Assembly: GCF_009676955.1 (NCBI RefSeq) | Contig: NZ_CP045696.1 | Location: 310,001-374,000 of the forward strand | Length of the DNA: 64,000 bases | Direction of reading: 5' to 3' | Origin: Sodaliphilus pleomorphus | Lineage (GTDB): Bacteria; Bacteroidota; Bacteroidia; Bacteroidales; Muribaculaceae | Part shown: one piece after another, positions 1-64,000 of the stretch | Numbering within the stretch: position 1 is the first letter of the stretch | Layout: each line of letters begins with the position of its first letter | Notes under the pieces: model-generated | Seen by the model: only the letters and a program-made list of their open reading frames with translations | Database searches by the model: none | Told to the model about the DNA's origin: nothing | Translations under genes and position numbers: made by a program

Positions 1-1659
1 GCCACCACCCTCGACGAGTACCAGAAGTACTTTGAAAAGGACAAGGCACTTGAGCGGCGTTTCCAGGTGGTGATGGTCGACGAGCCAAGCGAGGACGACG
101 CCATCGCCATACTGCGCGGCTTGAAAGAGAAATATGAGAATCACCACAAGGTGCGTATCAAGGACGACGCCATCATCGCTGCCGTGCAGCTCAGCCAGCG
201 CTACATAAGCGACCGCTTCTTGCCCGACAAGGCCATCGACCTGATGGATGAGGCTGCCGCCAAACTGCGCATCGAGATGGACTCGGTGCCTACGGGTCTC
301 GACGAGGTGACACGCAAAATCACCCAGCTCGAAATCGAGCGCCAGGCCATCAAGCGCGACGGCGACGCCCAGCGCATTGCCCAGCTCGACAAGGAGATCG
401 CCGAACTCAAGGAGAAGGAAAGCTCCTACAAGGCCAAGTGGAAGAGCGAGAAAGAGCTCATCAACAAGATCCAGCAGAACAAAATCGACATGGAGCAGCT
501 CAACTTTGAGGCCGAAAAAGCCGAGCGCAACGGCGACTATGCCCGTGTGGCCGAGATACGCTACTCGCTATTGAAACAGAAACAAGACGAGAACAAAGCC
601 ATACAGGAGAAGCTCAAGGCCATGCAAGGCGACAAGGCCCTCATCAAGGAGGAAGTCGACGCCGACGATATTGCCGATGTGGTGAGCCGCTGGACGGGGA
701 TACCCGTGACCAAGATGATGCAGAGCGAAAAAGACAAGCTCCTGCACCTCGAGGAGGAACTCCACAAGCGTGTCGTGGGTCAGGACGAGGCCATCACTGC
801 CATTGCCGACGCCGTGCGCCGCAGCCGTGCAGGCCTCAACGACCCGCGCCGTCCAATAGGCTCATTCATCTTCCTGGGCACCACTGGTGTGGGTAAGACC
901 GAGCTGGCCAAGGCACTGGCCGACTACCTGTTTAACGACGAGAACATGATGACCCGTATCGACATGAGCGAGTATCAAGAGAAGTTCAGTGTCACCAGGC
1001 TCATCGGTTCGCCTCCAGGCTATGTGGGCTACGACGAGGGCGGACAGCTCACCGAGGCCGTGCGCCGCAAGCCCTACTCGGTAGTGCTCTTCGACGAGAT
1101 TGAGAAGGCTCACCCCGATGTGTTCAACATCTTGCTGCAAGTGCTCGACGACGGCCGCCTCACCGACAACAAGGGCCGCACCGTGAACTTCAAGAACACC
1201 ATCATCATCATGACCAGCAACCTGGGCAGCGACCTGATACGTGAGCGCTTTGAGCACCTCAACCAGACCAACCGCCACGAGGTGATCGAGAAGACCAAGG
1301 CCGACGTGTTTGCCATGCTCAAGAAGCACATGCGTCCCGAGTTCTTGAACCGTATCGACGACATCATCATGTTCACGCCTCTCGACGAGGAGCAGATACA
1401 GCAAATCGTGAGGATGCAGATGCGCAACGTGGCAAAGATGCTCGCACACAACGGCATCACGCTCAACACCACCGATGCAGCCATCAAGGTGCTGGCACAG
1501 GCTGGCTACGACCCCGAGTTTGGTGCTCGTCCGGTGAAGCGTGCCATTCAAGACCTGGTGCTCAACCGCTTGAGCAAAGACATCATTGGGCAGCGTGTGA
1601 ACCGCGACAAGCCCATCACCATCGATGCCACAGCCGGCGAGCTCACCTTCAACAACTAA
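1..1659 (+). CDS. clpB: ClpB disaggregase, C-terminal part (5' end outside window)
   Basis: ATP-dependent protein disaggregase of the Hsp100 family; works with DnaK/DnaJ/GrpE in the cytoplasm to resolubilise aggregates. The reading frame is open from base 1, so the gene starts upstream. The 552 visible residues begin just before the NBD1 arginine-finger stretch (ALERRF), continue through a long charged coiled-coil middle domain (about residues 100-240), then the second AAA+ domain with Walker A GTTGVGKT (near residue 293), Walker B VVLFDEIEKA (near 361) and the C-terminal small domain (GARPVKRAI). The middle domain separates ClpB from ClpA and ClpC. The stop at 1657-1659 is followed by a strong terminator. 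Family assignment is secure; only the N-terminus is missing. Confidence 0.96.
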   Translation, partial: ATTLDEYQKYFEKDKALERRFQVVMVDEPSEDDAIAILRGLKEKYENHHKVRIKDDAIIAAVQLSQRYISDRFLPDKAIDLMDEAAAKLRIEMDSVPTGLDEVTRKITQLEIERQAIKRDGDAQRIAQLDKEIAELKEKESSYKAKWKSEKELINKIQQNKIDMEQLNFEAEKAERNGDYARVAEIRYSLLKQKQDENKAIQEKLKAMQGDKALIKEEVDADDIADVVSRWTGIPVTKMMQSEKDKLLHLEEELHKRVVGQDEAITAIADAVRRSRAGLNDPRRPIGSFIFLGTTGVGKTELAKALADYLFNDENMMTRIDMSEYQEKFSVTRLIGSPPGYVGYDEGGQLTEAVRRKPYSVVLFDEIEKAHPDVFNILLQVLDDGRLTDNKGRTVNFKNTIIIMTSNLGSDLIRERFEHLNQTNRHEVIEKTKADVFAMLKKHMRPEFLNRIDDIIMFTPLDEEQIQQIVRMQMRNVAKMLAHNGITLNTTDAAIKVLAQAGYDPEFGARPVKRAIQDLVLNRLSKDIIGQRVNRDKPITIDATAGELTFNN

Positions 1660-1690
1660 CCGCACCGCAAGCATCATTCATTAATACTAA

Positions 1691-1727
1691 AGTGGATTGC
1701 CCCCACACAGGGCAACCCACTTTTTTT
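1691..1727 (+). terminator. Intrinsic terminator of clpB
   Basis: Arms AGTGGATTGCCC and GGGCAACCCACT pair with one mismatch around a short loop and run into seven T residues. It lies 31 bases after the clpB stop. Confidence 0.85.
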
Positions 1728-2186
1728 GTATCTGGCCAGCAGGCTCTACACAAATAGGCACTCAAGGTCGACCTGTAGTATATGGTTTTATAGCATATAT
1801 CAGTCGTATTCCACACATGAGCCCTATCTTGCGGCATATTCATCATGCACATGAACCACTCGGCTGAACAAATCTTGAAAAATTTCCTTCTCTCAACTTT
1901 TTGTAGACAGGGGATTACCACACACAGGTCAAAATTGCGGTTGAAAGGCTCTATGGCCTTAAATGAAGTATGCAAAGAAGATTTATGTTAATTATTCATG
2001 TGGAAAGTTCTCAAAATACCTTTTGGTTACAAAATTAGCAACAAATTACTTAATGGCAACCCTGGGCAATGTTTACAGGGAGGTTTGGTTGCATGAAAAG
2101 AGAGCTGAAAAAGTTGTTGCGTGGGCGGTGGATGTGAAATAGCATAAAATTTTGTAATTTTGTGGGCACAATTGTAGAGATACACA
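1728..2186. other. Intergenic region, no convincing gene
   Basis: About 460 bases between the clpB terminator and the transporter genes. A 108-codon minus-strand frame (1649-1975) crosses the terminator and matches nothing I recognise. The only regulatory signal is a -7-like box just before the transporter. Confidence 0.5.
2155..2162 (+). promoter_or_regulatory. Candidate -7 box for the chromate transporter genes
   Basis: TAATTTTG fits the Bacteroidetes -7 consensus TAnnTTTG and lies 24 bases before the start codon at 2187. I see no clear -33 TTTG at the expected distance. Confidence 0.4.
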
Positions 2187-2777
2187 ATGAAAATTAAAGA
2201 CAACATCTACATTCAGCTATTCACCACGTTTTTCAAGATAGGGTTGTTCACCTTCGGGGGCGGATGGGCCATGATATCGATCATTCAGCGCGAAATTGTG
2301 GGCAAGTGGCACTGGATTGAGGAGGACGACTTTCTCGACCTGCTGGCCATCGCCCAGTCGATGCCCGGCATACTGGCAGTGAACATATCTACCGTGATAG
2401 GCGACCGGCTGCGCGGGGTGAAAGGGAGCCTGGCAGCATCGATAGGCACAATCGTTCCCTCGTTTGTCATCATCTTGCTCATCGCCATCTTTCTCACACC
2501 CGACACCATCAAGAACAATGCCACGCTCACGGCCATATTCAAGGGGATAAGGCCTGCTGTGGTGGCCTTGATCATCGCGCCAGTGATAACCACAGCCAAG
2601 AGTGCCAAGATAGGCTGGAAAACGATAGCCATACCGGTGGCAGTGGCACTGCTCATCTACTCCAAATGGGCCTACGTGTCAAACCCCATCGTCTACATCG
2701 TGCTGGGTGCTGTGGGCGGCTACATCTACTATGTGAACTGGGTGGCACCCACAGAGAGAAAGGAGGGCAAGCAATGA
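2187..2777 (+). CDS. Chromate transporter family protein, first half
   Basis: Integral inner-membrane protein of 196 residues, one of a pair of single-domain CHR transporters that normally act together. Chromate efflux is known for some members; the physiological substrate here is unknown. The N-terminal motif FGGGWAM, the IIQREIV stretch and the AQSMPGILAVN motif are the family signature, followed by several hydrophobic segments. The last bases overlap the start of the next gene (ATGA at 2774-2777), implying translational coupling. Length suits the short-chain CHR class, in which two halves replace one long ChrA. Confidence 0.9.
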   Translation: MKIKDNIYIQLFTTFFKIGLFTFGGGWAMISIIQREIVGKWHWIEEDDFLDLLAIAQSMPGILAVNISTVIGDRLRGVKGSLAASIGTIVPSFVIILLIAIFLTPDTIKNNATLTAIFKGIRPAVVALIIAPVITTAKSAKIGWKTIAIPVAVALLIYSKWAYVSNPIVYIVLGAVGGYIYYVNWVAPTERKEGKQ

Positions 2778-3331
2778 CCGAGACCTATCTCAAGCTCGTG
2801 TGGGCTTACTTGAAAATCGGGTTGTTCGGCTTCGGTGGCGGCTATGCCATGCTCTCGCTCATCCAAAACGAGATAGTGGGCTCGAGCTGGTGCCCGCAAA
2901 TCACCAACCAGACCTTTACCGACATTGTGGCCATCTCGCAGATGACGCCAGGCCCCATAGGCATCAACAGTGCCACCTACATTGGCTATGTGGCCTGCGG
3001 CAACAGTGTGCTCGGGTCGCTGGTGGCCACCATAGCCGTGGTGCTGCCGCCCTTTGTGCTGGTGCTCTATGCCAGCCACTTCATCACCAAGCACGAGAAC
3101 AGCACCATCATCAAGGGGGCCTTTATGGGCTTGCGTCCGGTGGTGGTGGGCCTCATTGCCTCGGCAGCGCTGTTGCTCATGAACGGCGAAAACTTTGGCA
3201 CGACCGAGCCCGACATCATCAAGTCGGTGCTGCTGTGCGCCGGCAGCTTCGGCGTGGTCTATTTCACCAAGATTCACCCCATACTGGTCATCATAGCAGC
3301 CGGCATCATAGGCTACTTCATTTTTATATAG
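2774..3331 (+). CDS. Chromate transporter family protein, second half
   Basis: Second single-domain CHR membrane protein, 185 residues. It repeats the signature of its neighbour (FGGGYAM, then SQMTPGPIGINSATYIGY) with a different sequence, as expected of the paired subunits of a heteromeric transporter. The frame is open upstream to 2666, but the ATG at 2774 is preceded by AGGAGG at 2761 and overlaps the stop of the first gene, so this start is preferred. folC follows after 7 bases, probably in the same transcript. Confidence 0.9.
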   Translation: MTETYLKLVWAYLKIGLFGFGGGYAMLSLIQNEIVGSSWCPQITNQTFTDIVAISQMTPGPIGINSATYIGYVACGNSVLGSLVATIAVVLPPFVLVLYASHFITKHENSTIIKGAFMGLRPVVVGLIASAALLLMNGENFGTTEPDIIKSVLLCAGSFGVVYFTKIHPILVIIAAGIIGYFIFI

Positions 3332-3338
3332 AAGAATC

Positions 3339-4625
3339 ATGAACTACGACGAAACAATCGACTACCTCTACAAGCAGCTGCCCATGTTTGAGCGGCAAGG
3401 CAGCGCTGGCTACAAGCCCGGCCTGGGCACAAGCATGGCGCTCGACGACACATTTGGCAACCCCCACAGGCACTACAAGTGCATACACGTGGCCGGCACC
3501 AACGGCAAGGGTTCGGTGTCGCACCTGCTGGCTACAACATTGCAGCAGGCCGGCTACAAGGTGGGGCTCTATACCTCACCCCACATTGTCGACTTCAGGG
3601 AGCGCATACGCGTCGACGGCAACATGATACCGCGCGAGGCGGTGGTCGACTTCATGCAACGCTATTTCGACAGCCACTTCCAGGGCCGGCCCAGCTTCTT
3701 CGAGCTCACGTCGACCATGGCCTTCGACTACTTCAGGCAGTGCAAGGTGGACCTGGCTGTGATAGAAGTGGGACTGGGCGGACGGCTCGACAGCACCAAC
3801 ATCATCAACCCTGTGCTGAGTGTGATCACCAACATCTCGCTCGACCACACCCAGTTTCTGGGCGACACGCTCGCCCAGATAGCAGGCGAGAAAGCCGGCA
3901 TCATCAAGCACGGCACGCCTGTGGTGGTGGGCGAAGCCGAAGGCGAAGTGCGCAAGGTGTTTCAAGACAAGGCCAGCAACATGCAGGCCCCCATCACATT
4001 TGCCCAAGACCGCCCGATAGTGACTGCCGGGCACAACGACGACGGCCGGCTGCAGCTCGACACGGCAATGGGCCCCATCACCGACGAACTGGGCGGCATT
4101 TACCAGGTGCGTAACGCCAATACGGTGCTGCATTGCATCGAGGCCTTGCGCCAGCAGGGCTTCGACATCAGTGACGAGGCCACGCGATGGGCATTTGGAC
4201 ACGTCGAAGAGCTGTCGGGACTCATAGGGCGCTGGCAGACGCTGCGACACAAGCCCAAGGTGGTGTGCGACTCGGGGCACAACCTGGGCGCATTTGGCTA
4301 CATCGTCGAGCAACTGCACCAAGAGCACTACCACCACTTGCACATGGTGCTGGGGTTCATGCACGACAAAGACATCGACGACATACTCGACATGCTGCCC
4401 CGCGAAGCCACCTACTACTACTGCAACGCCCAGTCGCCCCGTGCCCTGCCGGCACAAGCCCTGAAAGAGAAAGCCGCTGCCCACCAGCTGGCGGGCAACA
4501 GCTACCCCACCGCGCAGGCTGCCTACAAGGCGGCCCTGCAAGCGGCTCGCCACGACGACTTCGTCTATGTAGGCGGCAGCATGTATGTGCTGGCCGAAAT
4601 TCTGGGCCAGGCCAAAGCCCAATAG
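3339..4625 (+). CDS. folC: Bifunctional folylpolyglutamate / dihydrofolate synthase
   Basis: ATP-dependent ligase that adds glutamate to dihydropteroate (forming dihydrofolate) and extends the polyglutamate tail of folates; cytoplasmic, Mur-ligase superfamily. At 428 residues it has normal length. Visible motifs are the P-loop HVAGTNGKGS (about residues 49-58), YTSPHIVDFRERI, EVGLGGRLDSTN, and NISLDHTQFLG followed by AGEKAGIIK, all diagnostic for FolC. It lies 7 bases after the transporter pair. An inverted, degenerate group II intron begins about 40 bases after the stop. Confidence 0.96.
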   Translation: MNYDETIDYLYKQLPMFERQGSAGYKPGLGTSMALDDTFGNPHRHYKCIHVAGTNGKGSVSHLLATTLQQAGYKVGLYTSPHIVDFRERIRVDGNMIPREAVVDFMQRYFDSHFQGRPSFFELTSTMAFDYFRQCKVDLAVIEVGLGGRLDSTNIINPVLSVITNISLDHTQFLGDTLAQIAGEKAGIIKHGTPVVVGEAEGEVRKVFQDKASNMQAPITFAQDRPIVTAGHNDDGRLQLDTAMGPITDELGGIYQVRNANTVLHCIEALRQQGFDISDEATRWAFGHVEELSGLIGRWQTLRHKPKVVCDSGHNLGAFGYIVEQLHQEHYHHLHMVLGFMHDKDIDDILDMLPREATYYYCNAQSPRALPAQALKEKAAAHQLAGNSYPTAQAAYKAALQAARHDDFVYVGGSMYVLAEILGQAKAQ

Positions 4626-4665
4626 CAGCCGGGCAGCAGCAACCTCAAGAATCAACGCACATAAA

Positions 4666-5639
4666 ATCGAGTAGGAGGTAAACACTAATCATAGGGTGCT
4701 TATCTCCTATTTTCGTGTTTACCGACCTCTCACACCACCGTACGTGCCGTTCGGCATACGGCGGTTCTTAACGCGGGTGCTTTTTCTCGTAATATTCCGT
4801 AAGCGTGGGATAGTGCGCTCGTTTCAAGTTCTCATTGGATATAGCACGTGTAAGTATGGGGCTATGGACGGTGCGCCAATAGCCTTTTCGGGTATTTGCC
4901 CACTGCCATGCCTGCCATTTGGCGATGCCACATCTTTGTAGGTTCTTGAAGCGTGTCCGCACTCGTTTCCAGCATTTCCATATACACATGCGTATGCGAC
5001 TACGCAACCATTCATCGGTTTCCCTTAGAAAGTTGCGCATCTCGGCAAGCCGAAAGTAGTTCACCCACCCTCGGATTGCATAGGTCAGTTTCTCCTTGCG
5101 CTTCTCGTAGCCCCAGCCGTTACTGCGCGATGGCAGTTCTTTCAACTTTGTGCGCAGTTTGGCTTTGGTCTTCGGATGAACGCACAAGCGAGCCTTTCCT
5201 CTTCACATATTGAACGAGTAGCCGAGGAACTTCTGTCCGTGGACACTGCCGACATGCGTTTTCTCGCGGTTTACTTTGAGGAAGAGTTTCCTCTCTATGA
5301 ACTTCGCTATACTTTCGCATACTTCTGTGGGTTCGTTGTTACTGCTTGCCTTGCGGCTCGCCCCACAGACCTCCCCGATTAAGAACATAATCTTTCAGTC
5401 TTATACTCCCTTGATTTACTCACGTCAGTCCGGATAACTATCGGGCTTTGGTTTGTTTAGCAACCTTACCCCTGACTTTGAGCCTTGTATCAAGTTTCTG
5501 CGCGTGGAGCCAGACTTTTGTCCTTAGCTTCCTTCCGATTCTCCTCGCGGTGGACACCGTTGCATCGGACTATGCGCTTCCCGCTATCGGGGCACGCTCG
5601 GGACTTGCACCCATTAGATTATGCCCATGTCGGGCGAAC
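4666..5639 (-). mobile_element. Degenerate group II intron (class C-like), copy 1, with most of the RT deleted
   Basis: Minus-strand element of about 974 bases. Its 5' end (GTTCGCCCGACATGGG, complement of bases up to 5639) and its 3' end (domain V hairpin GCCGTATGCC-GAAC-GGCACGTACGGT, then domain VI and a CTACTCGATT terminus near 4666) are nearly identical to those of the copy at 45020-46353. The 5' end directly follows the T-tract of the rplT terminator, as class C introns do. Between the RNA ends only the end of the RT domain and the maturase X domain remain; the 5' part of the coding region up to the YADD region is gone. Boundaries were set by comparing the two copies. Confidence 0.85.
4768..5322 (-). 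pseudogene. Group II intron maturase, C-terminal remnant
   Basis: Reading from 5322 down, the frame gives the end of an RT domain (ESIAKFIERKLFLKVNREKT, then GQKFLGYSF) and, after an in-frame TGA at 5203-5205, continues in the same frame into the group II maturase X domain (HPKTKAKLRTKL, then GWVNYFRLAEM and RMCIWKCWKRVRTR), ending YYEKKHPR. The start codon, RT domains 0-5 and the YADD catalytic motif are missing. It cannot encode an active RT, although the 139-residue X-domain fragment could be translated from the methionine at 5187. Confidence 0.85.
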
Positions 5640-5691
5640 AAAAAAAACGGGCTCTCATGGCCCCTGAATGGGGCCGAGAGTCCGTTTTTTT
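5640..5691 (-). terminator. Terminator of the thrS-infC-rpmI-rplT cluster
   Basis: On the minus strand a long stem (arms ACGGACTCTC..GCCCC and GGGGCC..GAGAGCCCGT) runs into eight T residues. The group II intron starts at the base right after this T-tract. It lies about 90 bases after the rplT stop. Confidence 0.88.
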
Positions 5692-5781
5692 ATTCTCTAA
5701 CCGGAAAGTGCAGGAAGTGCAGTACACCCCCACTCCCCTCCGGTCAAGAAGAAAAGTTTGAGGTCATCCTCACACCGGGCA

Positions 5782-6132
5782 TTAGGCGTTCTTGGCTTTT
5801 TCAACGATAGCCTTGAAAGCCTCAGGATTGTTCATAGCCAGGTCGGCGAGCACCTTGCGGTTGATCTCGATACCTGCCTTGTGAAGCAAGCCCATGAGCT
5901 TGGAGTAGGAAAGGTCTTCCAGGCGTGCGGCAGCGTTGATGCGCTGAATCCACAGAGCACGGAAGTTGCGCTTCTTAGCCTTGCGGTCGCGATAGGCATA
6001 GGTGAGACCTTTTTCCCAAGTGTTCTTGGCAACGGTCCACACGTTTTTACGAGCGCCGAAATAACCTCTTGTAAGTTTTAAAATCCTTTTACGTTTAGCT
6101 CTTGAAGCAACGTGATTTACTGATCTTGGCAT
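5782..6132 (-). CDS. rplT: 50S ribosomal protein L20
   Basis: Large-subunit ribosomal protein that binds 23S rRNA early in assembly. The 116 residues begin [19 protein letters not shown] and include [25 protein letters not shown] and the AIVEKAK C-terminus, all typical of L20. It follows rpmI in the conserved infC-rpmI-rplT order. L20 represses this operon translationally in other bacteria; I cannot identify the corresponding site here. Confidence 0.98.
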
Positions 6133-6258
6133 TTTTTAAATTGTTTTGAATGTTAGCGGCACCTCGCTACGAGATGCACTTTGCTTGTGCTAAGCATTCG
6201 GTTAATAAAAATGATTAAAAATCTCTTTGATTAAACTTGATAAACTCGCTACAATGCG

Positions 6259-6456
6259 TTATTTCTTGTTGAGAAGAAGACGAATCGAGTTGAGGTTGGT
6301 CCTGTCGACAATAGCAAACTTGCGCAGGTTTTTCTTCACCTTTTTAGTCTTCTTTGTCAAGATGTGACTCTTGTAAGCATGTTTACGCTTAATCTTACCT
6401 GTTCCGGTAAAGGAGAACCTTTTTTTAGCACCGGAATTAGTCTTAACTTTTGGCAT
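6259..6456 (-). CDS. rpmI: 50S ribosomal protein L35
   Basis: Small basic ribosomal protein of 65 residues ([14 protein letters not shown], then [14 protein letters not shown]). Composition, length and its position between infC and rplT identify it. It is separated by 92 bases from infC and 126 bases from rplT, so all are probably cotranscribed. Confidence 0.98.
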
Positions 6457-6548
6457 TTTTTAGAAATTTATTTAAAAATGTTATTAATAATCGGAGTCAG
6501 GCACTTACCAAGCCTGAGCTCCAGCTTTTTCAGCAAGTTGCCCAGCCG

Positions 6549-7232
6549 CTACTCCTCGGGCTTTTTGGCCTCGGCCTTCTTGTCGTCGGGTGCCGGCTTG
6601 GACTTTTTAGGAGCCTCTTTGGGTTTCTTGGGCGAGAGCATGATGGTCATGCGCTTGCCTTCGAGCACGGGCATCTGCTCGAGCTTGCCATAGTCCTCGA
6701 GGTCGTTGGCAAACCGCAGCAGCAGCACTTCGCCCTGCTCCTTGAACAAGATAGAGCGACCCTTGAAGAAAACGTAGCTCTTGACCTTGCATCCCTCCTT
6801 GAGAAACTGGATGGCATGCTTGAGCTTGAAATCGTAGTCATGCTCATCGGTCTGAGGGCCGAACCTGATTTCCTTCACAACCACTTTGGTCGACTTAGCC
6901 TTTTGCTCCTTGAGCCGCTTGCGCTGCTGGTACTGGAACTTCTGGTAGTCCATGATGCGGCACACGGGCGGCGTGGCCTGCGGAGCAATCTCGATGAGGT
7001 CGAGTTCCTGCTCGTTGGCTATGCGCTGAGCTTTGGCTATGGGATAAATGCCTTCTTCCACGTTGTCGCCCACCAGGCGCACCTCACGGGCGCGTATCTG
7101 CTCGTTGATTGCGTGGCTGTCTTTATCCTTTTTCATGTTGCGGCCGCGGTTCATTCCACGACGGCCCAGTGGGCCAGGCCCACCACCTGCGGGCTTACGG
7201 GGCCCGCTCCAAAATGGTTTTTTCTCCATCAA
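6549..7232 (-). CDS. infC: Translation initiation factor IF-3
   Basis: Binds the 30S subunit, prevents premature 50S joining and proofreads the initiator tRNA and start codon. The 227 residues carry the IF-3 N-domain ([16 protein letters not shown], then [11 protein letters not shown] and [13 protein letters not shown]) and C-domain ([18 protein letters not shown], then FLKEGCKVK). An unusual basic, Gly/Pro/Arg-rich N-terminal extension of about 40 residues and a Lys/Glu/Pro-rich tail flank the core; both are common in Bacteroidetes homologues. Two ATGs occur at the start (7232 and 7229). In many bacteria infC uses a rare start codon; here ATG is present. Confidence 0.96.
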
Positions 7233-7259
7233 GTAATTTTAAAAGTTAATATAATGTGA

Positions 7260-7291
7260 GGTTTTACAGAGGCCTAAGTCTCTGTAAAACC
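7260..7291. repeat. Perfect inverted repeat between thrS and infC
   Basis: GGTTTTACAGAG (7260-7271) and CTCTGTAAAACC (7280-7291) are perfect 12-bp arms with an 8-base loop, just after the thrS stop. There is no T-tract on the minus strand, so it is not an obvious terminator. It could be an RNA processing or stability element, or a weak attenuator. Confidence 0.6.
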
Positions 7292-7306
7292 ACGCGGTTG
7301 CAGGTG

Positions 7307-9253
7307 TCAGAACTTGGTCTGCTCTTCAACCAGGGCATTAATCTTGGCTGCAAAGGTAGCAATTTTTTCGGTACCTTGCACACTTTGGCCATCTTTTTCA
7401 CCCTGTTTGCGCACCGAAACTTCGCCAGCATTGGCCTCTTTCTCGCCCACGACGAGCATGTAGGGTATGCGCTTCATCTCGTTGTCGCGCACCTTGCGGC
7501 CAATTTTCTCGTTGCGGTCGTCGACGATGGTGCGTATGCCCTTCTCGTTGAGCTCGCGAGCCACTTGCTGTGCATAGTCGTTGTACTTCTCGCTGATGGG
7601 CAGCACCACAGCCTGGTCGGGAGCCAGCCACAGGGGCAGGTGTCCGGCGGTGTGCTCCAGCAGCACGGCCACAAAGCGCTCGAGCGAGCCAAACGGTGCA
7701 CGGTGTATCATCACAGGCTGATGCTTCTTGTTGTCGGCACCCACATACTCGAGGCCGAAGCGCTCGGGCAGGTTGTAGTCGACCTGTATTGTGCCCAGTT
7801 GCCAGCGGCGGCCTATAGCATCCTTGACCATGAAGTCGAGCTTGGGCCCATAGAATGCAGCCTCGCCGGTCACCTGCTTGGCATGCAGGCCTTTCTCCTC
7901 GCAAGCCTCGATGATGGCGCGCTCGGCTTTGTCCCACACCTCGTCGGTGCCCACATAGTGGTCTTTGTTGTTGGGGTCGCGCAGCGAGATTTGAGCTTCA
8001 TACTCGAAGCCGAATATCGAGAATACGTGGGTAATGATGTCCATCACGTTGAGGAACTCCTGCTTGAGCTGATCGGGGGTGCAGAAAAGATGGGCGTCGT
8101 CTTGTGTGAAACTGCGCACTCGCGTGAGTCCGTGCAGCTCGCCACTCTGCTCATAGCGGCACACCGTGCCAAACTCGGCATAGCGCAGCGGCAGGTCCTT
8201 GTAGCTGTGGGGCGACACGCGGTATATCTCGCAGTGGTGCGGGCAGTTCATGGGCTTGAGGAAGTACTCCTCGCCCTCTTCGGGGGTGTGAATGGGCTGG
8301 AACGAGTCCTTGCCATACTTGGCATAGTGGCCCGAGGTCACATAGAGGCTCTTGTTGCCAATGGGCGGGGTGATGACCTGGAGGTAGCCGTAGCGGCTCT
8401 GGATGCGGGTGAGCATCTCCTGCAGGCGGTTGCGCACTGCCGTGCCCTTGGGCAGCCACAGCGGCAGGCCCGGGCCCACGTTGGCCGAGAAGGCAAAGAG
8501 CTCCATCTCCTTGCCCAGCTTGCGGTGATCGCGCTTCTTGGCCTCCTCAAGCATGTGCAGGTAGTCGTCTAGCATCTTTTTCTTGGGGAAGGTGATGGCA
8601 TACACGCGCGTGAGTTGCTGGCGCTTCTCGTCGCCACGCCAGTAGGCACCAGCAAGCGAGAGCACCTTGATAGCCTTGATGGGCTCGGTCGATGGAATGT
8701 GAGGCCCCTTGCACAAGTCGGTGAAGTTGCCCTGGGTGTATGTGGTGATGTGGCCGTCTTGCAGCTCACTTATCAATTCGCACTTGAGCGTCTGTCCCTT
8801 GTCGCCGAAGAACTTGAGGGCGTCGGCCTTGCTGATGTCGTGACGCACCACTTGCTCCTTCTTGGCCACAAGCTCGTGCATCTTTTTCTCAATCTTGGGA
8901 AAATCGGCGCTGGTCACCTGGTTGTCGCCAAAGTCGATGTCGTAGTAGAACCCGTTCTCGATAGCGGGGCCTATACCAAACTGGATACCAGGATAGAGTT
9001 CTTGAAGAGCTTCGGCCAGCAAGTGAGCCGATGTGTGCCAGAAGGCGTGCTTGCCTTCCTCGTCGTCCCACTTGAAGAGCTTGATCTCGCCATCGCTACA
9101 AATGGGGCGAGAGATGTCCCACTCCTCGTCGTTGAATGTTGCAGCCAGCACTTGGCGTGCAAAACCTTCACTGATGCTTTTTGCAATATCGAGGGGTGTA
9201 ACGCCGCTCTCAAATTGCTTAACACTTCCGTCAGGAAATTTAATGTTTATCAT
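7307..9253 (-). CDS. thrS: Threonyl-tRNA synthetase
   Basis: Class II aminoacyl-tRNA synthetase charging tRNA-Thr. The 648 residues match the full-length architecture: N-terminal TGS domain (about 1-60), editing/SAD domain, catalytic core, and C-terminal anticodon-binding domain. The core shows the zinc ligand region [10 protein letters not shown] (near 333), the motif 2 region ([22 protein letters not shown]) and motif 3 [14 protein letters not shown] (near 521). The ATG at 9253 has AAGGT just upstream. The leader carries two hairpins whose loops copy the tRNA-Thr(UGU) anticodon loop (listed separately), suggesting autoregulation by ThrRS. First gene of the thrS-infC-rpmI-rplT cluster. Confidence 0.98.
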
Positions 9254-9273
9254 ATACCTTAATTAAATTACTC

Positions 9274-9330
9274 GTGCCCTACAACGGCACTGTTACACAT
9301 ATTGTAGTTGCGGTGCCCTACAATGGCACC
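9274..9330 (-). promoter_or_regulatory. thrS leader: tandem tRNA-Thr anticodon-arm mimics
   Basis: On the minus strand two hairpins occur between promoter and start codon. The distal one (9330-9312) is GGTGCC-ATTGTAG-GGCACC; the proximal one (9290-9274) is GTGCC-GTTGTAG-GGCAC. Each loop has seven bases, with T at position 33, TGT at 34-36 and A at 37, which is the layout of a tRNA-Thr(UGU) anticodon loop. E. coli thrS is autoregulated by ThrRS binding two anticodon-like operator domains; by analogy this leader is probably a ThrRS operator. The role is inferred; the hairpins are seen directly. Confidence 0.72.
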
Positions 9331-9357
9331 CGTCACTATCTCGTCGCTAACAAGGTG

Positions 9358-9388
9358 CAAAGTTACTGCAAGTTGTGAGCAATACAAA
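9358..9388 (-). promoter_or_regulatory. Promoter of thrS
   Basis: On the minus strand TTTG (9388-9385), a 19-base spacer and TAACTTTG (9365-9358) match the Bacteroidetes primary sigma consensus exactly. The predicted transcript starts near 9351 and gives a leader of about 100 bases containing both anticodon mimics. Confidence 0.82.
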
Positions 9389-9411
9389 AAAATTTATGTG
9401 TTTTTGCAATC

Positions 9412-9444
9412 AAAAAAAAGACCCATCCGCAGTCACTGCGGATG
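9412..9444 (-). terminator. Terminator of the 979-residue secreted protein gene
   Basis: Arms CATCCGCAG and CTGCGGATG with a 3-base loop, followed on the minus strand by eight T residues. It lies upstream of the thrS promoter and downstream of the gene ending at 9540. Confidence 0.88.
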
Positions 9445-9539
9445 AGCCTGTAAACAAATAAAGTAAAACTACTCTTTTTTCAACTAAAACAAATTATTGA
9501 ATTTCATTAAGGACAAAATGTATACTTTCCTCGCACATT

Positions 9540-12479
9540 CTATTTCATAATCTTCTTCACCTTGGTCACCGAGCCATCGCTGTAGGTAGTGATCACAACG
9601 TTAACGCCCGAGAAGGGGACATCGCTGTGCATGCCCAGGGCGTTGACATAGGTCACTCGCTGCACCTTGCGGGCGCTGCTCACGCCGTCGATTCCCGTCA
9701 CGACCTGGTTGTCGAATTTCACCTCGAGCGATGCCTGGTCGGCCAGGTAGTGGTGAACGTCGGCAGCTGCGCGCTTGCGTCCGTTGAGCGTGGTGCCATC
9801 GGGATAGCGCAGGTAGGCACGCACATAGTAGGTGGTGCTGAGCTCCTGGTTGACGGCGCCAAAGTAGTCGTTGACAAAGATCGAGCTACCGGCCCACTTG
9901 GGTTCCTGGCCCTTGAGGGTGTTGAAGTTGAAGCTCACGATCTCGCCGCTGTCGTCGAAGTCAATTTCCAAGGGCTTGGCCACCTGGTCGAGCCGCCACT
10001 TGTACTCGTCTTTCACTTCCATGGCCACGCCGTCGGCAGTCTTGCGCCACACACGCAGCTTGTAGAGCTTGAAGCCGTCGGGGATGACAGGCGTTATCTC
10101 GAGCTGCGACAGGTAGTAGCGGCCCTCGGCGCCAGAGGCGTCGGTAAAGATGTCGTTGCTCTTCATGCGGTTGACACACTCGGCCTGCAGGTCGACGATC
10201 TTGCTCACCTGCTTGCAACTGCCGTAGGTGTTGTGGTCGGTCGAGGTGCTGTTGGGCAGGAAGGCCTCGATCACCGAGTTGTAGGTCACCATGTCGCCTG
10301 CGTTGTACTCGAGGCCATTGATAGCGTAGTCGCGCACACCCACATGCTTGGAGTTCTCGCCGGTGGCAAAGGTCACGGTCTCGACGTGCGACTTCACACT
10401 CTCGCCAGGTCGCACCGACGACACGACATAGCTGCCGTCGGTCATGCGCTGAGCATGGCCGTACTCGTCGCCGTCGCGAGTGGTGAAGTAGCGGAAGATG
10501 TTGGGGTTGTCGACCACGTTGAAGCGCAAGCCCATGGGGTCGGCGTCCTTCTCGGGTATCACCACGCTCTCGTGGTCGGGGCGGTAGACGTCGGCATCGA
10601 CTGTGGCCTTGTCGTAGCAGTCGTGCAGGGCGGTGTTGGTCTTGTAGACGGGCACATCCACGATGTTGCTGTAGATTTCGGTCTGGTCGTCGCCGTTCTC
10701 ATCCTTCACTGCCACTGCCGAGGTGAACTTCACCTGATAGCGATACTTGGAGGGATGCTCATTGGTCGAAACGTCGGCACTGAAATCGTCGACCACCTTG
10801 AAGTCGTTGAACTGGATTTCGCCGTTGTTGTTGAAAGTGAAGGAGCCCGTCTTGTCGCTCTTGGGCACACGCTGGTTCTCGTAGTGCAAGGTGTAGTTGC
10901 ACCGTGAGGATGTGCTGGTGACACCGCTCATCTGCAACGTGGCCACAGGCAGCATCGAGCCGTCGCTGCCGTAACGCAGCACTTGGAAGACCGGATTGGC
11001 CATGAGGTGCTCGCGCATGACGCTGGTGCCCACGCCGTTGTTCATCATGATGGTGTTAGCGTAGTTGTTCACCTCGGCCACGGCATCGTAGGTGCTGCGA
11101 TAGTCGCCGTCGATCACAAGCTTGAGGCGCTCGAGCGGGTCGTAGCCCGGGATGGCCACGGTGGCGATGTTGCTCTGCACGGGGTTGTAGGTAGCTTTCA
11201 CGGGCTTGCCCTTCACCACATAGTCGAGGCTGTAGCCGCTGGTGCGCTGGTCCACAATCTCGCTCCAAGTTGTGGTTGTGAGACCAGTAGCGATGGGAGT
11301 GGGCTCGACCACGCCGTCGACCACGCGGTACAGGTCGTAGACTTGGTCGATTTTCTCACCGGCCAGCTCGTCGATGCTCGAGGTCCAGTTGAGCGTCACC
11401 TTGTACTTGTGGTCGGCAGGGGCACCTTCCTGGTCGGCCTGGGCACGTAGCTTGATGGTGTAGAGGAAGGTCCAGGGGGTGTGGTCGGTGTTGTAGAAAC
11501 CGTACTGGGCATAGGCGCTACTTGAGCTTTCATTCATGTCGCGACTGTCGGTGTAACTGGTGATTTTGCCACTAATCCAACCAGTATTAGTTGTTCCCCA
11601 CCACAGGAGTCGATAGTCGGGAACAAAGAAGTTGAGGCCTGTCATGTCGTAGCTCGTGGTACCCTTCCTGCCGCTCATCGAGAAGAAGTGGGCAATCTCC
11701 ATAACCGAGTTGCAATCGTGCATCACAGGATAGGTCTCGCCCTTCACCATCTTGTCGTAGAAGTCGGTGAGGTCCTGGGTATTGTCGCCCGTTTGCCCAT
11801 CGGTGGGACTGAATTGCTCAAACATGTTGAGGAACGGAACCATCATCCTACTGGCATAATACTGCTTGCGAGCCTGGCCCTTGCCCAAGAAGAAAAAGCG
11901 GTTGAACGCCCCCTGCACTGGGAAGAGCGTGCCGGCATTCTGGCCGCTGCCCACGCGCATGCCATCGGTCATGAGCTGGACAAAATCGATCGAACTGCCT
12001 ATGTAGTTCACCAAATCCCGATAGTTGGTAATGCTGGAGGCATAGCGTGGATTGTTTAAGTTGGGGGTGAAACTGTTTTTCACCGCCACAAGCAGCACGG
12101 TGTAGCCCTCCTCGTTGGGCTTGGTGGCCGTGACGTTCCAGCCATTGGTCGTGACCGGGCCGTAGTACACCTCGTCGCAACGGCCTTCCTTGTAACTGTA
12201 ATAGCGCCCACTTTTATTCCAGGAGCCATAGGCGCTGTAGTAGGGACCAGGGACACGGGGGTCGCCGTACACCTTCTCGAGCAGGGCGATGATTTGGTAG
12301 GGGTCGGTAGCCTTGTCGGTGAGCTTGCTGGTGACGGTGTTGCCGCCATCGTCGGTCCACGTGTAGGTGATTGCGTCGTAATAAGCCTTGCTTTTCACGA
12401 CCGACTGAGCACTCACAGGCGGCTTGAAAAAGACCATGCTCAGGAGCGCACTCAACAGTAGTAAACTAAATTTTTTCAT
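9540..12479 (-). CDS. Large secreted protein with sorting-type C-terminus, function unknown
   Basis: A 979-residue exported protein. It starts with a Sec signal peptide (MKKFSLLLLSALLSMVFF, cleavage probably after VSAQ) and ends with a short conserved tail (SGVNVVITTYSDGSV, then KVKKIMK) similar to the type IX-type tail on the leucine-rich repeat protein at 34777-36621. The middle has no enzyme motif I recognise. Several beta-rich stretches read like fibronectin-III-type repeats (KYKVTLNWTSS with YDLYRVVDG near residue 390; FKLYKLRVWRKT near 820). It is a single-gene unit with its own terminator. It is probably cell-surface or secreted; an adhesin or matrix role is only a guess. Confidence 0.85.
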   Translation of the reverse strand: MKKFSLLLLSALLSMVFFKPPVSAQSVVKSKAYYDAITYTWTDDGGNTVTSKLTDKATDPYQIIALLEKVYGDPRVPGPYYSAYGSWNKSGRYYSYKEGRCDEVYYGPVTTNGWNVTATKPNEEGYTVLLVAVKNSFTPNLNNPRYASSITNYRDLVNYIGSSIDFVQLMTDGMRVGSGQNAGTLFPVQGAFNRFFFLGKGQARKQYYASRMMVPFLNMFEQFSPTDGQTGDNTQDLTDFYDKMVKGETYPVMHDCNSVMEIAHFFSMSGRKGTTSYDMTGLNFFVPDYRLLWWGTTNTGWISGKITSYTDSRDMNESSSSAYAQYGFYNTDHTPWTFLYTIKLRAQADQEGAPADHKYKVTLNWTSSIDELAGEKIDQVYDLYRVVDGVVEPTPIATGLTTTTWSEIVDQRTSGYSLDYVVKGKPVKATYNPVQSNIATVAIPGYDPLERLKLVIDGDYRSTYDAVAEVNNYANTIMMNNGVGTSVMREHLMANPVFQVLRYGSDGSMLPVATLQMSGVTSTSSRCNYTLHYENQRVPKSDKTGSFTFNNNGEIQFNDFKVVDDFSADVSTNEHPSKYRYQVKFTSAVAVKDENGDDQTEIYSNIVDVPVYKTNTALHDCYDKATVDADVYRPDHESVVIPEKDADPMGLRFNVVDNPNIFRYFTTRDGDEYGHAQRMTDGSYVVSSVRPGESVKSHVETVTFATGENSKHVGVRDYAINGLEYNAGDMVTYNSVIEAFLPNSTSTDHNTYGSCKQVSKIVDLQAECVNRMKSNDIFTDASGAEGRYYLSQLEITPVIPDGFKLYKLRVWRKTADGVAMEVKDEYKWRLDQVAKPLEIDFDDSGEIVSFNFNTLKGQEPKWAGSSIFVNDYFGAVNQELSTTYYVRAYLRYPDGTTLNGRKRAAADVHHYLADQASLEVKFDNQVVTGIDGVSSARKVQRVTYVNALGMHSDVPFSGVNVVITTYSDGSVTKVKKIMK

Positions 12480-12882
12480 ATCAAAAACAATTAGAACATA
12501 AATAATTATACATATATCTCAGTCAGCAACTTGCGTAGTGACCCGTTGTTGCAAAATTTAAAGGAAAAAATGGTGTGCTTGGCATTATCAGATGCAATCT
12601 CCAAGTAAAAAGGAATATCATTGACAGCCAAATGGCAGTCGAGGCCTTCAATTGAGATGGTATTTTTCCTATTCAAGCACCACCCAGTATAGAAGATGTA
12701 ATGCTATTTCACTCTCAATGATATTCCTCTTGGGAAAACAATTAGGACAGACACATTTTTTCAATTGCAAAATTAAACAATTATTCAAAAAAAACAAGCA
12801 TTCTACCTGTTTATTTTTCTAAAAATATCTGAACAAATACAAACTATCAAAACAGGTAGCAAAAAAAATCACGTCGTGGCTT
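12480..12882. other. Intergenic region upstream of the secreted-protein gene
   Basis: AT-rich and without a credible gene. On the minus strand a TAAATTTTG string near 12552-12560 is one base longer than the TAnnTTTG consensus and may be part of the promoter of the gene starting at 12479. I see no terminator for the porin gene that ends at 12883. Confidence 0.4.
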
Positions 12883-13992
12883 TTAAAGGCGAGTCGACAA
12901 CGAAAAAGACATGCCACAGCGCAGCGCCAGCACAAGCGCGTTTTTCGACTGGCGACTGGCGCCGGGGCTAACGATGTACTGCACGTCGGGCGACACATAG
13001 AGCTCGCCTGCCACAGGCACATTGTAGTTCAGCTCCAGGGCTGTTTCCCAGCCCTCCCCTGCCACCCGGATGGCAGTTGCTGCCAGGCCCAGCATGTCGC
13101 GATCCACCACCAGGCCGCCCAGGTTAAGTCCGCCCAAGAGATTGGCGGTCACATGCTCTTGCTTGGTCGGGCTACAGGCAGCGGCGGCAAAGCCATCGAG
13201 AGTGCGACGGCCATCCTGCAGCAGGCGGTGCTGCCCCATGGCCCACATGCCAAAGTCGTGCTCGGCCGTGTGATACCACACGCCCGCATTGACCGCCGAG
13301 GCCCTGGCTTGCCACGAAGCCTGACCGAGCAACAGGCAGCAGTTATCCACATTCACCCGTTGCTTCATGTTCCACCTGTTGCCGGCAAAAGACGGAGCCG
13401 CCCCGTTGTAGATGCCCACAGCCAGCGTGAGAGCATCGTCGAGATCCCACCCCAGGTCAAGGCCTGTCAACATCTGCGGATAGGTAGAAGGATGGTCGTT
13501 GATTGCTATCACCGAGTTGAGGCCAAAGGAGCTGTTCAGGTAGAGAGAGGCTGCGTCGAGTGCCATGAAATGCTCGTTCATGTCTTGAATGCCGGCACTC
13601 AGCCACCAGCGGCCCAAGCGTTGCCTGTACCACAACTGGTAGAGATAGGTGTGGTTGCCAGCCTCGATATTGTCCCACACCTGCATGTCGCCGGTATAGT
13701 CGGCGCTGGGCATACCGCCGTGGGTACTGGCAGCAGCCACATAGAGTGCACCGCCCTTGAGCAGTCCCAGCCTGCCCAGGTCGAGATGAATACCTGCATG
13801 AAGGAAACCCAAATAGACCGTGCCACGCTTGAGGCCGCCATGCACTGTAGCAGCTACATCGGCAGTGTAGCTGGCGTCGGCGGTGAGAGCAGGGGCACTG
13901 GCGCTGTCGGCGACTTGAGCCTCCTGTGCCATCACGCGAGGGCACAAGAGCACACCGAGCAGTATTGTGATCGTCATCAAAAAAAATCTCAT
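12883..13992 (-). CDS. Carbohydrate porin, OprB-like outer membrane protein
   Basis: Predicted outer-membrane beta-barrel of about 369 residues in the OprB-type carbohydrate porin family, which takes up sugars. A signal peptide (MRFFLMTITILLGVLLCP, cleavage after VMAQ) precedes a mature part with family features: YLGFLHAGIHLDLGRLGLL, GGALYVAAASTHGGMPSADYTGDMQVWDNIEA, LYQLWYRQRL and GIQDMNEHF. It ends in alternating hydrophobic strands with a terminal aromatic/hydrophobic pattern. The frame is open to 14022, but that start lies upstream of the -7 box at 14011-14018, so the ATG at 13992 is chosen. No substrate-specific neighbour is present. Confidence 0.82.
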   Translation of the reverse strand: MRFFLMTITILLGVLLCPRVMAQEAQVADSASAPALTADASYTADVAATVHGGLKRGTVYLGFLHAGIHLDLGRLGLLKGGALYVAAASTHGGMPSADYTGDMQVWDNIEAGNHTYLYQLWYRQRLGRWWLSAGIQDMNEHFMALDAASLYLNSSFGLNSVIAINDHPSTYPQMLTGLDLGWDLDDALTLAVGIYNGAAPSFAGNRWNMKQRVNVDNCCLLLGQASWQARASAVNAGVWYHTAEHDFGMWAMGQHRLLQDGRRTLDGFAAAACSPTKQEHVTANLLGGLNLGGLVVDRDMLGLAATAIRVAGEGWETALELNYNVPVAGELYVSPDVQYIVSPGASRQSKNALVLALRCGMSFSLSTRL

Positions 13993-14010
13993 CGGTAGTA
14001 AAATGGGCTG

Positions 14011-14018
14011 CAAAATTA
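14011..14018 (-). promoter_or_regulatory. -7 box of the porin gene
   Basis: TAATTTTG on the minus strand, 18 bases before the ATG at 13992. It also argues against using any start codon further upstream. Confidence 0.55.
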
Positions 14019-14097
14019 GCAAAAATTATTCAATTAGCCTCAGCGCCTCACGACCGAGCTGTCATTGTCAAAACAAAAAAAACGATACCTAAATATG

Positions 14098-14135
14098 TAA
14101 TGAAGCAGGAGGGCCATGGCTCTCCTGCTTCATTA
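14098..14135. terminator. Perfect 14-bp inverted repeat, terminator-like
   Basis: TAATGAAGCAGGAG (14098-14111) and CTCCTGCTTCATTA (14122-14135) flank a 10-base loop. It follows the YbjQ-like gene on the minus strand; an eight-T run lies about 10 bases beyond the stem rather than next to it, so termination is plausible but not certain. Confidence 0.5.
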
Positions 14136-14160
14136 CAGAAAGCTGTTGCGCCCTGGGGGC

Positions 14161-14481
14161 TCATCCTATCACGACAGCAGTGCCGCTGCAGGTGACCATG
14201 AGCATCGAGCCACTGCCGCCCACGGTTTCATAGTCGATGTCGATGCCCACAATGGCATTGGCGCCCCACTGGCCTGCGCGGTCTACCATCTCCTGGATGG
14301 CTGTGTCCTTGGCCTGAATGAGCACCTTCTCATAGGTTGTCGACCGGCCTCCGAAAAAATCGGTGATACCAGCCATCATGTCTTTAAACACATTGGCGCC
14401 AATGATGGTTTCGCCAGTCACCACGCCCAGATACTTCTGAATGGGGTGGCCCTCGAGGTTGGGAGTCGTTGAAATAATCAT
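14161..14481 (-). CDS. YbjQ/UPF0145 family protein
   Basis: Small cytoplasmic protein of about 106 residues. The family forms a pentameric fold and is called heavy-metal-binding in databases, with no settled function. Family features are [34 protein letters not shown] split over the first 35 residues, the FGGRSTTYE segment, ARDxA-like region ([15 protein letters not shown]) and [16 protein letters not shown]. The frame is open to a TTG at 14493, but the ATG at 14481 gives the usual N-terminus. It is a single-gene unit between tRNA-Met and the porin. Confidence 0.85.
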
Positions 14482-14552
14482 AATGTAGATCAATTTAAAG
14501 TTACACTTTCGACCGACAACGATGCAATAACTGTGCCAGGTGGCACAAAAAC

Positions 14553-14580
14553 AAAAAGGAGACCCAAAAGTGGATCTCCT
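14553..14580 (-). terminator. Terminator of tRNA-Met
   Basis: On the minus strand AGGAGATCC pairs with GGTCTCCT (one bulge) and is followed by TTTTTGTTTTT, a few bases after the tRNA CCA end. Confidence 0.7.
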
Positions 14581-14585
14581 GATTG

Positions 14586-14662
14586 TGGTAGCGGGACTGA
14601 GAATTGAACTCAGGACCTCCGGGTTATGAATCCGACGCTCTAACCGACTGAGCTATCCCGCC
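14586..14662 (-). tRNA. tRNA-Met(CAU)
   Basis: The minus strand folds as a 77-base tRNA: acceptor GGCGGGA with TCCCGCT (G1-U72 wobble), D-arm GCTCAGTCGGTTAGAGC, anticodon loop TTCATAA with CAT, variable loop, T-arm CTGAGTTCAATTCTCAG, discriminator A and encoded CCA. It lacks the three G-C pairs and 1-72 mismatch of initiators, so it is read as elongator Met. A lysidine-modified Ile2 tRNA also has CAT and cannot be fully excluded. Confidence 0.93.
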
Positions 14663-14822
14663 ATTTCCGAATTGCGAGTGCAAAGTTACGGTTTCTTGGC
14701 CAAAACGCCAAACTTTTCTCGACTTATTTTTACAACATTTTCAAAGGCCAGAAGCTAAACTACTGTGAAATAAGGCGGCAAGCAGAGAGAAAAGTCGGCT
14801 TTCATCTGTCAAATATTATGCC

Positions 14823-14830
14823 TAACTTTG
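14823..14830 (+). promoter_or_regulatory. -7 box of kdsB
   Basis: TAACTTTG, 22 bases before the kdsB ATG at 14853. The -33 region is only loosely matched (CTTTC at 14799-14803). Confidence 0.6.
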
Positions 14831-14852
14831 CATCACAGAAACAAAATACACA

Positions 14853-15623
14853 ATGCAACATACAACATTCATAGGCATCATTCCTGCCCGATATGCCTCG
14901 ACAAGGTTTCCAGGCAAGCCCCTGGCCATGCTGGGCGGTCAACCCGTGATACAGCGGGTCTACAACCAAGTGCGTTCGGTGATCGAAAACGTGATAGTGG
15001 CCACCGACGATGACCGCATTGCACATGCTGTGGAAGCGTTTGGGGGCAAGTGCGTGATGACCAGCCCCAACCACAAGAGCGGCACCGACCGCTGCATGGA
15101 AGCCTACACGAGAAATGGCGGAAACGAAGACGTTGTGATCAACATCCAGGGCGACGAGCCCTTTGTCCAGCCCTCACAGCTCGAGACCATCATGAAATGC
15201 TTCGACGATGAGAGCACCGACATTGCCACCCTTGTGAAGCCTTTTGACCCGAGGCGCCCCTATGCCGAGCTTGCCAACCCCAACTCGCCCAAAGTAGTTG
15301 TCGACAACAAGTGGAACGCACTGTACTTCTCCCGCTCGGTCGTCCCCTACCTGCGCAACATAGAGCCGACCGATTGGCCCTTGCGCCACCAGTACTATAC
15401 CCACCTGGGCATGTATGCCTACCGGGCCCGCGTGCTGCAAGCCATCACTGCCCTGCCCCAGTCGCCGCTTGAACTGGCCGAGAGCCTGGAGCAACTGCGA
15501 TGGATTGAAAACGGCTACCGCATAAAGGTGGGCGTGAGCGATATCGAGACCATAGGCATCGACACCCCACAAGACCTTGCCCGGGCCGAGGAGCATCTGC
15601 GCAAGGCTTGTAAACAAAAGTAA
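14853..15623 (+). CDS. kdsB: 3-deoxy-manno-octulosonate cytidylyltransferase
   Basis: Activates Kdo with CTP to CMP-Kdo, needed to attach Kdo to lipid A in lipopolysaccharide synthesis; cytoplasmic. The 256 residues start with the nucleotide-binding motif IGIIPARYASTRFPGKPLA, followed by ATDDDRI, SGTDRC, INIQGDEPF and HLGMYAYR, all typical of KdsB. Length is normal. The M16-like gene starts 5 bases after the stop, so the two are probably cotranscribed, though they share no obvious pathway. Confidence 0.97.
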   Translation: MQHTTFIGIIPARYASTRFPGKPLAMLGGQPVIQRVYNQVRSVIENVIVATDDDRIAHAVEAFGGKCVMTSPNHKSGTDRCMEAYTRNGGNEDVVINIQGDEPFVQPSQLETIMKCFDDESTDIATLVKPFDPRRPYAELANPNSPKVVVDNKWNALYFSRSVVPYLRNIEPTDWPLRHQYYTHLGMYAYRARVLQAITALPQSPLELAESLEQLRWIENGYRIKVGVSDIETIGIDTPQDLARAEEHLRKACKQK

Positions 15624-15628
15624 CTGCC

Positions 15629-16924
15629 ATGCTCGACCGCTACAAGAAACCCTCGACAAAGCCGCTCGGCGACTTCAGCCTTGAATACCCTGAGCCCATC
15701 ACCCTGCACAACGGGATAAAGCTCTGGGTCGTGGGTAACGGCGAGGACGACATCAACCGGCTGGCCGTGTACATGGGAGGCGGCATGCTGCAAGAGAGCG
15801 TGCCCATGGAAGCCGCGCTCACCGGCATACTGTGCATGGAGGGCAATGCCAACATGGACTCCAGGAGCATTGCCGAGGCGCTCGACTACTATGGCAGTTG
15901 GAAGTCGGCACAAGCCTACGACTCGGTCACCCAAATCTCGCTCTCGTCGCTCAACCGAAACTTTGCCCACACAGCGCGCATCCTGCTCGACTGCATAGCC
16001 AGCCCCACGTTTCCTGCCGAAGAATGCCGGCTGTTTCAGCGACGACTGGCAAGCAACATCGACACCGCCCGGCAGCGAGTGCAGTATCTTGCCGACGAGC
16101 GCATGAAACAGCTGTACTACGGCGAGAGCCACCCGCTTGCCCGCAAGATGACATCGGCCGGAGTCATGGGCATAGGCCTGGCCAGCCTGCACAAGCATCA
16201 CGACACCTATTACAATCGCAACAATTGCCGGCTCGTGCTGGCAGGGAAAATCACCGACCGCGAGATACAGACACTCGACGACACCTTCGGCCACTGGTCG
16301 AGCACTGGCGCCACAGTGAGCGAGGCACCATTGCAGCCCGAGCCATCGCCAGCCATGCTCGACATTGTCGACAAGCCCGGAGCAAAGCAATCGGCCGTGA
16401 GCATCACCTTGCGCGCCATACCGCGTCAGCACCCCGACTATTTCAAGCTCAGGCTAACCACGACGGCCCTGGGCGGGTACTTCGGCAGCCGGCTCAACAA
16501 GGTAATAAGGGAAGAGAAAGGCTACACCTATGGCATTCAGGCCTGCCTGGCCGGCAGAGCCGATGATGCCTACATAAGCATCTCGACCCAGTGCAACGCC
16601 CGCTACACCTGGCCACTCATTGCCGAGGTGAAGAAAGCCATGCAGCAGCTCAAGACCGCCCCCCTGCCCCAAGCCGAGCTCGATGCCGTGAAGCAATACA
16701 TGTACAGCGACCTCGTGAAGACACTCGACACCCCCTTCAACACAGCCGGCTACGTGGGGTCGTGCTTCCTGTTTGGCATCTATCCGCAATACTTCAACGA
16801 CCAGGTGAAGGCCATCGACGCCATGACAGGCGACGACGTGATGGAAACTGCACACAAGTACTTCGACATCGACAAGATGCGAATCGTAATTGCAGGCGAC
16901 AATAATAGTATTAAAAATAACTAA
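15629..16924 (+). CDS. M16 family peptidase-like protein, zinc motif absent
   Basis: 431 residues with the two-lobe fold pattern of insulinase/processing-peptidase (M16) proteins: an N-terminal lobe (LHNGIKLWVVGNG, then GGGMLQESVPMEAALTGILCMEGN) and a C-terminal lobe with LTTTALGGYFGSRLNKVIREEKGYTYGIQA, a classic M16 signature. The inverted zinc motif HxxEH expected after the GG segment is missing (LTGILCMEGN instead), so this is a non-catalytic M16 subunit or a degenerate homologue. Non-catalytic M16 proteins often pair with an active partner; none is present here. No signal peptide is seen. It follows kdsB closely. Confidence 0.85.
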   Translation: MLDRYKKPSTKPLGDFSLEYPEPITLHNGIKLWVVGNGEDDINRLAVYMGGGMLQESVPMEAALTGILCMEGNANMDSRSIAEALDYYGSWKSAQAYDSVTQISLSSLNRNFAHTARILLDCIASPTFPAEECRLFQRRLASNIDTARQRVQYLADERMKQLYYGESHPLARKMTSAGVMGIGLASLHKHHDTYYNRNNCRLVLAGKITDREIQTLDDTFGHWSSTGATVSEAPLQPEPSPAMLDIVDKPGAKQSAVSITLRAIPRQHPDYFKLRLTTTALGGYFGSRLNKVIREEKGYTYGIQACLAGRADDAYISISTQCNARYTWPLIAEVKKAMQQLKTAPLPQAELDAVKQYMYSDLVKTLDTPFNTAGYVGSCFLFGIYPQYFNDQVKAIDAMTGDDVMETAHKYFDIDKMRIVIAGDNNSIKNN

Positions 16925-16930
16925 CAAATA

Positions 16931-16961
16931 TTGTCTGAATTGCAATTTTTTGCGACCTTTG
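16931..16961 (+). promoter_or_regulatory. Candidate promoter of the PPi-PFK gene
   Basis: TTG (16931-16933), a 20-base spacer, and GACCTTTG (16954-16961), one base from TAnnTTTG. It lies 51 bases before the ATG at 17013. Confidence 0.45.
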
Positions 16962-17012
16962 CAACGAATAATGAATATTAGGAAAATTACAACTATATAA
17001 TTGATTAGAAAA

Positions 17013-18677
17013 ATGACAAAAAAGAGCGTACTTCAACAAGCTCGTGCCGCTTATCAGCCAAAGTTGCCTTCGGTACTTTGGGGCCCGGTAAAAGCAGTAA
17101 AAGGAGAACCTACCCAGTCGGTAGGAGACCAGGAAGAAATCAAAAAATTGTTTCCTAACACCTATGGCCTTCCTGAGCTGGAATTTGTAAAAGACACCGA
17201 TGCTTCCAAGAAAAAAACCGGAAAGCCTGCCAAGTTCAATGTGGGCGTGATCCTCTCGGGAGGTCAGGCTCCAGGCGGACACAACGTGATATGCGGTCTG
17301 TTTGACGGACTCAAGGCGCTTAACAAAGAAAACCGCCTCTACGGCTTCTTGATGGGTCCTGGCGGGTTGGTCGACCACAAATACAAGGAGCTCACTGCAA
17401 GTTTCATCAACGACTATCGCAACACAGGCGGTTTCGACATGATAGGTTCGGGCCGCACCAAGCTCGAGACCCCAGAGCAATTTGAGAAAGGCCTCGAAAT
17501 CATCAAGGAGCTCGACATACGCGCCATCGTGATCATTGGCGGCGACGACTCCAACACCAACGCTGCCGTGCTGGCCGAGTACTACAAGGCCAAGAATGTG
17601 CCTGTGCAGGTGCTGGGCTGCCCCAAGACCATCGACGGCGACCTCAAGAACGAGTGGATTGAGACCTCTTTTGGCTTTGACACTGCCACCAAGGTGTACA
17701 GTGAGCTCATAGGCAACATCGAGCGCGATGCCAACTCGGCCAAGAAGTACTGGCACTTCATGAAACTCATGGGCCGTTCGGCCTCGCACATTGCCTTGGA
17801 GTGCGCCCTGAAGACGCAGCCCAACTATTGCATCGTGAGCGAGGAAGTGGAAGCCAAGAACATGACACTCAACGACATTGTCGCCGACATAGCCAAGGTA
17901 GTGGCACAACGCGCTGCCGATGGCAACAACTTCGGGTCGGTACTCGTGCCCGAAGGCCTGATCGAGTTTATACCGGCAATGAAGAAACTCATTGCTCAGC
18001 TCAACGACATGCTGGCCGAGCATCCCGAAATCAAGCAAATGGAGCCCGATGCACAGCACAAGTTTGTCGTCGATCATCTGACCAAAGAGAACGTGGAAGC
18101 CTTCAACAGCCTGCCCGTTGACGTGCAACGCCAGCTCTCGCTCGACCGCGACCCCCACGGGAATGTGCAAGTGTCGCTCATCGAGACCGAGAAGCTGCTG
18201 AGCGACATGGTCGAGAAAAAACTTGAGCAGATGAAGGAGAAGGGCGAGTATGTGGGCAAGTTCTCGGCCCTGCATCACTTCTTCGGATATGAAGGCCGCT
18301 GCGCCGACCCGTCGAACTTTGATGCCGACTACTGCTATGCTCTGGGCTACAATGCCGCTCAACTCGTGAACTGCGGAGCCACGGGCTACATGTCGTCGAT
18401 ACGCAACTTGGCCAAGCCGTCGATCCAGTGGATTGCCGGCGGCATCCCCATCACCATGATGTTTAACATGGAGCAACGCAACGGCAAGCAGAAACCGGTG
18501 ATTCGCAAGGCCCTGGTCGACCTCAACGGCCGCCCGTTCCAGGTGTTTGCCCAGCATCGTGCCAAGTGGGCAAGAGAAACCTGCTATGTATACCCAGGTC
18601 CGGTGCAGTACTTCGGTCCCGATGAGGTGTGCAACCAAACATCCAAGACCCTCTACTACGAGCAGGAAGGGAAATAA
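17013..18677 (+). CDS. pfp: Pyrophosphate-dependent 6-phosphofructokinase
   Basis: Reversible glycolytic enzyme that phosphorylates fructose 6-phosphate with pyrophosphate instead of ATP; cytoplasmic. The 554 residues fit the long PPi-PFK clade. Motifs are [15 protein letters not shown] (near residue 75), [12 protein letters not shown] (near 176; the second Asp marks PPi specificity), [10 protein letters not shown] (near 205; Lys before TIDGD also marks PPi use) and [14 protein letters not shown] (near 253). The frame is open to a TTG at 17001, but the ATG at 17013 gives the usual [11 protein letters not shown] start. A strong terminator follows at 18869. Confidence 0.95.
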
Positions 18678-18868
18678 TCGCGCTTGTCACGCCACACACT
18701 GAGCTCATGTGCTGCTGTGGCCCTCAATACCGCTAATGGCTGTGACGTGACCCGGTGTAGATGGAAACTATTCACAACGATCCTTCAATCACAGCTTGCA
18801 ATACAGTGATGCGATAAAATGAAATCGCAAAAGCCTGCCTCGAGACCGACGGCAGACAAAGAAAGGAG

Positions 18869-18905
18869 AAGCCTGGTGCCCCAAGTGCGCCGGGCTTTTT
18901 TTTTG
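18869..18905 (+). terminator. Terminator of the PPi-PFK gene
   Basis: AAGCCTGGTGC and GCGCCGGGCTT pair with G-T wobbles and are followed by nine T residues. Confidence 0.85.
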
Positions 18906-18976
18906 CACGGTCCCAGCCGGCCTTGCTGAGTGTGGCACGTAGCTCGCCCCAAGCACAGCAATAGCAAGGACAAAAC

Positions 18977-19014
18977 CATAGCGCCCCGTGAGTTGTGGCT
19001 CACGGGGCGCTATG
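18977..19014. terminator. Perfect 16-bp inverted repeat, probable terminator for the minus-strand gene
   Basis: CATAGCGCCCCGTGAG (18977-18992) and its exact complement (18999-19014) enclose a 6-base loop. On the minus strand it follows the PP2C-like gene and is followed by GGTTTTG, a weak T-run. It is adjacent to the (TG)n tract. Confidence 0.6.
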
Positions 19015-19031
19015 TGTGTGTGTGTGTGTGT
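19013..19031. repeat. (TG)n microsatellite
   Basis: About nine uninterrupted TG units next to the hairpin arm. It is about 60 bases beyond the stop codon of the minus-strand gene, so a role in phase variation is unlikely. Confidence 0.7.
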
Positions 19032-19093
19032 CGATGTGCGGTGTGATGCCACCCCCAAGAGGGCACACTTGCCACACTCTTCATTCTATATAT

Positions 19094-20161
19094 TTATGGT
19101 GCAGGTGTCGTGGCAGGCTGCGTGGCAGCTGGTTGCTGCTCGCTTGCCGGCTTGGCCTCGGGCTGAGGCTCGGCGTGCACCTCCTTGATCTCCTCATTCT
19201 GCGCAGCATCGAGTTTCTTGGCTGCGGCGGCACGCCGCTTGGCAGCCTTGATAGAGTCGGCCTTGAGACGTTGCACCTTCTTCAAGGAATCGGCCTTGAG
19301 GGCGGCTCTCTTGAGCGAGTCTTGCTCGGCCTTGATGAGCAATGAGTCTTTCACATAGGTAACGTCGGCATCGTGCGACGGAGTGGTTGAAATCGACACC
19401 TCAGGATTGACCATGGTGTCGCCCTTGCCGCTAAACATATCGGGCAAATACTTCACCGCGCCCACTACAAGAAGCGCGACAACGGCAATCAGGAGCAGAT
19501 AGCCCAGATACTTTGCCTTGAAACCGCTCAAAAACGAGAGAGAGAACGAAGCGCCGCTGCCGCTCGACTCCTCGACATGATTCAACACCACTGCCGGCGT
19601 AGCTCCGCCCACGGTCTTGACCTTGCTCACGAGACGGTTCACCTCGTCGATCTTGGCATGGTCATCCTTGTCGACATTGCACAACGCCTTGCGAATGGCC
19701 TTCTCGTCGATATTCTCGGCCGAGCACAACATGATGTAGTCGTCGGCCTTAAGGTCCTTGATGAGCTCCACCTTGGCCTTGCTGCTGTAGATGTCCAAGA
19801 CCTGCGCACGCGAGTCATACTCAATTTCCTGCGTTGCCGGCCTCACTTGCAGCACACGCGTCTTGCCCATCTGGGCAACGAAGCAGCCGCCGTGGTTGTA
19901 AATGGCCACAGCCAGATTGCACCGCTTCACACGATGCTCGGGCGTGTTGAGAGCCTGGTCGAGAGCGTCGTTGAATTCCTCACTCGTCACGTTCTTGTCG
20001 AGTTTAATGCTGGAAACGATGTAATTGTAAAGCTCAGTAGCCACGATTTCGTCGTCACACACCATGTAGACAGGATATTCGCTCATCGACTGGTCGTCGC
20101 AGGGGATGATCACGTCGTGATCGCTGTTGATAAATTGGGGAGAATATATTTTGAATTTCAT
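19094..20161 (-). CDS. PP2C-like protein with a transmembrane helix, probably not catalytic
   Basis: 355 residues in three parts. Residues 1-200 resemble the latter part of a PPM/PP2C phosphatase domain (NLAVAIYNHGGCFVAQMGKTRVLQVR, then LKADDYIMLCSAEN), but the metal-binding aspartates of the DG and DN motifs are not found. One membrane helix follows (YLGYLLLIAVVALLVVGAV, about 220-240). The C-terminal 110 residues are a Lys/Ala/Asp-rich predicted coiled coil (KADSLKKVQRLKADSIKAAK) ending in a Pro/Ala/Gln tail. Similar proteins in Bacteroidales are called PP2C-family; a signalling or scaffold role is inference. It is a single gene, divergent from nifJ. Confidence 0.7.
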   Translation of the reverse strand: MKFKIYSPQFINSDHDVIIPCDDQSMSEYPVYMVCDDEIVATELYNYIVSSIKLDKNVTSEEFNDALDQALNTPEHRVKRCNLAVAIYNHGGCFVAQMGKTRVLQVRPATQEIEYDSRAQVLDIYSSKAKVELIKDLKADDYIMLCSAENIDEKAIRKALCNVDKDDHAKIDEVNRLVSKVKTVGGATPAVVLNHVEESSGSGASFSLSFLSGFKAKYLGYLLLIAVVALLVVGAVKYLPDMFSGKGDTMVNPEVSISTTPSHDADVTYVKDSLLIKAEQDSLKRAALKADSLKKVQRLKADSIKAAKRRAAAAKKLDAAQNEEIKEVHAEPQPEAKPASEQQPAATQPATTPAP

Positions 20162-20492
20162 TTGAGTCTAACCTTATTTACGAATTTGGTGCAAACTTAC
20201 AAAAAATCATCGAGAATTGATATGATTTTTCAACAAATAGTGGCACAAAAAAATCTCATTCCTTGTCAGAAAAGCAGTAACAAGGCCAGCCCGTAGCCGC
20301 CGTCGACAGGCAGGCGCATGCGCATTGGCGCCATTGAGAAAAAACATAGCCAAAACGCGAGAAACAAGCGCGTCTTAAATAAGCATAAAACGAAGAAAAG
20401 TCTTGTCAAAGTTGCCATTTTTGCGTAACTTCGCACATTAAATATAATACGCGACTAAACAACTAATTCATTATTTAATCATATTCAGAATC
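20162..20492. other. Divergent promoter region of the PP2C-like gene and nifJ
   Basis: About 330 bases without a gene. It contains the nifJ promoter listed below. I could not assign the minus-strand promoter confidently. Confidence 0.5.
20402..20433 (+). promoter_or_regulatory. Promoter of nifJ
   Basis: CTTG (20402-20405), a 20-base spacer and TAACTTCG (20426-20433), one base from TAnnTTTG. The leader is about 50 bases. Confidence 0.6.
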
Positions 20493-23400
20493 ATGAGTAA
20501 AGTAAAGAAATTCATGACATGTGACGGTAACACTGCAGCTGCCCACATCAGCTACATGTTTACCGAGGTAGCCTCGATCTACCCCATCACCCCCTCATCG
20601 CCCATGGCCGAGCACGTTGACGAGTGGGCCGCCGCCGGGCGCAAAAACATCTTCGGCGAGACAGTAACGGTGCAGGAAATGCAAAGCGAAGCCGGTGCAG
20701 CCGGTGCTGTGCACGGGTCGCTGCAGGCAGGTGCACTCACCACAACCTATACCGCATCGCAAGGCTTGTTGCTGATGATACCCAACATGTATAAAATTGC
20801 CGGCGAGCTGCTGCCAGGCGTGTTCCACGTCACGGCCCGCACGCTGGCCTCGCACACGCTGTGCATCTTCGGCGACCACCAGGACGTGATGGCAACGCGT
20901 CAAACGGGATTTGCCATGCTCTGCGAGGGGTCGGTGCAGGAGGTGATGGACCTGGCTGCAGTTGCACACCTGAGTGCAATCAAGGGCAGCGTGCCATTCC
21001 TTAATTTCTTCGACGGATTCCGCACCAGTCACGAGATTCAGAAAGTGGAGGCACTGCAGCAAGAAGACCTTGAGCCGCTCTTGGACCGCGAGGCTCTGGC
21101 CCGCTTCCGCCACCGCGCAATGAATCCTGACCATCCTGTGACCCGCGGCACCAACGAGAACCCCGATGTCTTCTTCCAGCACCGCGAGTCGAGCAATGAG
21201 TACTACAACAACATTCCTGCCGTAGTAGAAGAATACATCAACAAGATAAACGAAATCACAGGCCGCCACTACGGTCTCTTTGACTACTATGGCGCACCCG
21301 ATGCCGAGCGTGTGATCATTGCAATGGGCTCGGTGACCGAAGCCATACGCGAAGTGATCGACTACCTCACTGCCAAGGGAGAGAAAGTGGGCTTGGTTGC
21401 AGTACACCTCTACCGTCCGTTCTCGGCCAAGCATTTCTTGGCAGCCGTGCCCAGCACAGCCAAGCGCATCGCCGTGCTCGACCGCACCAAGGAACCGGGC
21501 GCCAACGGCGAGCCCCTGTATCTCGACGTGAAGGACTGCTTCTACGGCACCGAGAATGCTCCGCTCATCGTGGGCGGTCGTTACGGGTTGGGCTCGAAAG
21601 ACACTACTCCGGCCCAAATACTCTCGGTCTACGAGAACCTGTCGCTGCCAGTGCCCAAAAACCACTTCGCCATTGGCATTGTCGACGACGTCACCTTCAC
21701 CTCGCTGCCTCAGAAAGAGGAAATCAACATGGGCGACGAGGGCATGTTCCAAGCCAAATTCTACGGACTGGGTGCCGACGGCACAGTGGGAGCCAACAAG
21801 AACTCGGTGAAGATCATAGGCGACAACACCGACAAGTACTGCCAGGCCTATTTCTCCTACGACAGCAAGAAGTCGGGCGGCTTCACCTGCTCTCACCTGC
21901 GTTTCGGCGACAAGCCCATCCACTCCACCTACCTGGTGACAACGCCAAACTTTGTGGCCTGCCACGTGCAAGCCTACCTGCACATGTATGATGTGACACG
22001 CGGCCTGCAGAAGAACGGCACCTTCCTGCTCAACACAGTGTGGGAGGGCGACGAGCTGGCCAACAACCTGCCCAACCGCGTGAAGAAATACTTTGCCGAC
22101 AACAACATCAACGTCTACTATATCAACGCCACCAAGATTGCCCAAGAGATAGGCTTGGGCAATCGCACCAACACCATCCTGCAATCGGCATTCTTCCGCA
22201 TCACCAAGGTGATACCTACCGAGCTTGCTGTGGAGCAAATGAAGGAGTTCATCGTGAAGTCCTACAGCCGCAAGGGTGAGAACGTGGTGAACATGAACTA
22301 CGAGGCTGTGGACCGCGGCGACGAGTACAAGCAGCTCGAGGTTGACCCCGCATGGAGCGAACTTCCTGTCGACGACAAGGCCAAAGACGATGCTCCGGCA
22401 TTTGTCAACGACCTCGTGCGCCCCATCAACGCCCAAGACGGCGACCTGCTGCCAGTGAGCGCATTCAAGGGCCGCGAAGACGGCACCTGGGAGCCTGGCA
22501 CATCAACCTGGGAGAAACGCGGTGTTGCCACCTTTGTCCCCACATGGAATGCTGAGAACTGCATCCAGTGCAACAAGTGTGCCTTTGTGTGCCCCCACGC
22601 AGCAATACGTCCGTTCCTCATGACCGAGGAGGAGGCAGCCAAGTCGCCGTTCAGAGACGAGGAGAAGCTGCCCGCAATAGGAAAGACACTCACGGGACTG
22701 AAGTTTGTGCAAGTGGTCGATGTGATGGACTGCCTCGGTTGCAGCAACTGTGTGGACGTGTGCCCAGGCAAGAGAGGCAACAAGGCCCTGTCGATGGTGC
22801 CGCTCATGGGCAACGAAGACAACCAGAAGCTTTGGGACTACTGCGTCAAGAATGTTACCAGCAAGCAAAACCTGGTCGAAATAAAGCAAAATGTGAAGAA
22901 CTCACAGTTTGCCACTCCCCTCTTTGAGTTCAACGGCGCCTGCGCCGGTTGCGGCGAGACGCCCTATGTGAAACTCATCTCGCAACTCTTTGGCGACCGC
23001 GAGATGGTGGCCAATGCCACAGGCTGCTCGTCGATCTACTCGGCAGCTGTGCCTTCGACCCCCTATTGCACCAACGCCAAGGGTCATGGTCCTGCATGGT
23101 CCAACTCGCTGTTTGAAGACTTCTGCGAGTTTGGTCTGGGCATGGCCATAGCCGACGAGAAGATGCGTGCACGTGTCAAGGCTTATGTCGAGGAGGCCAT
23201 TGCCAGCGAGAGCGAAACTGCCGAGATGAAGGCCCTGTATCAAGAGTGGCTCGACAACATGAACGACGGCGGCAAGAGCCGCGAGCTGAGCGACAAGATT
23301 ATCGATGCCATTGCCCATAGCGAAAACCCGATCGACCAGAAGGTGAAGAGCCTGCAGCAATACCTCGTGAAGCGCTCGCAGTGGATCATTGGCGGCGACG

Positions 23401-24050
23401 GTGCAAGCTACGACATAGGCTTCGGCGGTTTGGATCACGTGATAGCTACAGGCAAGAATGTGAACATCCTCGTGCTCGACACCGAGGTGTACAGCAACAC
23501 CGGCGGCCAGGCTTCAAAGGCCACTCCATTAGGCGCCATTGCAAAATTTGCAGCAGCTGGCAAGCGCATTCGCAAGAAAGACCTGGGCTTGATTGCATCG
23601 ACCTATGGTTACGTGTATGTGGCCCAAGTCGCAATGGGTGCCGACAACATGCAGACGCTCAAGGCCATACGCGAGGCCGAGGCCTACGATGGTCCATCGG
23701 TTATCATCGCCTACGCTCCCTGTATCAACCACGGCCTTAAGGCCGGCATGGGCAAGAGCCAAGCCGAGGAGGCCAAGGCTGTGGCATGCGGCTACTGGCA
23801 CCTGTGGCGCTACAATCCTGAGCTGGAGAAAGAGGGCAAGAATCCATTCACGCTCGACAGCAAGGAGCCTAACTGGGATGCCTTTGTCGACTTCCTGAAG
23901 GGTGAAGTGCGCTATGCATCGGTGATGAAGCAGTATCCTGCCGAGGCCGACGAGCTCTTCAATGCCGCCAAGGAAAATGCACAGTGGCGCTACAACAATT
24001 ACCGCCGCCTTGCACAGCAGCAATGGGGTCAAGAACCCAAAGCTGAATAA
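20493..24050 (+). CDS. nifJ: Pyruvate:ferredoxin (flavodoxin) oxidoreductase
   Basis: Homodimeric thiamine-diphosphate and Fe-S enzyme that oxidises pyruvate with CoA to acetyl-CoA and CO2, passing electrons to ferredoxin or flavodoxin; central to anaerobic fermentation. The 1185 residues are the fused single-chain form. In order: pyrimidine-binding domain (YPITPSSPMAEHVDEWA), transketolase-C-like domain, gamma domain, two [4Fe-4S] motifs (CIQCNKCAFVCPHA near 690; CLGCSNCVDVCPG near 747), proximal cluster ligand CAGCGETPY near 816, and TPP-binding domain GDGASYDIGFGGLDH with NTGGQASKATPLG near 968-1010. A flavodoxin gene lies about 5 kb downstream. A strong terminator follows. Confidence 0.98.
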   Translation: MSKVKKFMTCDGNTAAAHISYMFTEVASIYPITPSSPMAEHVDEWAAAGRKNIFGETVTVQEMQSEAGAAGAVHGSLQAGALTTTYTASQGLLLMIPNMYKIAGELLPGVFHVTARTLASHTLCIFGDHQDVMATRQTGFAMLCEGSVQEVMDLAAVAHLSAIKGSVPFLNFFDGFRTSHEIQKVEALQQEDLEPLLDREALARFRHRAMNPDHPVTRGTNENPDVFFQHRESSNEYYNNIPAVVEEYINKINEITGRHYGLFDYYGAPDAERVIIAMGSVTEAIREVIDYLTAKGEKVGLVAVHLYRPFSAKHFLAAVPSTAKRIAVLDRTKEPGANGEPLYLDVKDCFYGTENAPLIVGGRYGLGSKDTTPAQILSVYENLSLPVPKNHFAIGIVDDVTFTSLPQKEEINMGDEGMFQAKFYGLGADGTVGANKNSVKIIGDNTDKYCQAYFSYDSKKSGGFTCSHLRFGDKPIHSTYLVTTPNFVACHVQAYLHMYDVTRGLQKNGTFLLNTVWEGDELANNLPNRVKKYFADNNINVYYINATKIAQEIGLGNRTNTILQSAFFRITKVIPTELAVEQMKEFIVKSYSRKGENVVNMNYEAVDRGDEYKQLEVDPAWSELPVDDKAKDDAPAFVNDLVRPINAQDGDLLPVSAFKGREDGTWEPGTSTWEKRGVATFVPTWNAENCIQCNKCAFVCPHAAIRPFLMTEEEAAKSPFRDEEKLPAIGKTLTGLKFVQVVDVMDCLGCSNCVDVCPGKRGNKALSMVPLMGNEDNQKLWDYCVKNVTSKQNLVEIKQNVKNSQFATPLFEFNGACAGCGETPYVKLISQLFGDREMVANATGCSSIYSAAVPSTPYCTNAKGHGPAWSNSLFEDFCEFGLGMAIADEKMRARVKAYVEEAIASESETAEMKALYQEWLDNMNDGGKSRELSDKIIDAIAHSENPIDQKVKSLQQYLVKRSQWIIGGDGASYDIGFGGLDHVIATGKNVNILVLDTEVYSNTGGQASKATPLGAIAKFAAAGKRIRKKDLGLIASTYGYVYVAQVAMGADNMQTLKAIREAEAYDGPSVIIAYAPCINHGLKAGMGKSQAEEAKAVACGYWHLWRYNPELEKEGKNPFTLDSKEPNWDAFVDFLKGEVRYASVMKQYPAEADELFNAAKENAQWRYNNYRRLAQQQWGQEPKAE

Positions 24051-24078
24051 ATACTGGTTTAACAACAACTGAAATATT

Positions 24079-24116
24079 AATCCCGGTATTTCAAAATGAA
24101 AATACCGGGATTTTTT
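24079..24116 (+). terminator. Terminator of nifJ
   Basis: AATCCCGGTATTT and AAATACCGGGATT enclose a short loop and are followed by a T-run ending at 24116. Confidence 0.9.
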
Positions 24117-24127
24117 ACCCAAAAAGC

Positions 24128-24604
24128 ATGAAACATTCAATCATTATCTTTCTGTCGATAGCCGTGACACTTGCCACTGCATCGTGCTCAAAGAGCGACA
24201 AGAACACCGAAGACTCGGCCACTGCAAGTGTAGAGGCTGTATCGAGTGCGGCCCCCGCTGAGCAAGAGGAGACGAGCTCAGTGCAAAATGCCGAGACCTC
24301 GGCTGCCGAGCAATCACAGCCTGCCGAAGAAGTAACACAGGCCAAAGTCGACGACACCTTTAAGATATTCAACGACGGTATTGCCACATTCAAAGCCTGC
24401 AAGAGCGCCGACGACGTGTACAAGGCACTGAAAGCGTGGATGGCGAAAGGCGACCAAGTGAATGCAATAATGACAAAGCTGAAAGGTAAAGACCTTGAGA
24501 AAGCGCAAAGACTGAGCAATGAGGTGGGACAATTGATTCAGGAAAAAACCAAGAAGTACAATTGTAGCCAGGAGAAGCTCGACGAGATCATGTCGGGCAT
24601 GTAG
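24128..24604 (+). CDS. Small lipoprotein, function unknown
   Basis: 158 residues. The N-terminus is a lipoprotein signal peptide with lipobox LATAS-C at Cys20. Residues 21-70 are a Ser/Ala/Glu/Gln-rich low-complexity linker; the remaining 85 residues form a probably helical domain (TFKIFNDGIATFKACKSADD, then KALKAWMAKGDQVNAIM) seen in other short Bacteroidetes lipoproteins. Likely anchored in the outer membrane. It starts 12 bases after the nifJ terminator and has its own terminator. Confidence 0.8.
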   Translation: MKHSIIIFLSIAVTLATASCSKSDKNTEDSATASVEAVSSAAPAEQEETSSVQNAETSAAEQSQPAEEVTQAKVDDTFKIFNDGIATFKACKSADDVYKALKAWMAKGDQVNAIMTKLKGKDLEKAQRLSNEVGQLIQEKTKKYNCSQEKLDEIMSGM

Positions 24605-24627
24605 AAGCACGTTGCGAGTCCCAACAC

Positions 24628-24676
24628 AAAGGAGATGGGCGCCAATTATACACAGGTGCCTATCTCCTTTTTTTTA
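24628..24676 (+). terminator. Terminator of the lipoprotein gene
   Basis: AAAGGAGATGGGCGCC and GGTGCCTATCTCCTTT pair with a few wobbles and run into eight or more T residues. Confidence 0.85.
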
Positions 24677-24754
24677 TTGCATTCGCGCCCTGCGATCGCG
24701 TCACTGTGCCGCGGTCGGGCTCGATCGTGTGCCTTGTGCGCGGGCATGACTGGC

Positions 24755-25603
24755 TCAACAACCGGTTGTGCACGATGTGCAAAGTGCCGCTTCCCACCCT
24801 ATGATAGCAGCTTTGCGTTCTGGCCCCCAGTGGTAATTGCCGATGCGGCCTGAGGAATGTATCACGCGATGACAAGGAATGAGCAAGGCCACCGGGTTGC
24901 AGGCAACCGCCCTTCCCACGGCACGAGAGGCCCTCGCGTTGCCTATCGAGTGGGCAAGCTGCAGGTAGGTCGTGAGATGCCCGACCGGCACCTCGACAAG
25001 CTCCTTCCACACCTTCACCTGGAACGGCGTGGCCTTGAGGTGCAACCGCACCTCGTCGACACCAGTCCCGTCGAGTTGAAAAATGCGTGCTGCACACGTG
25101 TTGTGCACATCGGGGTGCTCCTGGAGTGTGGCAAGCGGAAATGCGGCTTGCAGGCTTCGGATTGCCGCCTCGCGGCCACCGTCGGCAAAGGCTGCATAGC
25201 ACACACCTTTGCCTGTAGATGCGACGATGAGCTCTCCAAAAGGCGACTGTGAGAACACATAGTGCAATTGCAATCCTGCCGCCCCACCTCGGCATTCATC
25301 AGGCGTCATGCCATCGATGTGCACAACGGGGGCGTGCAGCCCGCAGGCGCACGACGAGCCGGTCGTGCAAGCTGCCACAGGCCTGGAAAAGTTTTCCTCC
25401 TCGACTACCCTCTTGGCATAGCCCACGCTCAAAAACTCCAGAAATCGATTGAAACTGATTCCTGCCCATGCTGTAAACATGTGTTGGAAATAAAGCTGAC
25501 TGAGGCCAAGGTGGGAAGCCACCTCGGCCAATGAAGGCTGACGCGGCTTATTGGCCTCGACATATCTTATCGCCTCGGCTATTTGCTCAAAATTGCAATC
25601 CAT
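24755..25603 (-). CDS. Ada-type bifunctional regulator / O6-methylguanine-DNA methyltransferase
   Basis: 282-residue fusion. Residues 1-75 are an AraC-type helix-turn-helix (SLAEVASHLGLSQLYFQHMFTAWAGISFNRFLEFL). The C-terminal half is a methylated-DNA cysteine methyltransferase: TPFQVKVWKELVEVPVGHLTTY, GNARASRAVGRAVACNPVALLIPCHRV, with the methyl-acceptor Cys in PCHRV at about residue 244. It removes alkyl groups from O6-alkylguanine and probably controls its own synthesis. The N-terminal zinc methylphosphotriester domain of E. coli Ada is absent, as in many Ada-like fusions. It is a single gene. Confidence 0.92.
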   Translation of the reverse strand: MDCNFEQIAEAIRYVEANKPRQPSLAEVASHLGLSQLYFQHMFTAWAGISFNRFLEFLSVGYAKRVVEEENFSRPVAACTTGSSCACGLHAPVVHIDGMTPDECRGGAAGLQLHYVFSQSPFGELIVASTGKGVCYAAFADGGREAAIRSLQAAFPLATLQEHPDVHNTCAARIFQLDGTGVDEVRLHLKATPFQVKVWKELVEVPVGHLTTYLQLAHSIGNARASRAVGRAVACNPVALLIPCHRVIHSSGRIGNYHWGPERKAAIIGWEAALCTSCTTGC

Positions 25604-25682
25604 TGTGATGAAAAATAAAAAATAGAAATATACTGTGCACTGAAGATACGTTTTTTCCCTGTATTGACGAGGAGAAAAAAAA

Positions 25683-26354
25683 CTAAAACTTGCAAGCCAC
25701 GCCCAAAGTCACCATATTCTCATTGGACTTTTTGGGCAAATTGAGCCGCTTGCCATAGATCGACACATTGCGTGCGCCGCCATAGATGTCGAGATTGGAA
25801 AACATGTAGCCTGCCATGATTTCAAAGCGGTCGATAGTGAACACAGCTTGGGCCTTGAGGTGAAAATACCAGGCATCGCCACCGTGGTTGCCGAAGTAAC
25901 GCTGGTCGTGGTTGTCATACACGCCTGGGGCGTTGGGCATAAAAGTGACATGCACATTGTTGTTGACTGGCAGGGCCAGCGACACGCCCGGCGAGAGGCG
26001 CAGTGCAAGGCTGCAGCCGTCCTGGCGGGGAATCTTGATGCCGGGAGTGGTGAACTGCAGCTCGCCACGCAGCGCAGCCACCCTGGTGGTGTTGTCGACC
26101 GAATATTGCGCCACCCCATCGGCGGTAGTGCCCATAAACTCATCGTCGGTTGACACGGCGCCCATCACGGCAAAGCCGGCCCCAATGCCAACATAAGGCA
26201 CGGGCCTGTAGCTCGCAGCCAGCTCAAGGTCCCAGTTGTCGCCCAAGCCGCCTGCGAGGCCTGCCGCCCAGCGACAGGCAGGGTCTTTGGCCTGAGCCCA
26301 AAGGTTGAGACTCATGGTCATAGCCAGAATTGTGAAAAGTAATGATTTACTCAT
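25683..26354 (-). CDS. Outer membrane beta-barrel protein
   Basis: 223 residues with a signal peptide (MSKSLLFTILAMTMSLNLWAQ) and a mature part rich in Gly and alternating hydrophobic residues, consistent with an 8-10 strand barrel (WAAGLAGGLGDNWDLELAASYRPVPYVGIGAGF). It ends VTLGVACKF, a C-terminal Phe as in many outer membrane proteins. Specific function unknown. The aldo/keto reductase gene begins the next unit upstream on the same strand, ending 63 bases before it. Confidence 0.78.
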   Translation of the reverse strand: MSKSLLFTILAMTMSLNLWAQAKDPACRWAAGLAGGLGDNWDLELAASYRPVPYVGIGAGFAVMGAVSTDDEFMGTTADGVAQYSVDNTTRVAALRGELQFTTPGIKIPRQDGCSLALRLSPGVSLALPVNNNVHVTFMPNAPGVYDNHDQRYFGNHGGDAWYFHLKAQAVFTIDRFEIMAGYMFSNLDIYGGARNVSIYGKRLNLPKKSNENMVTLGVACKF

Positions 26355-26417
26355 AGTGTGATATTACAATAAAGAAAACAGCATCATTCCACACCCACCA
26401 CGACGGCAACTGTGAGG

Positions 26418-27263
26418 CTAAAAGTCACGCTCGTCGGGGTCGGCACCTATGCGCGGAGCCTGCAGGCCGTCGATGACCCTCATGTCTTGAACCGAGAGCT
26501 CAAAGTCGAAGATCCCGAAATTCTCCCTGATGCGGGCCGCGTGCACCGACTTCACCAGGGGCAGCACGCCATGTTGCATCACCCAGCGCAGCACTACCTG
26601 AGCGGCCGTCTTGCCATGCCGGGCTGCAATGGCGTTGAGGCCTGCGTGGGTCAACGTGGCTCCACGCCCGAGTGCACTCCAGGCCTCAACCACAATGCCC
26701 TTGTCGTGGCAGTAGTCCACGCATTCGGGTTGAAGCAGACCAGGATGAAACTCAATCTGGTCGACCATAGGCATCACCGTGGCAGTCTTGAGCAAGGCCT
26801 CGATGTGATGAGGCATGAAATTGGAAAGGCCTATGGCCTTGACCCTGCCCTCGCGGTACAGCCTCTCAAGGGCGCGCCAGGTGTCGGCATTCACAGCCTC
26901 GGCCTTGTCGCCATACTGCTTCACGTGGGCCGGCCAGTGTATGAGATAGAGGTCGAGATAGTCGAGGCCGAGCTTGGCCAGTGTGGTATCGAAGGCCCTG
27001 AGTGTGCTGTCGTAGCCACGCTCGCTATTCTTCACCTTGCTTGTCACAAACACCTGGCTGCGAGCCACCGCACACTCCCTGAGGCCCTGGCCAACGGCGG
27101 TCTCGGTATCGTAGGATGCAGCAGTGTCGATGTGGCGGTAGCCTGCTTCGAGGGCGCATTTCACCACACTGGCACACGTGTGGTCGTCGTCGGCACGATA
27201 GGTGCCAAAACCTGGAGCTGGAATCAGCGTGCCATTGTACATCTTGAACAACTTATTTTCCAT
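26418..27263 (-). CDS. Aldo/keto reductase
   Basis: NADPH-dependent oxidoreductase of the AKR superfamily, 281 residues, cytoplasmic. Conserved features are GFGTYRADDD, YRHIDTAASYDTE (Asp and Tyr of the catalytic tetrad), the Lys region (TSKVKNSERGYD), DLYLIHWPAHV (catalytic His) and GLSNFMPHHIE. Substrate not predictable; 2,5-diketogluconate or methylglyoxal reductase-like. The gene diverges from the DUF488 gene, with a Crp/Fnr-type palindrome between them, so it may belong to the same regulon. Confidence 0.93.
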   Translation of the reverse strand: MENKLFKMYNGTLIPAPGFGTYRADDDHTCASVVKCALEAGYRHIDTAASYDTETAVGQGLRECAVARSQVFVTSKVKNSERGYDSTLRAFDTTLAKLGLDYLDLYLIHWPAHVKQYGDKAEAVNADTWRALERLYREGRVKAIGLSNFMPHHIEALLKTATVMPMVDQIEFHPGLLQPECVDYCHDKGIVVEAWSALGRGATLTHAGLNAIAARHGKTAAQVVLRWVMQHGVLPLVKSVHAARIRENFGIFDFELSVQDMRVIDGLQAPRIGADPDERDF

Positions 27264-27403
27264 ACCTGTAAAATTTAAACTTTCACACTTGCCAATAGCC
27301 CTGCCATGGCAGCAGGCGGCACAAACCGCGAATTATCAACAAGAAAACGCAACATTGCCCACAATATTGCCCCTATAGGGTGTGTAATTAAGAAAAGGTG
27401 TGA

Positions 27404-27419
27404 GGTAACAAATGTTACC
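27404..27419. promoter_or_regulatory. Crp/Fnr-type operator in the AKR-DUF488 intergenic region
   Basis: GGTAACA-AA-TGTTACC, a perfect 7-bp-arm palindrome. Its centre lies 29.5 bases before the -7 box of the DUF488 gene, the same distance as for the palindrome before the cupin gene. The probable ligand is the Crp/Fnr-family protein encoded at 27851-28522. Confidence 0.7.
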
Positions 27420-27440
27420 CTCTCATTCAATATTTTATTA

Positions 27441-27448
27441 TAACTTTG
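27441..27448 (+). promoter_or_regulatory. -7 box of the DUF488 gene
   Basis: TAACTTTG. No -33 TTTG is visible at 19-21 bases upstream, as expected of an activator-dependent promoter with the operator at about -42. Confidence 0.65.
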
Positions 27449-27475
27449 GCAAAGCATAAGAAAGGAGACTTTGCA

Positions 27476-27847
27476 ATGAATGAATTGAAAATAAAACGCG
27501 TCTACAGCCCTGCCGAGGAAAGCGACGGCTACCGCATCTTGATCGACCGGCTATGGCCCAGGGGGATAAAGAAAGAAGACGCCTGCCTCGACGAGTGGAA
27601 CAAAGCCGTGACCCCCACCACTGCCCTGCGCAAGTGGTTTGGCCACAAGGAGGAGAATTTTGAAAAATTCAACACTCAGTATCGTGCCGAGCTGGATTCC
27701 AACCCCGAGGCAACCGCCTTTGCCGGGCACGTGGGCCAGCTTCTCGACAAGGGAAACGTGACACTACTCTACGGCGCCAAAAGCCCCACATGCAATCATG
27801 CACTCATCTTGCGCGACTGGATACTCGAGCAGCATCGGCAGCAGTAG
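27476..27847 (+). CDS. DUF488 family protein
   Basis: 123-residue cytoplasmic protein of the DUF488 family; family function unsettled. Features are IKRVYSPAEESDGYRILIDRLWPRGIKKE, the conserved WPRG, the FGH and FxxxYRAEL segments, and VTLLYGAKSPTCNHALIL. The frame is open to a TTG at 27446 that lies inside the -7 box, so the ATG at 27476 with AAGGAGA just upstream is the start. The Crp/Fnr regulator gene lies convergently, 3 bases away. Confidence 0.88.
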   Translation: MNELKIKRVYSPAEESDGYRILIDRLWPRGIKKEDACLDEWNKAVTPTTALRKWFGHKEENFEKFNTQYRAELDSNPEATAFAGHVGQLLDKGNVTLLYGAKSPTCNHALILRDWILEQHRQQ

Positions 27848-27850
27848 TCG

Positions 27851-28522
27851 TCATTTCAACTTGCTGGCATCTACAATGGTGATGTGGCGGCCATCGATGG
27901 CAATGGCTCCCTCGTCTTTCATGGCTGTGAGACAGCGTATGAGCGACACCTTCTGCACGCCGAAGGAGTCGGCAAGCTCCTGCCTCGACTTGTCGAGTGT
28001 GATCACGCGGCTGCCACTGCGACTGGCCTCGGCCAGCAGCATGGTGGCAATGCGCTCGCGCACGGTGAGCAGCGACAGAAAACGCACCTTGTCGGCCATG
28101 AAGTGGTTGATGTTGGAGAGCAGAGCTATGAAATTCCACCTGACGGCTACATCACGATCGATGAGGCGGGTAAACTCGTGGGGAATCATGCGCACCAGGT
28201 CAACATCGGTAGCAGCATCCACATTCACAGGGAAACGATTGACCGTGGCATAGACAAATGCCGGGGCCACGATGTTGCCAGCCTGCAGGCGGGTGACGTC
28301 GACATACTTGCCCGACTGGCCTGTCATGCGCGTGGTGAGCTCGCCGCTCACCACGATGTCGACATTGCGGCAAGGGTCGTCCTCGAGAGCGTAGACAACC
28401 CCCTTGTCGTAGTGCACCACACGATAATTCACTTGCTCCATCACCTGCCCGATGCGGGCTTTCTCCAGTCCATGGAAAACCGGGCATTTGGCCAAAGCCG
28501 CTATAATCCTTGCATCAATCAT
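27851..28522 (-). CDS. Crp/Fnr family transcriptional regulator
   Basis: 223-residue regulator. Residues 10-120 form the cyclic-nucleotide-binding-like jelly roll (VFHGLEKARIGQVMEQV, then DKGVVYALEDDP, DIVVSGELTTRM and LQAGNIVAPAFVYA); a dimerisation helix follows, then a winged helix-turn-helix (SRQELADSFGVQKVSLIRCLTAMKDEGAIAI, about 165-200). There are no N-terminal cysteines for an Fe-S cluster, so it is not an FNR oxygen sensor; the effector is unknown. Palindromes GTAACA-NN-TGTTAC occur on both sides of the gene and probably bind this protein. Confidence 0.9.
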   Translation of the reverse strand: MIDARIIAALAKCPVFHGLEKARIGQVMEQVNYRVVHYDKGVVYALEDDPCRNVDIVVSGELTTRMTGQSGKYVDVTRLQAGNIVAPAFVYATVNRFPVNVDAATDVDLVRMIPHEFTRLIDRDVAVRWNFIALLSNINHFMADKVRFLSLLTVRERIATMLLAEASRSGSRVITLDKSRQELADSFGVQKVSLIRCLTAMKDEGAIAIDGRHITIVDASKLK

Positions 28523-28582
28523 AACATGACAAAGATAGTAAAAAATATTGGCAGCAGCATTAAAACATTTTAAGTGATTGAA

Positions 28583-28596
28583 GTAACAATTGTTAC
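28583..28596. promoter_or_regulatory. Crp/Fnr-type operator upstream of the cupin gene
   Basis: GTAACAATTGTTAC, a perfect 14-bp palindrome with the same arms and 2-base centre as the site at 27404-27419. The centre is 29.5 bases before the cupin -7 box. It lies 61 bases upstream of the divergent regulator gene, so autoregulation is possible. Confidence 0.7.
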
Positions 28597-28618
28597 CTAT
28601 CGAGCAAAATAAACGATA

Positions 28619-28626
28619 TACCTTTG
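28619..28626 (+). promoter_or_regulatory. -7 box of the cupin gene
   Basis: TACCTTTG fits TAnnTTTG. The -33 position is not conserved, consistent with activation by a regulator bound at the palindrome upstream. Confidence 0.65.
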
Positions 28627-28662
28627 CGTCGACAACAAAAAAAACAACAACATTATAAATAA

Positions 28663-28998
28663 ATGAGAATTATGGAACAGAAGATTGAAAAAGCAACAGT
28701 AATGGCAGCCAACGACCTCATCTCCTATGCCGAAGGCGGCATCGTGAGCAAAGAATTCATCCACAGCAAGGCCGGCAGCATCACGCTCTTTGCCTTCGAT
28801 GCCGGGCAGAAGCTGAGTGAGCACACAGCCCCCTACGATGCCCTGGTGCAAGTGATCGACGGCGAAGCCGAAATCATGATAGCTGGCAGGCTCTACCATC
28901 CCAAAGCCGGGCAAATGCTCATCATCCCTCAAAATGCGCTGCACGCCGTGAACGCCGCACAGCGCTTCAAGATGATGCTCACCATGATACGCGGGTGA
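28663..28998 (+). CDS. Cupin domain protein
   Basis: 111-residue single-domain cupin. The conserved barrel motifs are visible (LSEHTAPYDALVQVIDGEAEIMI and AGQMLIIPQNALHAVNAAQRFKMMLTMIR), with His in SEHTA and in ALHAV as possible metal ligands. Small cupins of this type often sit in stress or redox regulons; substrate unknown. It starts at ATG 28663 or at a second ATG at 28672. Its promoter carries the Crp/Fnr palindrome. Confidence 0.88.
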   Translation: MRIMEQKIEKATVMAANDLISYAEGGIVSKEFIHSKAGSITLFAFDAGQKLSEHTAPYDALVQVIDGEAEIMIAGRLYHPKAGQMLIIPQNALHAVNAAQRFKMMLTMIRG

Positions 28999-29045
28999 GT
29001 GGCATGTGGCCTCCCCCATAATAAGGAGCTGTAACAGACAAAAAG

Positions 29046-29059
29046 CCCCAACATTGGGG
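29046..29059. repeat. Palindrome upstream of the flavodoxin gene
   Basis: CCCCAA-CA-TTGGGG, 6-bp arms with a 2-base centre, centred 32.5 bases before the flavodoxin -7 box. It could be an operator, or part of a terminator-like structure after the cupin gene; no T-tract follows. Confidence 0.4.
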
Positions 29060-29084
29060 ATTGATACAAGGGCTAAAAGAAAAG

Positions 29085-29092
29085 TACCTTTG
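29085..29092 (+). promoter_or_regulatory. -7 box of the flavodoxin gene
   Basis: TACCTTTG, 40 bases before the ATG at 29132. Confidence 0.6.
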
Positions 29093-29131
29093 TAAACTAA
29101 AACAACAAACTAAATAAACAAAATCAAGGAA

Positions 29132-29629
29132 ATGAAAAATACATTGATTGTTTTCGGTTCCACTACAGGAAATTGCGAGGACTATGCCCATCGCATAGCC
29201 AAGCAGCTGGGCGTGGCCGACGTTAAGAACATTGCCGACATGACAGCGGCCGACTTCGACAACTACGACAACCTCATCCTGGGCACATCGACCTGGGGAG
29301 CAGGCGACGTGCAAGACGACTGGTACAGCGGCATCGAGCTGCTCAAGAAGCTCGACATGAGCAATCGCACAGTGGCCTTGTTTGGCTGCGGCGAGTCGGG
29401 AAGTTTCCCCGACACCTTCTGCGGCGGCATGAGCGCCCTCTATGAGGCAGTGGCCGAGCAAGGTGCCCACCTGATAGGCCAGGTCGACGCCAGCACCTAC
29501 GACTACGCCGACTCGGCCAGCGTCGTCGACGGAAAATTTGTGGGCCTGGCTATCGACATCGACGAGGACGACGACAAGATCAACGACCGCATTGCACAGT
29601 GGACCGGCCAAATTGCCAGTTTGCTTTAA
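29132..29629 (+). CDS. fldA: Flavodoxin
   Basis: FMN electron carrier of 165 residues that replaces ferredoxin when iron is short; the likely partner of PFOR encoded at 20493. Motifs: phosphate-binding loop IVFGSTTGNCEDYA, LILGTSTWGAGDVQDDWY (the FMN-stacking Trp), and FGCGESGSFPDTFCGGM. The acidic C-terminal region (DIDEDDDKINDR) is typical of long-chain flavodoxins. Confidence 0.97.
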   Translation: MKNTLIVFGSTTGNCEDYAHRIAKQLGVADVKNIADMTAADFDNYDNLILGTSTWGAGDVQDDWYSGIELLKKLDMSNRTVALFGCGESGSFPDTFCGGMSALYEAVAEQGAHLIGQVDASTYDYADSASVVDGKFVGLAIDIDEDDDKINDRIAQWTGQIASLL

Positions 29630-29659
29630 CAAGTAACAAAATTGCTGAATATAGCTTAA

Positions 29660-31126
<1,467 letters not shown>

Positions 31127-31185
31127 AACACACACACGAGAAGTAACCATAAGTTCTGATTAAAAATTTACTATTAAGTTGAGCA

Positions 31186-31223
31186 AAACCTGGAGCCAGA
31201 ATCGGCCCCAGGTTTTTTTTTTT
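31186..31223 (+). terminator. Terminator of eno
   Basis: AAACCTGGAGCC and GGCCCCAGGTTT pair around a 6-base loop and run into about eleven T residues. Confidence 0.9.
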
Positions 31224-31289
31224 GCAACCTTGCTTGCAGCAATAGAAAATGATACCAATATTATTAATAAGAAGGCTCAATAAGTAGTA

Positions 31290-32954
31290 CTATCTCATTG
31301 ATTCTTCCTTGTTTCGCTTTATAAATTCGGCTGCCGACATACCGGTAGTGCGCTTGAACACAGTCGAGAAGTTGGAACGCGAAGCATAACCGAGACTTTC
31401 GGCTATTGCTTCTATGGTAAGATTGCTATAAGCTTTTGTATCACACATCCGTTTACATGCTTCCTTGATGCGATAGGAGTTGAGTAGACCATTGAAGTTA
31501 GTGCCCCACTTTTCTCGTATGGCTCTTGAGACGTATGTCCGGTTGTAGCCTAATAGATAGCACAGCTGGGTCATCGAAAAGCCTTTGTTGCATATAACCT
31601 CTGTATCCTCCATTATCTTTATTATGCTGTCGAAAATTTCTTCTGGAAGATCGGCAGTCTTTTGCTTTGGAGAATTATCGCTTGCAGGCTCTTCATCAAC
31701 AGGCAAGAGCAGTTGATTGCTTTTCACCAACTGGCGGTTGCGGCTGTACAACACATCAATAAGTTGCCTCTGGCGTTTATAAGCACGATAGATAATGGCC
31801 ACAAGAAAAATTAAGATTACCAGCGCCAACGATACGATGACCAGCACAATAGCAGCAGTTCTCTGCTTTTGTTGCTCATGCTGAAAATTCAGCCTTATCT
31901 GCTCGAGCTCACGCAGGAAGCGTCCTTGTTTCACGGTTGACAAGTTGTTGCCATTGTTGAGTTCATCTTTTGCTTTCAACCGTTGGTAGTCGTAATGAGC
32001 CGCCAAGGCAGAATCGGCATTCTGCTGGTAGTATTCATAGAGAATGTCATTGATACTGTATTTTAAAACCGGCTGGGTGCTCGGGGCCCTGCTCATCTTG
32101 TCGAGCTTGGCAAGTTCCTCCTTTGCGAGGTCATCGCGATTCATTTTTCTGTATATCTGTACAAGAACTACATGCATCATCGGCATCACGTCGTACTTTG
32201 CATAGTCGGTTTTTGATGGCATGTTGCTGTTGAGCAGCCTTGCGCACTCGGCATAGTTTTTCTTGCTGTATGCAATGTTTATCTTGCTGTAGAGCATTGC
32301 TTCGTCAAGCATCATGGTATTTTTGGGTATCTTCAGCCGGCTTATGCAGGCAGTCTCCTTGGAGATAAGCTTCATGATCTTGTCGGGATGTGGTGAATCG
32401 AAGGCAGAGAGTGACAAATTATAGTAAGTTGTAGTGACGCACCTCCATTCTTTCACTTTTACAGCTTCCCAAAAGTTTTTCTTGTTATCGGTGATAAACT
32501 GTGATGCGGCGTTTTTACTGCCGTTGATCGATTCATAAACAAAGGAAACATTCGCTTTGTTGCCAATGATGTAGGGCAATCGATCGGTGAAATGGTTCTC
32601 CTGTGCGGTTTGCAGGGCACGGTCAAGATACTCGTCGGCCAGGTCGAAGCGGTTGTAGTATGTGGAGTAAATATTGCCCATGTAGTTCATTGCATTGACA
32701 TACAATCGCAGTTCGTCGTCGGCAAGTTGCCTGCTGTCTTTTCTGTCGGCAATTATCGAGAAACAAACCAGTGCGCTGTCTGCCATCTGTCGCTTATATA
32801 AATAGGTGTAGCCCATATTGTACAGTGCACGTGTAGAAAACCTTTCATAGCGCGCATAGAAGGAGGGGCGCTGTTGGCGAGCTGCCTGCACAGCAACTGG
32901 CAGCAGCAGTAGCAGTATTATGATGGTCAAGCAATGTCTTATTCTGTAGTTCAT
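31290..32954 (-). CDS. Membrane-bound TPR sensor with AraC-type DNA-binding domain
   Basis: 554-residue regulator of a type common in Bacteroidetes. A signal peptide (MNYRIRHCLTIIILLLLLPVAVQA) leads into a periplasmic tetratricopeptide-like helical region (about 30-350), one membrane helix (TAAIVLVIVSLALVILIFLVAI cut at about 372-394), and a cytoplasmic AraC/XylS helix-turn-helix domain at the C-terminus (MTQLCYLLGYNRTYVSRAIRE and LTIEAIAESLGYASRSNFSTVFKRTTG). It probably senses an envelope signal and controls nearby or remote genes; target unknown. It faces away from the transposase and secreted-peptidase operon. Confidence 0.88.
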   Translation of the reverse strand: MNYRIRHCLTIIILLLLLPVAVQAARQQRPSFYARYERFSTRALYNMGYTYLYKRQMADSALVCFSIIADRKDSRQLADDELRLYVNAMNYMGNIYSTYYNRFDLADEYLDRALQTAQENHFTDRLPYIIGNKANVSFVYESINGSKNAASQFITDNKKNFWEAVKVKEWRCVTTTYYNLSLSAFDSPHPDKIMKLISKETACISRLKIPKNTMMLDEAMLYSKINIAYSKKNYAECARLLNSNMPSKTDYAKYDVMPMMHVVLVQIYRKMNRDDLAKEELAKLDKMSRAPSTQPVLKYSINDILYEYYQQNADSALAAHYDYQRLKAKDELNNGNNLSTVKQGRFLRELEQIRLNFQHEQQKQRTAAIVLVIVSLALVILIFLVAIIYRAYKRQRQLIDVLYSRNRQLVKSNQLLLPVDEEPASDNSPKQKTADLPEEIFDSIIKIMEDTEVICNKGFSMTQLCYLLGYNRTYVSRAIREKWGTNFNGLLNSYRIKEACKRMCDTKAYSNLTIEAIAESLGYASRSNFSTVFKRTTGMSAAEFIKRNKEESMR

Positions 32955-32980
32955 ATCAGAGGTAGGTTTACTTTTAAGTA

Positions 32981-33011
32981 CAAAGTTAGGAAAAAATAAT
33001 ATCTAAACAAA
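32981..33011 (-). promoter_or_regulatory. Promoter of the TPR/AraC regulator
   Basis: Minus-strand TTTG (33011-33008), a 19-base spacer and TAACTTTG (32988-32981), an exact match to the Bacteroidetes consensus, 26 bases before the start codon. Confidence 0.78.
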
Positions 33012-33090
33012 TACCTAATAAACCTTAATTCCGCAACACTATAATTTAACTTTATTTATAAGTTCCTGAGCAACAAAAAGTTGCCCAGGA

Positions 33091-33168
33091 TTTTGCCATG
33101 TCAGAATTTTCACTTATCTTAGTGTTGCAAAAAGAAAACAAGCAAAACTCTAATATGACATGGCAAAA
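33091..33168 (+). promoter_or_regulatory. Inverted repeat that can sequester the transposase start codon
   Basis: TTTTGCCATGTCA (33091-33103) is the exact complement of TGACATGGCAAAA (33156-33168), and the latter contains the transposase ATG at 33160. In a transcript entering from outside, the arms would pair and hide the start; a transcript beginning between the arms would not. Similar protection is known for IS10 and IS50. Confidence 0.55.
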
Positions 33169-34449
33169 ATACAAATTAAATCTGAGAAACTCACACCTTT
33201 TGGAGGAATTTTTTCAATCATGGAGAAATTTGACTCCATGCTTTCACCCGTTATCGACTCAACACTGGGTCAGAGATGCAGCAGTATCTTCGGATATCAG
33301 TTCAGCGAGATAGTCCGTTCGCTGATGAGCGTTTATTTCTGTGGCGGCTCATGCGTGGAAGATGTAACGTCACAACTGATGCGCCATCTCTCGTATCATC
33401 CTACCCTTCGTACATGCAGCTCTGATACCATCCTCAGAGCCATCAAGGAACTGACACAGGAAAACATCTCCTATACTTCCGACCAAGGCAAGACCTATGA
33501 TTTCAATACTGCAGACAAACTCAACACATTGCTTATAAACGCTTTGGTTTCTACAGGCGAGTTGAAGGAAATTGAGGAATACGATGTTGACTTTGACCAT
33601 CAGTTCCTTGAAACGGAGAAGTATGATGCAAAACCGACCTACAAAAAGTTCCTCGGCTACAGGCCTGGCGTATATGTTATCGGTGACAAGATAGTCTATA
33701 TCGAGAACAGCGATGGTAACACGAATGTGCGTTTTCATCAGGCAGACACCCATAAGAGATTCTTCGCTCTTCTGGAATCCCAGAACATCCGTGTAAATCG
33801 CTTCAGGGCAGACTGCGGTTCCTGCTCGAAGGAAATCGTCAGTGAGATAGAGAAGCATTGCAAACATTTCTACATCCGTGCCAACCGATGCAGTTCGCTC
33901 TACAATGACATCTTTGCTCTGAGAGGATGGAAGACGGAGGAGATTAACGGCATCCAGTTCGAACTCAATTCCATTCTCGTTGAGAAATGGGAAGGCAAGT
34001 GCTATCGTCTTGTCATCCAGAGACAAAGACGCAACAGTGGCGACCTTGACCTGTGGGAAGGCGAATACACTTACCGTTGTATTCTTACCAACGATTACGA
34101 CTCATCAACAAGAGACATCGTCGAATTTTACAACAAGCGTGGGGGCAAAGAGCGTATATTCGATGATATGAACAACGGATTCGGTTGGAGCAGGCTCCCC
34201 AAGTCATTCATGGCGGAGAATACTGTCTTTCTTCTGCTTACTGCATTGATACACAATTTCTATAAGACCATCATGAGCAGGCTTGACACCAAGGCTTTTG
34301 GGCTCAAGGAAACGAGTCGCATAAAGGCTTTTGTCTTCAGCTTCATCTCCGTACCTGCCAAGTGGATCATGACAGCAAGGCAATACGTGCTGAATATCTA
34401 TACTGAAAATCGGGCTTATGTAAGACCTTTCAAAACTGGATTCGGATAA
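33160..34449 (+). CDS. IS1380-family transposase
   Basis: 429-residue DDE transposase. Family features are the N-terminal FSIMEKFDSMLSPVID and FGYQFSEIVRSLMSVYFCGG segments, LMRHLSYHPTLRTCSSDTILRAIKEL, the catalytic core region with the second Asp in FRADCGSCSKEIV and the Glu in FYNKRGGKERIFDDMNNGFGWSRLP, and the C-terminal FISVPAKWIMTARQYVLNIY. Length matches intact relatives (about 430), so the gene looks functional. The ATG at 33160 lies in an inverted repeat. Confidence 0.92.
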   Translation: MAKIQIKSEKLTPFGGIFSIMEKFDSMLSPVIDSTLGQRCSSIFGYQFSEIVRSLMSVYFCGGSCVEDVTSQLMRHLSYHPTLRTCSSDTILRAIKELTQENISYTSDQGKTYDFNTADKLNTLLINALVSTGELKEIEEYDVDFDHQFLETEKYDAKPTYKKFLGYRPGVYVIGDKIVYIENSDGNTNVRFHQADTHKRFFALLESQNIRVNRFRADCGSCSKEIVSEIEKHCKHFYIRANRCSSLYNDIFALRGWKTEEINGIQFELNSILVEKWEGKCYRLVIQRQRRNSGDLDLWEGEYTYRCILTNDYDSSTRDIVEFYNKRGGKERIFDDMNNGFGWSRLPKSFMAENTVFLLLTALIHNFYKTIMSRLDTKAFGLKETSRIKAFVFSFISVPAKWIMTARQYVLNIYTENRAYVRPFKTGFG

Positions 34450-34776
34450 AATCCGTTCCTTATGGTTTTAATCTGCGTATTACCTCAAGTCGCATCGTGG
34501 GGTAAGGGGATGGTGTGCACAAATCGGACAAAATTCACGCTCATACTATCATGATGCATAGTGTTCAAGCTCTTTACTGCAATTGAGATTGTCATTGAGA
34601 TTGCTTGCGGATTTTAGGATAAAATGTTATTTTTTCATCAAAAACTTGTTGATTTCACTCCGTTTTGTTGTTAAATGCCAAATTAGAACATCTTGGCTGC
34701 CTGTTTTTTTTCACCCACTTACTTCTGCTTCTATATTTGCAGTCGACAATTCTATTCCATTAATTAATTATTTACT
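34450..34776. other. Intergenic region after the transposase
   Basis: About 330 bases with no gene. The right end of the insertion sequence must lie here but no inverted repeat matching the left side was found. The promoter of the leucine-rich repeat gene is at its end. Confidence 0.5.
34732..34739 (+). promoter_or_regulatory. -7 box of the secreted-protein operon
   Basis: TATATTTG fits TAnnTTTG and lies 38 bases before the ATG at 34777. The -33 region is a T-run (34703-34711) rather than a clear TTTG. Confidence 0.6.
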
Positions 34777-36621
34777 ATGAAAAAAGTTCTACTAGCAGTT
34801 TGTGCACTGCTCATGGCTACCTTAGCCGTTGCACAAAACGAAACTGTTGTCATCAACAACACCACACCTGGCAAACTTGCTCAGACACTTGGAGCCGAGA
34901 TGTACACGATCACCAATCTGAAAGTGACGGGAAGCATCAACAGCGACGACGTTGCAACGTTGAGAACAATGGCAGGTTTCATGCCAGAGAATGTACCTTC
35001 TGATTGGTCTGAGAGTGGAGAAGTTATCAGCGACTACGGCCACGACACGCCGCTGGGCAACTGTGCGGTGCTCGACCTGTCAGAAGCTCACTTGGTTAAA
35101 GGGGGCAAAGCTTACTATACCCATGAATATTTAGGCGATACTTATTCGATCGAGAGTGATGGCAAGGCCAATAAATACATGTTCGACCGCTGCTATAAGC
35201 TCGTGTCTCTCATTCTGCCTAACGAGCTAAAGAGGCTTCCGAGACAGTTTGTAAGTCGCTGCCCGCTGCTTGTCAATCTGCAAATAGGCAATAATGTGAG
35301 CACTATCGACGATTACGCCATCCATGACAATCCCTATCTTCTCTCACTTACCATTCCTGAGGGAGTAACAACCATGGGGAGAGACGCATGCACAAGTAAC
35401 GGCATCGAAGAACTGACATTGCCTAACTCGTTAAATACCATAAATTATTTCACCTTTGCCTATAATAAAAACCTCAAGACGATCCATTTCGGAACAGGCC
35501 TCAAAGAAATTGCTTATGGCGCATTCAAAGGATGTTCAGCACTGGAAAACATTGATTTGAGCACCTGCAACATTGAGAATATTCAGTCTTATGCCTTCTG
35601 TGACTGCACAAGTTTGACCTCTGTAAAATTTCCATCTTCTCTTAGGCAGATATATGGGAATGCATTCACAAAGACCCCTGCTCTGCAAGCTGTTACATTC
35701 AACGATGGCCTCGATGGTATAGGGAGCTCGGCCTTCAGCGAGTCTGGTCTTACAACTGCCACTCTACCCAATTCACTCACCTATCTCGGCGATTTCGCCT
35801 TCAGTAGTTGCAAAGATCTGGCAAGCATCAGTATTGGCACAGGAATCACAGAGATACCATACAATTGCTTCACTGGATGCAATGCTCTCACATCAGTCGA
35901 CCTTCCTGAAAATGTTACATCCATTGGTGGAGGTGCTTATTCCTACTGCAATGGGCTGGTATCCATTACTCTGCCAAGTTCTATCCAAGAGGTAGGAGCC
36001 AAGGCGTTTGCAAGCTGTTCAAATCTTGAGGAGGTTGTAATTCCAGATAATGTTACCACTCTTGGAGAGAAGGCATTCCAATATGATAAAAAACTTAAGC
36101 ATGTGCAGATTGGCAAGGGAGTTGCAACTCTCGAAAAAGACCTCTTCAACAGTTGCGAGTCTCTAAGTTCGGTCGAGCTTTCAGAAGGACTTACAGCAGT
36201 CAAGGCATTTGTTTTCCAATACTGCTCATCGCTTAAGACCGTCACCTTCCCTTCCACGCTCACGACCTTGAGCAATTCTACATGCTTCGGCTGGACTCCA
36301 GATTCACTCTACTTCCTCGGCACCCAGCCAGCCACTGGCGAGCGTACTAAAGACGAGCCTTTCTACGGGTTGTACACTAAGACAAAGGTTTATGTGCCCG
36401 AGTCGGCATTAGACGCCTACAAACAGTCAACAGTATTCAAGAAGTTCTTTGATGAAGACAACCTGCTGACATTCGAGACAACCGGCATCAGCACCGTCAA
36501 GGATACTCCTATAGTGCCAGTTATGTGGTTCGATCTTACCGGCCGACAGCTCAGTGCTCCGCAAAAGGGCATAAATATCGTGAAGATGAGCGATGGCTCT
36601 ACAAGGAAGATCATGAAATAA
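34777..36621 (+). CDS. BspA-like leucine-rich repeat surface protein
   Basis: 614-residue exported protein. Signal peptide MKKVLLAVCALLMATLAVAQ, then from about residue 125 to 520 a run of Treponema/BspA-type leucine-rich repeats (LRR_5; units such as LPNSLNTINYFTFAYNKNL, KTIHFGTGLKEIAYGAFKGC). The C-terminus has WFDLTGRQLSAPQKGINIV and then KMSDGSTRKIMK, a type IX-type sorting tail. Such proteins bind host or bacterial surface ligands. First gene of a four-gene operon; the stop is 6 bases before the next ATG. Confidence 0.9.
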   Translation: MKKVLLAVCALLMATLAVAQNETVVINNTTPGKLAQTLGAEMYTITNLKVTGSINSDDVATLRTMAGFMPENVPSDWSESGEVISDYGHDTPLGNCAVLDLSEAHLVKGGKAYYTHEYLGDTYSIESDGKANKYMFDRCYKLVSLILPNELKRLPRQFVSRCPLLVNLQIGNNVSTIDDYAIHDNPYLLSLTIPEGVTTMGRDACTSNGIEELTLPNSLNTINYFTFAYNKNLKTIHFGTGLKEIAYGAFKGCSALENIDLSTCNIENIQSYAFCDCTSLTSVKFPSSLRQIYGNAFTKTPALQAVTFNDGLDGIGSSAFSESGLTTATLPNSLTYLGDFAFSSCKDLASISIGTGITEIPYNCFTGCNALTSVDLPENVTSIGGGAYSYCNGLVSITLPSSIQEVGAKAFASCSNLEEVVIPDNVTTLGEKAFQYDKKLKHVQIGKGVATLEKDLFNSCESLSSVELSEGLTAVKAFVFQYCSSLKTVTFPSTLTTLSNSTCFGWTPDSLYFLGTQPATGERTKDEPFYGLYTKTKVYVPESALDAYKQSTVFKKFFDEDNLLTFETTGISTVKDTPIVPVMWFDLTGRQLSAPQKGINIVKMSDGSTRKIMK

Positions 36622-36627
36622 GCGCAC

Positions 36628-38343
36628 ATGAAGACAAAACGTCTCTATAGCTCTATTATCCTCTCTTTGCTGGCAATAGCCTCTATGGCCCTGCCAGCAA
36701 AGAGGATAACAAAGACAATAACGCAACCCGACGGTTCGACTGTTGAGGTGCGCCTTTGTGGTGATGAGCATCTCCACTACTACACTTTGCTATCAGGTGA
36801 ACCAGTCGTAAAGGACTCCAATGGTGCTTACTGCCTTGCTGAAAGCAATGGACGCGGACTCGTGAGCACAGGCTTGCAAGTGAACAGCATGAGCACAATG
36901 AAGAAACTCGGCCGCAAGCTTAAGAATACTCCAGAGGACTTGGCCAACCTCCGTGCTGCCCGCATGCATGACATCTCATATCCACAACGTGTATCTCATA
37001 CTGGGGAACGCAAGGGCATCGTCATTCTTGCAGCTTATGCCGACTGCGATTTCACCTTCTCTCGTGCGTCGGTTGACAGTTTGATGAATACAGTAGACTA
37101 TCGTCAAGGCTATTTCTCTGGCTCTGTGCACGACTATTTTGCAGAGCAGTCCAACGGTAAATTCTCTCTTTCGTTTGATGTTGTAGGTCCCGTGAAGCTG
37201 TCAAGGCCCCTGGCCTACTATGGAGAGAATGGTCTGTTTGGAGATAAACACGTGGGAGAGATGGTGGCTGAAGCCATTCAGCTGGCCGACGACAGTGTAG
37301 ACTATTCGCAGTACGACTGGGATGGAGATGGAACTGTGGATCAAGTGGTTGTGATCTATGCCGGATATGGCGAGGCCATGGGTGCCGCCGAAGAGACCAT
37401 ATGGCCACAAGAATACACGCTCACAAAATCCGACTTTGGGCGCAAATTGCATCTGGACGGTGTTGTTCTTGATACCTACGCCTGCACTTGCGAGCTGCTT
37501 GGCAATGAAAATGCATTTGATGGAGAAAAGATCATAACCGGTATAGGTCCTATGTGCCATGAATTCAGCCACTGCCTTGGCTTGCCAGATTTCTATGATC
37601 CAACAAATTCCGGCCACTTCACCACTGGCTATTGGGACGTCATGGACGAAGGATGCTACAACAATGCAGAATACTGCCCTGCAGGATATACAGCCTACGA
37701 GAAGTGGCTATGTGGTTGGCAAGAGCCGATAGTGCTCGACAAGCCGATGACAGTGAGTGACATGAAGGCGCTGTCTCAAGGCGGCGACTTCTATGTGGTC
37801 TATAACGACCAATACAACAAGAAGACCAATGAGTTTTATATGCTGGAGAACCGCCAGTGGAGTGGCTTCGACTATTTCCTGCCAGGACACGGAGTGCTGG
37901 TCACGCACGTAAATTACATCGCATCAGACTGGCGCAGCAACAGTGTAAACACAACTTACGGCAAGGAAGGCTATGCTGTAGTGCCAGCCAACAACATGAA
38001 AGAATACTCCGACAGCATACAGGCCGGGCAGACCTATCCATATATAGACAACGACTCTCTTACAGACACTTCAACACCAAATGCGGTAGTATTCAATGTA
38101 AACAAGAATTTCAAGAATATTCTACAGAAACCGATAACGAAGATAAGCGTCGACAACAACGGTGTTGCCTCATTCCAATTCATGGGTGGAAGTAGCGCAG
38201 AAGGTGTGTCTACTACCGTCTATGACAACCGTAAGGAGTGTGAATACTATGACTTGACAGGCCGACGTGTAGGTAAAGACTACAAGGGGCTGATTATAGA
38301 AAAACAGAATGATGGAACCGTGAAAAAACATTTCAGCTTATGA
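36628..38343 (+). CDS. M6 family secreted metallopeptidase (first copy)
   Basis: 571-residue immune-inhibitor-A-like zinc peptidase, exported. Signal peptide residues 1-21; propeptide-like region with LCGDEHLHYYTLLSGEPVVKD; catalytic domain with KGIVILAAYADCDF, SVHDYFAEQSNGKFSLSFDVVGPV, DWDGDGTVDQVVVIYAGYGEA (probable Ca-binding loop) and the zinc motif HEFSHCLGLPD (near residue 310) followed by the Met region WDVMDEG. The tail YDLTGRRVGKDYKGLIIEK resembles a sorting signal. It overlaps the next gene by ATGA (38340-38343). Confidence 0.93.
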   Translation: MKTKRLYSSIILSLLAIASMALPAKRITKTITQPDGSTVEVRLCGDEHLHYYTLLSGEPVVKDSNGAYCLAESNGRGLVSTGLQVNSMSTMKKLGRKLKNTPEDLANLRAARMHDISYPQRVSHTGERKGIVILAAYADCDFTFSRASVDSLMNTVDYRQGYFSGSVHDYFAEQSNGKFSLSFDVVGPVKLSRPLAYYGENGLFGDKHVGEMVAEAIQLADDSVDYSQYDWDGDGTVDQVVVIYAGYGEAMGAAEETIWPQEYTLTKSDFGRKLHLDGVVLDTYACTCELLGNENAFDGEKIITGIGPMCHEFSHCLGLPDFYDPTNSGHFTTGYWDVMDEGCYNNAEYCPAGYTAYEKWLCGWQEPIVLDKPMTVSDMKALSQGGDFYVVYNDQYNKKTNEFYMLENRQWSGFDYFLPGHGVLVTHVNYIASDWRSNSVNTTYGKEGYAVVPANNMKEYSDSIQAGQTYPYIDNDSLTDTSTPNAVVFNVNKNFKNILQKPITKISVDNNGVASFQFMGGSSAEGVSTTVYDNRKECEYYDLTGRRVGKDYKGLIIEKQNDGTVKKHFSL

Positions 38344-40010
38344 AACCACTTGGACTAACAATGTGCACAATGTTGCTGGCACTGTCGTGGGCATCAACAG
38401 CACTTGCCATTCCTGCTCAGCGCCTTTGGCGCACTCACAAGCAGAGCGATGGCAAGGAGATAACCTATATGCTGTGCGGTGATGAGCACTGCCACTATTA
38501 CATGTCGGCCGACAGTTTTGTACTAAAGCGAAATCCCACAAATGGCGACTTTGAGTATTTGCAACGCAATCAGCAACGAGTGAGGCCGGCAGAAATGAGG
38601 AATGCAAAGCCAATACAGCAGTCCATTCAGAACCGGACTCGCAAAACTGCCTACACTGGAAAGAAAAAAGGACTCTTCATCCTCGTTGAATTCGACGACA
38701 TCAAGTTTTCCAGGGCCGACATCAAAGCTGTATACGACAGCATCTGTAACATGAAAGGCTATCATACAAGACCGTTTGTGGGCTCTGTCCACGACTACTT
38801 CCTCGAGCAGAGCGACGGCAAGTTTGACTTGACCTTCGATGTCGTAGGACCAGTGACAATGTCGAAAAGCGAGAGCTATTATGGTTCAAATTCAAGTTGG
38901 GGCATTGACGTAAATATCTCTGAAATGGTGCTCGAGACATTGAACCTGGTCAAGGACTCGGTCGATTTCTCTCAATACGATTGGAATGGCGACAGCATAG
39001 TCGATCAGGTGTTCCTACTCTATGCCGGCTATGGAGAGGCGCAATATGGACCAGAGTGGACTATATGGCCATGCGAAGGAAAGTTGTCTAATTTTGCAGG
39101 CATGACGTCGCTGCCTCAATATAACGGAATGACCATCAACACCTTTGCTTGCTCTTGCGAGCTACACTCAAACAAAGGGAGCCAACTCGATGGCATAGGT
39201 ACAATCTGCCACGAGTTCAGCCACTGCATGGGATTTCCAGATTTCTACAACACATCTGACATGACAGACTTCTGCATGGATGCATTTGAGCTTATGGACC
39301 AAGGGGCCTACAATGGCAGTTCCTACTGTCCGGCTGCCTATACAGGATATGAGCGATGGATGTGTGGATGGCGAGAACCTGTGGAGTTGAAAGACACTTG
39401 CACGATTGCCGGTTGGCAGCCACTCGTGAGTGGCGGCGAAACGTACATACTATATAATGAAGCCAATCGCAATGAGTATTACTTCATTGACAATCGCGAA
39501 CGTGTGGGGTTCGACAACGGGCTCTACAGCACCGGTCTTGTGGCTGTACACGTGGACTACGATGCCGACGCATGGAGCAACAACACAGTGAATGCCGACA
39601 AGAAACACAAGCGGATGACGCTTCTTCCTGCCGACGGGCTCTATGATTGGAAAACTGCCGACACCGACGCTTGGCCCTACACCTACATGAACGGACAACG
39701 CACTCTCGACTCGCTGACTGACAACAGCAGGCCGTATCCCACACTGTTCAATAAGAACTACGACGGGTCGCATCTGCTCCATAAACCTATCTACAAGATA
39801 AGGAAGAACGAGGATATGACCATGGACTTTGTTTTCGGCCATAATCCAGTCTCTGCCGGCATCAGGGAAACACCGTCGGCGGCAGCAGAGCGTAGAGATG
39901 ACTATATCTACGATCTGGAGGGACGACGTATTCTTTTGGACAAGGATCAGTTGCGGCGCGGGATCTATATTGTAAATGGCAAAAAAATCATTATTAATGG
40001 TCATGAATAA
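38340..40010 (+). CDS. M6 family secreted metallopeptidase (second copy)
   Basis: 556-residue paralogue of the preceding gene. Signal peptide MKPLGLTMCTMLLALSWASTALA; LCGDEHCHYYMSADSF; SVHDYFLEQSDGKFDLTFDVVGPV; DWNGDSIVDQVFLLYAGYGEA; zinc motif HEFSHCMGFPD (near 290) with ELMDQGAYN. The tail YDLEGRRILLDKDQLRRG then IYIVNGKK is a classic sorting-type C-terminus. Shared order and motifs show a tandem duplication with considerable divergence. Overlaps both neighbours, indicating one transcript with coupled translation. Confidence 0.93.
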   Translation: MKPLGLTMCTMLLALSWASTALAIPAQRLWRTHKQSDGKEITYMLCGDEHCHYYMSADSFVLKRNPTNGDFEYLQRNQQRVRPAEMRNAKPIQQSIQNRTRKTAYTGKKKGLFILVEFDDIKFSRADIKAVYDSICNMKGYHTRPFVGSVHDYFLEQSDGKFDLTFDVVGPVTMSKSESYYGSNSSWGIDVNISEMVLETLNLVKDSVDFSQYDWNGDSIVDQVFLLYAGYGEAQYGPEWTIWPCEGKLSNFAGMTSLPQYNGMTINTFACSCELHSNKGSQLDGIGTICHEFSHCMGFPDFYNTSDMTDFCMDAFELMDQGAYNGSSYCPAAYTGYERWMCGWREPVELKDTCTIAGWQPLVSGGETYILYNEANRNEYYFIDNRERVGFDNGLYSTGLVAVHVDYDADAWSNNTVNADKKHKRMTLLPADGLYDWKTADTDAWPYTYMNGQRTLDSLTDNSRPYPTLFNKNYDGSHLLHKPIYKIRKNEDMTMDFVFGHNPVSAGIRETPSAAAERRDDYIYDLEGRRILLDKDQLRRGIYIVNGKKIIINGHE

Positions 40011-41058
40011 CATGAACAAGCTTATTATTTTATTACTTTCGGCCCTGTTCACCCTGCCCTTGATTGCTCAAAACAGCGGCAGCTTCAAGCGCCGTGTGCT
40101 TATTGAAGAGGGCACGGGCACAAGATGTCCCAATTGTCCACGCGGATTTGTCGGCATCAAAGAGTTGAAAGAGGCCTATGGCGACCGTGCAGTTTTCATC
40201 GCAGTGCACCAGTACGACAACCGTGACCCTATGTATCTGCGTCACAGCAACTATCCTGACTGCAATTTCGCCGGTTTCCCCGACTGTATATTCAACCGAG
40301 ATGGCTACCACTACGATCCTCTGTACGGATGGGAAATAGGCAATGGCAAGATAGTCGATGCGGCATCAAGCTACTTCCAAAGTACAACGTCTGATGTTGA
40401 TATCCAAGCCGACGCCTCGTGGAATGCCGACAGCACTGCCGTTGTGGGTAATGCCACGATAGAATCAAAAACAAAGGGTGAAACCTACGAAGTGCAGATG
40501 GTGCTTGTAGCCGACAGCCTCACAGGCAGCGAGACCGATTGGTACCAGTCAAATATCTATTACAATAGAGATGCACAAAACTACCCTGCAGGCATGGCCG
40601 ACTTCTGTGAAGGCGGCAAGTATGGCCAGGGCGGCTTTAAATGGGTATACGACGATGTGGCCATAGCGAGCTCTTACAGCATGGGGCGCACGCAGATACC
40701 ACGCATCGAAAACCTGGCTTCCAACACAAAGGCAACTGTAAACTACACGCTTGCCCTACCCGTTGTAGGAGCAAAATACAGTACAGCTGCCCAAGATTTG
40801 CTTCCTGCTGCAATTAGGAAAGACAAAGTGTCGATGGTAGCAATAGTTACCGACAGTCGTGGCAAAGTGCTCAACTGTGTGAAGGTGGCTATATCGGGTG
40901 CAAATACTAATGACGTCACAACGGTAAAAACAAATCGCATGGTTGACGACAATGTGTATTCGCTCGATGGCCGAAAGTTTCCTGCCAGCTCTCTGGAAAA
41001 TTCTTCTCTGCCTCGCGGCATATACATCGTCAACGGGAAGAAAACCGTTAAACCGTGA
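40003..41058 (+). CDS. Omp28-like exported thioredoxin-fold protein
   Basis: 351 residues from ATG 40003 (a second ATG at 40012 is equally possible). Signal peptide MNKLIILLLSALFTLPLIAQ. The mature N-terminus RRVLIEEGTGTRCPNCPRGFVGIKEL carries a CPNC thiol motif in a thioredoxin-like context, followed by AVHQYDNRDPM and FAGFPDCIFNRDG (cis-Pro region), as in Omp28-related proteins. The C-terminus (YSLDGRKFPAS, then GIYIVNGKKTVKP) is a sorting-type tail. It overlaps the preceding peptidase gene by 8 bases. A thiol-redox role for the cysteine-containing peptidases is a guess. Confidence 0.85.
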   Translation: MNNMNKLIILLLSALFTLPLIAQNSGSFKRRVLIEEGTGTRCPNCPRGFVGIKELKEAYGDRAVFIAVHQYDNRDPMYLRHSNYPDCNFAGFPDCIFNRDGYHYDPLYGWEIGNGKIVDAASSYFQSTTSDVDIQADASWNADSTAVVGNATIESKTKGETYEVQMVLVADSLTGSETDWYQSNIYYNRDAQNYPAGMADFCEGGKYGQGGFKWVYDDVAIASSYSMGRTQIPRIENLASNTKATVNYTLALPVVGAKYSTAAQDLLPAAIRKDKVSMVAIVTDSRGKVLNCVKVAISGANTNDVTTVKTNRMVDDNVYSLDGRKFPASSLENSSLPRGIYIVNGKKTVKP

Positions 41059-41210
41059 TGCGCCGCACGTCTAAACGTGTGCCTATCTGATGTAGCCCCC
41101 CTCCATCGACAGCAGTGATGGATTCTTGAAGACGTCCAGAAGATGAACGACGGTGCAGTTTCAAGCCCTGGCATTCCTCCATGTGGCATCAAGCACACTG
41201 CCCTGCCCGC

Positions 41211-41516
41211 TCACAGCTGGCACGACACCCCCTCGCCCATGTGCTCGTCGAGCACATGGGCCCATTGCGGGTGACGCTCACACCAGGCGTAGGCATAGGA
41301 GCACACTGGCCACACCTTGAGCCCGTGGCTGGCTGCATGCTGCACAGCAGCCTCCACCAGCGTGGCGCCCACGCCCATGCCTCGCTTCAAGGCCAGCGTG
41401 TGCTCGATGCGCATCACCTGCCCCTGCAGGGTGAAGTCGAGACGGCCGGCCTCCTCGCCGCCGTCGCGGGCCCATACAACCCCGCGATTGTCCTCAATGG
41501 TAATCTCTGTATCCAT
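41211..41516 (-). CDS. YjdJ-like GNAT family N-acetyltransferase
   Basis: 101-residue minimal GNAT protein. Features: GRLDFTLQGQVMRIEHTLALKRGMGVGATLVEAAVQHA (acetyl-CoA loop RGMGVG) and the family-specific LKVWPVCSYAYAWCERHPQW. Substrate unknown. Codon use is like the GC-rich core genome, and it marks the edge between the secreted-protein operon and the defence island. Confidence 0.9.
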   Translation of the reverse strand: MDTEITIEDNRGVVWARDGGEEAGRLDFTLQGQVMRIEHTLALKRGMGVGATLVEAAVQHAASHGLKVWPVCSYAYAWCERHPQWAHVLDEHMGEGVSCQL

Positions 41517-41591
41517 AAACCATGAAATAAAATTATTATATGTGCAAAGCTACAAAAAATTCTTCGTTCGCCACATCACACACACATGCTT

Positions 41592-42923
41592 TCATCTTGA
41601 GAAGTCGATGAGCTGAGCCAAATGCGACTCAATGCGGGCAATCATGCTACGGTCGATAGGGATGCCTACCAAGTACACCGAGGCACTGGCGCGCGTGACG
41701 CTGCTGTAGAGTTTCATGCAGTGAACTGTGAAAGTAGAATAAGGATAGATGAGCGCAGCACGCTTTTCTATCATTGGGTTAAAAGAACAATAGGCCAGCA
41801 CCTGATGCAAGTCGTGGCGAAAAGCATCCTTAAGAGCCTCACCACTATCGTACCAGTTGTAGAGGTGGCTTTTGTATTTGGCATCTATCACCCACTGCAC
41901 GTCACCCTTCTGCAAAACCACATCGGGTTCAAGACAGGCAAGCCCCCACTGCGGGCGTTGCCTCATGCTCACGTCGTAGTGCGGATTGCTCACGGCGACA
42001 CCCCCCTTTCGAGTAACCACATCACGCAAAACATATTGCACATATCGCTCAAAAAATTGGGCATAGTCCATGCGCCATGCCATTTTTTCTTGAGTCTTAT
42101 TGTTGAGAATATAATTGCCCAGCTGCTTGAGCTTTTTGATGGGAAGAGGGTCGCGGGCTTCTACAGGCAATATACTGGTTTTCACAAGCTCGGAATTGCG
42201 CAAAGTGATGAGCAAGGAGTGAATCCTGCCGGCATATATCATGCGCGTGCTCAGCGGCACCTGGGTTGATTGCAGCTCATGCAAGGCCAGTGCGAGCACA
42301 TAGTTGAGCTTTCTCCACTCAATATGGTCGGTAGTGAGAACATTACACTTGTTTTTATACACCAGTTTCTGCAAGGGGTCGGACGCTGTTCTAAGAGCAT
42401 ATTCAGTCCAAAGGGTTGCCGAAGAGGGATGATGTTGAGTTTTAACCACATTGGCAAACTTGTGCCAATGTTGCCGACGTGCTTCCAGGTAGAGGTCGAC
42501 ATACTTGCAGCATTCAACATAGATCGGTGCATTGACAGGAGTGTCATTGACTAAACGCATAGCATCGTTACACTGCTTGTCAAGCGAATCGCCCAACAAG
42601 GGAATCAAATCATCGATTTTCTCCCCATAACTGCCGCCTACCACGAGATCGCCGGCAGGCTTGCCGCTCATGGGCGAAAACAACGGGATAGCGCCTGCAT
42701 AGTTGCTCGTTGTGAGAGAGACAACAGGCTTGCAATTCCGTGTTTCGACAACGGCGTTGATACCGAGAAACTGGAAATTGGTGCGATTCAAAGCCACAAA
42801 ACGCTGCATCACGCTCTCCATGGAGCGGTCACGCCATTTCCACTGGCGGAACCGGCCAGTGTCCCACACAACAGCAGATCGCGTCGACAGCCGGCCAAAT
42901 GCAATGATTCCAGACCTACTCAT
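41592..42923 (-). CDS. mcrC: McrC-type nuclease subunit of a McrBC restriction system
   Basis: Endonuclease subunit of a modification-dependent (type IV) restriction system. About 443 residues from ATG 42923, which overlaps the mcrB stop by 8 bases (ATGAGTAG). The N-terminal part is McrC-like (VALNRTNFQFLGINAVVETRN); the C-terminal half carries a PD-(D/E)XK core, PDVVLQKGDVQWVIDAKYKS (near 340-360), with LAYCSFNP after it. The frame is open further upstream but within mcrB. Works with McrB GTPase to cut DNA with modified cytosines in relatives; the exact modification is unknown here. Confidence 0.88.
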   Translation of the reverse strand: MSRSGIIAFGRLSTRSAVVWDTGRFRQWKWRDRSMESVMQRFVALNRTNFQFLGINAVVETRNCKPVVSLTTSNYAGAIPLFSPMSGKPAGDLVVGGSYGEKIDDLIPLLGDSLDKQCNDAMRLVNDTPVNAPIYVECCKYVDLYLEARRQHWHKFANVVKTQHHPSSATLWTEYALRTASDPLQKLVYKNKCNVLTTDHIEWRKLNYVLALALHELQSTQVPLSTRMIYAGRIHSLLITLRNSELVKTSILPVEARDPLPIKKLKQLGNYILNNKTQEKMAWRMDYAQFFERYVQYVLRDVVTRKGGVAVSNPHYDVSMRQRPQWGLACLEPDVVLQKGDVQWVIDAKYKSHLYNWYDSGEALKDAFRHDLHQVLAYCSFNPMIEKRAALIYPYSTFTVHCMKLYSSVTRASASVYLVGIPIDRSMIARIESHLAQLIDFSR

Positions 42924-44364
42924 ACAAGAGCCTGCCTGTTTCACGACGGAAAAACTCACTAAAGGCATCTTTGGCCTTAAGCAGGTAGCCAGCCTCAAGA
43001 TACTCCTTCACCAAAGGCATAAGTTCATACACGAGTCTCTCTCTCATGTTGTTCTCGGCGTTTACCTTATCGACCACAAAATAGGACTGACCTGGCTGAA
43101 GAGAGAGTTCGCCGTCGGAGGCATACATCTTGAAAATAGCATCGATGGCATTAAACGTTTTCTCCATAAATTTTTTCCCGCTTTCGGTCTTTATCACATG
43201 GGGATGCAAAGTGAACCAGGCAAAGCGGCGGCGCAGGGCAAAATCGACTACAGCCAAGCTACGATCGGCAGTGTTCATTGTGGCTATGACGTGAAGATTG
43301 GCGGGCATACTGCTCAAGGGCATATCGCCGACAGAAATCTTGACACGCTCATTGCGGTTTCCAGCTTGATACTCAAACAAATAGAAAACGGGACCCAGCA
43401 CATTGGAAAGATTGGCACGGTTTATCTCATCAATAATGAGCAACACACGCTCGCTTGAATTGTCGCGAGCATACTTGATGGCTTTGTACAAGACGCCTGG
43501 CTTAGGGCGGAATTGAGGCCCATTGCAGCCTGCATCGATATTGGGTTCTATACCATAAACAAAATCGGAATAGGTGGTCTCGGCATGGAACTGGGTGAAG
43601 AAGCACTTGTCGTAGCACTTGGCTATTTTCAATGCCGTGTAGGTCTTGCCCGTGCCTGGAGCTCCCTGCAACACCACATAGCAGCGGGTATCGAGCAAAT
43701 GCCTCACTTCGGTTTCCTCGTCGTTGCCGGCAAGTGGTGGGATAAGATTGACAACATCGTCTACAAGTTTCTTCTGCACTTTGGTGCCCCAATCGCGCAT
43801 CTTGGCATACATGGCCAGCCACTGCTTGATGACAGCGACAGCTCCATCGTCGCCAAGGGAATCAAAGTCTACAATGCGCGCTGCCGGAAATACCGTTTTG
43901 TAAGTCTCGGTCACAGTCGAGAGGTCAGGATAATCGGAACGCACCATCTTAAGCAAATCAGAAGAAGTTGACTCTTTATCGAGGAAATCAGTTTTGAAAA
44001 AAGTGAGTCCGTCTTGTGTTTGCAATTTCAAAAACATTCGTCTCACCCCTGGTTGCGAGGCGCAGTCGTAGTCACTTTGAAAACCGTTTGACCCAATGCA
44101 CAGCGACACAAGGCAAACATGCATTGAAGTCTCTGAGCCAGGGCAAACCGCGAATGAGAAATCAGAATACGGACCCGAGAAGTCCTGGTCGGAACGAAGA
44201 AGTCCAAAGAATGCACCTCCGCTTGAAAAAGCATCCTTGCCCAGGTTCTTACGCACTACTGTGTTGCCTTTCTCATCAATAATGTCGTGGCCGTCGTTCT
44301 TCTGAGTCATGCCAAAATCGCGTGCCATGCTCAGGACTATGTCATATAATTGCTTAGCGTCCAT
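42916..44364 (-). CDS. mcrB: McrB-type GTPase subunit of a McrBC restriction system
   Basis: 482 residues from ATG 44364 (the frame is open further upstream inside the regulator gene). An N-terminal region of about 200 residues, probably the DNA-recognition part, precedes the AAA+ GTPase domain: Walker A QGAPGTGKTYTA (near 231), Walker B LLIIDEINRANLSNVLG (near 306), and the McrB signature MNTADRS (near 362) followed by FALRRRFAW. It forms the hexameric translocating ring that activates McrC. The N-terminus (SGGAFFGLLRSDQDFSGPYSD) does not look like the E. coli methylcytosine-binding domain, so target specificity may differ. Confidence 0.92.
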   Translation of the reverse strand: MDAKQLYDIVLSMARDFGMTQKNDGHDIIDEKGNTVVRKNLGKDAFSSGGAFFGLLRSDQDFSGPYSDFSFAVCPGSETSMHVCLVSLCIGSNGFQSDYDCASQPGVRRMFLKLQTQDGLTFFKTDFLDKESTSSDLLKMVRSDYPDLSTVTETYKTVFPAARIVDFDSLGDDGAVAVIKQWLAMYAKMRDWGTKVQKKLVDDVVNLIPPLAGNDEETEVRHLLDTRCYVVLQGAPGTGKTYTALKIAKCYDKCFFTQFHAETTYSDFVYGIEPNIDAGCNGPQFRPKPGVLYKAIKYARDNSSERVLLIIDEINRANLSNVLGPVFYLFEYQAGNRNERVKISVGDMPLSSMPANLHVIATMNTADRSLAVVDFALRRRFAWFTLHPHVIKTESGKKFMEKTFNAIDAIFKMYASDGELSLQPGQSYFVVDKVNAENNMRERLVYELMPLVKEYLEAGYLLKAKDAFSEFFRRETGRLLYE

Positions 44365-44369
44365 TCCGA

Positions 44370-44861
44370 TCAAAACTTTAGGTTGTGGACAACAATCGGA
44401 GCTTTTGGGCCCATATAGTCGATGGCACGCAGTGTATTGTTCTCGAGCCACTCAAGAGCTTCATCTTCGCTCATGTGCTGCGTGTCGACAAGGCAATTCA
44501 TCATTTGGTCGTAGTCATAGACCACACGCCCATCGTTGCTCACCCCCACAACAGCAGTTGCAAACTCGTCGCCCTCTAAAACAACGGCATCGCCATGGTC
44601 ATTGTCGGAAAGCCACGATTTCAACAGCTCATTATCAAGCAATGTACAACGTTCGGCTTCGGCCATGAGATCACGCACGGGGATTTGGAAAAAATGGGCC
44701 AGACGCTCGAGGATGTCGAGCGACACATTACGCTTGCCATTCTCTACATCGCTCATGTAACGACGGTCGATGTGGGCTGCAAGGGCTACAGCCTCTTGAG
44801 AGAGCCCCTGCCTGTTGCGCAACCGTCGCAGGGCATTGCCCAGTTTCTCTTGGATTGTCAT
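44370..44861 (-). CDS. XRE-family regulator linked to mcrBC
   Basis: 163 residues. Residues 1-68 are an XRE helix-turn-helix (LGNALRRLRNRQGLSQEAVALAAHIDRRYMSDVENGKRN, then LERLAHFFQIPVRDLM), resembling controller proteins of restriction systems. The C-terminal 90 residues (GDEFATAVVGVSNDGRVVYDYDQMMNCLVDTQHMSEDEALEWLENNTLRA in part) are a separate acidic domain often fused to such regulators. It ends 5 bases before mcrB, so the three genes form an operon that it probably controls. Confidence 0.85.
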   Translation of the reverse strand: MTIQEKLGNALRRLRNRQGLSQEAVALAAHIDRRYMSDVENGKRNVSLDILERLAHFFQIPVRDLMAEAERCTLLDNELLKSWLSDNDHGDAVVLEGDEFATAVVGVSNDGRVVYDYDQMMNCLVDTQHMSEDEALEWLENNTLRAIDYMGPKAPIVVHNLKF

Positions 44862-44887
44862 CGCTTAAACGTGTAATCAGTAATGTG

Positions 44888-44932
44888 CGAAATTAAAAAC
44901 GATGAGACAATTGTACAACGGTCTATTGTGCA
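44888..44932 (-). promoter_or_regulatory. Promoter and candidate operator of the XRE-mcrBC operon
   Basis: Minus-strand TTG (44918-44916), a 20-base spacer and TAATTTCG (44895-44888), one base from the consensus. Direct repeats ATTGTACA (44910-44917) and ATTGTGCA (44925-44932) on the plus strand overlap the -33 element, 15 bases apart, and may be sites for the XRE protein. Confidence 0.5.
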
Positions 44933-45019
44933 CATGGGTGGGGCCGACGTGGCCGTTGCGAGAAGATGGACACGGCAGAAAATCGAGGCAAGTATATCTC
45001 GAGGAAATTACTAAACAGA

Positions 45020-46353
45020 ATCGAGTAGGAGGTAAACACTAATCATAGGGTGTTTATCTCCTATTTTCGTGTTTACCGACCTCTCACACCACCGTACGTG
45101 CCGTTCGGCATACGGCGGTTCTTAACGCGGGTGCTTTTTCTCGTAATATTCCGTAAGCGTGGGATAGTCCGCGCCTTTCAAGTTCTCGGTCGAGTTCCGT
45201 CAGCATTATGTTGCTCAGTATGGGACTGAGCGGTCCGCCCTGTGGCACGCCCTCCGTTGTGTCCTCATACTTGTGTCCGACCATTACTCCTGCGTTGAGA
45301 TACTTGTGTATCAGTGATATGACCCTGCCATCTTTGATGGTTTCGCCAAGTAGCTGTATCAATTTGCTATGGCTGACCGTGTCAAAGAACTTTTCGAGGT
45401 CAAGGTCTACGCAGTATTTATATCCGCTGTTGATGATTTCCTGCGCCTTTCGCAGTGCTTGGTGCGCGCTCCGTCTCGGTCGGAAGCCGTAGCTTGTCTC
45501 CGAGAACTTCGGTCCGTACACCAGACTCAGAACCTGGGATATGGATTGCTGGATTACGCGGTCAACCACGGTGGGTATGCCGAGCTGGCGCCTCTTGCCT
45601 CCTTCTTTGGGTATCTCTACCCTCCTTACGGGATTGGGGCGGTAGCTTCCGCCGAGCAGACTTTCAGTTATTTCTTCCTTGTGTTCCCGCAGATATGGCA
45701 GCAGTTGCTCTACTTCCATTCTGTCGATTCCACCGCTCCCCTTGTTAGCCTTGACTTGTTTATATGCTCTGTTAAGGTTGTCGGGAGTGAGGATGTACTC
45801 CAACATCCTGTCTGACGATAGTTGCACTTCTACGAGTTCGTCTCCAACTATCCCAATCAAAGTAGGCGCTCCCTCATACCTTTCGCTTTCCGAGCTATTC
45901 TTCCGAGGGCAGCTTTCTGTTGTTTTCGGCTTTTCTCCTTTCATCGGGTAAATAAAGTTTTGCTCGTGTGGTTAAGTTTTGCCCTTCGTCTCCGCCCACG
46001 AGCTTTAAGGCGTTGACTACTATGGCATCTGCTGACTTCTGTGGGTTCGTTGTTACTGCTTGCCTTGCGGCTCGCCCCACAGACATCCCCGATTAAGAAC
46101 ATAATCTTTCAGTCTTATACTCCCTTGATTTACTCGCGTCAGTCCGGATAGCTATCGGGCTTTGGTTTGTTTTGCAACCTTACCCCTGACTTTGAGCCTT
46201 GTATCAAGTTTCTGTGCGTGGAGCCAGACTTTTGTCCTTAGCTTCCTTCCGATTCTCCTCGCGGTCGACACCGTTGCTTCGGACTATGCGCTTCCCGCTA
46301 TCGGGGCACGCTCGGGACTTGCACCCATTAGATTATGCCCATGTCGGGCGAAC
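45020..46353 (-). mobile_element. Degenerate group II intron (class C-like), copy 2, with the maturase end deleted
   Basis: About 1334 bases. The 5' region (down to about 46035) and the 3' region (domains V and VI, 45020-45187) are nearly identical to those of the copy at 4666-5639. The 5' end follows the T-tract of the hairpin at 46360-46390. Inside, the start of the RT gene is retained but everything from after RT domain 5 (before the YADD) to the last few codons is deleted. The deletion joint lies in GAGAACTTGAAA, a string that occurs at both ends of the missing part. Confidence 0.85.
45084..45944 (-). pseudogene. Group II intron reverse transcriptase, N-terminal fragment
   Basis: 286 codons. 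The first 256 or so encode an RT start: MLEYILTPDNLNRAYKQVKANKGSGGIDRM, RRVEIPKEGGKRRQLGIPTVVDRVIQQ, FSETSYGFRPRRSAHQALR, CVDLDLEKFFDTVSHSKL (first catalytic Asp) and GVPQGGPLSPILSNIMLTELDRELERRG. After this the frame jumps to the 3' end of the intron ORF in the wrong frame (LSHAYGILREKAPALR) and stops inside domain V. The YADD motif, the rest of the palm, thumb and X domains are missing. Style of the N-terminus matches bacterial class C intron RTs. Confidence 0.88.
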
Positions 46354-46390
46354 AAAAAAGGTCAATCAGTCGAATGTTGACTGATTGACC
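46354..46390 (-). terminator. Terminator-like hairpin used as intron insertion site
   Basis: GGTCAATCAGTC (46360-46371) and its exact complement (46379-46390) form a 12-bp stem with a 7-base loop, followed on the minus strand by six T residues and then the intron 5' end. No minus-strand gene lies to its right, so it is an orphan terminator or a bare hairpin. Confidence 0.7.
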
Positions 46391-46727
46391 AATTAAATAG
46401 TGTCCAAGATGAGGACGTAGTGTTGATATTTGCTGATATTTGATGTTATCTAATGAGGCTAATATATCTGATTTTTAACATTTTGTACGCTTAATATTTT
46501 CATACAATATCGTCAAATCATCTTAAATATCAGCTATCGGTGCAATTTCGGTGCAGGAAATTTGTGTCCTATATATGGACAGAACTTTATTTATAATAAT
46601 TGTTTTTCTGTATTTTGTATGTGTTTATTAGCATTTATTGCCAACAATATAAATATTAAAAACTTCGCTAATTGAGATTCTTTGATTATCATTGTGGCAG
46701 ATTTCAACTCTTAAACACATTATTACA
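46391..46727. other. AT-rich region upstream of the integrase; candidate attachment and arm sites
   Basis: No gene. It contains inverted copies of GCTGATATTT (46432-46441 and 46525-46534) and a direct repeat TCGGTGCA (46537-46544 and 46548-46555, 11 bases apart), the kind of repeats that flank integrase genes as binding sites. The left end of the integrated element probably lies here. Confidence 0.45.
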
Positions 46728-48099
46728 ATGGCTGTCATATATCTTAGACTATCAAAGCGTCACAACGAACTTGGCCGAAATGAGATTATTCTCACGTTCC
46801 GCCAGGGATCTACAATCTACCAAAGAAGCGGAACAGAAATCTTCATCCTCAATAAACCCATTTATTGGGATGGTGAGAAGATGGTTCTCCGGGCACGGAT
46901 GATGACAGATGAAGTTCGTTATCATCGCGAAATGAAAGTGAAACTTGAAAACTTATGTTCAGCCATTACTAAAGAATGGGAACAAACTGACAGAAAAAAC
47001 ATCAGTCCCACTTGGCTGAAAGATGTGATAGACCGCTTCAACCATCCTGAAAAGTTTGAGGCGGATGCAGAACAAGTAATTCGCAAAACGAACGTCACAT
47101 CAATCTTCATCGAATATATGAAGAAGCACAAGGTTTCTGAGAACCGTGAGAAACATATGTTGGTCGTTGTGGAGAGTGTTCCGCCGTTTTGAGGTTTGGC
47201 GAAATGTAACATTTGAGTTTGAAACGTTCTCTAATGAAGATTTGGATGACTTTAGAAGTTTTCTTATTTCCGAACATGAATACTGGAGCCGTGACGAGAA
47301 GACAAATCGCCTAAAATGCAGCAACCGAAGATATAACAAAGCGTACACTCAGGTTAATGACGAATGCCTTAAGCTTGGCTTGAAGTTGGAGAAACGCTGC
47401 CCCGAACCACGTAGTAAGAACACACTAAACAATATCCTTGTTCGTCTAAAGACATTTTGGATTTGGTGTATAAAACATGGGTATACAGAGCGTAATCCGT
47501 TTAATAAGTTTACTATAGAGAGTGCAGAATACGGCACTCCATACTATATTACCATTGACGAACGACACCAATTAGAAGAAGCGGAACTTGATGGGATGGT
47601 TGCCGTGCAGCGTGATATATTCGTTTTCCAATGCTGTGTTGGATGCCGCGTAGGCGATTTATACAAACTGACCTACGCCAATATCGTTGATGGCATTCTC
47701 ACCTACACTCCTCGCAAGACCAAAGACAACAATCCGGTACTTGCTGAAGTGCCATTGAATGCGACAGCAAAGGCTTTACTTGAAAAATACTATGACCCCA
47801 ATCGCGATGCGTTATTCCCATTCATTTCGCAGCAGCGTTATAATGATAACATAAAGAAAACCTTCAAGCAAGCAGGGTTAAACCATAGAGTCGCTGTGCT
47901 TAATCCCCTGACACGGCAGCACGAGATTAAGCCGCTCTACGAGGTTGCAAGCAGTCACATGGCTCGACGAGCATTCGTCGGCGGACCCTATCACAAAGTT
48001 CAGGACCCCAGCGCCATCGGTTCGATGACCGGTCATGCCGAGGGCAGCAAGGCTTTCGCTCGCTACCGCAAAGTGGAAATGGAACTAAAAAGTCGCTAA
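46728..48099 (+). pseudogene. Tyrosine recombinase/integrase with a frameshift
   Basis: The first frame (ATG 46728) encodes an arm-binding and SAM-like N-terminus of Bacteroidetes integrases (MAVIYLRLSKRHNELGRNEI, then WEQTDRKNISPTWLKDVIDRF, NVTSIFIEYMKKHKV) and stops at 47190. The continuation is in the next frame from about 47165 (LWRVFRRFEVWRN onward). Removing one T from GTTGTGG at 47164-47170 would join them. The catalytic part keeps the Arg (CVGCRVGDL), the second His/Arg (SSHMARRAF), the third (GHAEGSKAF) and Tyr (ARYRKV). The element it served is therefore probably immobile, unless the shift is an assembly error. Confidence 0.85.
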
Positions 48100-48144
48100 C
48101 CGACATGCTCGATTAGAGCGAATTTATAGCCAGAAGCAAAAAAT

Positions 48145-48172
48145 GTCTAGTTTTTTGACTTAAAAACAAGAC
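48145..48172. promoter_or_regulatory. Inverted repeat, candidate AbiEi operator
   Basis: GTCTAGTTTTT (48145-48155) and AAAAACAAGAC (48162-48172) are complementary with one mismatch. It lies just upstream of the -7 box. AbiEi antitoxins repress their own promoter by binding inverted repeats. Confidence 0.45.
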
Positions 48173-48180
48173 AAAATTAT

Positions 48181-48188
48181 TACCTTTG
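48181..48188 (+). promoter_or_regulatory. -7 box of the abiE operon
   Basis: TACCTTTG, 20 bases before the ATG at 48209. A TTTG at 48154-48157 is 23 bases upstream, slightly further than the usual spacing. Confidence 0.6.
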
Positions 48189-48208
48189 CAGTGCAAAACG
48201 ACTGAAAG

Positions 48209-48934
48209 ATGACAACAGCAAAGAAAATAGAACAAATTGTAAGCGAATTCCCTGAGGACTTTGTCTTTACCTATCGTGACCTGGGGCTAACTGCCGAGGA
48301 TAGTGCCAATGTCATCAAAAAATTGAATCGGCTGGCAGAAAGCGGTGCCATCTCCAAGCTCTCAAAAGGGAGATTTTTCAAGCCCAAGAAAAGTATGTTT
48401 GGCGCCCTTAATCCACCAGTTGAAGAGGTCGTGAAGGACCTTTTGGTGAAAAATGGCAAGATTATCGGCTATCTCACAAACTATAGCGTGTACAACCAAT
48501 TGGGACTGACTTCACAGATACCAAATACGATTGTTATCGGCTCCAACACGAAACGCAGCAAAACTCGAAGGGGGAACACAGAAATCAGATTTGTTTTACA
48601 GAGAAACGAGATAACAAAAGCGAGCATTTACCAGCTCCAATTGCTTGATGTCATCAAGTCGATTAAATCAATTCCCGATACTGACATTGATAAATCTTGT
48701 GCCCGAATGTTGGTTTTATTATCGGAGTTGAACGAACGGCAAATAAACGCGTTAATGCGTATGGCACAGCTCTATCCTCCAAGGGTCATCGCTCTACTCG
48801 GAGCGTTGCTACAACAAATGGGCTGCAAATTAGACTTAAGTGCATTACGGGGTCGGCTGAATCCAATCAGTTCCTATAACTACGGCATTTCACAAACTGT
48901 TTTATCGTTCTCTCAACAATGGAAAATCAAATGA
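48209..48934 (+). CDS. AbiEi-like antitoxin (DUF6088 type)
   Basis: 241-residue antitoxin of a type IV toxin-antitoxin / abortive infection system. The N-terminal winged helix (KKIEQIVSEFPEDFVFTYRDLG, then VIKKLNRLAESGAISKLSKGRFFKPKKS) binds DNA; the rest includes GKIIGYLTNYSVYNQLGLTSQIPNTIVIGSN, typical of DUF6088/AbiEi. It acts by repressing the operon and countering the nucleotidyltransferase toxin. The reading frame is intact. It overlaps the toxin gene by 16 bases. Confidence 0.85.
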   Translation: MTTAKKIEQIVSEFPEDFVFTYRDLGLTAEDSANVIKKLNRLAESGAISKLSKGRFFKPKKSMFGALNPPVEEVVKDLLVKNGKIIGYLTNYSVYNQLGLTSQIPNTIVIGSNTKRSKTRRGNTEIRFVLQRNEITKASIYQLQLLDVIKSIKSIPDTDIDKSCARMLVLLSELNERQINALMRMAQLYPPRVIALLGALLQQMGCKLDLSALRGRLNPISSYNYGISQTVLSFSQQWKIK

Positions 48935-49887
48935 TTCTTGACCAGCATAAAGAACAATTCGCCGATGCCATCCGCCTCGCATCGGAAACTCTTGGCATCT
49001 CGCCAATTTACGTCGAAAAAGACTATTGGATTACGAAGATGCTGCGCCGTTTATCCGAATCAAACCTTGCTACCCATATAGTGTGGAAGGGCGGCACATC
49101 CTTGTCAAAAGGATATGGCATCATAGACCGGTTTTCCAGTGATATTGATGTTGCTGTGATAGCCGGCGAAATGAGCGGCAATAAAATCAAAAACTTGCTC
49201 TCAACTGCGACAGAGCTAATGACTGAGGAGATGAACGAGGTAGATATGCCCGGCGAAACAAGCAAAGGGTCGAGATAACGCAAAACATACCATCGCTACA
49301 AAAGCGTGATTGCCATGGGCAACGAGAAGTCATTGGTTGGCGACCATGTCATTGTGGAGATCAACTCTTTCGCCACCCCCTACCCCTACGAGCAGCGACC
49401 AGTGTCAAGCTTTATCGCCCAAGCACTACAGATAAAAGGCCATAGCCAGTTAATTGATAGTTTTGGACTTCAACCATTTGAAATCAATATCCTTGACCTT
49501 CGCCGCACCTTGTGCGAGAAAGTGGCTTCGCTGTTGCGCTTCTCATTTGGTGACAACCCAGCGATGGAACTGGGCAAGAAGATTCGCCATTTCTACGACC
49601 TGCATTTTCTTTCGCAGGACAACGCCTGCCAAGAATATCTTGCTACAGACTTCCTTTCAGAGTTGCAAGAGCTTGTCCTACACGACAAGGAGACCTTCAG
49701 CACTCCTGCCAAATGGCCAAATGCGGACATCTCCACTTCGCCATTATTGACCGCATTCGACCCATTATGGGCATCGCTGAACAAACGCTACGAAGAAGAG
49801 TTGGAGATGCTTGCTTTCCGTCCCATCCCGCCAAGCGACCAGATTAGGCAATCTGTCAAACAAATCATGAGGCTAATCATTGCCTAA
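48919..49887 (+). pseudogene. AbiEii-like nucleotidyltransferase toxin, interrupted by a TAA
   Basis: Toxin partner of the preceding gene. The first 119 codons contain the nucleotidyltransferase core, WKGGTSLSKGYGIIDRFSSDIDVAV (GGTSLSK and DxD). A TAA at 49276-49278 then interrupts the same frame, which continues without shift (RKTYHRYKSVIAMGN, then VEINSFATPYPYEQRPVSS) to 49887. A single base change would restore about 322 codons. The truncated product lacks the rest of the toxin fold and is probably inactive. The intact antitoxin upstream makes toxin loss tolerable. Confidence 0.85.
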
Positions 49888-50040
49888 TCAAATCCATGTT
49901 TATCGGTTGATTTTCACCACTCTTGCAAGTATTTTTGCGCGAGTTTACTTTTTTGGCTCAAACGAACTCATCAAAAGGCTCAACGATATTGAATGGAGGA
50001 CTTTGAATGCAAAGCAGCCGTAAGTTGCCCGACAATGGTA

Positions 50041-50572
50041 AGGAAACTGTTTTGGCGTTTTAAAACGCATAAGTGACCGAGCTAGTGACCAAGTTGGTGA
50101 CCAAGTTAATAGCACTGATATTCAGCGGAATGACAGGACAATCAAAGCTGAAACGGAACAAGCTAGGGAACAGGTTAGAGAACAGGCTGGTGAACAGGTT
50201 AACCAAACTGATAGTCAAGGAAATAGCGAAGTAAGGGGCACAGATAGAGGTATAGCTAGTGAACAGGCTGGTGAACAGGTTCAAATGTTAATTAATGCTA
50301 TTAGAGAAGACGCTGTAACGATGTGCATGATACAAAAACGATTGAACATTGCTAGTCGTAGCTTCATCCAGATGAAAATGCTAAAGCCGGCCATCGCACA
50401 AGGCTATGTCCTGCGAGCATTCCCCGACAAGCCGAGCCACTCTAAACAGCGTTATTATCTTTCAGAGAAAGGGGCGAAACTGGTAAAAATAATTATTTCT
50501 ACTGATAAACTTTTAGGGTGTCCAAAGTGCAAATTTTGCCCTTGGGCTGCCCACGAAGAGCAAAAACTGTAA
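50041..50572 (+). pseudogene. C-terminal remnant of an AlbA/RecG-like ATP-binding regulator
   Basis: An open frame without a start codon, beginning after a stop at 50038-50040. It reads VLKRISDRASDQVGDQV, then repeated (D/E)Q-V/A units (EQAREQVREQAGEQV), a variable linker, and a winged-helix-like end (RLNIASRSFIQMKMLKPAIAQGYVLRAF, then PSHSKQRYYLSEKGAKLV). This is the C-terminal layout of the AlbA_2-domain proteins common in Bacteroidetes, whose N-terminal domain is missing. Methionine 50285 could start a 95-residue product. Confidence 0.6.
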
Positions 50573-50579
50573 TACAGAG

Positions 50580-50936
50580 ATGGAAAAGAAAAAAGAAGAA
50601 AGCAACGAGAAAGAGGAACTGACTCTTCAGAATGTTCCTAAAGCAGTCAATTATTTGATAAACGAGATTGCTGAAATGAGAGCAGTATTAGAACATATTG
50701 AATCACAATTAGGACTCGGAGTTGACAAGCACCGACCAATTGATGAAGAGAGAGCAGCAGAAATCCTTGGACAAACAAAAAACGTAATCAAGAAGATGGT
50801 GCGTGCTAGAGAAATACCTCATTATGATAAAGGTAGAAAAATATACTTCTTTGAGGATGAACTCATAAAATGGGTTGAACAGTCAAGGGTGAAAACATTT
50901 GAAGAAGAGTATAAACGCCATAGAAAATTATATTAG
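50580..50936 (+). CDS. Helix-turn-helix (excisionase-like) protein
   Basis: 118 residues. A Glu/Lys-rich N-terminus and a short coiled coil (NYLINEIAEMRAVLEHIESQL) precede a MerR-like HTH_17 domain (RPIDEERAAEILGQTKNVIKKMVRAREIPHYDKGRKIYFFEDELIKWVE in part). Such proteins are typical of Bacteroidetes mobile elements, where they act as excisionase or regulator. It begins 7 bases after the AlbA remnant and ends 12 bases before the next gene. Confidence 0.8.
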   Translation: MEKKKEESNEKEELTLQNVPKAVNYLINEIAEMRAVLEHIESQLGLGVDKHRPIDEERAAEILGQTKNVIKKMVRAREIPHYDKGRKIYFFEDELIKWVEQSRVKTFEEEYKRHRKLY

Positions 50937-50948
50937 GAGGGTGCTAAA

Positions 50949-52304
50949 ATGGAATTTACAAGACAAGAAATATTTGATTTAATATGGAAAGAAAGCGTCA
51001 CTAAAGTTTCTGAAAAATTAGGTATTCCAACTCAAATACTAAGGAAATATTGTCAACGCCTCAACATTCCAACTCCTACAAGTGCGTATTGGTCAAAACT
51101 AAAATTTGGAAAACCGGTAGAGGTTCCAGCTTTGCCAGAATTTGATGAGGAATACATCTCACTAGATTCTTTTCATAATAGCATACTTGCCAAAAATCAG
51201 AAAAGTGTAAAGCCAAATAGAGAATCAAGAAAAAAAGACACCTCCGAAAAGGAAAAATCTAGCAATGAATTTAAAACTACAGAGATTATTCCAACTAAGA
51301 CAAAATATGAGATCCAGGAAATTACAGATCCACGACAGAAAATCAAATTTGAACTAAATAATTTGGATCCAACACTTTTCGTCGTACCAGAAGTGCTATA
51401 TGCTAAAGACCCTCTGATTATTGACACAAAGGAATTTTTCAGAGGAGACAAAAATAGTAAGTATTTAGACAAGAATCCATATAAGAGCAAAATTAAGGCT
51501 CCATTGAATATCAGTGTCCATCAAGATAATCTTGATCGTGCATTGAGAATATACACGACAATTATCCGATTGCTGAAATTGCGTGGGCATCAGATTGTCG
51601 CAAAAGATAGATTTCATACCTATGCCATTGTGAATGAAGAGGAGATTCCTATACATCTTTCAGAAAAGAACAAACAGATTGCTAATACAGAATCCGATTA
51701 TCCTAAATATGTATTGGTCCCATCAGGAAAACTCAAATTTGAGATTCCAAGCAGTATCTATTATCGTTCTAGCCCGATATGCGTTGAAGATACTTCTAAC
51801 ACAAAAATAGAAGATAAGATACTTAATATCATCTTGAAAATTGAATACGATGCCATTTCCATTAAAGAATTTAGAGCAGAGCAAGAAAGAAGGCGACAAC
51901 GAGAAGAGGAAGAACGGAAAAAAAGAGAAGAGGAAGAAAAGAAAAAAAGGGAACTGGAAAAAAGAAGGAAAGAGGAAATGAAGGAATTAAGAGCGGCTAT
52001 CGTTTCTGCAAAATGCTACTCATTGGCTAATATTCTGAGGGATTATAGAGAAAAATATGAATCATTTCTTGCCGAGAAAGAATTCATGAATGACGAAGAT
52101 AAGAAAAAACTTCATTGGCTCCTTAAAAAAATTGATTGGCTAGATCCTTTCATCGAGTGCGATGATAAGTTGCTGACGGAGGAAGACAAGCAAAGCCTTA
52201 TCCATCCCGAAACCGACAAGAAAGATAATAGAATGACTTACCATTTATTTTATGAAATGCCCCAAGAATTCACATTCTGGAATAATCCGTTTAGGCGAAA
52301 ATGA
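50949..52304 (+). CDS. Conserved hypothetical protein with N-terminal HTH-like motif and coiled coil
   Basis: 451 residues, not assigned to a characterised family. The N-terminus (FTRQEIFDLIWKESVTKVSEKLGIPTQILRKYCQRLNIPTPTSAYWSKLKFGK, in overlapping parts) is a motif known from many uncharacterised mobile-element proteins, of the form R-E-LYDLVW..P...LA..YG.SD..L.K.C....IP.P..GYW. The middle (160-300) is a mixed alpha/beta region; residues 310-350 form a very charged Arg/Glu/Lys coiled coil; the C-terminus is helical. AT-rich, like the rest of the island. Position beside defence genes suggests, but does not show, a defence or element-maintenance role. Confidence 0.7.
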   Translation: MEFTRQEIFDLIWKESVTKVSEKLGIPTQILRKYCQRLNIPTPTSAYWSKLKFGKPVEVPALPEFDEEYISLDSFHNSILAKNQKSVKPNRESRKKDTSEKEKSSNEFKTTEIIPTKTKYEIQEITDPRQKIKFELNNLDPTLFVVPEVLYAKDPLIIDTKEFFRGDKNSKYLDKNPYKSKIKAPLNISVHQDNLDRALRIYTTIIRLLKLRGHQIVAKDRFHTYAIVNEEEIPIHLSEKNKQIANTESDYPKYVLVPSGKLKFEIPSSIYYRSSPICVEDTSNTKIEDKILNIILKIEYDAISIKEFRAEQERRRQREEEERKKREEEEKKKRELEKRRKEEMKELRAAIVSAKCYSLANILRDYREKYESFLAEKEFMNDEDKKKLHWLLKKIDWLDPFIECDDKLLTEEDKQSLIHPETDKKDNRMTYHLFYEMPQEFTFWNNPFRRK

Positions 52305-52443
52305 ATATTATTTATTATATGATGCTTGATTTTTAGAACCAAATAAATCATAGGATTCCACAGTACAGCAAAATAACAAATCATCATAAAAACTATAATA
52401 TATACACAGATGCAACTAAATATAAGTGTTAAAAACCGACAAT

Positions 52444-52477
52444 ATCCGTGAAAAAATCACGTGATATTTTCACGGAT
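52444..52477. promoter_or_regulatory. 34-bp near-perfect palindrome, probable operator of the RloAB cassette
   Basis: ATCCGTGAAAA (52444-52454) and TTTTCACGGAT (52467-52477) are exact complements, and the centre contains TCACGTGA, itself palindromic. It ends 14 bases before the -7 box and covers the -33 position, so a bound repressor would block RNA polymerase. Confidence 0.65.
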
Positions 52478-52491
52478 TAAAAACAAATGCT

Positions 52492-52499
52492 TATCTTTG
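52492..52499 (+). promoter_or_regulatory. -7 box of the RloAB cassette
   Basis: TATCTTTG fits TAnnTTTG, 59 bases before the first ATG. The -33 region (TTTTC at 52467-52471) lies inside the palindrome. Confidence 0.65.
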
Positions 52500-52558
52500 C
52501 ACTCGAAATACATCATTATTTCTCATATTAGTTTCATTTCAAAATAATTATATGTGTT

Positions 52559-53893
52559 ATGATGCTCCGATTGATACTTAAGAACTTTCTTTCGTTTGAT
52601 GAAGAGGTTCAATTTGACATGTTTCCAAACATGAAGCGTACTTCGCTGTCTAGCCATATCTCAATGTTGGCTGGCAAATTGCCTGTACTTAAAATGGCGG
52701 CTATTTATGGGGCGAATGGCGCGGGTAAATCTAATTTAGTTAAGGCTCTTGAATTTATTAGAGCATTTGCTTTGAATAAAAACTTTATCAAAAGCATTGA
52801 ACTTAAAAATTTCTTCTATCTGTTGAAAGAAGATGCAATGAAGGCTCCCATTTGCTTAGCGATTGAATTTGAAAACCAGAACAGATTTTTTTTCTATGAG
52901 ATAGAAATTTCTCAGAGAGATATCGAAAAAGAGGGCTTGTATGAGACTTTCCCATTAGATAATAAAGTAGAACCTATTTTTGAACGAAAAAGGCTAAAAG
53001 TCACATTTGCAGATAGCACAACAGTAGATGATGCTATAGTCGAGGCAACAAAGAAAATGCTGGCAAAGAATCCTATGGCTTCATTGTTAGCCTTAAATGG
53101 TGAGTTCCCAATTGTGCAAGATCCGAGATGTAAGTTTGCAGCCAAGTGGTTCAAAGGGCAACTTGAGATAATTGGTGTACATTCATTTCTGCCTACTCTT
53201 ATCGACTTATTACGTGACAACAAACCAATGATGGAGTTTGCCCGCAAACTTATCTATGACCTTGAAGTTGGAGTGAATGATATGAATATGGCTGAAAGTG
53301 ATTTTGATCAATGGGCAAAAAATCACATTAATTTAGCAAATACTCTACCTGGGGATATTGACAAGGTGAAATCAATGTCGTTGAACGCTAATAACACACC
53401 GGTTCTGTCTATCAGTATGGAGGATGGAGTGAGGAAAGTTTACCAGCTAATGTTTGACAATATTGGCAAAGATGGATACGTTGGACATTTGGACACTAGT
53501 TCTCAGTCGGATGGTACTTTGCGTGCACTTACGCTTTTACCCGCTTTGTATTATGCAAAAATGGGAAAGACGGTGGTGGTGGATGAAATCAATTGTTGCC
53601 TAAGTCCTACTATGGTGAAAGGTATCGTAGAATTCTTCTCTAAGACTATTGATACTGTAGGTCAGCTGATATTTACCACCCATGAAGAGCAACTACTAGA
53701 CGAACGTGATATACTTCGTTCGGACGAGATATGGTTTGTGGACAAGAAAGAAGGTGCATCGATCATTTATTCTCATAACGACTTCAAGGAGCATCACACC
53801 ATTTCACCTATGCGTGGATATAAAGAAGGTAGATACGGTGCTATCCGTTACATAAATCTGCTTCAGAAGAATGGACAGGAAACTGACATATAA
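52559..53893 (+). CDS. RloA/AbiLi-like AAA ATPase
   Basis: 444-residue OLD/SMC-like ATPase of the AAA_15/AAA_21 type found in anti-phage systems. N-terminal LRLILKNFLSFDEEVQFDMF, Walker A YGANGAGKSNLVKAL (near residue 50), a signature-like SDGTLRALTLLPALYYA (near 320), Walker B TVVVDEINCCLSP (near 340) and the His switch IFTTHEEQLLD. These features and the RloB-type gene that overlaps it match the RloA-RloB / AbiL pairs. In such systems the ATPase probably senses infection and activates the partner. The two genes overlap by 23 bases. Confidence 0.85.
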   Translation: MMLRLILKNFLSFDEEVQFDMFPNMKRTSLSSHISMLAGKLPVLKMAAIYGANGAGKSNLVKALEFIRAFALNKNFIKSIELKNFFYLLKEDAMKAPICLAIEFENQNRFFFYEIEISQRDIEKEGLYETFPLDNKVEPIFERKRLKVTFADSTTVDDAIVEATKKMLAKNPMASLLALNGEFPIVQDPRCKFAAKWFKGQLEIIGVHSFLPTLIDLLRDNKPMMEFARKLIYDLEVGVNDMNMAESDFDQWAKNHINLANTLPGDIDKVKSMSLNANNTPVLSISMEDGVRKVYQLMFDNIGKDGYVGHLDTSSQSDGTLRALTLLPALYYAKMGKTVVVDEINCCLSPTMVKGIVEFFSKTIDTVGQLIFTTHEEQLLDERDILRSDEIWFVDKKEGASIIYSHNDFKEHHTISPMRGYKEGRYGAIRYINLLQKNGQETDI

Positions 53894-54710
53894 GAAACAA
53901 CCAGGTGCAAGAGCACTTGAGGTGGAACATTCTTATTCTATCGTTCCACCTCAAGTTGTCATATCTTCGCATGATTCTTCCGTACAAATACCATCGATCT
54001 ACAAGAAAGAAGATGGTGTGTTATCATATAGTCTGATTTGTGTGATATCAGGTGGCACTGACCGTGAGCGTACTTTTCTCAACGAATTGGAGAGAAAACA
54101 TACATTCAAAGGAGTTGAGGTAATTTTCGTTTCTTCCAAAAAAGGTCTTGGTGGGTTAACACCAAAGATGATGCAATCGGCATACGAGGAAATTTGCAAG
54201 GATGGGATTATCAAAATGTCGGGTAGAACAATCAAGTTAGATGCAGTAGATACTGTTTATATGTTTACAGATGTAGACCACTATAAAGACGAGTTAAAAG
54301 GGATTCTTGTAAGTAGAAAAAGCGCTGCCCCAATATGGATTATCAGCAATCCTGATTTTGAAATCTGGCTTTATTATTGCTATCGAAATAATCCATATGA
54401 AGAACTTAAGGCTGTAATTGAAGAAAAGGAATCTCTAAGGAGTTCGAAGTTGAAGACCCTGAATGGCACATTTAATAATGGAGGTGGACTAGATACACGA
54501 AAAGCATTTGAACGACTGGAGGATGGAATAGTCCATTCAAAAGAGCATTATCAAGAAATGGATGGTATACCGAATCTTCTCTCTACCCAGATGCATGTTT
54601 TTGCAGAAGATGTACTCATACGATTAGGCAACGAATTCAAGGAATTTGTGCAGAAAAAACTGAAGTTCAGGTTGAGGATGATAATGGCAAACACAGCAAA
54701 AGAGAAATGA
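53871..54710 (+). CDS. RloB/AbiLii-like protein (TOPRIM-like)
   Basis: 279 residues. The core matches RloB: an acidic/nucleotide-type motif CVISGGTDRERTFLNEL (in place of the usual EGxxTE), VYMFTDVDHYKDEL (DxD) and ISNPDFEIWLYYCY, the diagnostic SNPxFExWL stretch. RloB proteins are TOPRIM-like and are thought to be the effectors of the pair. The first 50 residues are an extra N-terminal region without recognisable motif. Only 1 base separates the stop from the next ATG. Confidence 0.85.
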   Translation: MDRKLTYKKQPGARALEVEHSYSIVPPQVVISSHDSSVQIPSIYKKEDGVLSYSLICVISGGTDRERTFLNELERKHTFKGVEVIFVSSKKGLGGLTPKMMQSAYEEICKDGIIKMSGRTIKLDAVDTVYMFTDVDHYKDELKGILVSRKSAAPIWIISNPDFEIWLYYCYRNNPYEELKAVIEEKESLRSSKLKTLNGTFNNGGGLDTRKAFERLEDGIVHSKEHYQEMDGIPNLLSTQMHVFAEDVLIRLGNEFKEFVQKKLKFRLRMIMANTAKEK

Positions 54711-54711
54711 T

Positions 54712-56079
54712 ATGATTGTAAGACCAAGACTCTCAGATTACTATAATATTCCTTTGTTGCAAAGCGAAGTGGATTTTGCTATTCCGTTTATGGACGAAGA
54801 TATTCCTCTGTATGTAGATCCCTTTTTAATGTGGAAGTCTCCATCTCAAATGGATAACATGCTACATGCGGGAATTATGCAAAGCTTCAACCAACTTGGA
54901 AGTATGTATGTAGGTAATAAGCGAGATGAAGCAATTGAAAGTATAATATATCTGAGTGAATGTGCTGAAGTTGGTCTTGGTACATCAAAAACAAGAAAGG
55001 GACGTCCAATGTCAAAGGAGCAAGCCAAAGCCATACTTGACCTTTACAAAGATGTACCGCAGATTAATCAATATGGACTAAAGCATCTAGAACAGGTTCA
55101 ACTTCTTGTGGACAACATATCAAAAGACAGAATATGTGACATGTCATGTTCCCTGATTAAGTCGTTCCTTATAGATTATACGATAGATCAATGTAAGCGA
55201 CTTGGCATTCCAATAAGATTAAGCAAGATTTCGTTGTATGATTATAAAACATGCAAAATTATCAATGAGAAGATAACACTTCCAATTAATGAAGATAATA
55301 AGCAACCAATTATATTGGTGCCCAAAAGATGGTTAAGATATTCTCCATGGTTGAATTATGATGATTATTTCAAACACTATCTAATCAAAAACATTGAGGA
55401 AGAATATGATGGTATAAATAACCGTATTGAGGTTTTGAAATACAATCGAAAAAATTTCAATATGGTGGAACAGTATATTGCACTCAAAGAAAGAGAATGT
55501 GGGAGATGCGAGAATGATCCTTTATTTTCAAAAATCCCTATTCATTCTGCCAATCGAAAGGTTCTTGACATAAAAGCACTTCCGACCGGAAAAATTAATA
55601 ATGCAGATAAGAAATACGAAGAATTAATGGGCAAGGTCCTATCTTCCTTTTTGTTTCCTCATTTAGATTTTGCCAAAGAACAAAGTAGGATTGATTCTGG
55701 CACACAAATACGTGACTTGATTTTTTATAATAATACAAGTACAGATTTTCTTGCTGAAATTTACCAAACATATGATTGCAAACAAATTGTATTTGAACTG
55801 AAAAATGTTAAGGATATAGAGCGAGAACATATTAATCAATTAAACCGCTACATGTCGGATAGTTTTGGCCGATTCGGTATTATTTTCACGCGAAACAAGC
55901 CGTCGAAGCAGATGTTTCAAAATACGGTCGACCTTTGGTCTGGTCAAAGGAGATGTATTTTGATAATGGATGACTCAGATCTAGAACTGATGTGTTCTTG
56001 TAACAATAATCAGCAACGGCAACCTATTGAGGTAATAAAAAAGAAGTATATCGAATTCACTCGTATGTGTCCAAATTAA
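54712..56079 (+). CDS. Probable PD-(D/E)XK nuclease-like protein in the RloAB cassette
   Basis: 455 residues, not assigned to a named family. The N-terminus (RPRLSDYYNIPLLQSEVDFAIPFMDEDIPLYVDPFLMWKS in overlapping parts) is conserved-looking. The C-terminal third has a PD-(D/E)XK-like arrangement: SGTQIRDLIFYNN (Asp, near 334), then FLAEIYQTYDCKQIVFELKN (E-x-K, near 360), and HINQLNRYMSDSFGRFGIIFTRNKP. This supports a DNA/RNA nuclease fold; activity is inferred. It starts 1 base after rloB, so it is almost surely part of the same operon. Standard AbiL or RloAB units have two genes, making this an unusual third component. Confidence 0.65.
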   Translation: MIVRPRLSDYYNIPLLQSEVDFAIPFMDEDIPLYVDPFLMWKSPSQMDNMLHAGIMQSFNQLGSMYVGNKRDEAIESIIYLSECAEVGLGTSKTRKGRPMSKEQAKAILDLYKDVPQINQYGLKHLEQVQLLVDNISKDRICDMSCSLIKSFLIDYTIDQCKRLGIPIRLSKISLYDYKTCKIINEKITLPINEDNKQPIILVPKRWLRYSPWLNYDDYFKHYLIKNIEEEYDGINNRIEVLKYNRKNFNMVEQYIALKERECGRCENDPLFSKIPIHSANRKVLDIKALPTGKINNADKKYEELMGKVLSSFLFPHLDFAKEQSRIDSGTQIRDLIFYNNTSTDFLAEIYQTYDCKQIVFELKNVKDIEREHINQLNRYMSDSFGRFGIIFTRNKPSKQMFQNTVDLWSGQRRCILIMDDSDLELMCSCNNNQQRQPIEVIKKKYIEFTRMCPN

Positions 56080-56091
56080 TTAAGATTAAAT

Positions 56092-56472
56092 ATGACAAGA
56101 GAAGAAATTGCTAACTTTGACAAAGTTGCTACACAGCTTGATAGTTTCTACGCAGAAACATCCATACTGGTCAAAAAAGAACCGAAAGCAGAGATGAATA
56201 CATTCAAACTAAAATTAATCAACAAGGTTTTAGTTAAAGCAAATGATATTCTTGGTGACATGAAACCATTTGACGACTTCTCTGAATTTGACTTAAATGA
56301 GATGCCAAATAATGGTGATGTGGTTATGATATTAGGACAATACATAAACTGCCTAGAAGAACTTAGGAAGGACAATGTTCACATGAATTCTGGCTGGTGG
56401 TATTGGAATATTGATGGAGATGTGAAAAGTCATGAGATTCGAACTTACATTCCTACCAAATATAAGAAATAA
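56092..56472 (+). CDS. Small protein of unknown function, paralogue A
   Basis: 126 residues, acidic and probably helical, with no signal peptide. The central part (KLKLINKVLVKANDILGDM, then FDLNEMPNNGDVVMILGQYINCLEEL) is shared with the next gene. The C-terminus has an aromatic patch (GWWYWNIDG). It is 12 bases after the nuclease-like gene and 1 base before its paralogue. An immunity or regulatory partner of the cassette is possible. Confidence 0.7.
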   Translation: MTREEIANFDKVATQLDSFYAETSILVKKEPKAEMNTFKLKLINKVLVKANDILGDMKPFDDFSEFDLNEMPNNGDVVMILGQYINCLEELRKDNVHMNSGWWYWNIDGDVKSHEIRTYIPTKYKK

Positions 56473-56473
56473 T

Positions 56474-56842
56474 ATGGCTAAGAATCAAAAGAATAAAAGA
56501 ACAACAGACCAGCAGATAGAATTGTATAGTACAATATATCCCTTGCTGAAATCGATGTTTATAGAAATTAAGGATTTTTCAAAAAAGAATCAGAACGATC
56601 CTATAAACCTTAGTAAAGTAAAAATTATAAATCGACTTCTTATTAAGGCTAAAGACATTTTAAAAGATGAATCTAGTATAGAATACTTAGATATTCTGGA
56701 AGAAGATAATTTGCCTTCGATGAGTGATGCTGTACTCATTGTATCACAATACATCTCAGCTCTCGATAAATTTCATTCAGACCATTACAGATATGAGGAT
56801 TCATTTGGATTGACATGGGATAATCCTGGACACTGGCAATAG
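56474..56842 (+). CDS. Small protein of unknown function, paralogue B
   Basis: 122 residues from ATG 56474; the frame is open upstream but overlaps the preceding gene. It shares with its neighbour the pattern KIINRLLIKAKDIL..., NLPSMSDAVLIVSQYISALDKF, and ends in an aromatic tail (GLTWDNPGHW). The two genes look like an old tandem duplication. Last gene of the five-gene cassette. Confidence 0.68.
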   Translation: MAKNQKNKRTTDQQIELYSTIYPLLKSMFIEIKDFSKKNQNDPINLSKVKIINRLLIKAKDILKDESSIEYLDILEEDNLPSMSDAVLIVSQYISALDKFHSDHYRYEDSFGLTWDNPGHWQ

Positions 56843-57556
56843 GAACACAACAATTATCTGAGTGAAAATACTTATTCCATTCAGAGGTGAACCTCAAGAT
56901 TGGCGATCCTACATGGAGAATAAATGGCTATATTGTATCATTGCCAATATAATTGGTTAAAATGGGCTTGTAGTATTATATTTTCGTGAGTTGCTGCTAT
57001 TTTTAAATTTTGTGAATGTTTTATGTGTAACTGACGCAAAATAATTGCGCGAGTTATGATAAAGATAGTTTTATTATCGAATACCTAATGTCGGGAATAT
57101 GCATCTTTACGTTAGAGAGATGAAAGCACTCATTGCACTAACAACATTTGGAGTTTTTGCGTAAACAGCTATTTTTAATGAAAACTTATCACGAATAGTC
57201 TGGAGTGTTCTATAGGGAAAACACAATTTGGGAGAAATGTTACTTTTTTCAAGGCTGTAAATTATTTTAACTTGCAGATATTCATCTATATACGAGGAAT
57301 GGTCTGCGTAAACAATGCGTAAACTTTTTGTTTCAGTTAGGGGAATTTTGTAAGATTCTGTAAAAATCGTTATTTACGGCTCATAATCTGGAGGCCATAA
57401 GTTTTAGTCCTACCTGGCGTGTTGAAAATCAAGCACTTGCAAAGATTTTATAGGTGCTTTTTCTTTTGTTGGTGAACATAGACCACCCGAAGTGCCCTAT
57501 AGGTGACCTTCTGTAATATAAAAACATTTTATGAGAGTTTACGAAATCATCTCTTA
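56843..57556. other. AT-rich gene-free region with repeats and a tRNA-like fragment
   Basis: About 710 bases with no credible gene. It has three copies of TGCGTAAAC (57158, 57305 and 57316; the last two 11 bases apart), then a stretch resembling a tRNA 3' half (57380-57420, beginning with an anticodon-like CTCATAA) and a terminator. This looks like the scar of an integrase/attachment site. Confidence 0.5.
57431..57468 (+). terminator. Weak intrinsic terminator after the tRNA-like fragment
   Basis: AAGCAC and GTGCTT pair across a 17-base loop and are followed by TTTTCTTTTG. Confidence 0.45.
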
Positions 57557-58435
57557 TTACTGGCTAAGTTGATTAACCATCATATGGACTCTGTTTTCTT
57601 GGCCACTTCTCATATAATTATAGAGGCAATCGGGTATCTTAAATGCGGTTTTTCTGTGATGATATATTCCATCTTGTATTCTATACAAGGCACTTTCATT
57701 TATTGATCTTTGGTTCTTTCTCAATTTTTCAAGACAACAATCAATAAAGGAAGTTAAGGACTTACATGCTTCAATATCATCAAGATTTTGTTTTCTTGTT
57801 GATACAATCCATTTAATGATAGGGACTAGTGGTACACCTATAAAAACGATGGCTGTTTGCATGCCTTCGTTTTTATAAAAGCCAACAATTAAGATTAGAA
57901 TTAAGGCACTCCACGCAATTAAATTTATAATGGAATTGAAATCTTTTCTTAGCTTTGAATCATAAACAAGATTTGTCCTTTGGCAAATAAGAGTTGCTTC
58001 CATCTTGGTCATAACCCCAACTTGAGTGTCATACCAATCAATAAAGTCTTTATCCGGTAAATCACCAATATTTTCATTGACATCTTCTAAAGATGGTTTT
58101 TTCCCCCATAAGTAGGCATTCCATTTTAAGCCCAAAACATCACTATCGAATAGCTGTTGTATTTTTGCAGCTGTATTTCGAAACTTACTAATTCGAGATT
58201 CAAGGAGGAATCCCATGACAAGTGACACTAAAGTATATGCCGTCAATGTATGAAGAACTAGTGGAGCAAGAGAATCAATGAAGATTCTTCCAATAGATAT
58301 CACTATTGGAATTAGCGCGCATATAACCACATATGCAGTAGTATAATTACCAGCCTTTGTATAAAGGTGGCGTGCTGCTTTGAGCTGATTGATATGTTCT
58401 TGCCTGTTTTCTAATTCTACTATGTTATTTGCCAT
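57557..58435 (-). CDS. S-4TM family pore-forming effector of a CBASS system
   Basis: About 292 residues from ATG 58435 (ATG 58450 is an alternative). Four membrane helices are visible: TTAYVVICALIPIVISIGRIF, LHTLTAYTLVSLVMGFLLE, IINLIAWSALILILIVGFY and IVFIGVPLVPIIKWIV. The start NNIVELENRQEHINQLKAARHLYTKA and the central DWYDT region fit the S-4TM family of predicted pore-forming effectors. It overlaps the CD-NTase gene by 11 bases. On activation by a cyclic nucleotide it is expected to disrupt the inner membrane and kill the infected cell. Confidence 0.85.
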   Translation of the reverse strand: MANNIVELENRQEHINQLKAARHLYTKAGNYTTAYVVICALIPIVISIGRIFIDSLAPLVLHTLTAYTLVSLVMGFLLESRISKFRNTAAKIQQLFDSDVLGLKWNAYLWGKKPSLEDVNENIGDLPDKDFIDWYDTQVGVMTKMEATLICQRTNLVYDSKLRKDFNSIINLIAWSALILILIVGFYKNEGMQTAIVFIGVPLVPIIKWIVSTRKQNLDDIEACKSLTSFIDCCLEKLRKNQRSINESALYRIQDGIYHHRKTAFKIPDCLYNYMRSGQENRVHMMVNQLSQ

Positions 58436-59420
58436 GTCTAGGGAATTCATTACCAAACATTTTAAACCATTTATTTATCGCAGCTTCTGTCATGTAATTC
58501 TGCTCATATTGAATAGCTGTACTAGCTTCAGAGGCATCTTGTGATGCCATTATTGCCAATCTTCTTCTGTCGTACAAATCCAAATCATTAATGCTGCCCT
58601 GAAATCCTTTTGGGTCATAATAATCCCTCATGATTAGGGAAGATAAACCATCTAAAGCACTTTTAACAAGTTGGGGATATGTCATAGGGAATGAGTATAA
58701 GCTATTAGCCCAATCAATCATCAAGTTTTCAAAAAGATAAGAGCTAACTTCGTCTCTCCAATGTTCCTTTTTCCAGTATTTCATAAGTCTTATCGCAGGC
58801 AATAATGCCCCATTGACCCGTTGGTTTGCTTGGGTCACTCTGTTTAGATCTATTCGAGGATCCGTTCCTTTCCAGCTCCCTTTGCCATCAGGTATAATAA
58901 AGAAGCCCGTAGTGGTATAGAAACATGGGACGATGTCATAGTTCCATTCATAAGAAGATAATTGAAGAGTTACTGCTTCTTGGTTACGGTGTATATCAGC
59001 CTTACTATAACTGGGAATGGCACCCAACTCCCTTTTGATAGTCTCAATCATTTTCCTCGAATTAAGAACATTTCCATCACAATAATCTGGGAGCAACTTT
59101 GCATGGGGATTATTGACATATATGGGATATGTTTTTCTGGTTATCTTTGTCACATCATCTGTCGTACATCCTTGTGCGTCAAACACAATCATGATGTCGA
59201 TGTCATCTAACGGTCGGATTTTTGTATTTCTTGCAAAAGAACCAAAGAAAAGATGATTAGTCCCATTATATAATGGCGGTATCTCTCCGTTATCGGCAAG
59301 GTTTTCAATTTTGTGAACAAGCCAGTCACGGCTTGCTCTCGCTGTAGTTGTTCGTTCGGGATCAAGATTCACAGAATCCCTCATAAAAACATCAAAACAT
59401 GATTTTACACTGTCAGACAT
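58425..59420 (-). CDS. CBASS CD-NTase (SMODS nucleotidyltransferase)
   Basis: 331-residue cGAS/DncV-like nucleotidyltransferase that makes a cyclic oligonucleotide after phage infection. The active site is visible: FFGSFARNTKIRPLDDIDIMIVFD (GS motif and DxD, about 57-80) and a third acidic residue in SYEWNYDIVPCFY (about 158). The remainder (LPAIRLMKYWKKEHW, then SYLFENLMIDWA) is the helical OAS1-C-like domain. With the overlapping S-4TM gene it forms a minimal two-gene (type I) CBASS without Cap2/Cap3 or HORMA/TRIP13 genes. Confidence 0.9.
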   Translation of the reverse strand: MSDSVKSCFDVFMRDSVNLDPERTTTARASRDWLVHKIENLADNGEIPPLYNGTNHLFFGSFARNTKIRPLDDIDIMIVFDAQGCTTDDVTKITRKTYPIYVNNPHAKLLPDYCDGNVLNSRKMIETIKRELGAIPSYSKADIHRNQEAVTLQLSSYEWNYDIVPCFYTTTGFFIIPDGKGSWKGTDPRIDLNRVTQANQRVNGALLPAIRLMKYWKKEHWRDEVSSYLFENLMIDWANSLYSFPMTYPQLVKSALDGLSSLIMRDYYDPKGFQGSINDLDLYDRRRLAIMASQDASEASTAIQYEQNYMTEAAINKWFKMFGNEFPRHGK

Positions 59421-59609
59421 ATTTTTTCTTTTATTTAAAAAATCAGCAAAACAGATGCCAAACCGTCAAATGACTGTTTATTTTGATGTCGAGTAAAAAA
59501 TGCAGGTCAATCATGTCACTATAGCTGACAAATTGGCGTTTTCTTCAAATATTTTGCGGTTTTAACTCATTTTTATCTATGAGAAGAATATATTTGGCAA
59601 AAAAACATG

Positions 59610-59617
59610 TAACTTTG
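59610..59617 (+). promoter_or_regulatory. -7 box of the XRE-hsd operon
   Basis: TAACTTTG, 26 bases before the ATG at 59644. A TTTG at 59593 is too close to act as a normal -33 element. Confidence 0.55.
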
Positions 59618-59643
59618 CACCAAGAATACACATTATTAATAAT

Positions 59644-59850
59644 ATGGATAGTAAGCATCTCAACCGAATCAAGGTCGTTTTAGCCGAGAAAGAAAAGACT
59701 AACAAATGGCTTGCTGAGCAATTAGGCAAAGACCAAGCTACCATTTCCAAGTGGGTGACGAATACGACACAACCTAATTTGGAGATGTTATTGCAAATAG
59801 CAAAAGTACTTGAAGTTAATGTAAACGAATTAGTACGTCCTTTAGAATAA
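59644..59850 (+). CDS. Small XRE-family regulator of the type I R-M locus
   Basis: 68 residues made up of one XRE helix-turn-helix domain (LNRIKVVLAEKEKTNKWLAEQLGKDQATISKWVTNTTQPNLEMLLQIAKVL in overlapping parts). Its stop overlaps the hsdM start (TAATG). Single-domain regulators of this kind commonly precede hsdM in Bacteroidetes and probably control the modification/restriction balance. Confidence 0.88.
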   Translation: MDSKHLNRIKVVLAEKEKTNKWLAEQLGKDQATISKWVTNTTQPNLEMLLQIAKVLEVNVNELVRPLE

Positions 59851-61385
59851 TGGTAAGAAAAAAGAAAGAAACATCTACTGGGTTGTTCGACAAGCCCAAG
59901 ACCGCACAGGAGCTGAGAATAGAAGGTGTACAGAACTTGTACAACTTCCTGTTTGAGGCGTGCAATATCATTCGCGGGCCTGTGAGCCAAGACAACTTCA
60001 AGGATTATATAACGCCTATTCTCTATTTTAAGCGCATCAGTGATGTGTATGATGAAGAAACGTTGGATGCGCTTCAGGAAAGTGGTGGCGATGAAGAATA
60101 CGCTTCGCTTCCAGAACAGCACCGCTTTGTTATCCCTGACGGTTGCCATTGGCAGGACGTGCGAGAACGTACGGAGAATCTTGGTGCTGCCATCGTTGGT
60201 GCCATGCGTGGCATAGAGTTGGCTAACCCCGACACACTCTATGGTGTGCTCAGTATGTTCAGTGCTCAGAAGTGGACGGACAAGAAGAATCTCTCCGATG
60301 GGAAAATACGTGACCTCATTGAGCATCTGAGCACTCGCAAGCTGGGCAACAAGGACTATCCTACCGACCTGATGGGTGATGCTTACGAGATTCTGCTGAA
60401 GAAATTTGCTGATGACTCAAAGGCCAAGGCCGGTGAGTTCTATACTCCCCGTTCTGTGGTGCAGTTGCTTGTCAGCATCCTCGACCCTCAGCCTGGTGAA
60501 AGTGTTTATGACCCTGCATGTGGATCTGGCGGTATGCTTATCGAGGCTGTCCACCACATGAATCATAGCAGCCTGTGTTGTGGGAACATCTTTGTACAGG
60601 AGAAGAATGTGGTCAACTCTGCCATCGCAAAGATGAACCTCTTCCTGCATGGCGCAAGCGATTTCAACATCATGCAGGGCGACACCTTGCGCAATCCGAA
60701 AATCTTGCAAGGAGGCGAAGTTGCAAGATTCGATTGTGTGATTGCCAATCCTCCCTTCTCGTTGGAGAAATGGGGTTCGGTGGAATGGTCATCCGACAAA
60801 TATGGTCGTAACATATGGGGAACGCCCAGCGACTCGTGTGGCGACTACGCTTGGATTCAGCACATGATAGCATCGATGGCTCCGGGTAAGGGTCGTATGG
60901 CCGTGGTGATGCCGCAAGGTGTTCTCTTCCGAGGCAATGAAGAAGGTCGCATTCGTGAGAAACTAGTGAAGAGTGACATGGTGGAAGCTGTTGTGACTCT
61001 CGGTGACAAACTTTTCTATGGTACAGGTCTTTCACCGTGCTTCCTAATCATTCGCAAGATGAAGCCCGCAGCACATAGTGCGCGAGTGCTAATGATTGAT
61101 GGCACCAAGATTCTGACCCCCAAACGTTCCCAGAACATCTTGGAACAGAAGGACGTTGACCGATTGTTTGAGTTGTATATCAACTATGAGAACGTAGAAG
61201 ATTTCTCGCAGGTGGTCACGCTCGAAGATATTGCAGCCAAGGGTTACGACCTTTCTCCCAACAAATATGTGCAGTACCACCGCGAAGCTATCAAGCCTTA
61301 TGCAGAGGTGCTTGCAGCGTTCAAGGCTGCTTACGAAGAAGTGAAGCTTCGAGAGGCGGAATTCAGAAACATTATAAATGCATAG
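59850..61385 (+). CDS. hsdM: Type I restriction-modification methyltransferase HsdM (first)
   Basis: N6-adenine DNA methyltransferase subunit, 511 residues. Helical N-terminus (LYNFLFEACNIIRGPVSQDNFKDYITPILYFKRISDVYDE in parts), then the methylase core with AdoMet motif YDPACGSGGML (near 220) and catalytic NPPF (near 300), and FYTPRSVVQLLV typical of HsdM. It starts on the last base of the regulator gene and overlaps the second hsdM by 8 bases. Confidence 0.94.
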   Translation: MVRKKKETSTGLFDKPKTAQELRIEGVQNLYNFLFEACNIIRGPVSQDNFKDYITPILYFKRISDVYDEETLDALQESGGDEEYASLPEQHRFVIPDGCHWQDVRERTENLGAAIVGAMRGIELANPDTLYGVLSMFSAQKWTDKKNLSDGKIRDLIEHLSTRKLGNKDYPTDLMGDAYEILLKKFADDSKAKAGEFYTPRSVVQLLVSILDPQPGESVYDPACGSGGMLIEAVHHMNHSSLCCGNIFVQEKNVVNSAIAKMNLFLHGASDFNIMQGDTLRNPKILQGGEVARFDCVIANPPFSLEKWGSVEWSSDKYGRNIWGTPSDSCGDYAWIQHMIASMAPGKGRMAVVMPQGVLFRGNEEGRIREKLVKSDMVEAVVTLGDKLFYGTGLSPCFLIIRKMKPAAHSARVLMIDGTKILTPKRSQNILEQKDVDRLFELYINYENVEDFSQVVTLEDIAAKGYDLSPNKYVQYHREAIKPYAEVLAAFKAAYEEVKLREAEFRNIINA

Positions 61386-62928
61386 AAAGATGGAAGAGCA
61401 TAAGAATGCACAATACCGAAGACCAGATGAGACCATCTCCTTGGACGAACTGAAGTCATTCCTCTGGGGTGCTGCCACCCGTCTTCGTGGACAGATAGAC
61501 GCAGCCGGCTATAAGGAATACATCTTCCCGCTACTATTCTTTAAGCGCATTAGTGATGTATATGACGAACAGTTTGAGGGTTTTGTAGCAGAAGGTGGAG
61601 AGGAATATGCTGGTATGCAAGCTGCTGAGTTGGCCATCCGTATTCCTAACGGAGCCCATTGGCGTGATGTTCGAGAGGTAACGGAGAATGTTGGTCAGCG
61701 TTTAGTTGAAGCTTTTATCGCCATTGAACAGGCCAATCCTGGTGAAGAAGCGGATGGTCGTGTCATAGGTGGCTTGGACGGTATCTTTGGCCCGAAAGAC
61801 GGATGGACCAACAAGAATAAGATGCCTGACCATATCATCACATCTCTCATTGAAGACTTCTCTCGCTATAACCTGGGGTTGTCTTCCTGTCCTGCCGACG
61901 AGATGGGCCAGGCATACGAATATCTTGTAGGTAAGTTTGCCGACGATGCAGGAAACACTGCACAGGAGTTCTATACCAACCGAACGGTGGTAACACTGAT
62001 GGCAGAGATTCTCCAGCCACAGCCAGACGAGAGCATCTATGACCCAACATGTGGTAGTGGAGGTATGCTTGTGAAGTGTCTCGACTTCCTTCGTCAGAAG
62101 GGACAGCCTTGGCAAGGTGTAAAAGTGTTCGGGCAGGAGATCAATGCTCTGACATCTGCTATTGCCCGCATGAATCTCTACCTGAATGGCGTGGAGGATT
62201 TCAGTATTGTCCGTAAAGATACGCTGGCACATCCAGCCTTCGTAGATGGAAGCCATTTGAGGAAGTTTGATATAGTGCTGGCTAATCCGCCGTACAGTAT
62301 AAGTGAATGGAACCGTCCGGCTTTTGAAAATGACAAGTGGGGAAGAAATATGTGGGGAACACCTCCGCAAGGGAGAGCGGATTATGCATTCATTCAGCAC
62401 ATTATTGCTTCAATGAATGACGAACATGGGCGTTGTGCCATTCTTTTGCCTCACGGAATATTATTTAGGAATGAAGAGTCGGATGTCAGGAAAGGGTTTG
62501 TCCTTTCTGATAAGATTGAGGCGGTGATAGGCCTTGGGCCAAATCTATTTTATAACGCCCCAATGGAGGCATGTGTTTTGATATGTAATAATCGAAAGAA
62601 AAAAGAATTGAAAGACAAGGTCATCTTCATCAATGCCAAGTATGAAGTAACACGCAAGAATGCCGAAAGTTTCTTGGAGGACAATCACATCAAGAAAATA
62701 ATAGAAGCATACAAAAGTGTAAACGACATAGCAGATTTTAAGCGGTTGGTTGACATCGAGGAAATAGAGAAGAATCGTTTTGACTTAAGCATTCAAAAGT
62801 ATGTGTATATCAGCGAAATAAACAAAACGGAAAATATTACGTTTGAAGGGGCATACGAAACATGGTGTAAGTGCCATTCTTCGATGACCAATTCTATAGA
62901 CCATTTAATTGAAATGTTAGGCTCATGA
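61378..62928 (+). CDS. Type I restriction-modification methyltransferase HsdM (second, divergent)
   Basis: 516-residue second N6-adenine methylase of the same class, clearly different from the first. It has YKEYIFPLLFFKRISDVYDEQF, FYTNRTVVTLMAEIL, AdoMet motif YDPTCGSGGML (near 221) and catalytic NPPY (near 303). NPPY versus NPPF and low overall similarity show that it is not a recent copy. It overlaps both hsdM1 and hsdS by a few bases, so all are translated together. Two M subunits may form a mixed complex with HsdS. Confidence 0.93.
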   Translation: MHRKMEEHKNAQYRRPDETISLDELKSFLWGAATRLRGQIDAAGYKEYIFPLLFFKRISDVYDEQFEGFVAEGGEEYAGMQAAELAIRIPNGAHWRDVREVTENVGQRLVEAFIAIEQANPGEEADGRVIGGLDGIFGPKDGWTNKNKMPDHIITSLIEDFSRYNLGLSSCPADEMGQAYEYLVGKFADDAGNTAQEFYTNRTVVTLMAEILQPQPDESIYDPTCGSGGMLVKCLDFLRQKGQPWQGVKVFGQEINALTSAIARMNLYLNGVEDFSIVRKDTLAHPAFVDGSHLRKFDIVLANPPYSISEWNRPAFENDKWGRNMWGTPPQGRADYAFIQHIIASMNDEHGRCAILLPHGILFRNEESDVRKGFVLSDKIEAVIGLGPNLFYNAPMEACVLICNNRKKKELKDKVIFINAKYEVTRKNAESFLEDNHIKKIIEAYKSVNDIADFKRLVDIEEIEKNRFDLSIQKYVYISEINKTENITFEGAYETWCKCHSSMTNSIDHLIEMLGS

Positions 62929-64000
62929 ACTATCGATTTGACGAAATAGCTTTCAATAGCACAGCAAAGAAAACCCCTACCGAATCTGACAAAGAGCATT
63001 ATATCGGATTGGAGCACATTGATAGCGAGTGTTTAGAAATCACTCGCTGGGGTTCTGATGTTGCTCCTATTGGTGAGAAGTTAATCATGAAAAAGGGGGA
63101 TGTCTTGTTTGGTAAGCGACGTGCATACCAAAGGAAACTTGCCATTGCGCCATTTGATGGTATATTCTCAGCTCACGGAATGGTGCTTCGACCAAACGAA
63201 GAAGTAATTGATAAGAACTATTTCCCGTTTTTCATGAGCTCCGACTTGTTTATGGAGAGAGCCGTCCAAATCTCTGTTGGAGGTCTATCACCGACCATCA
63301 ATTGGAAAGACCTTCGTGAACAGGAGTTCTCCCTTCCTTCTCTTGGAGAACAAAAGCTTCTTGCAGATAAGCTTTGGGCGGCTTATCGTCTGAAGGAATC
63401 ATACAAGAAGCTTCTTGCAGCCACTGAGGAAATGGTGAAATCGCAATTTATCGAGATGTTTGGGAATCCATTATCATCAATTCAAAGATACTCGCTCAAG
63501 AAACTTGGCGATTGTTGTGAATTGAATCCAAGAAGACCAAATCTGTCTCTCAAAGATACTGATAAAGTTTCATTTGTTCCTATGCCATCAGTTAGCGAAA
63601 ATGGTTGTCTTCAGGATGTTACCGATGAAGAATATGGAAAAGTCAAAAAGGGCTTTACGTATTTTGAGAATGGTGATGTCTTATTTGCAAAGATAACTCC
63701 TTGCATGGAAAATGGTAAAGGGGCTATTGCAGAAGGACTTACGAATAACATAGGCATGGGTTCCACAGAGTTCCATGTTCTTAGACCCATAGAAGAACTA
63801 TCTAGTCCTTATTGATTGTTGGCTTTAACCAGATTACAGATTTTTAGAGAAAGAGCCCGTAAGAATATGACTGGAACTGGAGGACAGAAACGAGTGCCTG
63901 CAAATTATCTTGAGAACTTCATGGTAGGCCTTCCTCCAATTGAAGAACAAAGCAGGTTTGAGAACATCTACAAACAGGCCGATAAATCAGGATTTGAACT
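62925..64000 (+). pseudogene. hsdS: Type I specificity subunit HsdS, interrupted by TGA and cut by the window end
   Basis: DNA-recognition subunit. The first 296 codons contain TRD1 (MNYRFDEIAFNSTAKK, then GDVLFGKRRAYQRKLAIAPFDGIFSAHGMVLRP), a conserved helical spacer (LPSLGEQKLLADKLWAAYRLKESYKKLLAATEEMVKSQF in parts) and most of TRD2 (LKKLGDCCELNPRRPN, then GDVLFAKITPCMENGKGA). A TGA at 63813-63815 follows SSPY; the same frame then continues LLALTRLQIFRERARKNMTGTGGQ and VGLPPIEEQSRFENIYKQADKS to the window edge. Tryptophan (TGG) is expected at this place in HsdS, so one base change explains it. The short product retains TRD1 and one spacer. Confidence 0.85.

Follow-up and report, generated by a model that had tools for sequence, protein, structure and literature searches.

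How does Sodaliphilus pleomorphus match the amount of its threonyl-tRNA synthetase (ThrRS) to need? In this work we have analysed a stretch of 64,000 nucleotides of its genome, here called the window, in which thrS is preceded by a leader of about 100 nt carrying two small hairpins with threonine anticodons in their loops. The initial annotation took them for mimics of the tRNA-Thr anticodon loop and compared them with E. coli. There, according to PMC7373986 and PMC11088916, ThrRS binds two anticodon-like hairpins in the leader, blocks binding of the 30S subunit and is in competition there with tRNA-Thr; an anticodon swap switches thrS regulation to MetRS. From conservation, covariation and this precedent we infer that the leader hairpins are probably an operator at which ThrRS represses the translation of its own mRNA. 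The features of the locus are collected in Table 1.

Table 1. The thrS locus and its leader in Sodaliphilus pleomorphus (window positions)
Feature	Position	Strand	Basis
thrS, threonyl-tRNA synthetase, 648 aa	7307..9253	-	ORF and alignment to 1qf6_A / 1nyq_A
A/T-rich stretch, 20 nt, from hairpin 2 to the start codon	9254..9273	-	sequence
Hairpin 2 (start-proximal), GTGCC-GTTGTAG-GGCAC	9274..9290	-	counterparts in genus and family
Hairpin 2 loop: G32 U33 UGU(34-36) A37 G38	9279..9285	-	sequence, compared with tRNA-Thr loops
Inter-hairpin linker, 21 nt, contains CTACAAT	9291..9311	-	sequence
Hairpin 1 (5'), GGTGCC-ATTGTAG-GGCACC	9312..9330	-	within the family, window species only
Hairpin 1 loop: A32 U33 UGU(34-36) A37 G38	9318..9324	-	sequence
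Putative -7 promoter box TAnnTTTG (TAACTTTG)	9358..9365	-	sequence, resemblance to consensus
Putative -33 element TTTG	9385..9388	-	sequence, resemblance to consensus

The window ThrRS aligns over residues 4-635 with chain 1qf6_A, which we take to be the E. coli structure, and over residues 2-632 with 1nyq_A; both chains bear the name threonyl-tRNA synthetase. Judged by these alignments the protein is a full-length homolog, N- and C-terminal regions included. Both hairpins lie between a putative promoter and the ATG of thrS, as had been claimed, with the threonine anticodon in register in the loop; the promoter call of thrS rests on TAnnTTTG and TTTG, taken as the -7 and -33 consensus. The presence upstream of the -7 box of a terminator-like hairpin with a T-run, recognized by eye at about 9412-9444, makes it probable that thrS is transcribed from a start of its own. 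The only resemblance to a Shine-Dalgarno sequence in the stretch from hairpin 2 to the ATG is AAGG, 3 nt before the ATG. The minimum-energy fold of the leader contains both hairpins; the stability of the leader as a whole is not above that of shuffles (z -0.63), which counts against an operator. In the linker, CTACAAT exactly complements loop 1 over its full 7 bases and loop 2 over 6. It is possible, going by this complementarity, that it forms a pseudoknot or serves as an anti-anticodon in the window species only, and no relative shares it. As for the surroundings, the frames downstream of thrS resemble infC and rplT by eye. Two similar groups of Rfam group II intron matches are found in the window at 4666-5554 and 45020-46268 (-); a frame at 4768-5187 in the first group resembles a maturase by eye.

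Do the loops imitate a tRNA which this bacterium possesses? The tRNA-Thr loops of the window genome, taken from genes near the best 30 of 52 tRNA matches, read TTTGTAA (UGU), TTCGTAA (CGU) and TTGGTAA (GGU). It follows that both mimics equal tRNA-Thr(UGU) at positions 33-37 and differ from it at 32 and 38. The genome's own tRNA loops thus bear out the description of two hairpins whose 7-base loops show U33-UGU-A37; the dissimilar positions 32 and 38 count against an operator. Such loops are rare in the window: N-TTGTA-N on a stem of at least 5 pairs occurs three times on both strands of the 64 kb, and two of the three are the thrS leader hairpins. The third, CTTAT-cttgtag-ATAGG at 39791 (-), has a weak stem and is probably due to chance. 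When a covariance model of the hairpin was run on the 3.34-Mb window genome, with 100 of the 484 first-look candidates scored, two matches were obtained at E <= 0.1, namely the two leader hairpins, both of which belong to the set from which the model was built.

If the hairpins are an operator, are they kept in relatives? For thrS and the stretches upstream of it we drew on 61 genomes of the genus, 79 of the family, 148 of the phylum and 80 named loci; in the end, 56 of 63 genus genomes and 72 of 75 genomes from other genera of the family contributed a leader. In four genus genomes (G009, G037, G044, G059) the thrS match was split after about residue 51-75, through an assembly error or a real frameshift. 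By a relaxed rule (stem of at least 4 pairs, no shuffle control, background gauged from phylum leaders), 53 of 56 genus genomes, and 41 of 72 genomes from other family genera, carry a hairpin with a threonine anticodon (NGU) ahead of the thrS start. As background, the rule accepted 8 of 122 leaders from the rest of the phylum, with the family and the Sphingobacteriaceae-like set described below excluded; on the named loci it gave 8 of 74, some of them likely real. By the same rule the hairpin is absent in 3 of 56 genus genomes (G005, G016, G038) and 31 of 72 genomes of other genera, and this counts against an operator. In the conserved cases position, covarying stem and NGU loop are all retained, as one would expect if the annotation of the window was right.

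Chance, that is, short hairpins with a common loop, is scarcely credible as an explanation. An unfiltered scan for hairpins with U33 and A37 in 201 distinct leaders (of the first 207) found TGT in 66, CGT in 7 and the next triplet in 5. The 73 NGU leaders observed compare with a mean of 2.2 and a maximum of 6 in 30 rounds of dinucleotide shuffles of the 201 leaders. Some such hairpins are therefore to be expected, 2.2 per 201 shuffled leaders, with one more in the window at 39791; conservation, this shuffle comparison, a loop-blind test and covariation all speak against chance. In the loop-blind test, the strongest hairpin of each leader was taken whatever its loop. The genus gave NGU in 36 of the 37 that had a 7- or 8-base loop (55 leaders, the other 18 having loops of other lengths), other genera in 17 of 26 (71 leaders) and the Sphingobacteriaceae-like set in 18 of 20 (39 leaders). 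No U33...A37 hairpin with AGU or GGU was present among the 201 distinct leaders in the unfiltered scan; GGU is a real tRNA-Thr anticodon, and its lack among these mimics counts against an operator.

The stems covary, as had been suggested for relatives. In an alignment of 54 of the 56 distinct family hairpins, two having been dropped by eye, each of the 8 pairs of the stem (8 of 8) shows two-sided changes in at least one sequence, and 88.4% of cells pair; the covariation score is 0.727, compared with 0.259 in shuffles and at most 0.179 with slid partners. For the subset of 32 sequences with 7-base loops the score is 0.666 against 0.285. The same kind of loop is found on stems as unlike as GTTGTGCT/GGCACAAC, TTGTCAC/GTGACAA and GGAGTC/GGCTCC. 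The expectation of an invariant TTGTA loop was borne out in part: the threonine anticodon is kept, while the triplet is not always UGU. Among 88 hairpins pre-filtered for a [UC]GU triplet, all 62 of 62 7-base loops carry UGU, a figure which is partly built in because of that filter and for which the loop-blind scan is the unfiltered check. The remaining 26 have 8-base loops, with CGU in 16 and UGU in 10, and C33 in 10 of 26, which counts against an operator. Across the material position 34 varies (UGU, CGU, and AGU in three credited Sphingobacteriaceae-like leaders) and G35-U36 are constant.

Could the hairpin simply protect the mRNA? A generic stabilizer of the 5' end against RNases, with a loop that is incidental or reflects a preference for stable loops, would be expected close to the transcript start. 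A TAnnTTTG box precedes the hairpin by 6-28 nt (in one case 45) in 79 of the 84 hairpin-bearing family leaders, and the 78 of 84 within 6-28 nt of this promoter-like box fit such a stabilizer. We nevertheless consider it improbable: the stems change with compensation and the loop keeps the Thr anticodon, and a hairpin with a like loop sits on the start codon in two other lineages. About as little chance is given to another RNA-binding protein, or a small RNA, reading the loop in place of ThrRS. The loop is mainly what is conserved, and any reader of the loop would produce this pattern. Variation at position 34 with G35-U36 unchanged is what a reader of tRNA-Thr would lead one to expect, less so a small RNA that pairs with the loop; moreover, the occurrences of the element within the family are mainly at thrS.

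This last point comes from the covariance model (R1), which was built as the annotation had proposed and run on other genomes. In 26 of 79 family genomes it made 31 matches at E <= 0.1, of which 24 are at thrS leaders, partly by construction because the model was built from such leaders. More telling is that only seven family matches turned up away from thrS, all of them within open frames that run for 297 to 862 codons from stop to stop. Among 198 genomes of the order five matches reached E <= 0.05; one was the window's own, and around the other four the stretch that was fetched contained no thrS. With the window's own as the single thrS match in the order, the model does not detect the element outside the family; this, like the restriction of its matches to 26 of 79 family genomes, counts against an operator. 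Further regulon members were dropped as candidates, in view of the seven family matches within long frames and the four order matches lacking a nearby thrS.

The pair of hairpins is a different matter from the hairpin itself. Two credible NGU hairpins occur in the window leader alone among 128 family leaders, relatives carrying one; the candidates L219 and L398 were not credited, their stems being A/T-rich and far upstream. Family-wide use of two hairpins is thereby ruled out, and the lack of conservation of the window's layout within the family counts against an operator. The arrangement first described, in which two hairpins would serve a dimeric ThrRS, fits the window species and Sphingobacteriaceae-like genomes; since the window has the only pair among the 128 leaders, two sites for the ThrRS dimer do not fit the family.

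The Sphingobacteriaceae-like set comprises 39 leaders, that of Pedobacter montanisoli (L152) and those of 38 of the 39 genomes that gave a match. The family of genome G217 is taken to be Sphingobacteriaceae because P. montanisoli shares its leader type and clusters with it in the tree of ThrRS proteins. In 32 of the 39 leaders a hairpin has the start codon within its 3' arm (mean 0.18, maximum 2 in 100 shuffles), the commonest form being AATCAT-AGUUGUAG-AUGAUU; in L365, which has a GTG start, the pairing is maintained. An additional upstream hairpin, typically AATCAC-UUUGUAU/G-GUGAUU, is carried by 26 of the 39, all with the start-codon hairpin as well, so that two anticodon-like domains per leader are a feature of these 26 and of the window and not of other family leaders. 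From the beginning of the upstream loop to the start codon the distance is 51-62 nt in 23 leaders and 81-85 nt in three. Its stem also covaries, with 6 of 6 pairs changing on both sides and a score of 0.441 against 0.134 shuffled, in an alignment (A3) where two rows misplaced by MAFFT were kept, which lowers the count. Its triplets are UGU in 16, CGU in 6 and AGU in 4. One of the AGU hairpins (L362) is an A/T run, was not credited and is left out of the 26 of 39.

In the Prevotella set (41 distinct leaders from 45 loci, representing 30 of 38 genomes with a match and 15 named loci, Hoylesella and Hallella included) the start-codon hairpin stands alone, with a stem of at least 5 pairs in 19 of 41 (shuffles: mean 0.05, maximum 2). 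Thirteen are CATAT-AUUGUAG-AUATG, one is the same with CGU, and five have other stems with U37; the CATAT type is nearly invariant and so yields no covariation. Elsewhere the start-codon hairpin is present in 3 of 67 other named loci and missing from all 124 leaders of the window's family and all 122 other leaders of the phylum. Hairpins similar to the upstream one occur at single named loci, in Porphyromonas (L130) and, with a 4-bp stem, in Paludibacter and its kin (L109, L114, L117). The element is absent from the leaders of Bacteroides congonensis (L110), Parabacteroides (L108, L115), Alistipes (L156, L159) and Odoribacter (L158). Its rarity beyond three lineages counts against an operator. 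When the hairpins are mapped on a tree of 213 ThrRS proteins made with FastTree, the upstream one requires 17 changes and the one at the start codon 14. These counts, suggestive of repeated gain or loss, are meant as illustration only, the labels being rule-made and error-prone and a shuffled control lacking.

A separate observation concerns phylum families far from the window, in which thrS is directly preceded by a tRNA-Val(GAC) gene. ARAGORN identified tRNA-Val(GAC) in 22 of 22 leaders submitted, which had been picked for a visible tRNA; the carriers are L244, L257, L260, L264, L270, L273, L275, L278, L281, L282, L285-L288, L291 and L320-L326. By eye, a short hairpin with a T-run often follows the tRNA.

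Could the leader act on transcription instead, as an attenuator or as a T-box-like sensor of tRNA? In favour of this reading, aminoacyl-tRNA synthetase genes of bacteria are also regulated by T-box leaders, a form of tRNA-related control. T-box RNA binds tRNA, whereas the thrS leader RNA resembles it. No Rfam family matches the leader (9254-9365) at gathering thresholds and neither hairpin is followed by a U-run; we set the T-box and the attenuator aside on these grounds and regard transcriptional control as very unlikely.

An operator for ThrRS finds its closest counterpart in E. coli. With the operator described there (PMC7373986 and PMC11088916), the Bacteroidota element shares its place in the leader of the same gene, hairpins with the Thr anticodon upstream of the start, a homologous ThrRS and the predicted logic of feedback. 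It differs in that the window's family usually has one hairpin, in that the triplet is mostly UGU here and CGU in the E. coli loops, and in that the start codon is inside the mimic stem in Sphingobacteriaceae-like and Prevotella genomes. The E. coli operator has four domains (I-IV), among them ribosome-binding domain I and linker III; the window leader is short, with 21 nt between its hairpins and 20 nt between hairpin 2 and the start codon. The best reading, an analogy, is that the Bacteroidota element would work like the E. coli operator, in different layouts and apparently recurrently; the likeness is one of logic. Yeast offers a further parallel. For HisRS, AspRS and ThrRS of yeast the synthetase binds a mimic of the anticodon stem-loop within an mRNA, as proposed here (PMC6542539 and PMC9956033). 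These are eukaryotic cases, in which the HisRS mimic is in coding sequence (PMC6542539) and ThrRS acts on RPC10 mRNA (PMC9956033).

Has the element been described before? The annotation knew of no description in Bacteroidales. We too found no account of thrS leaders in Bacteroidota in titles and abstract openings of the open-access literature, coverage which leaves subscription journals mostly outside and does not establish absence from print. The words thrS and threonyl are both absent from the main text of PMC8040213 and from that of PMC2864571.

How, then, might the operator function? We propose that ThrRS free of tRNA would dock its anticodon-binding domain on the loop of a hairpin. Hairpin 2 ends 20 nt before the start codon, and bound ThrRS would cover the region where the 30S subunit lands, with the result that less ThrRS is made. 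Plentiful tRNA-Thr would compete ThrRS off the leader, and translation would resume. In the window species, the second hairpin may allow the dimer to bind one mRNA with both of its subunits. In Sphingobacteriaceae-like genomes and Prevotella, where the hairpin encloses the start codon, ThrRS is predicted to lock the AUG in the stem. We also lean, with less assurance, towards the view that such an operator was re-invented several times in Bacteroidota: as a start-codon clamp in Sphingobacteriaceae and Prevotella, with a second mimic in Sphingobacteriaceae, mostly some 45-55 nt upstream, that would serve the other dimer subunit, and as a mimic upstream of the start in the window's family.

Among bacteria, the classical example of tRNA mimicry by which a synthetase recognizes its own mRNA is the thrS operator of E. 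coli; to our knowledge few other bacterial synthetases act in this way. If our interpretation is true, the covarying element that carries the anticodon in three lineages of another phylum, with a different placement in each (upstream, on the start codon or both), would mean that this control evolves repeatedly. It makes one piece of translation control in Bacteroidota directly testable. The natural variants, with UGU, CGU and AGU triplets, 7- and 8-base loops and one or two sites, may then serve for reading the rules by which ThrRS recognizes its RNA.
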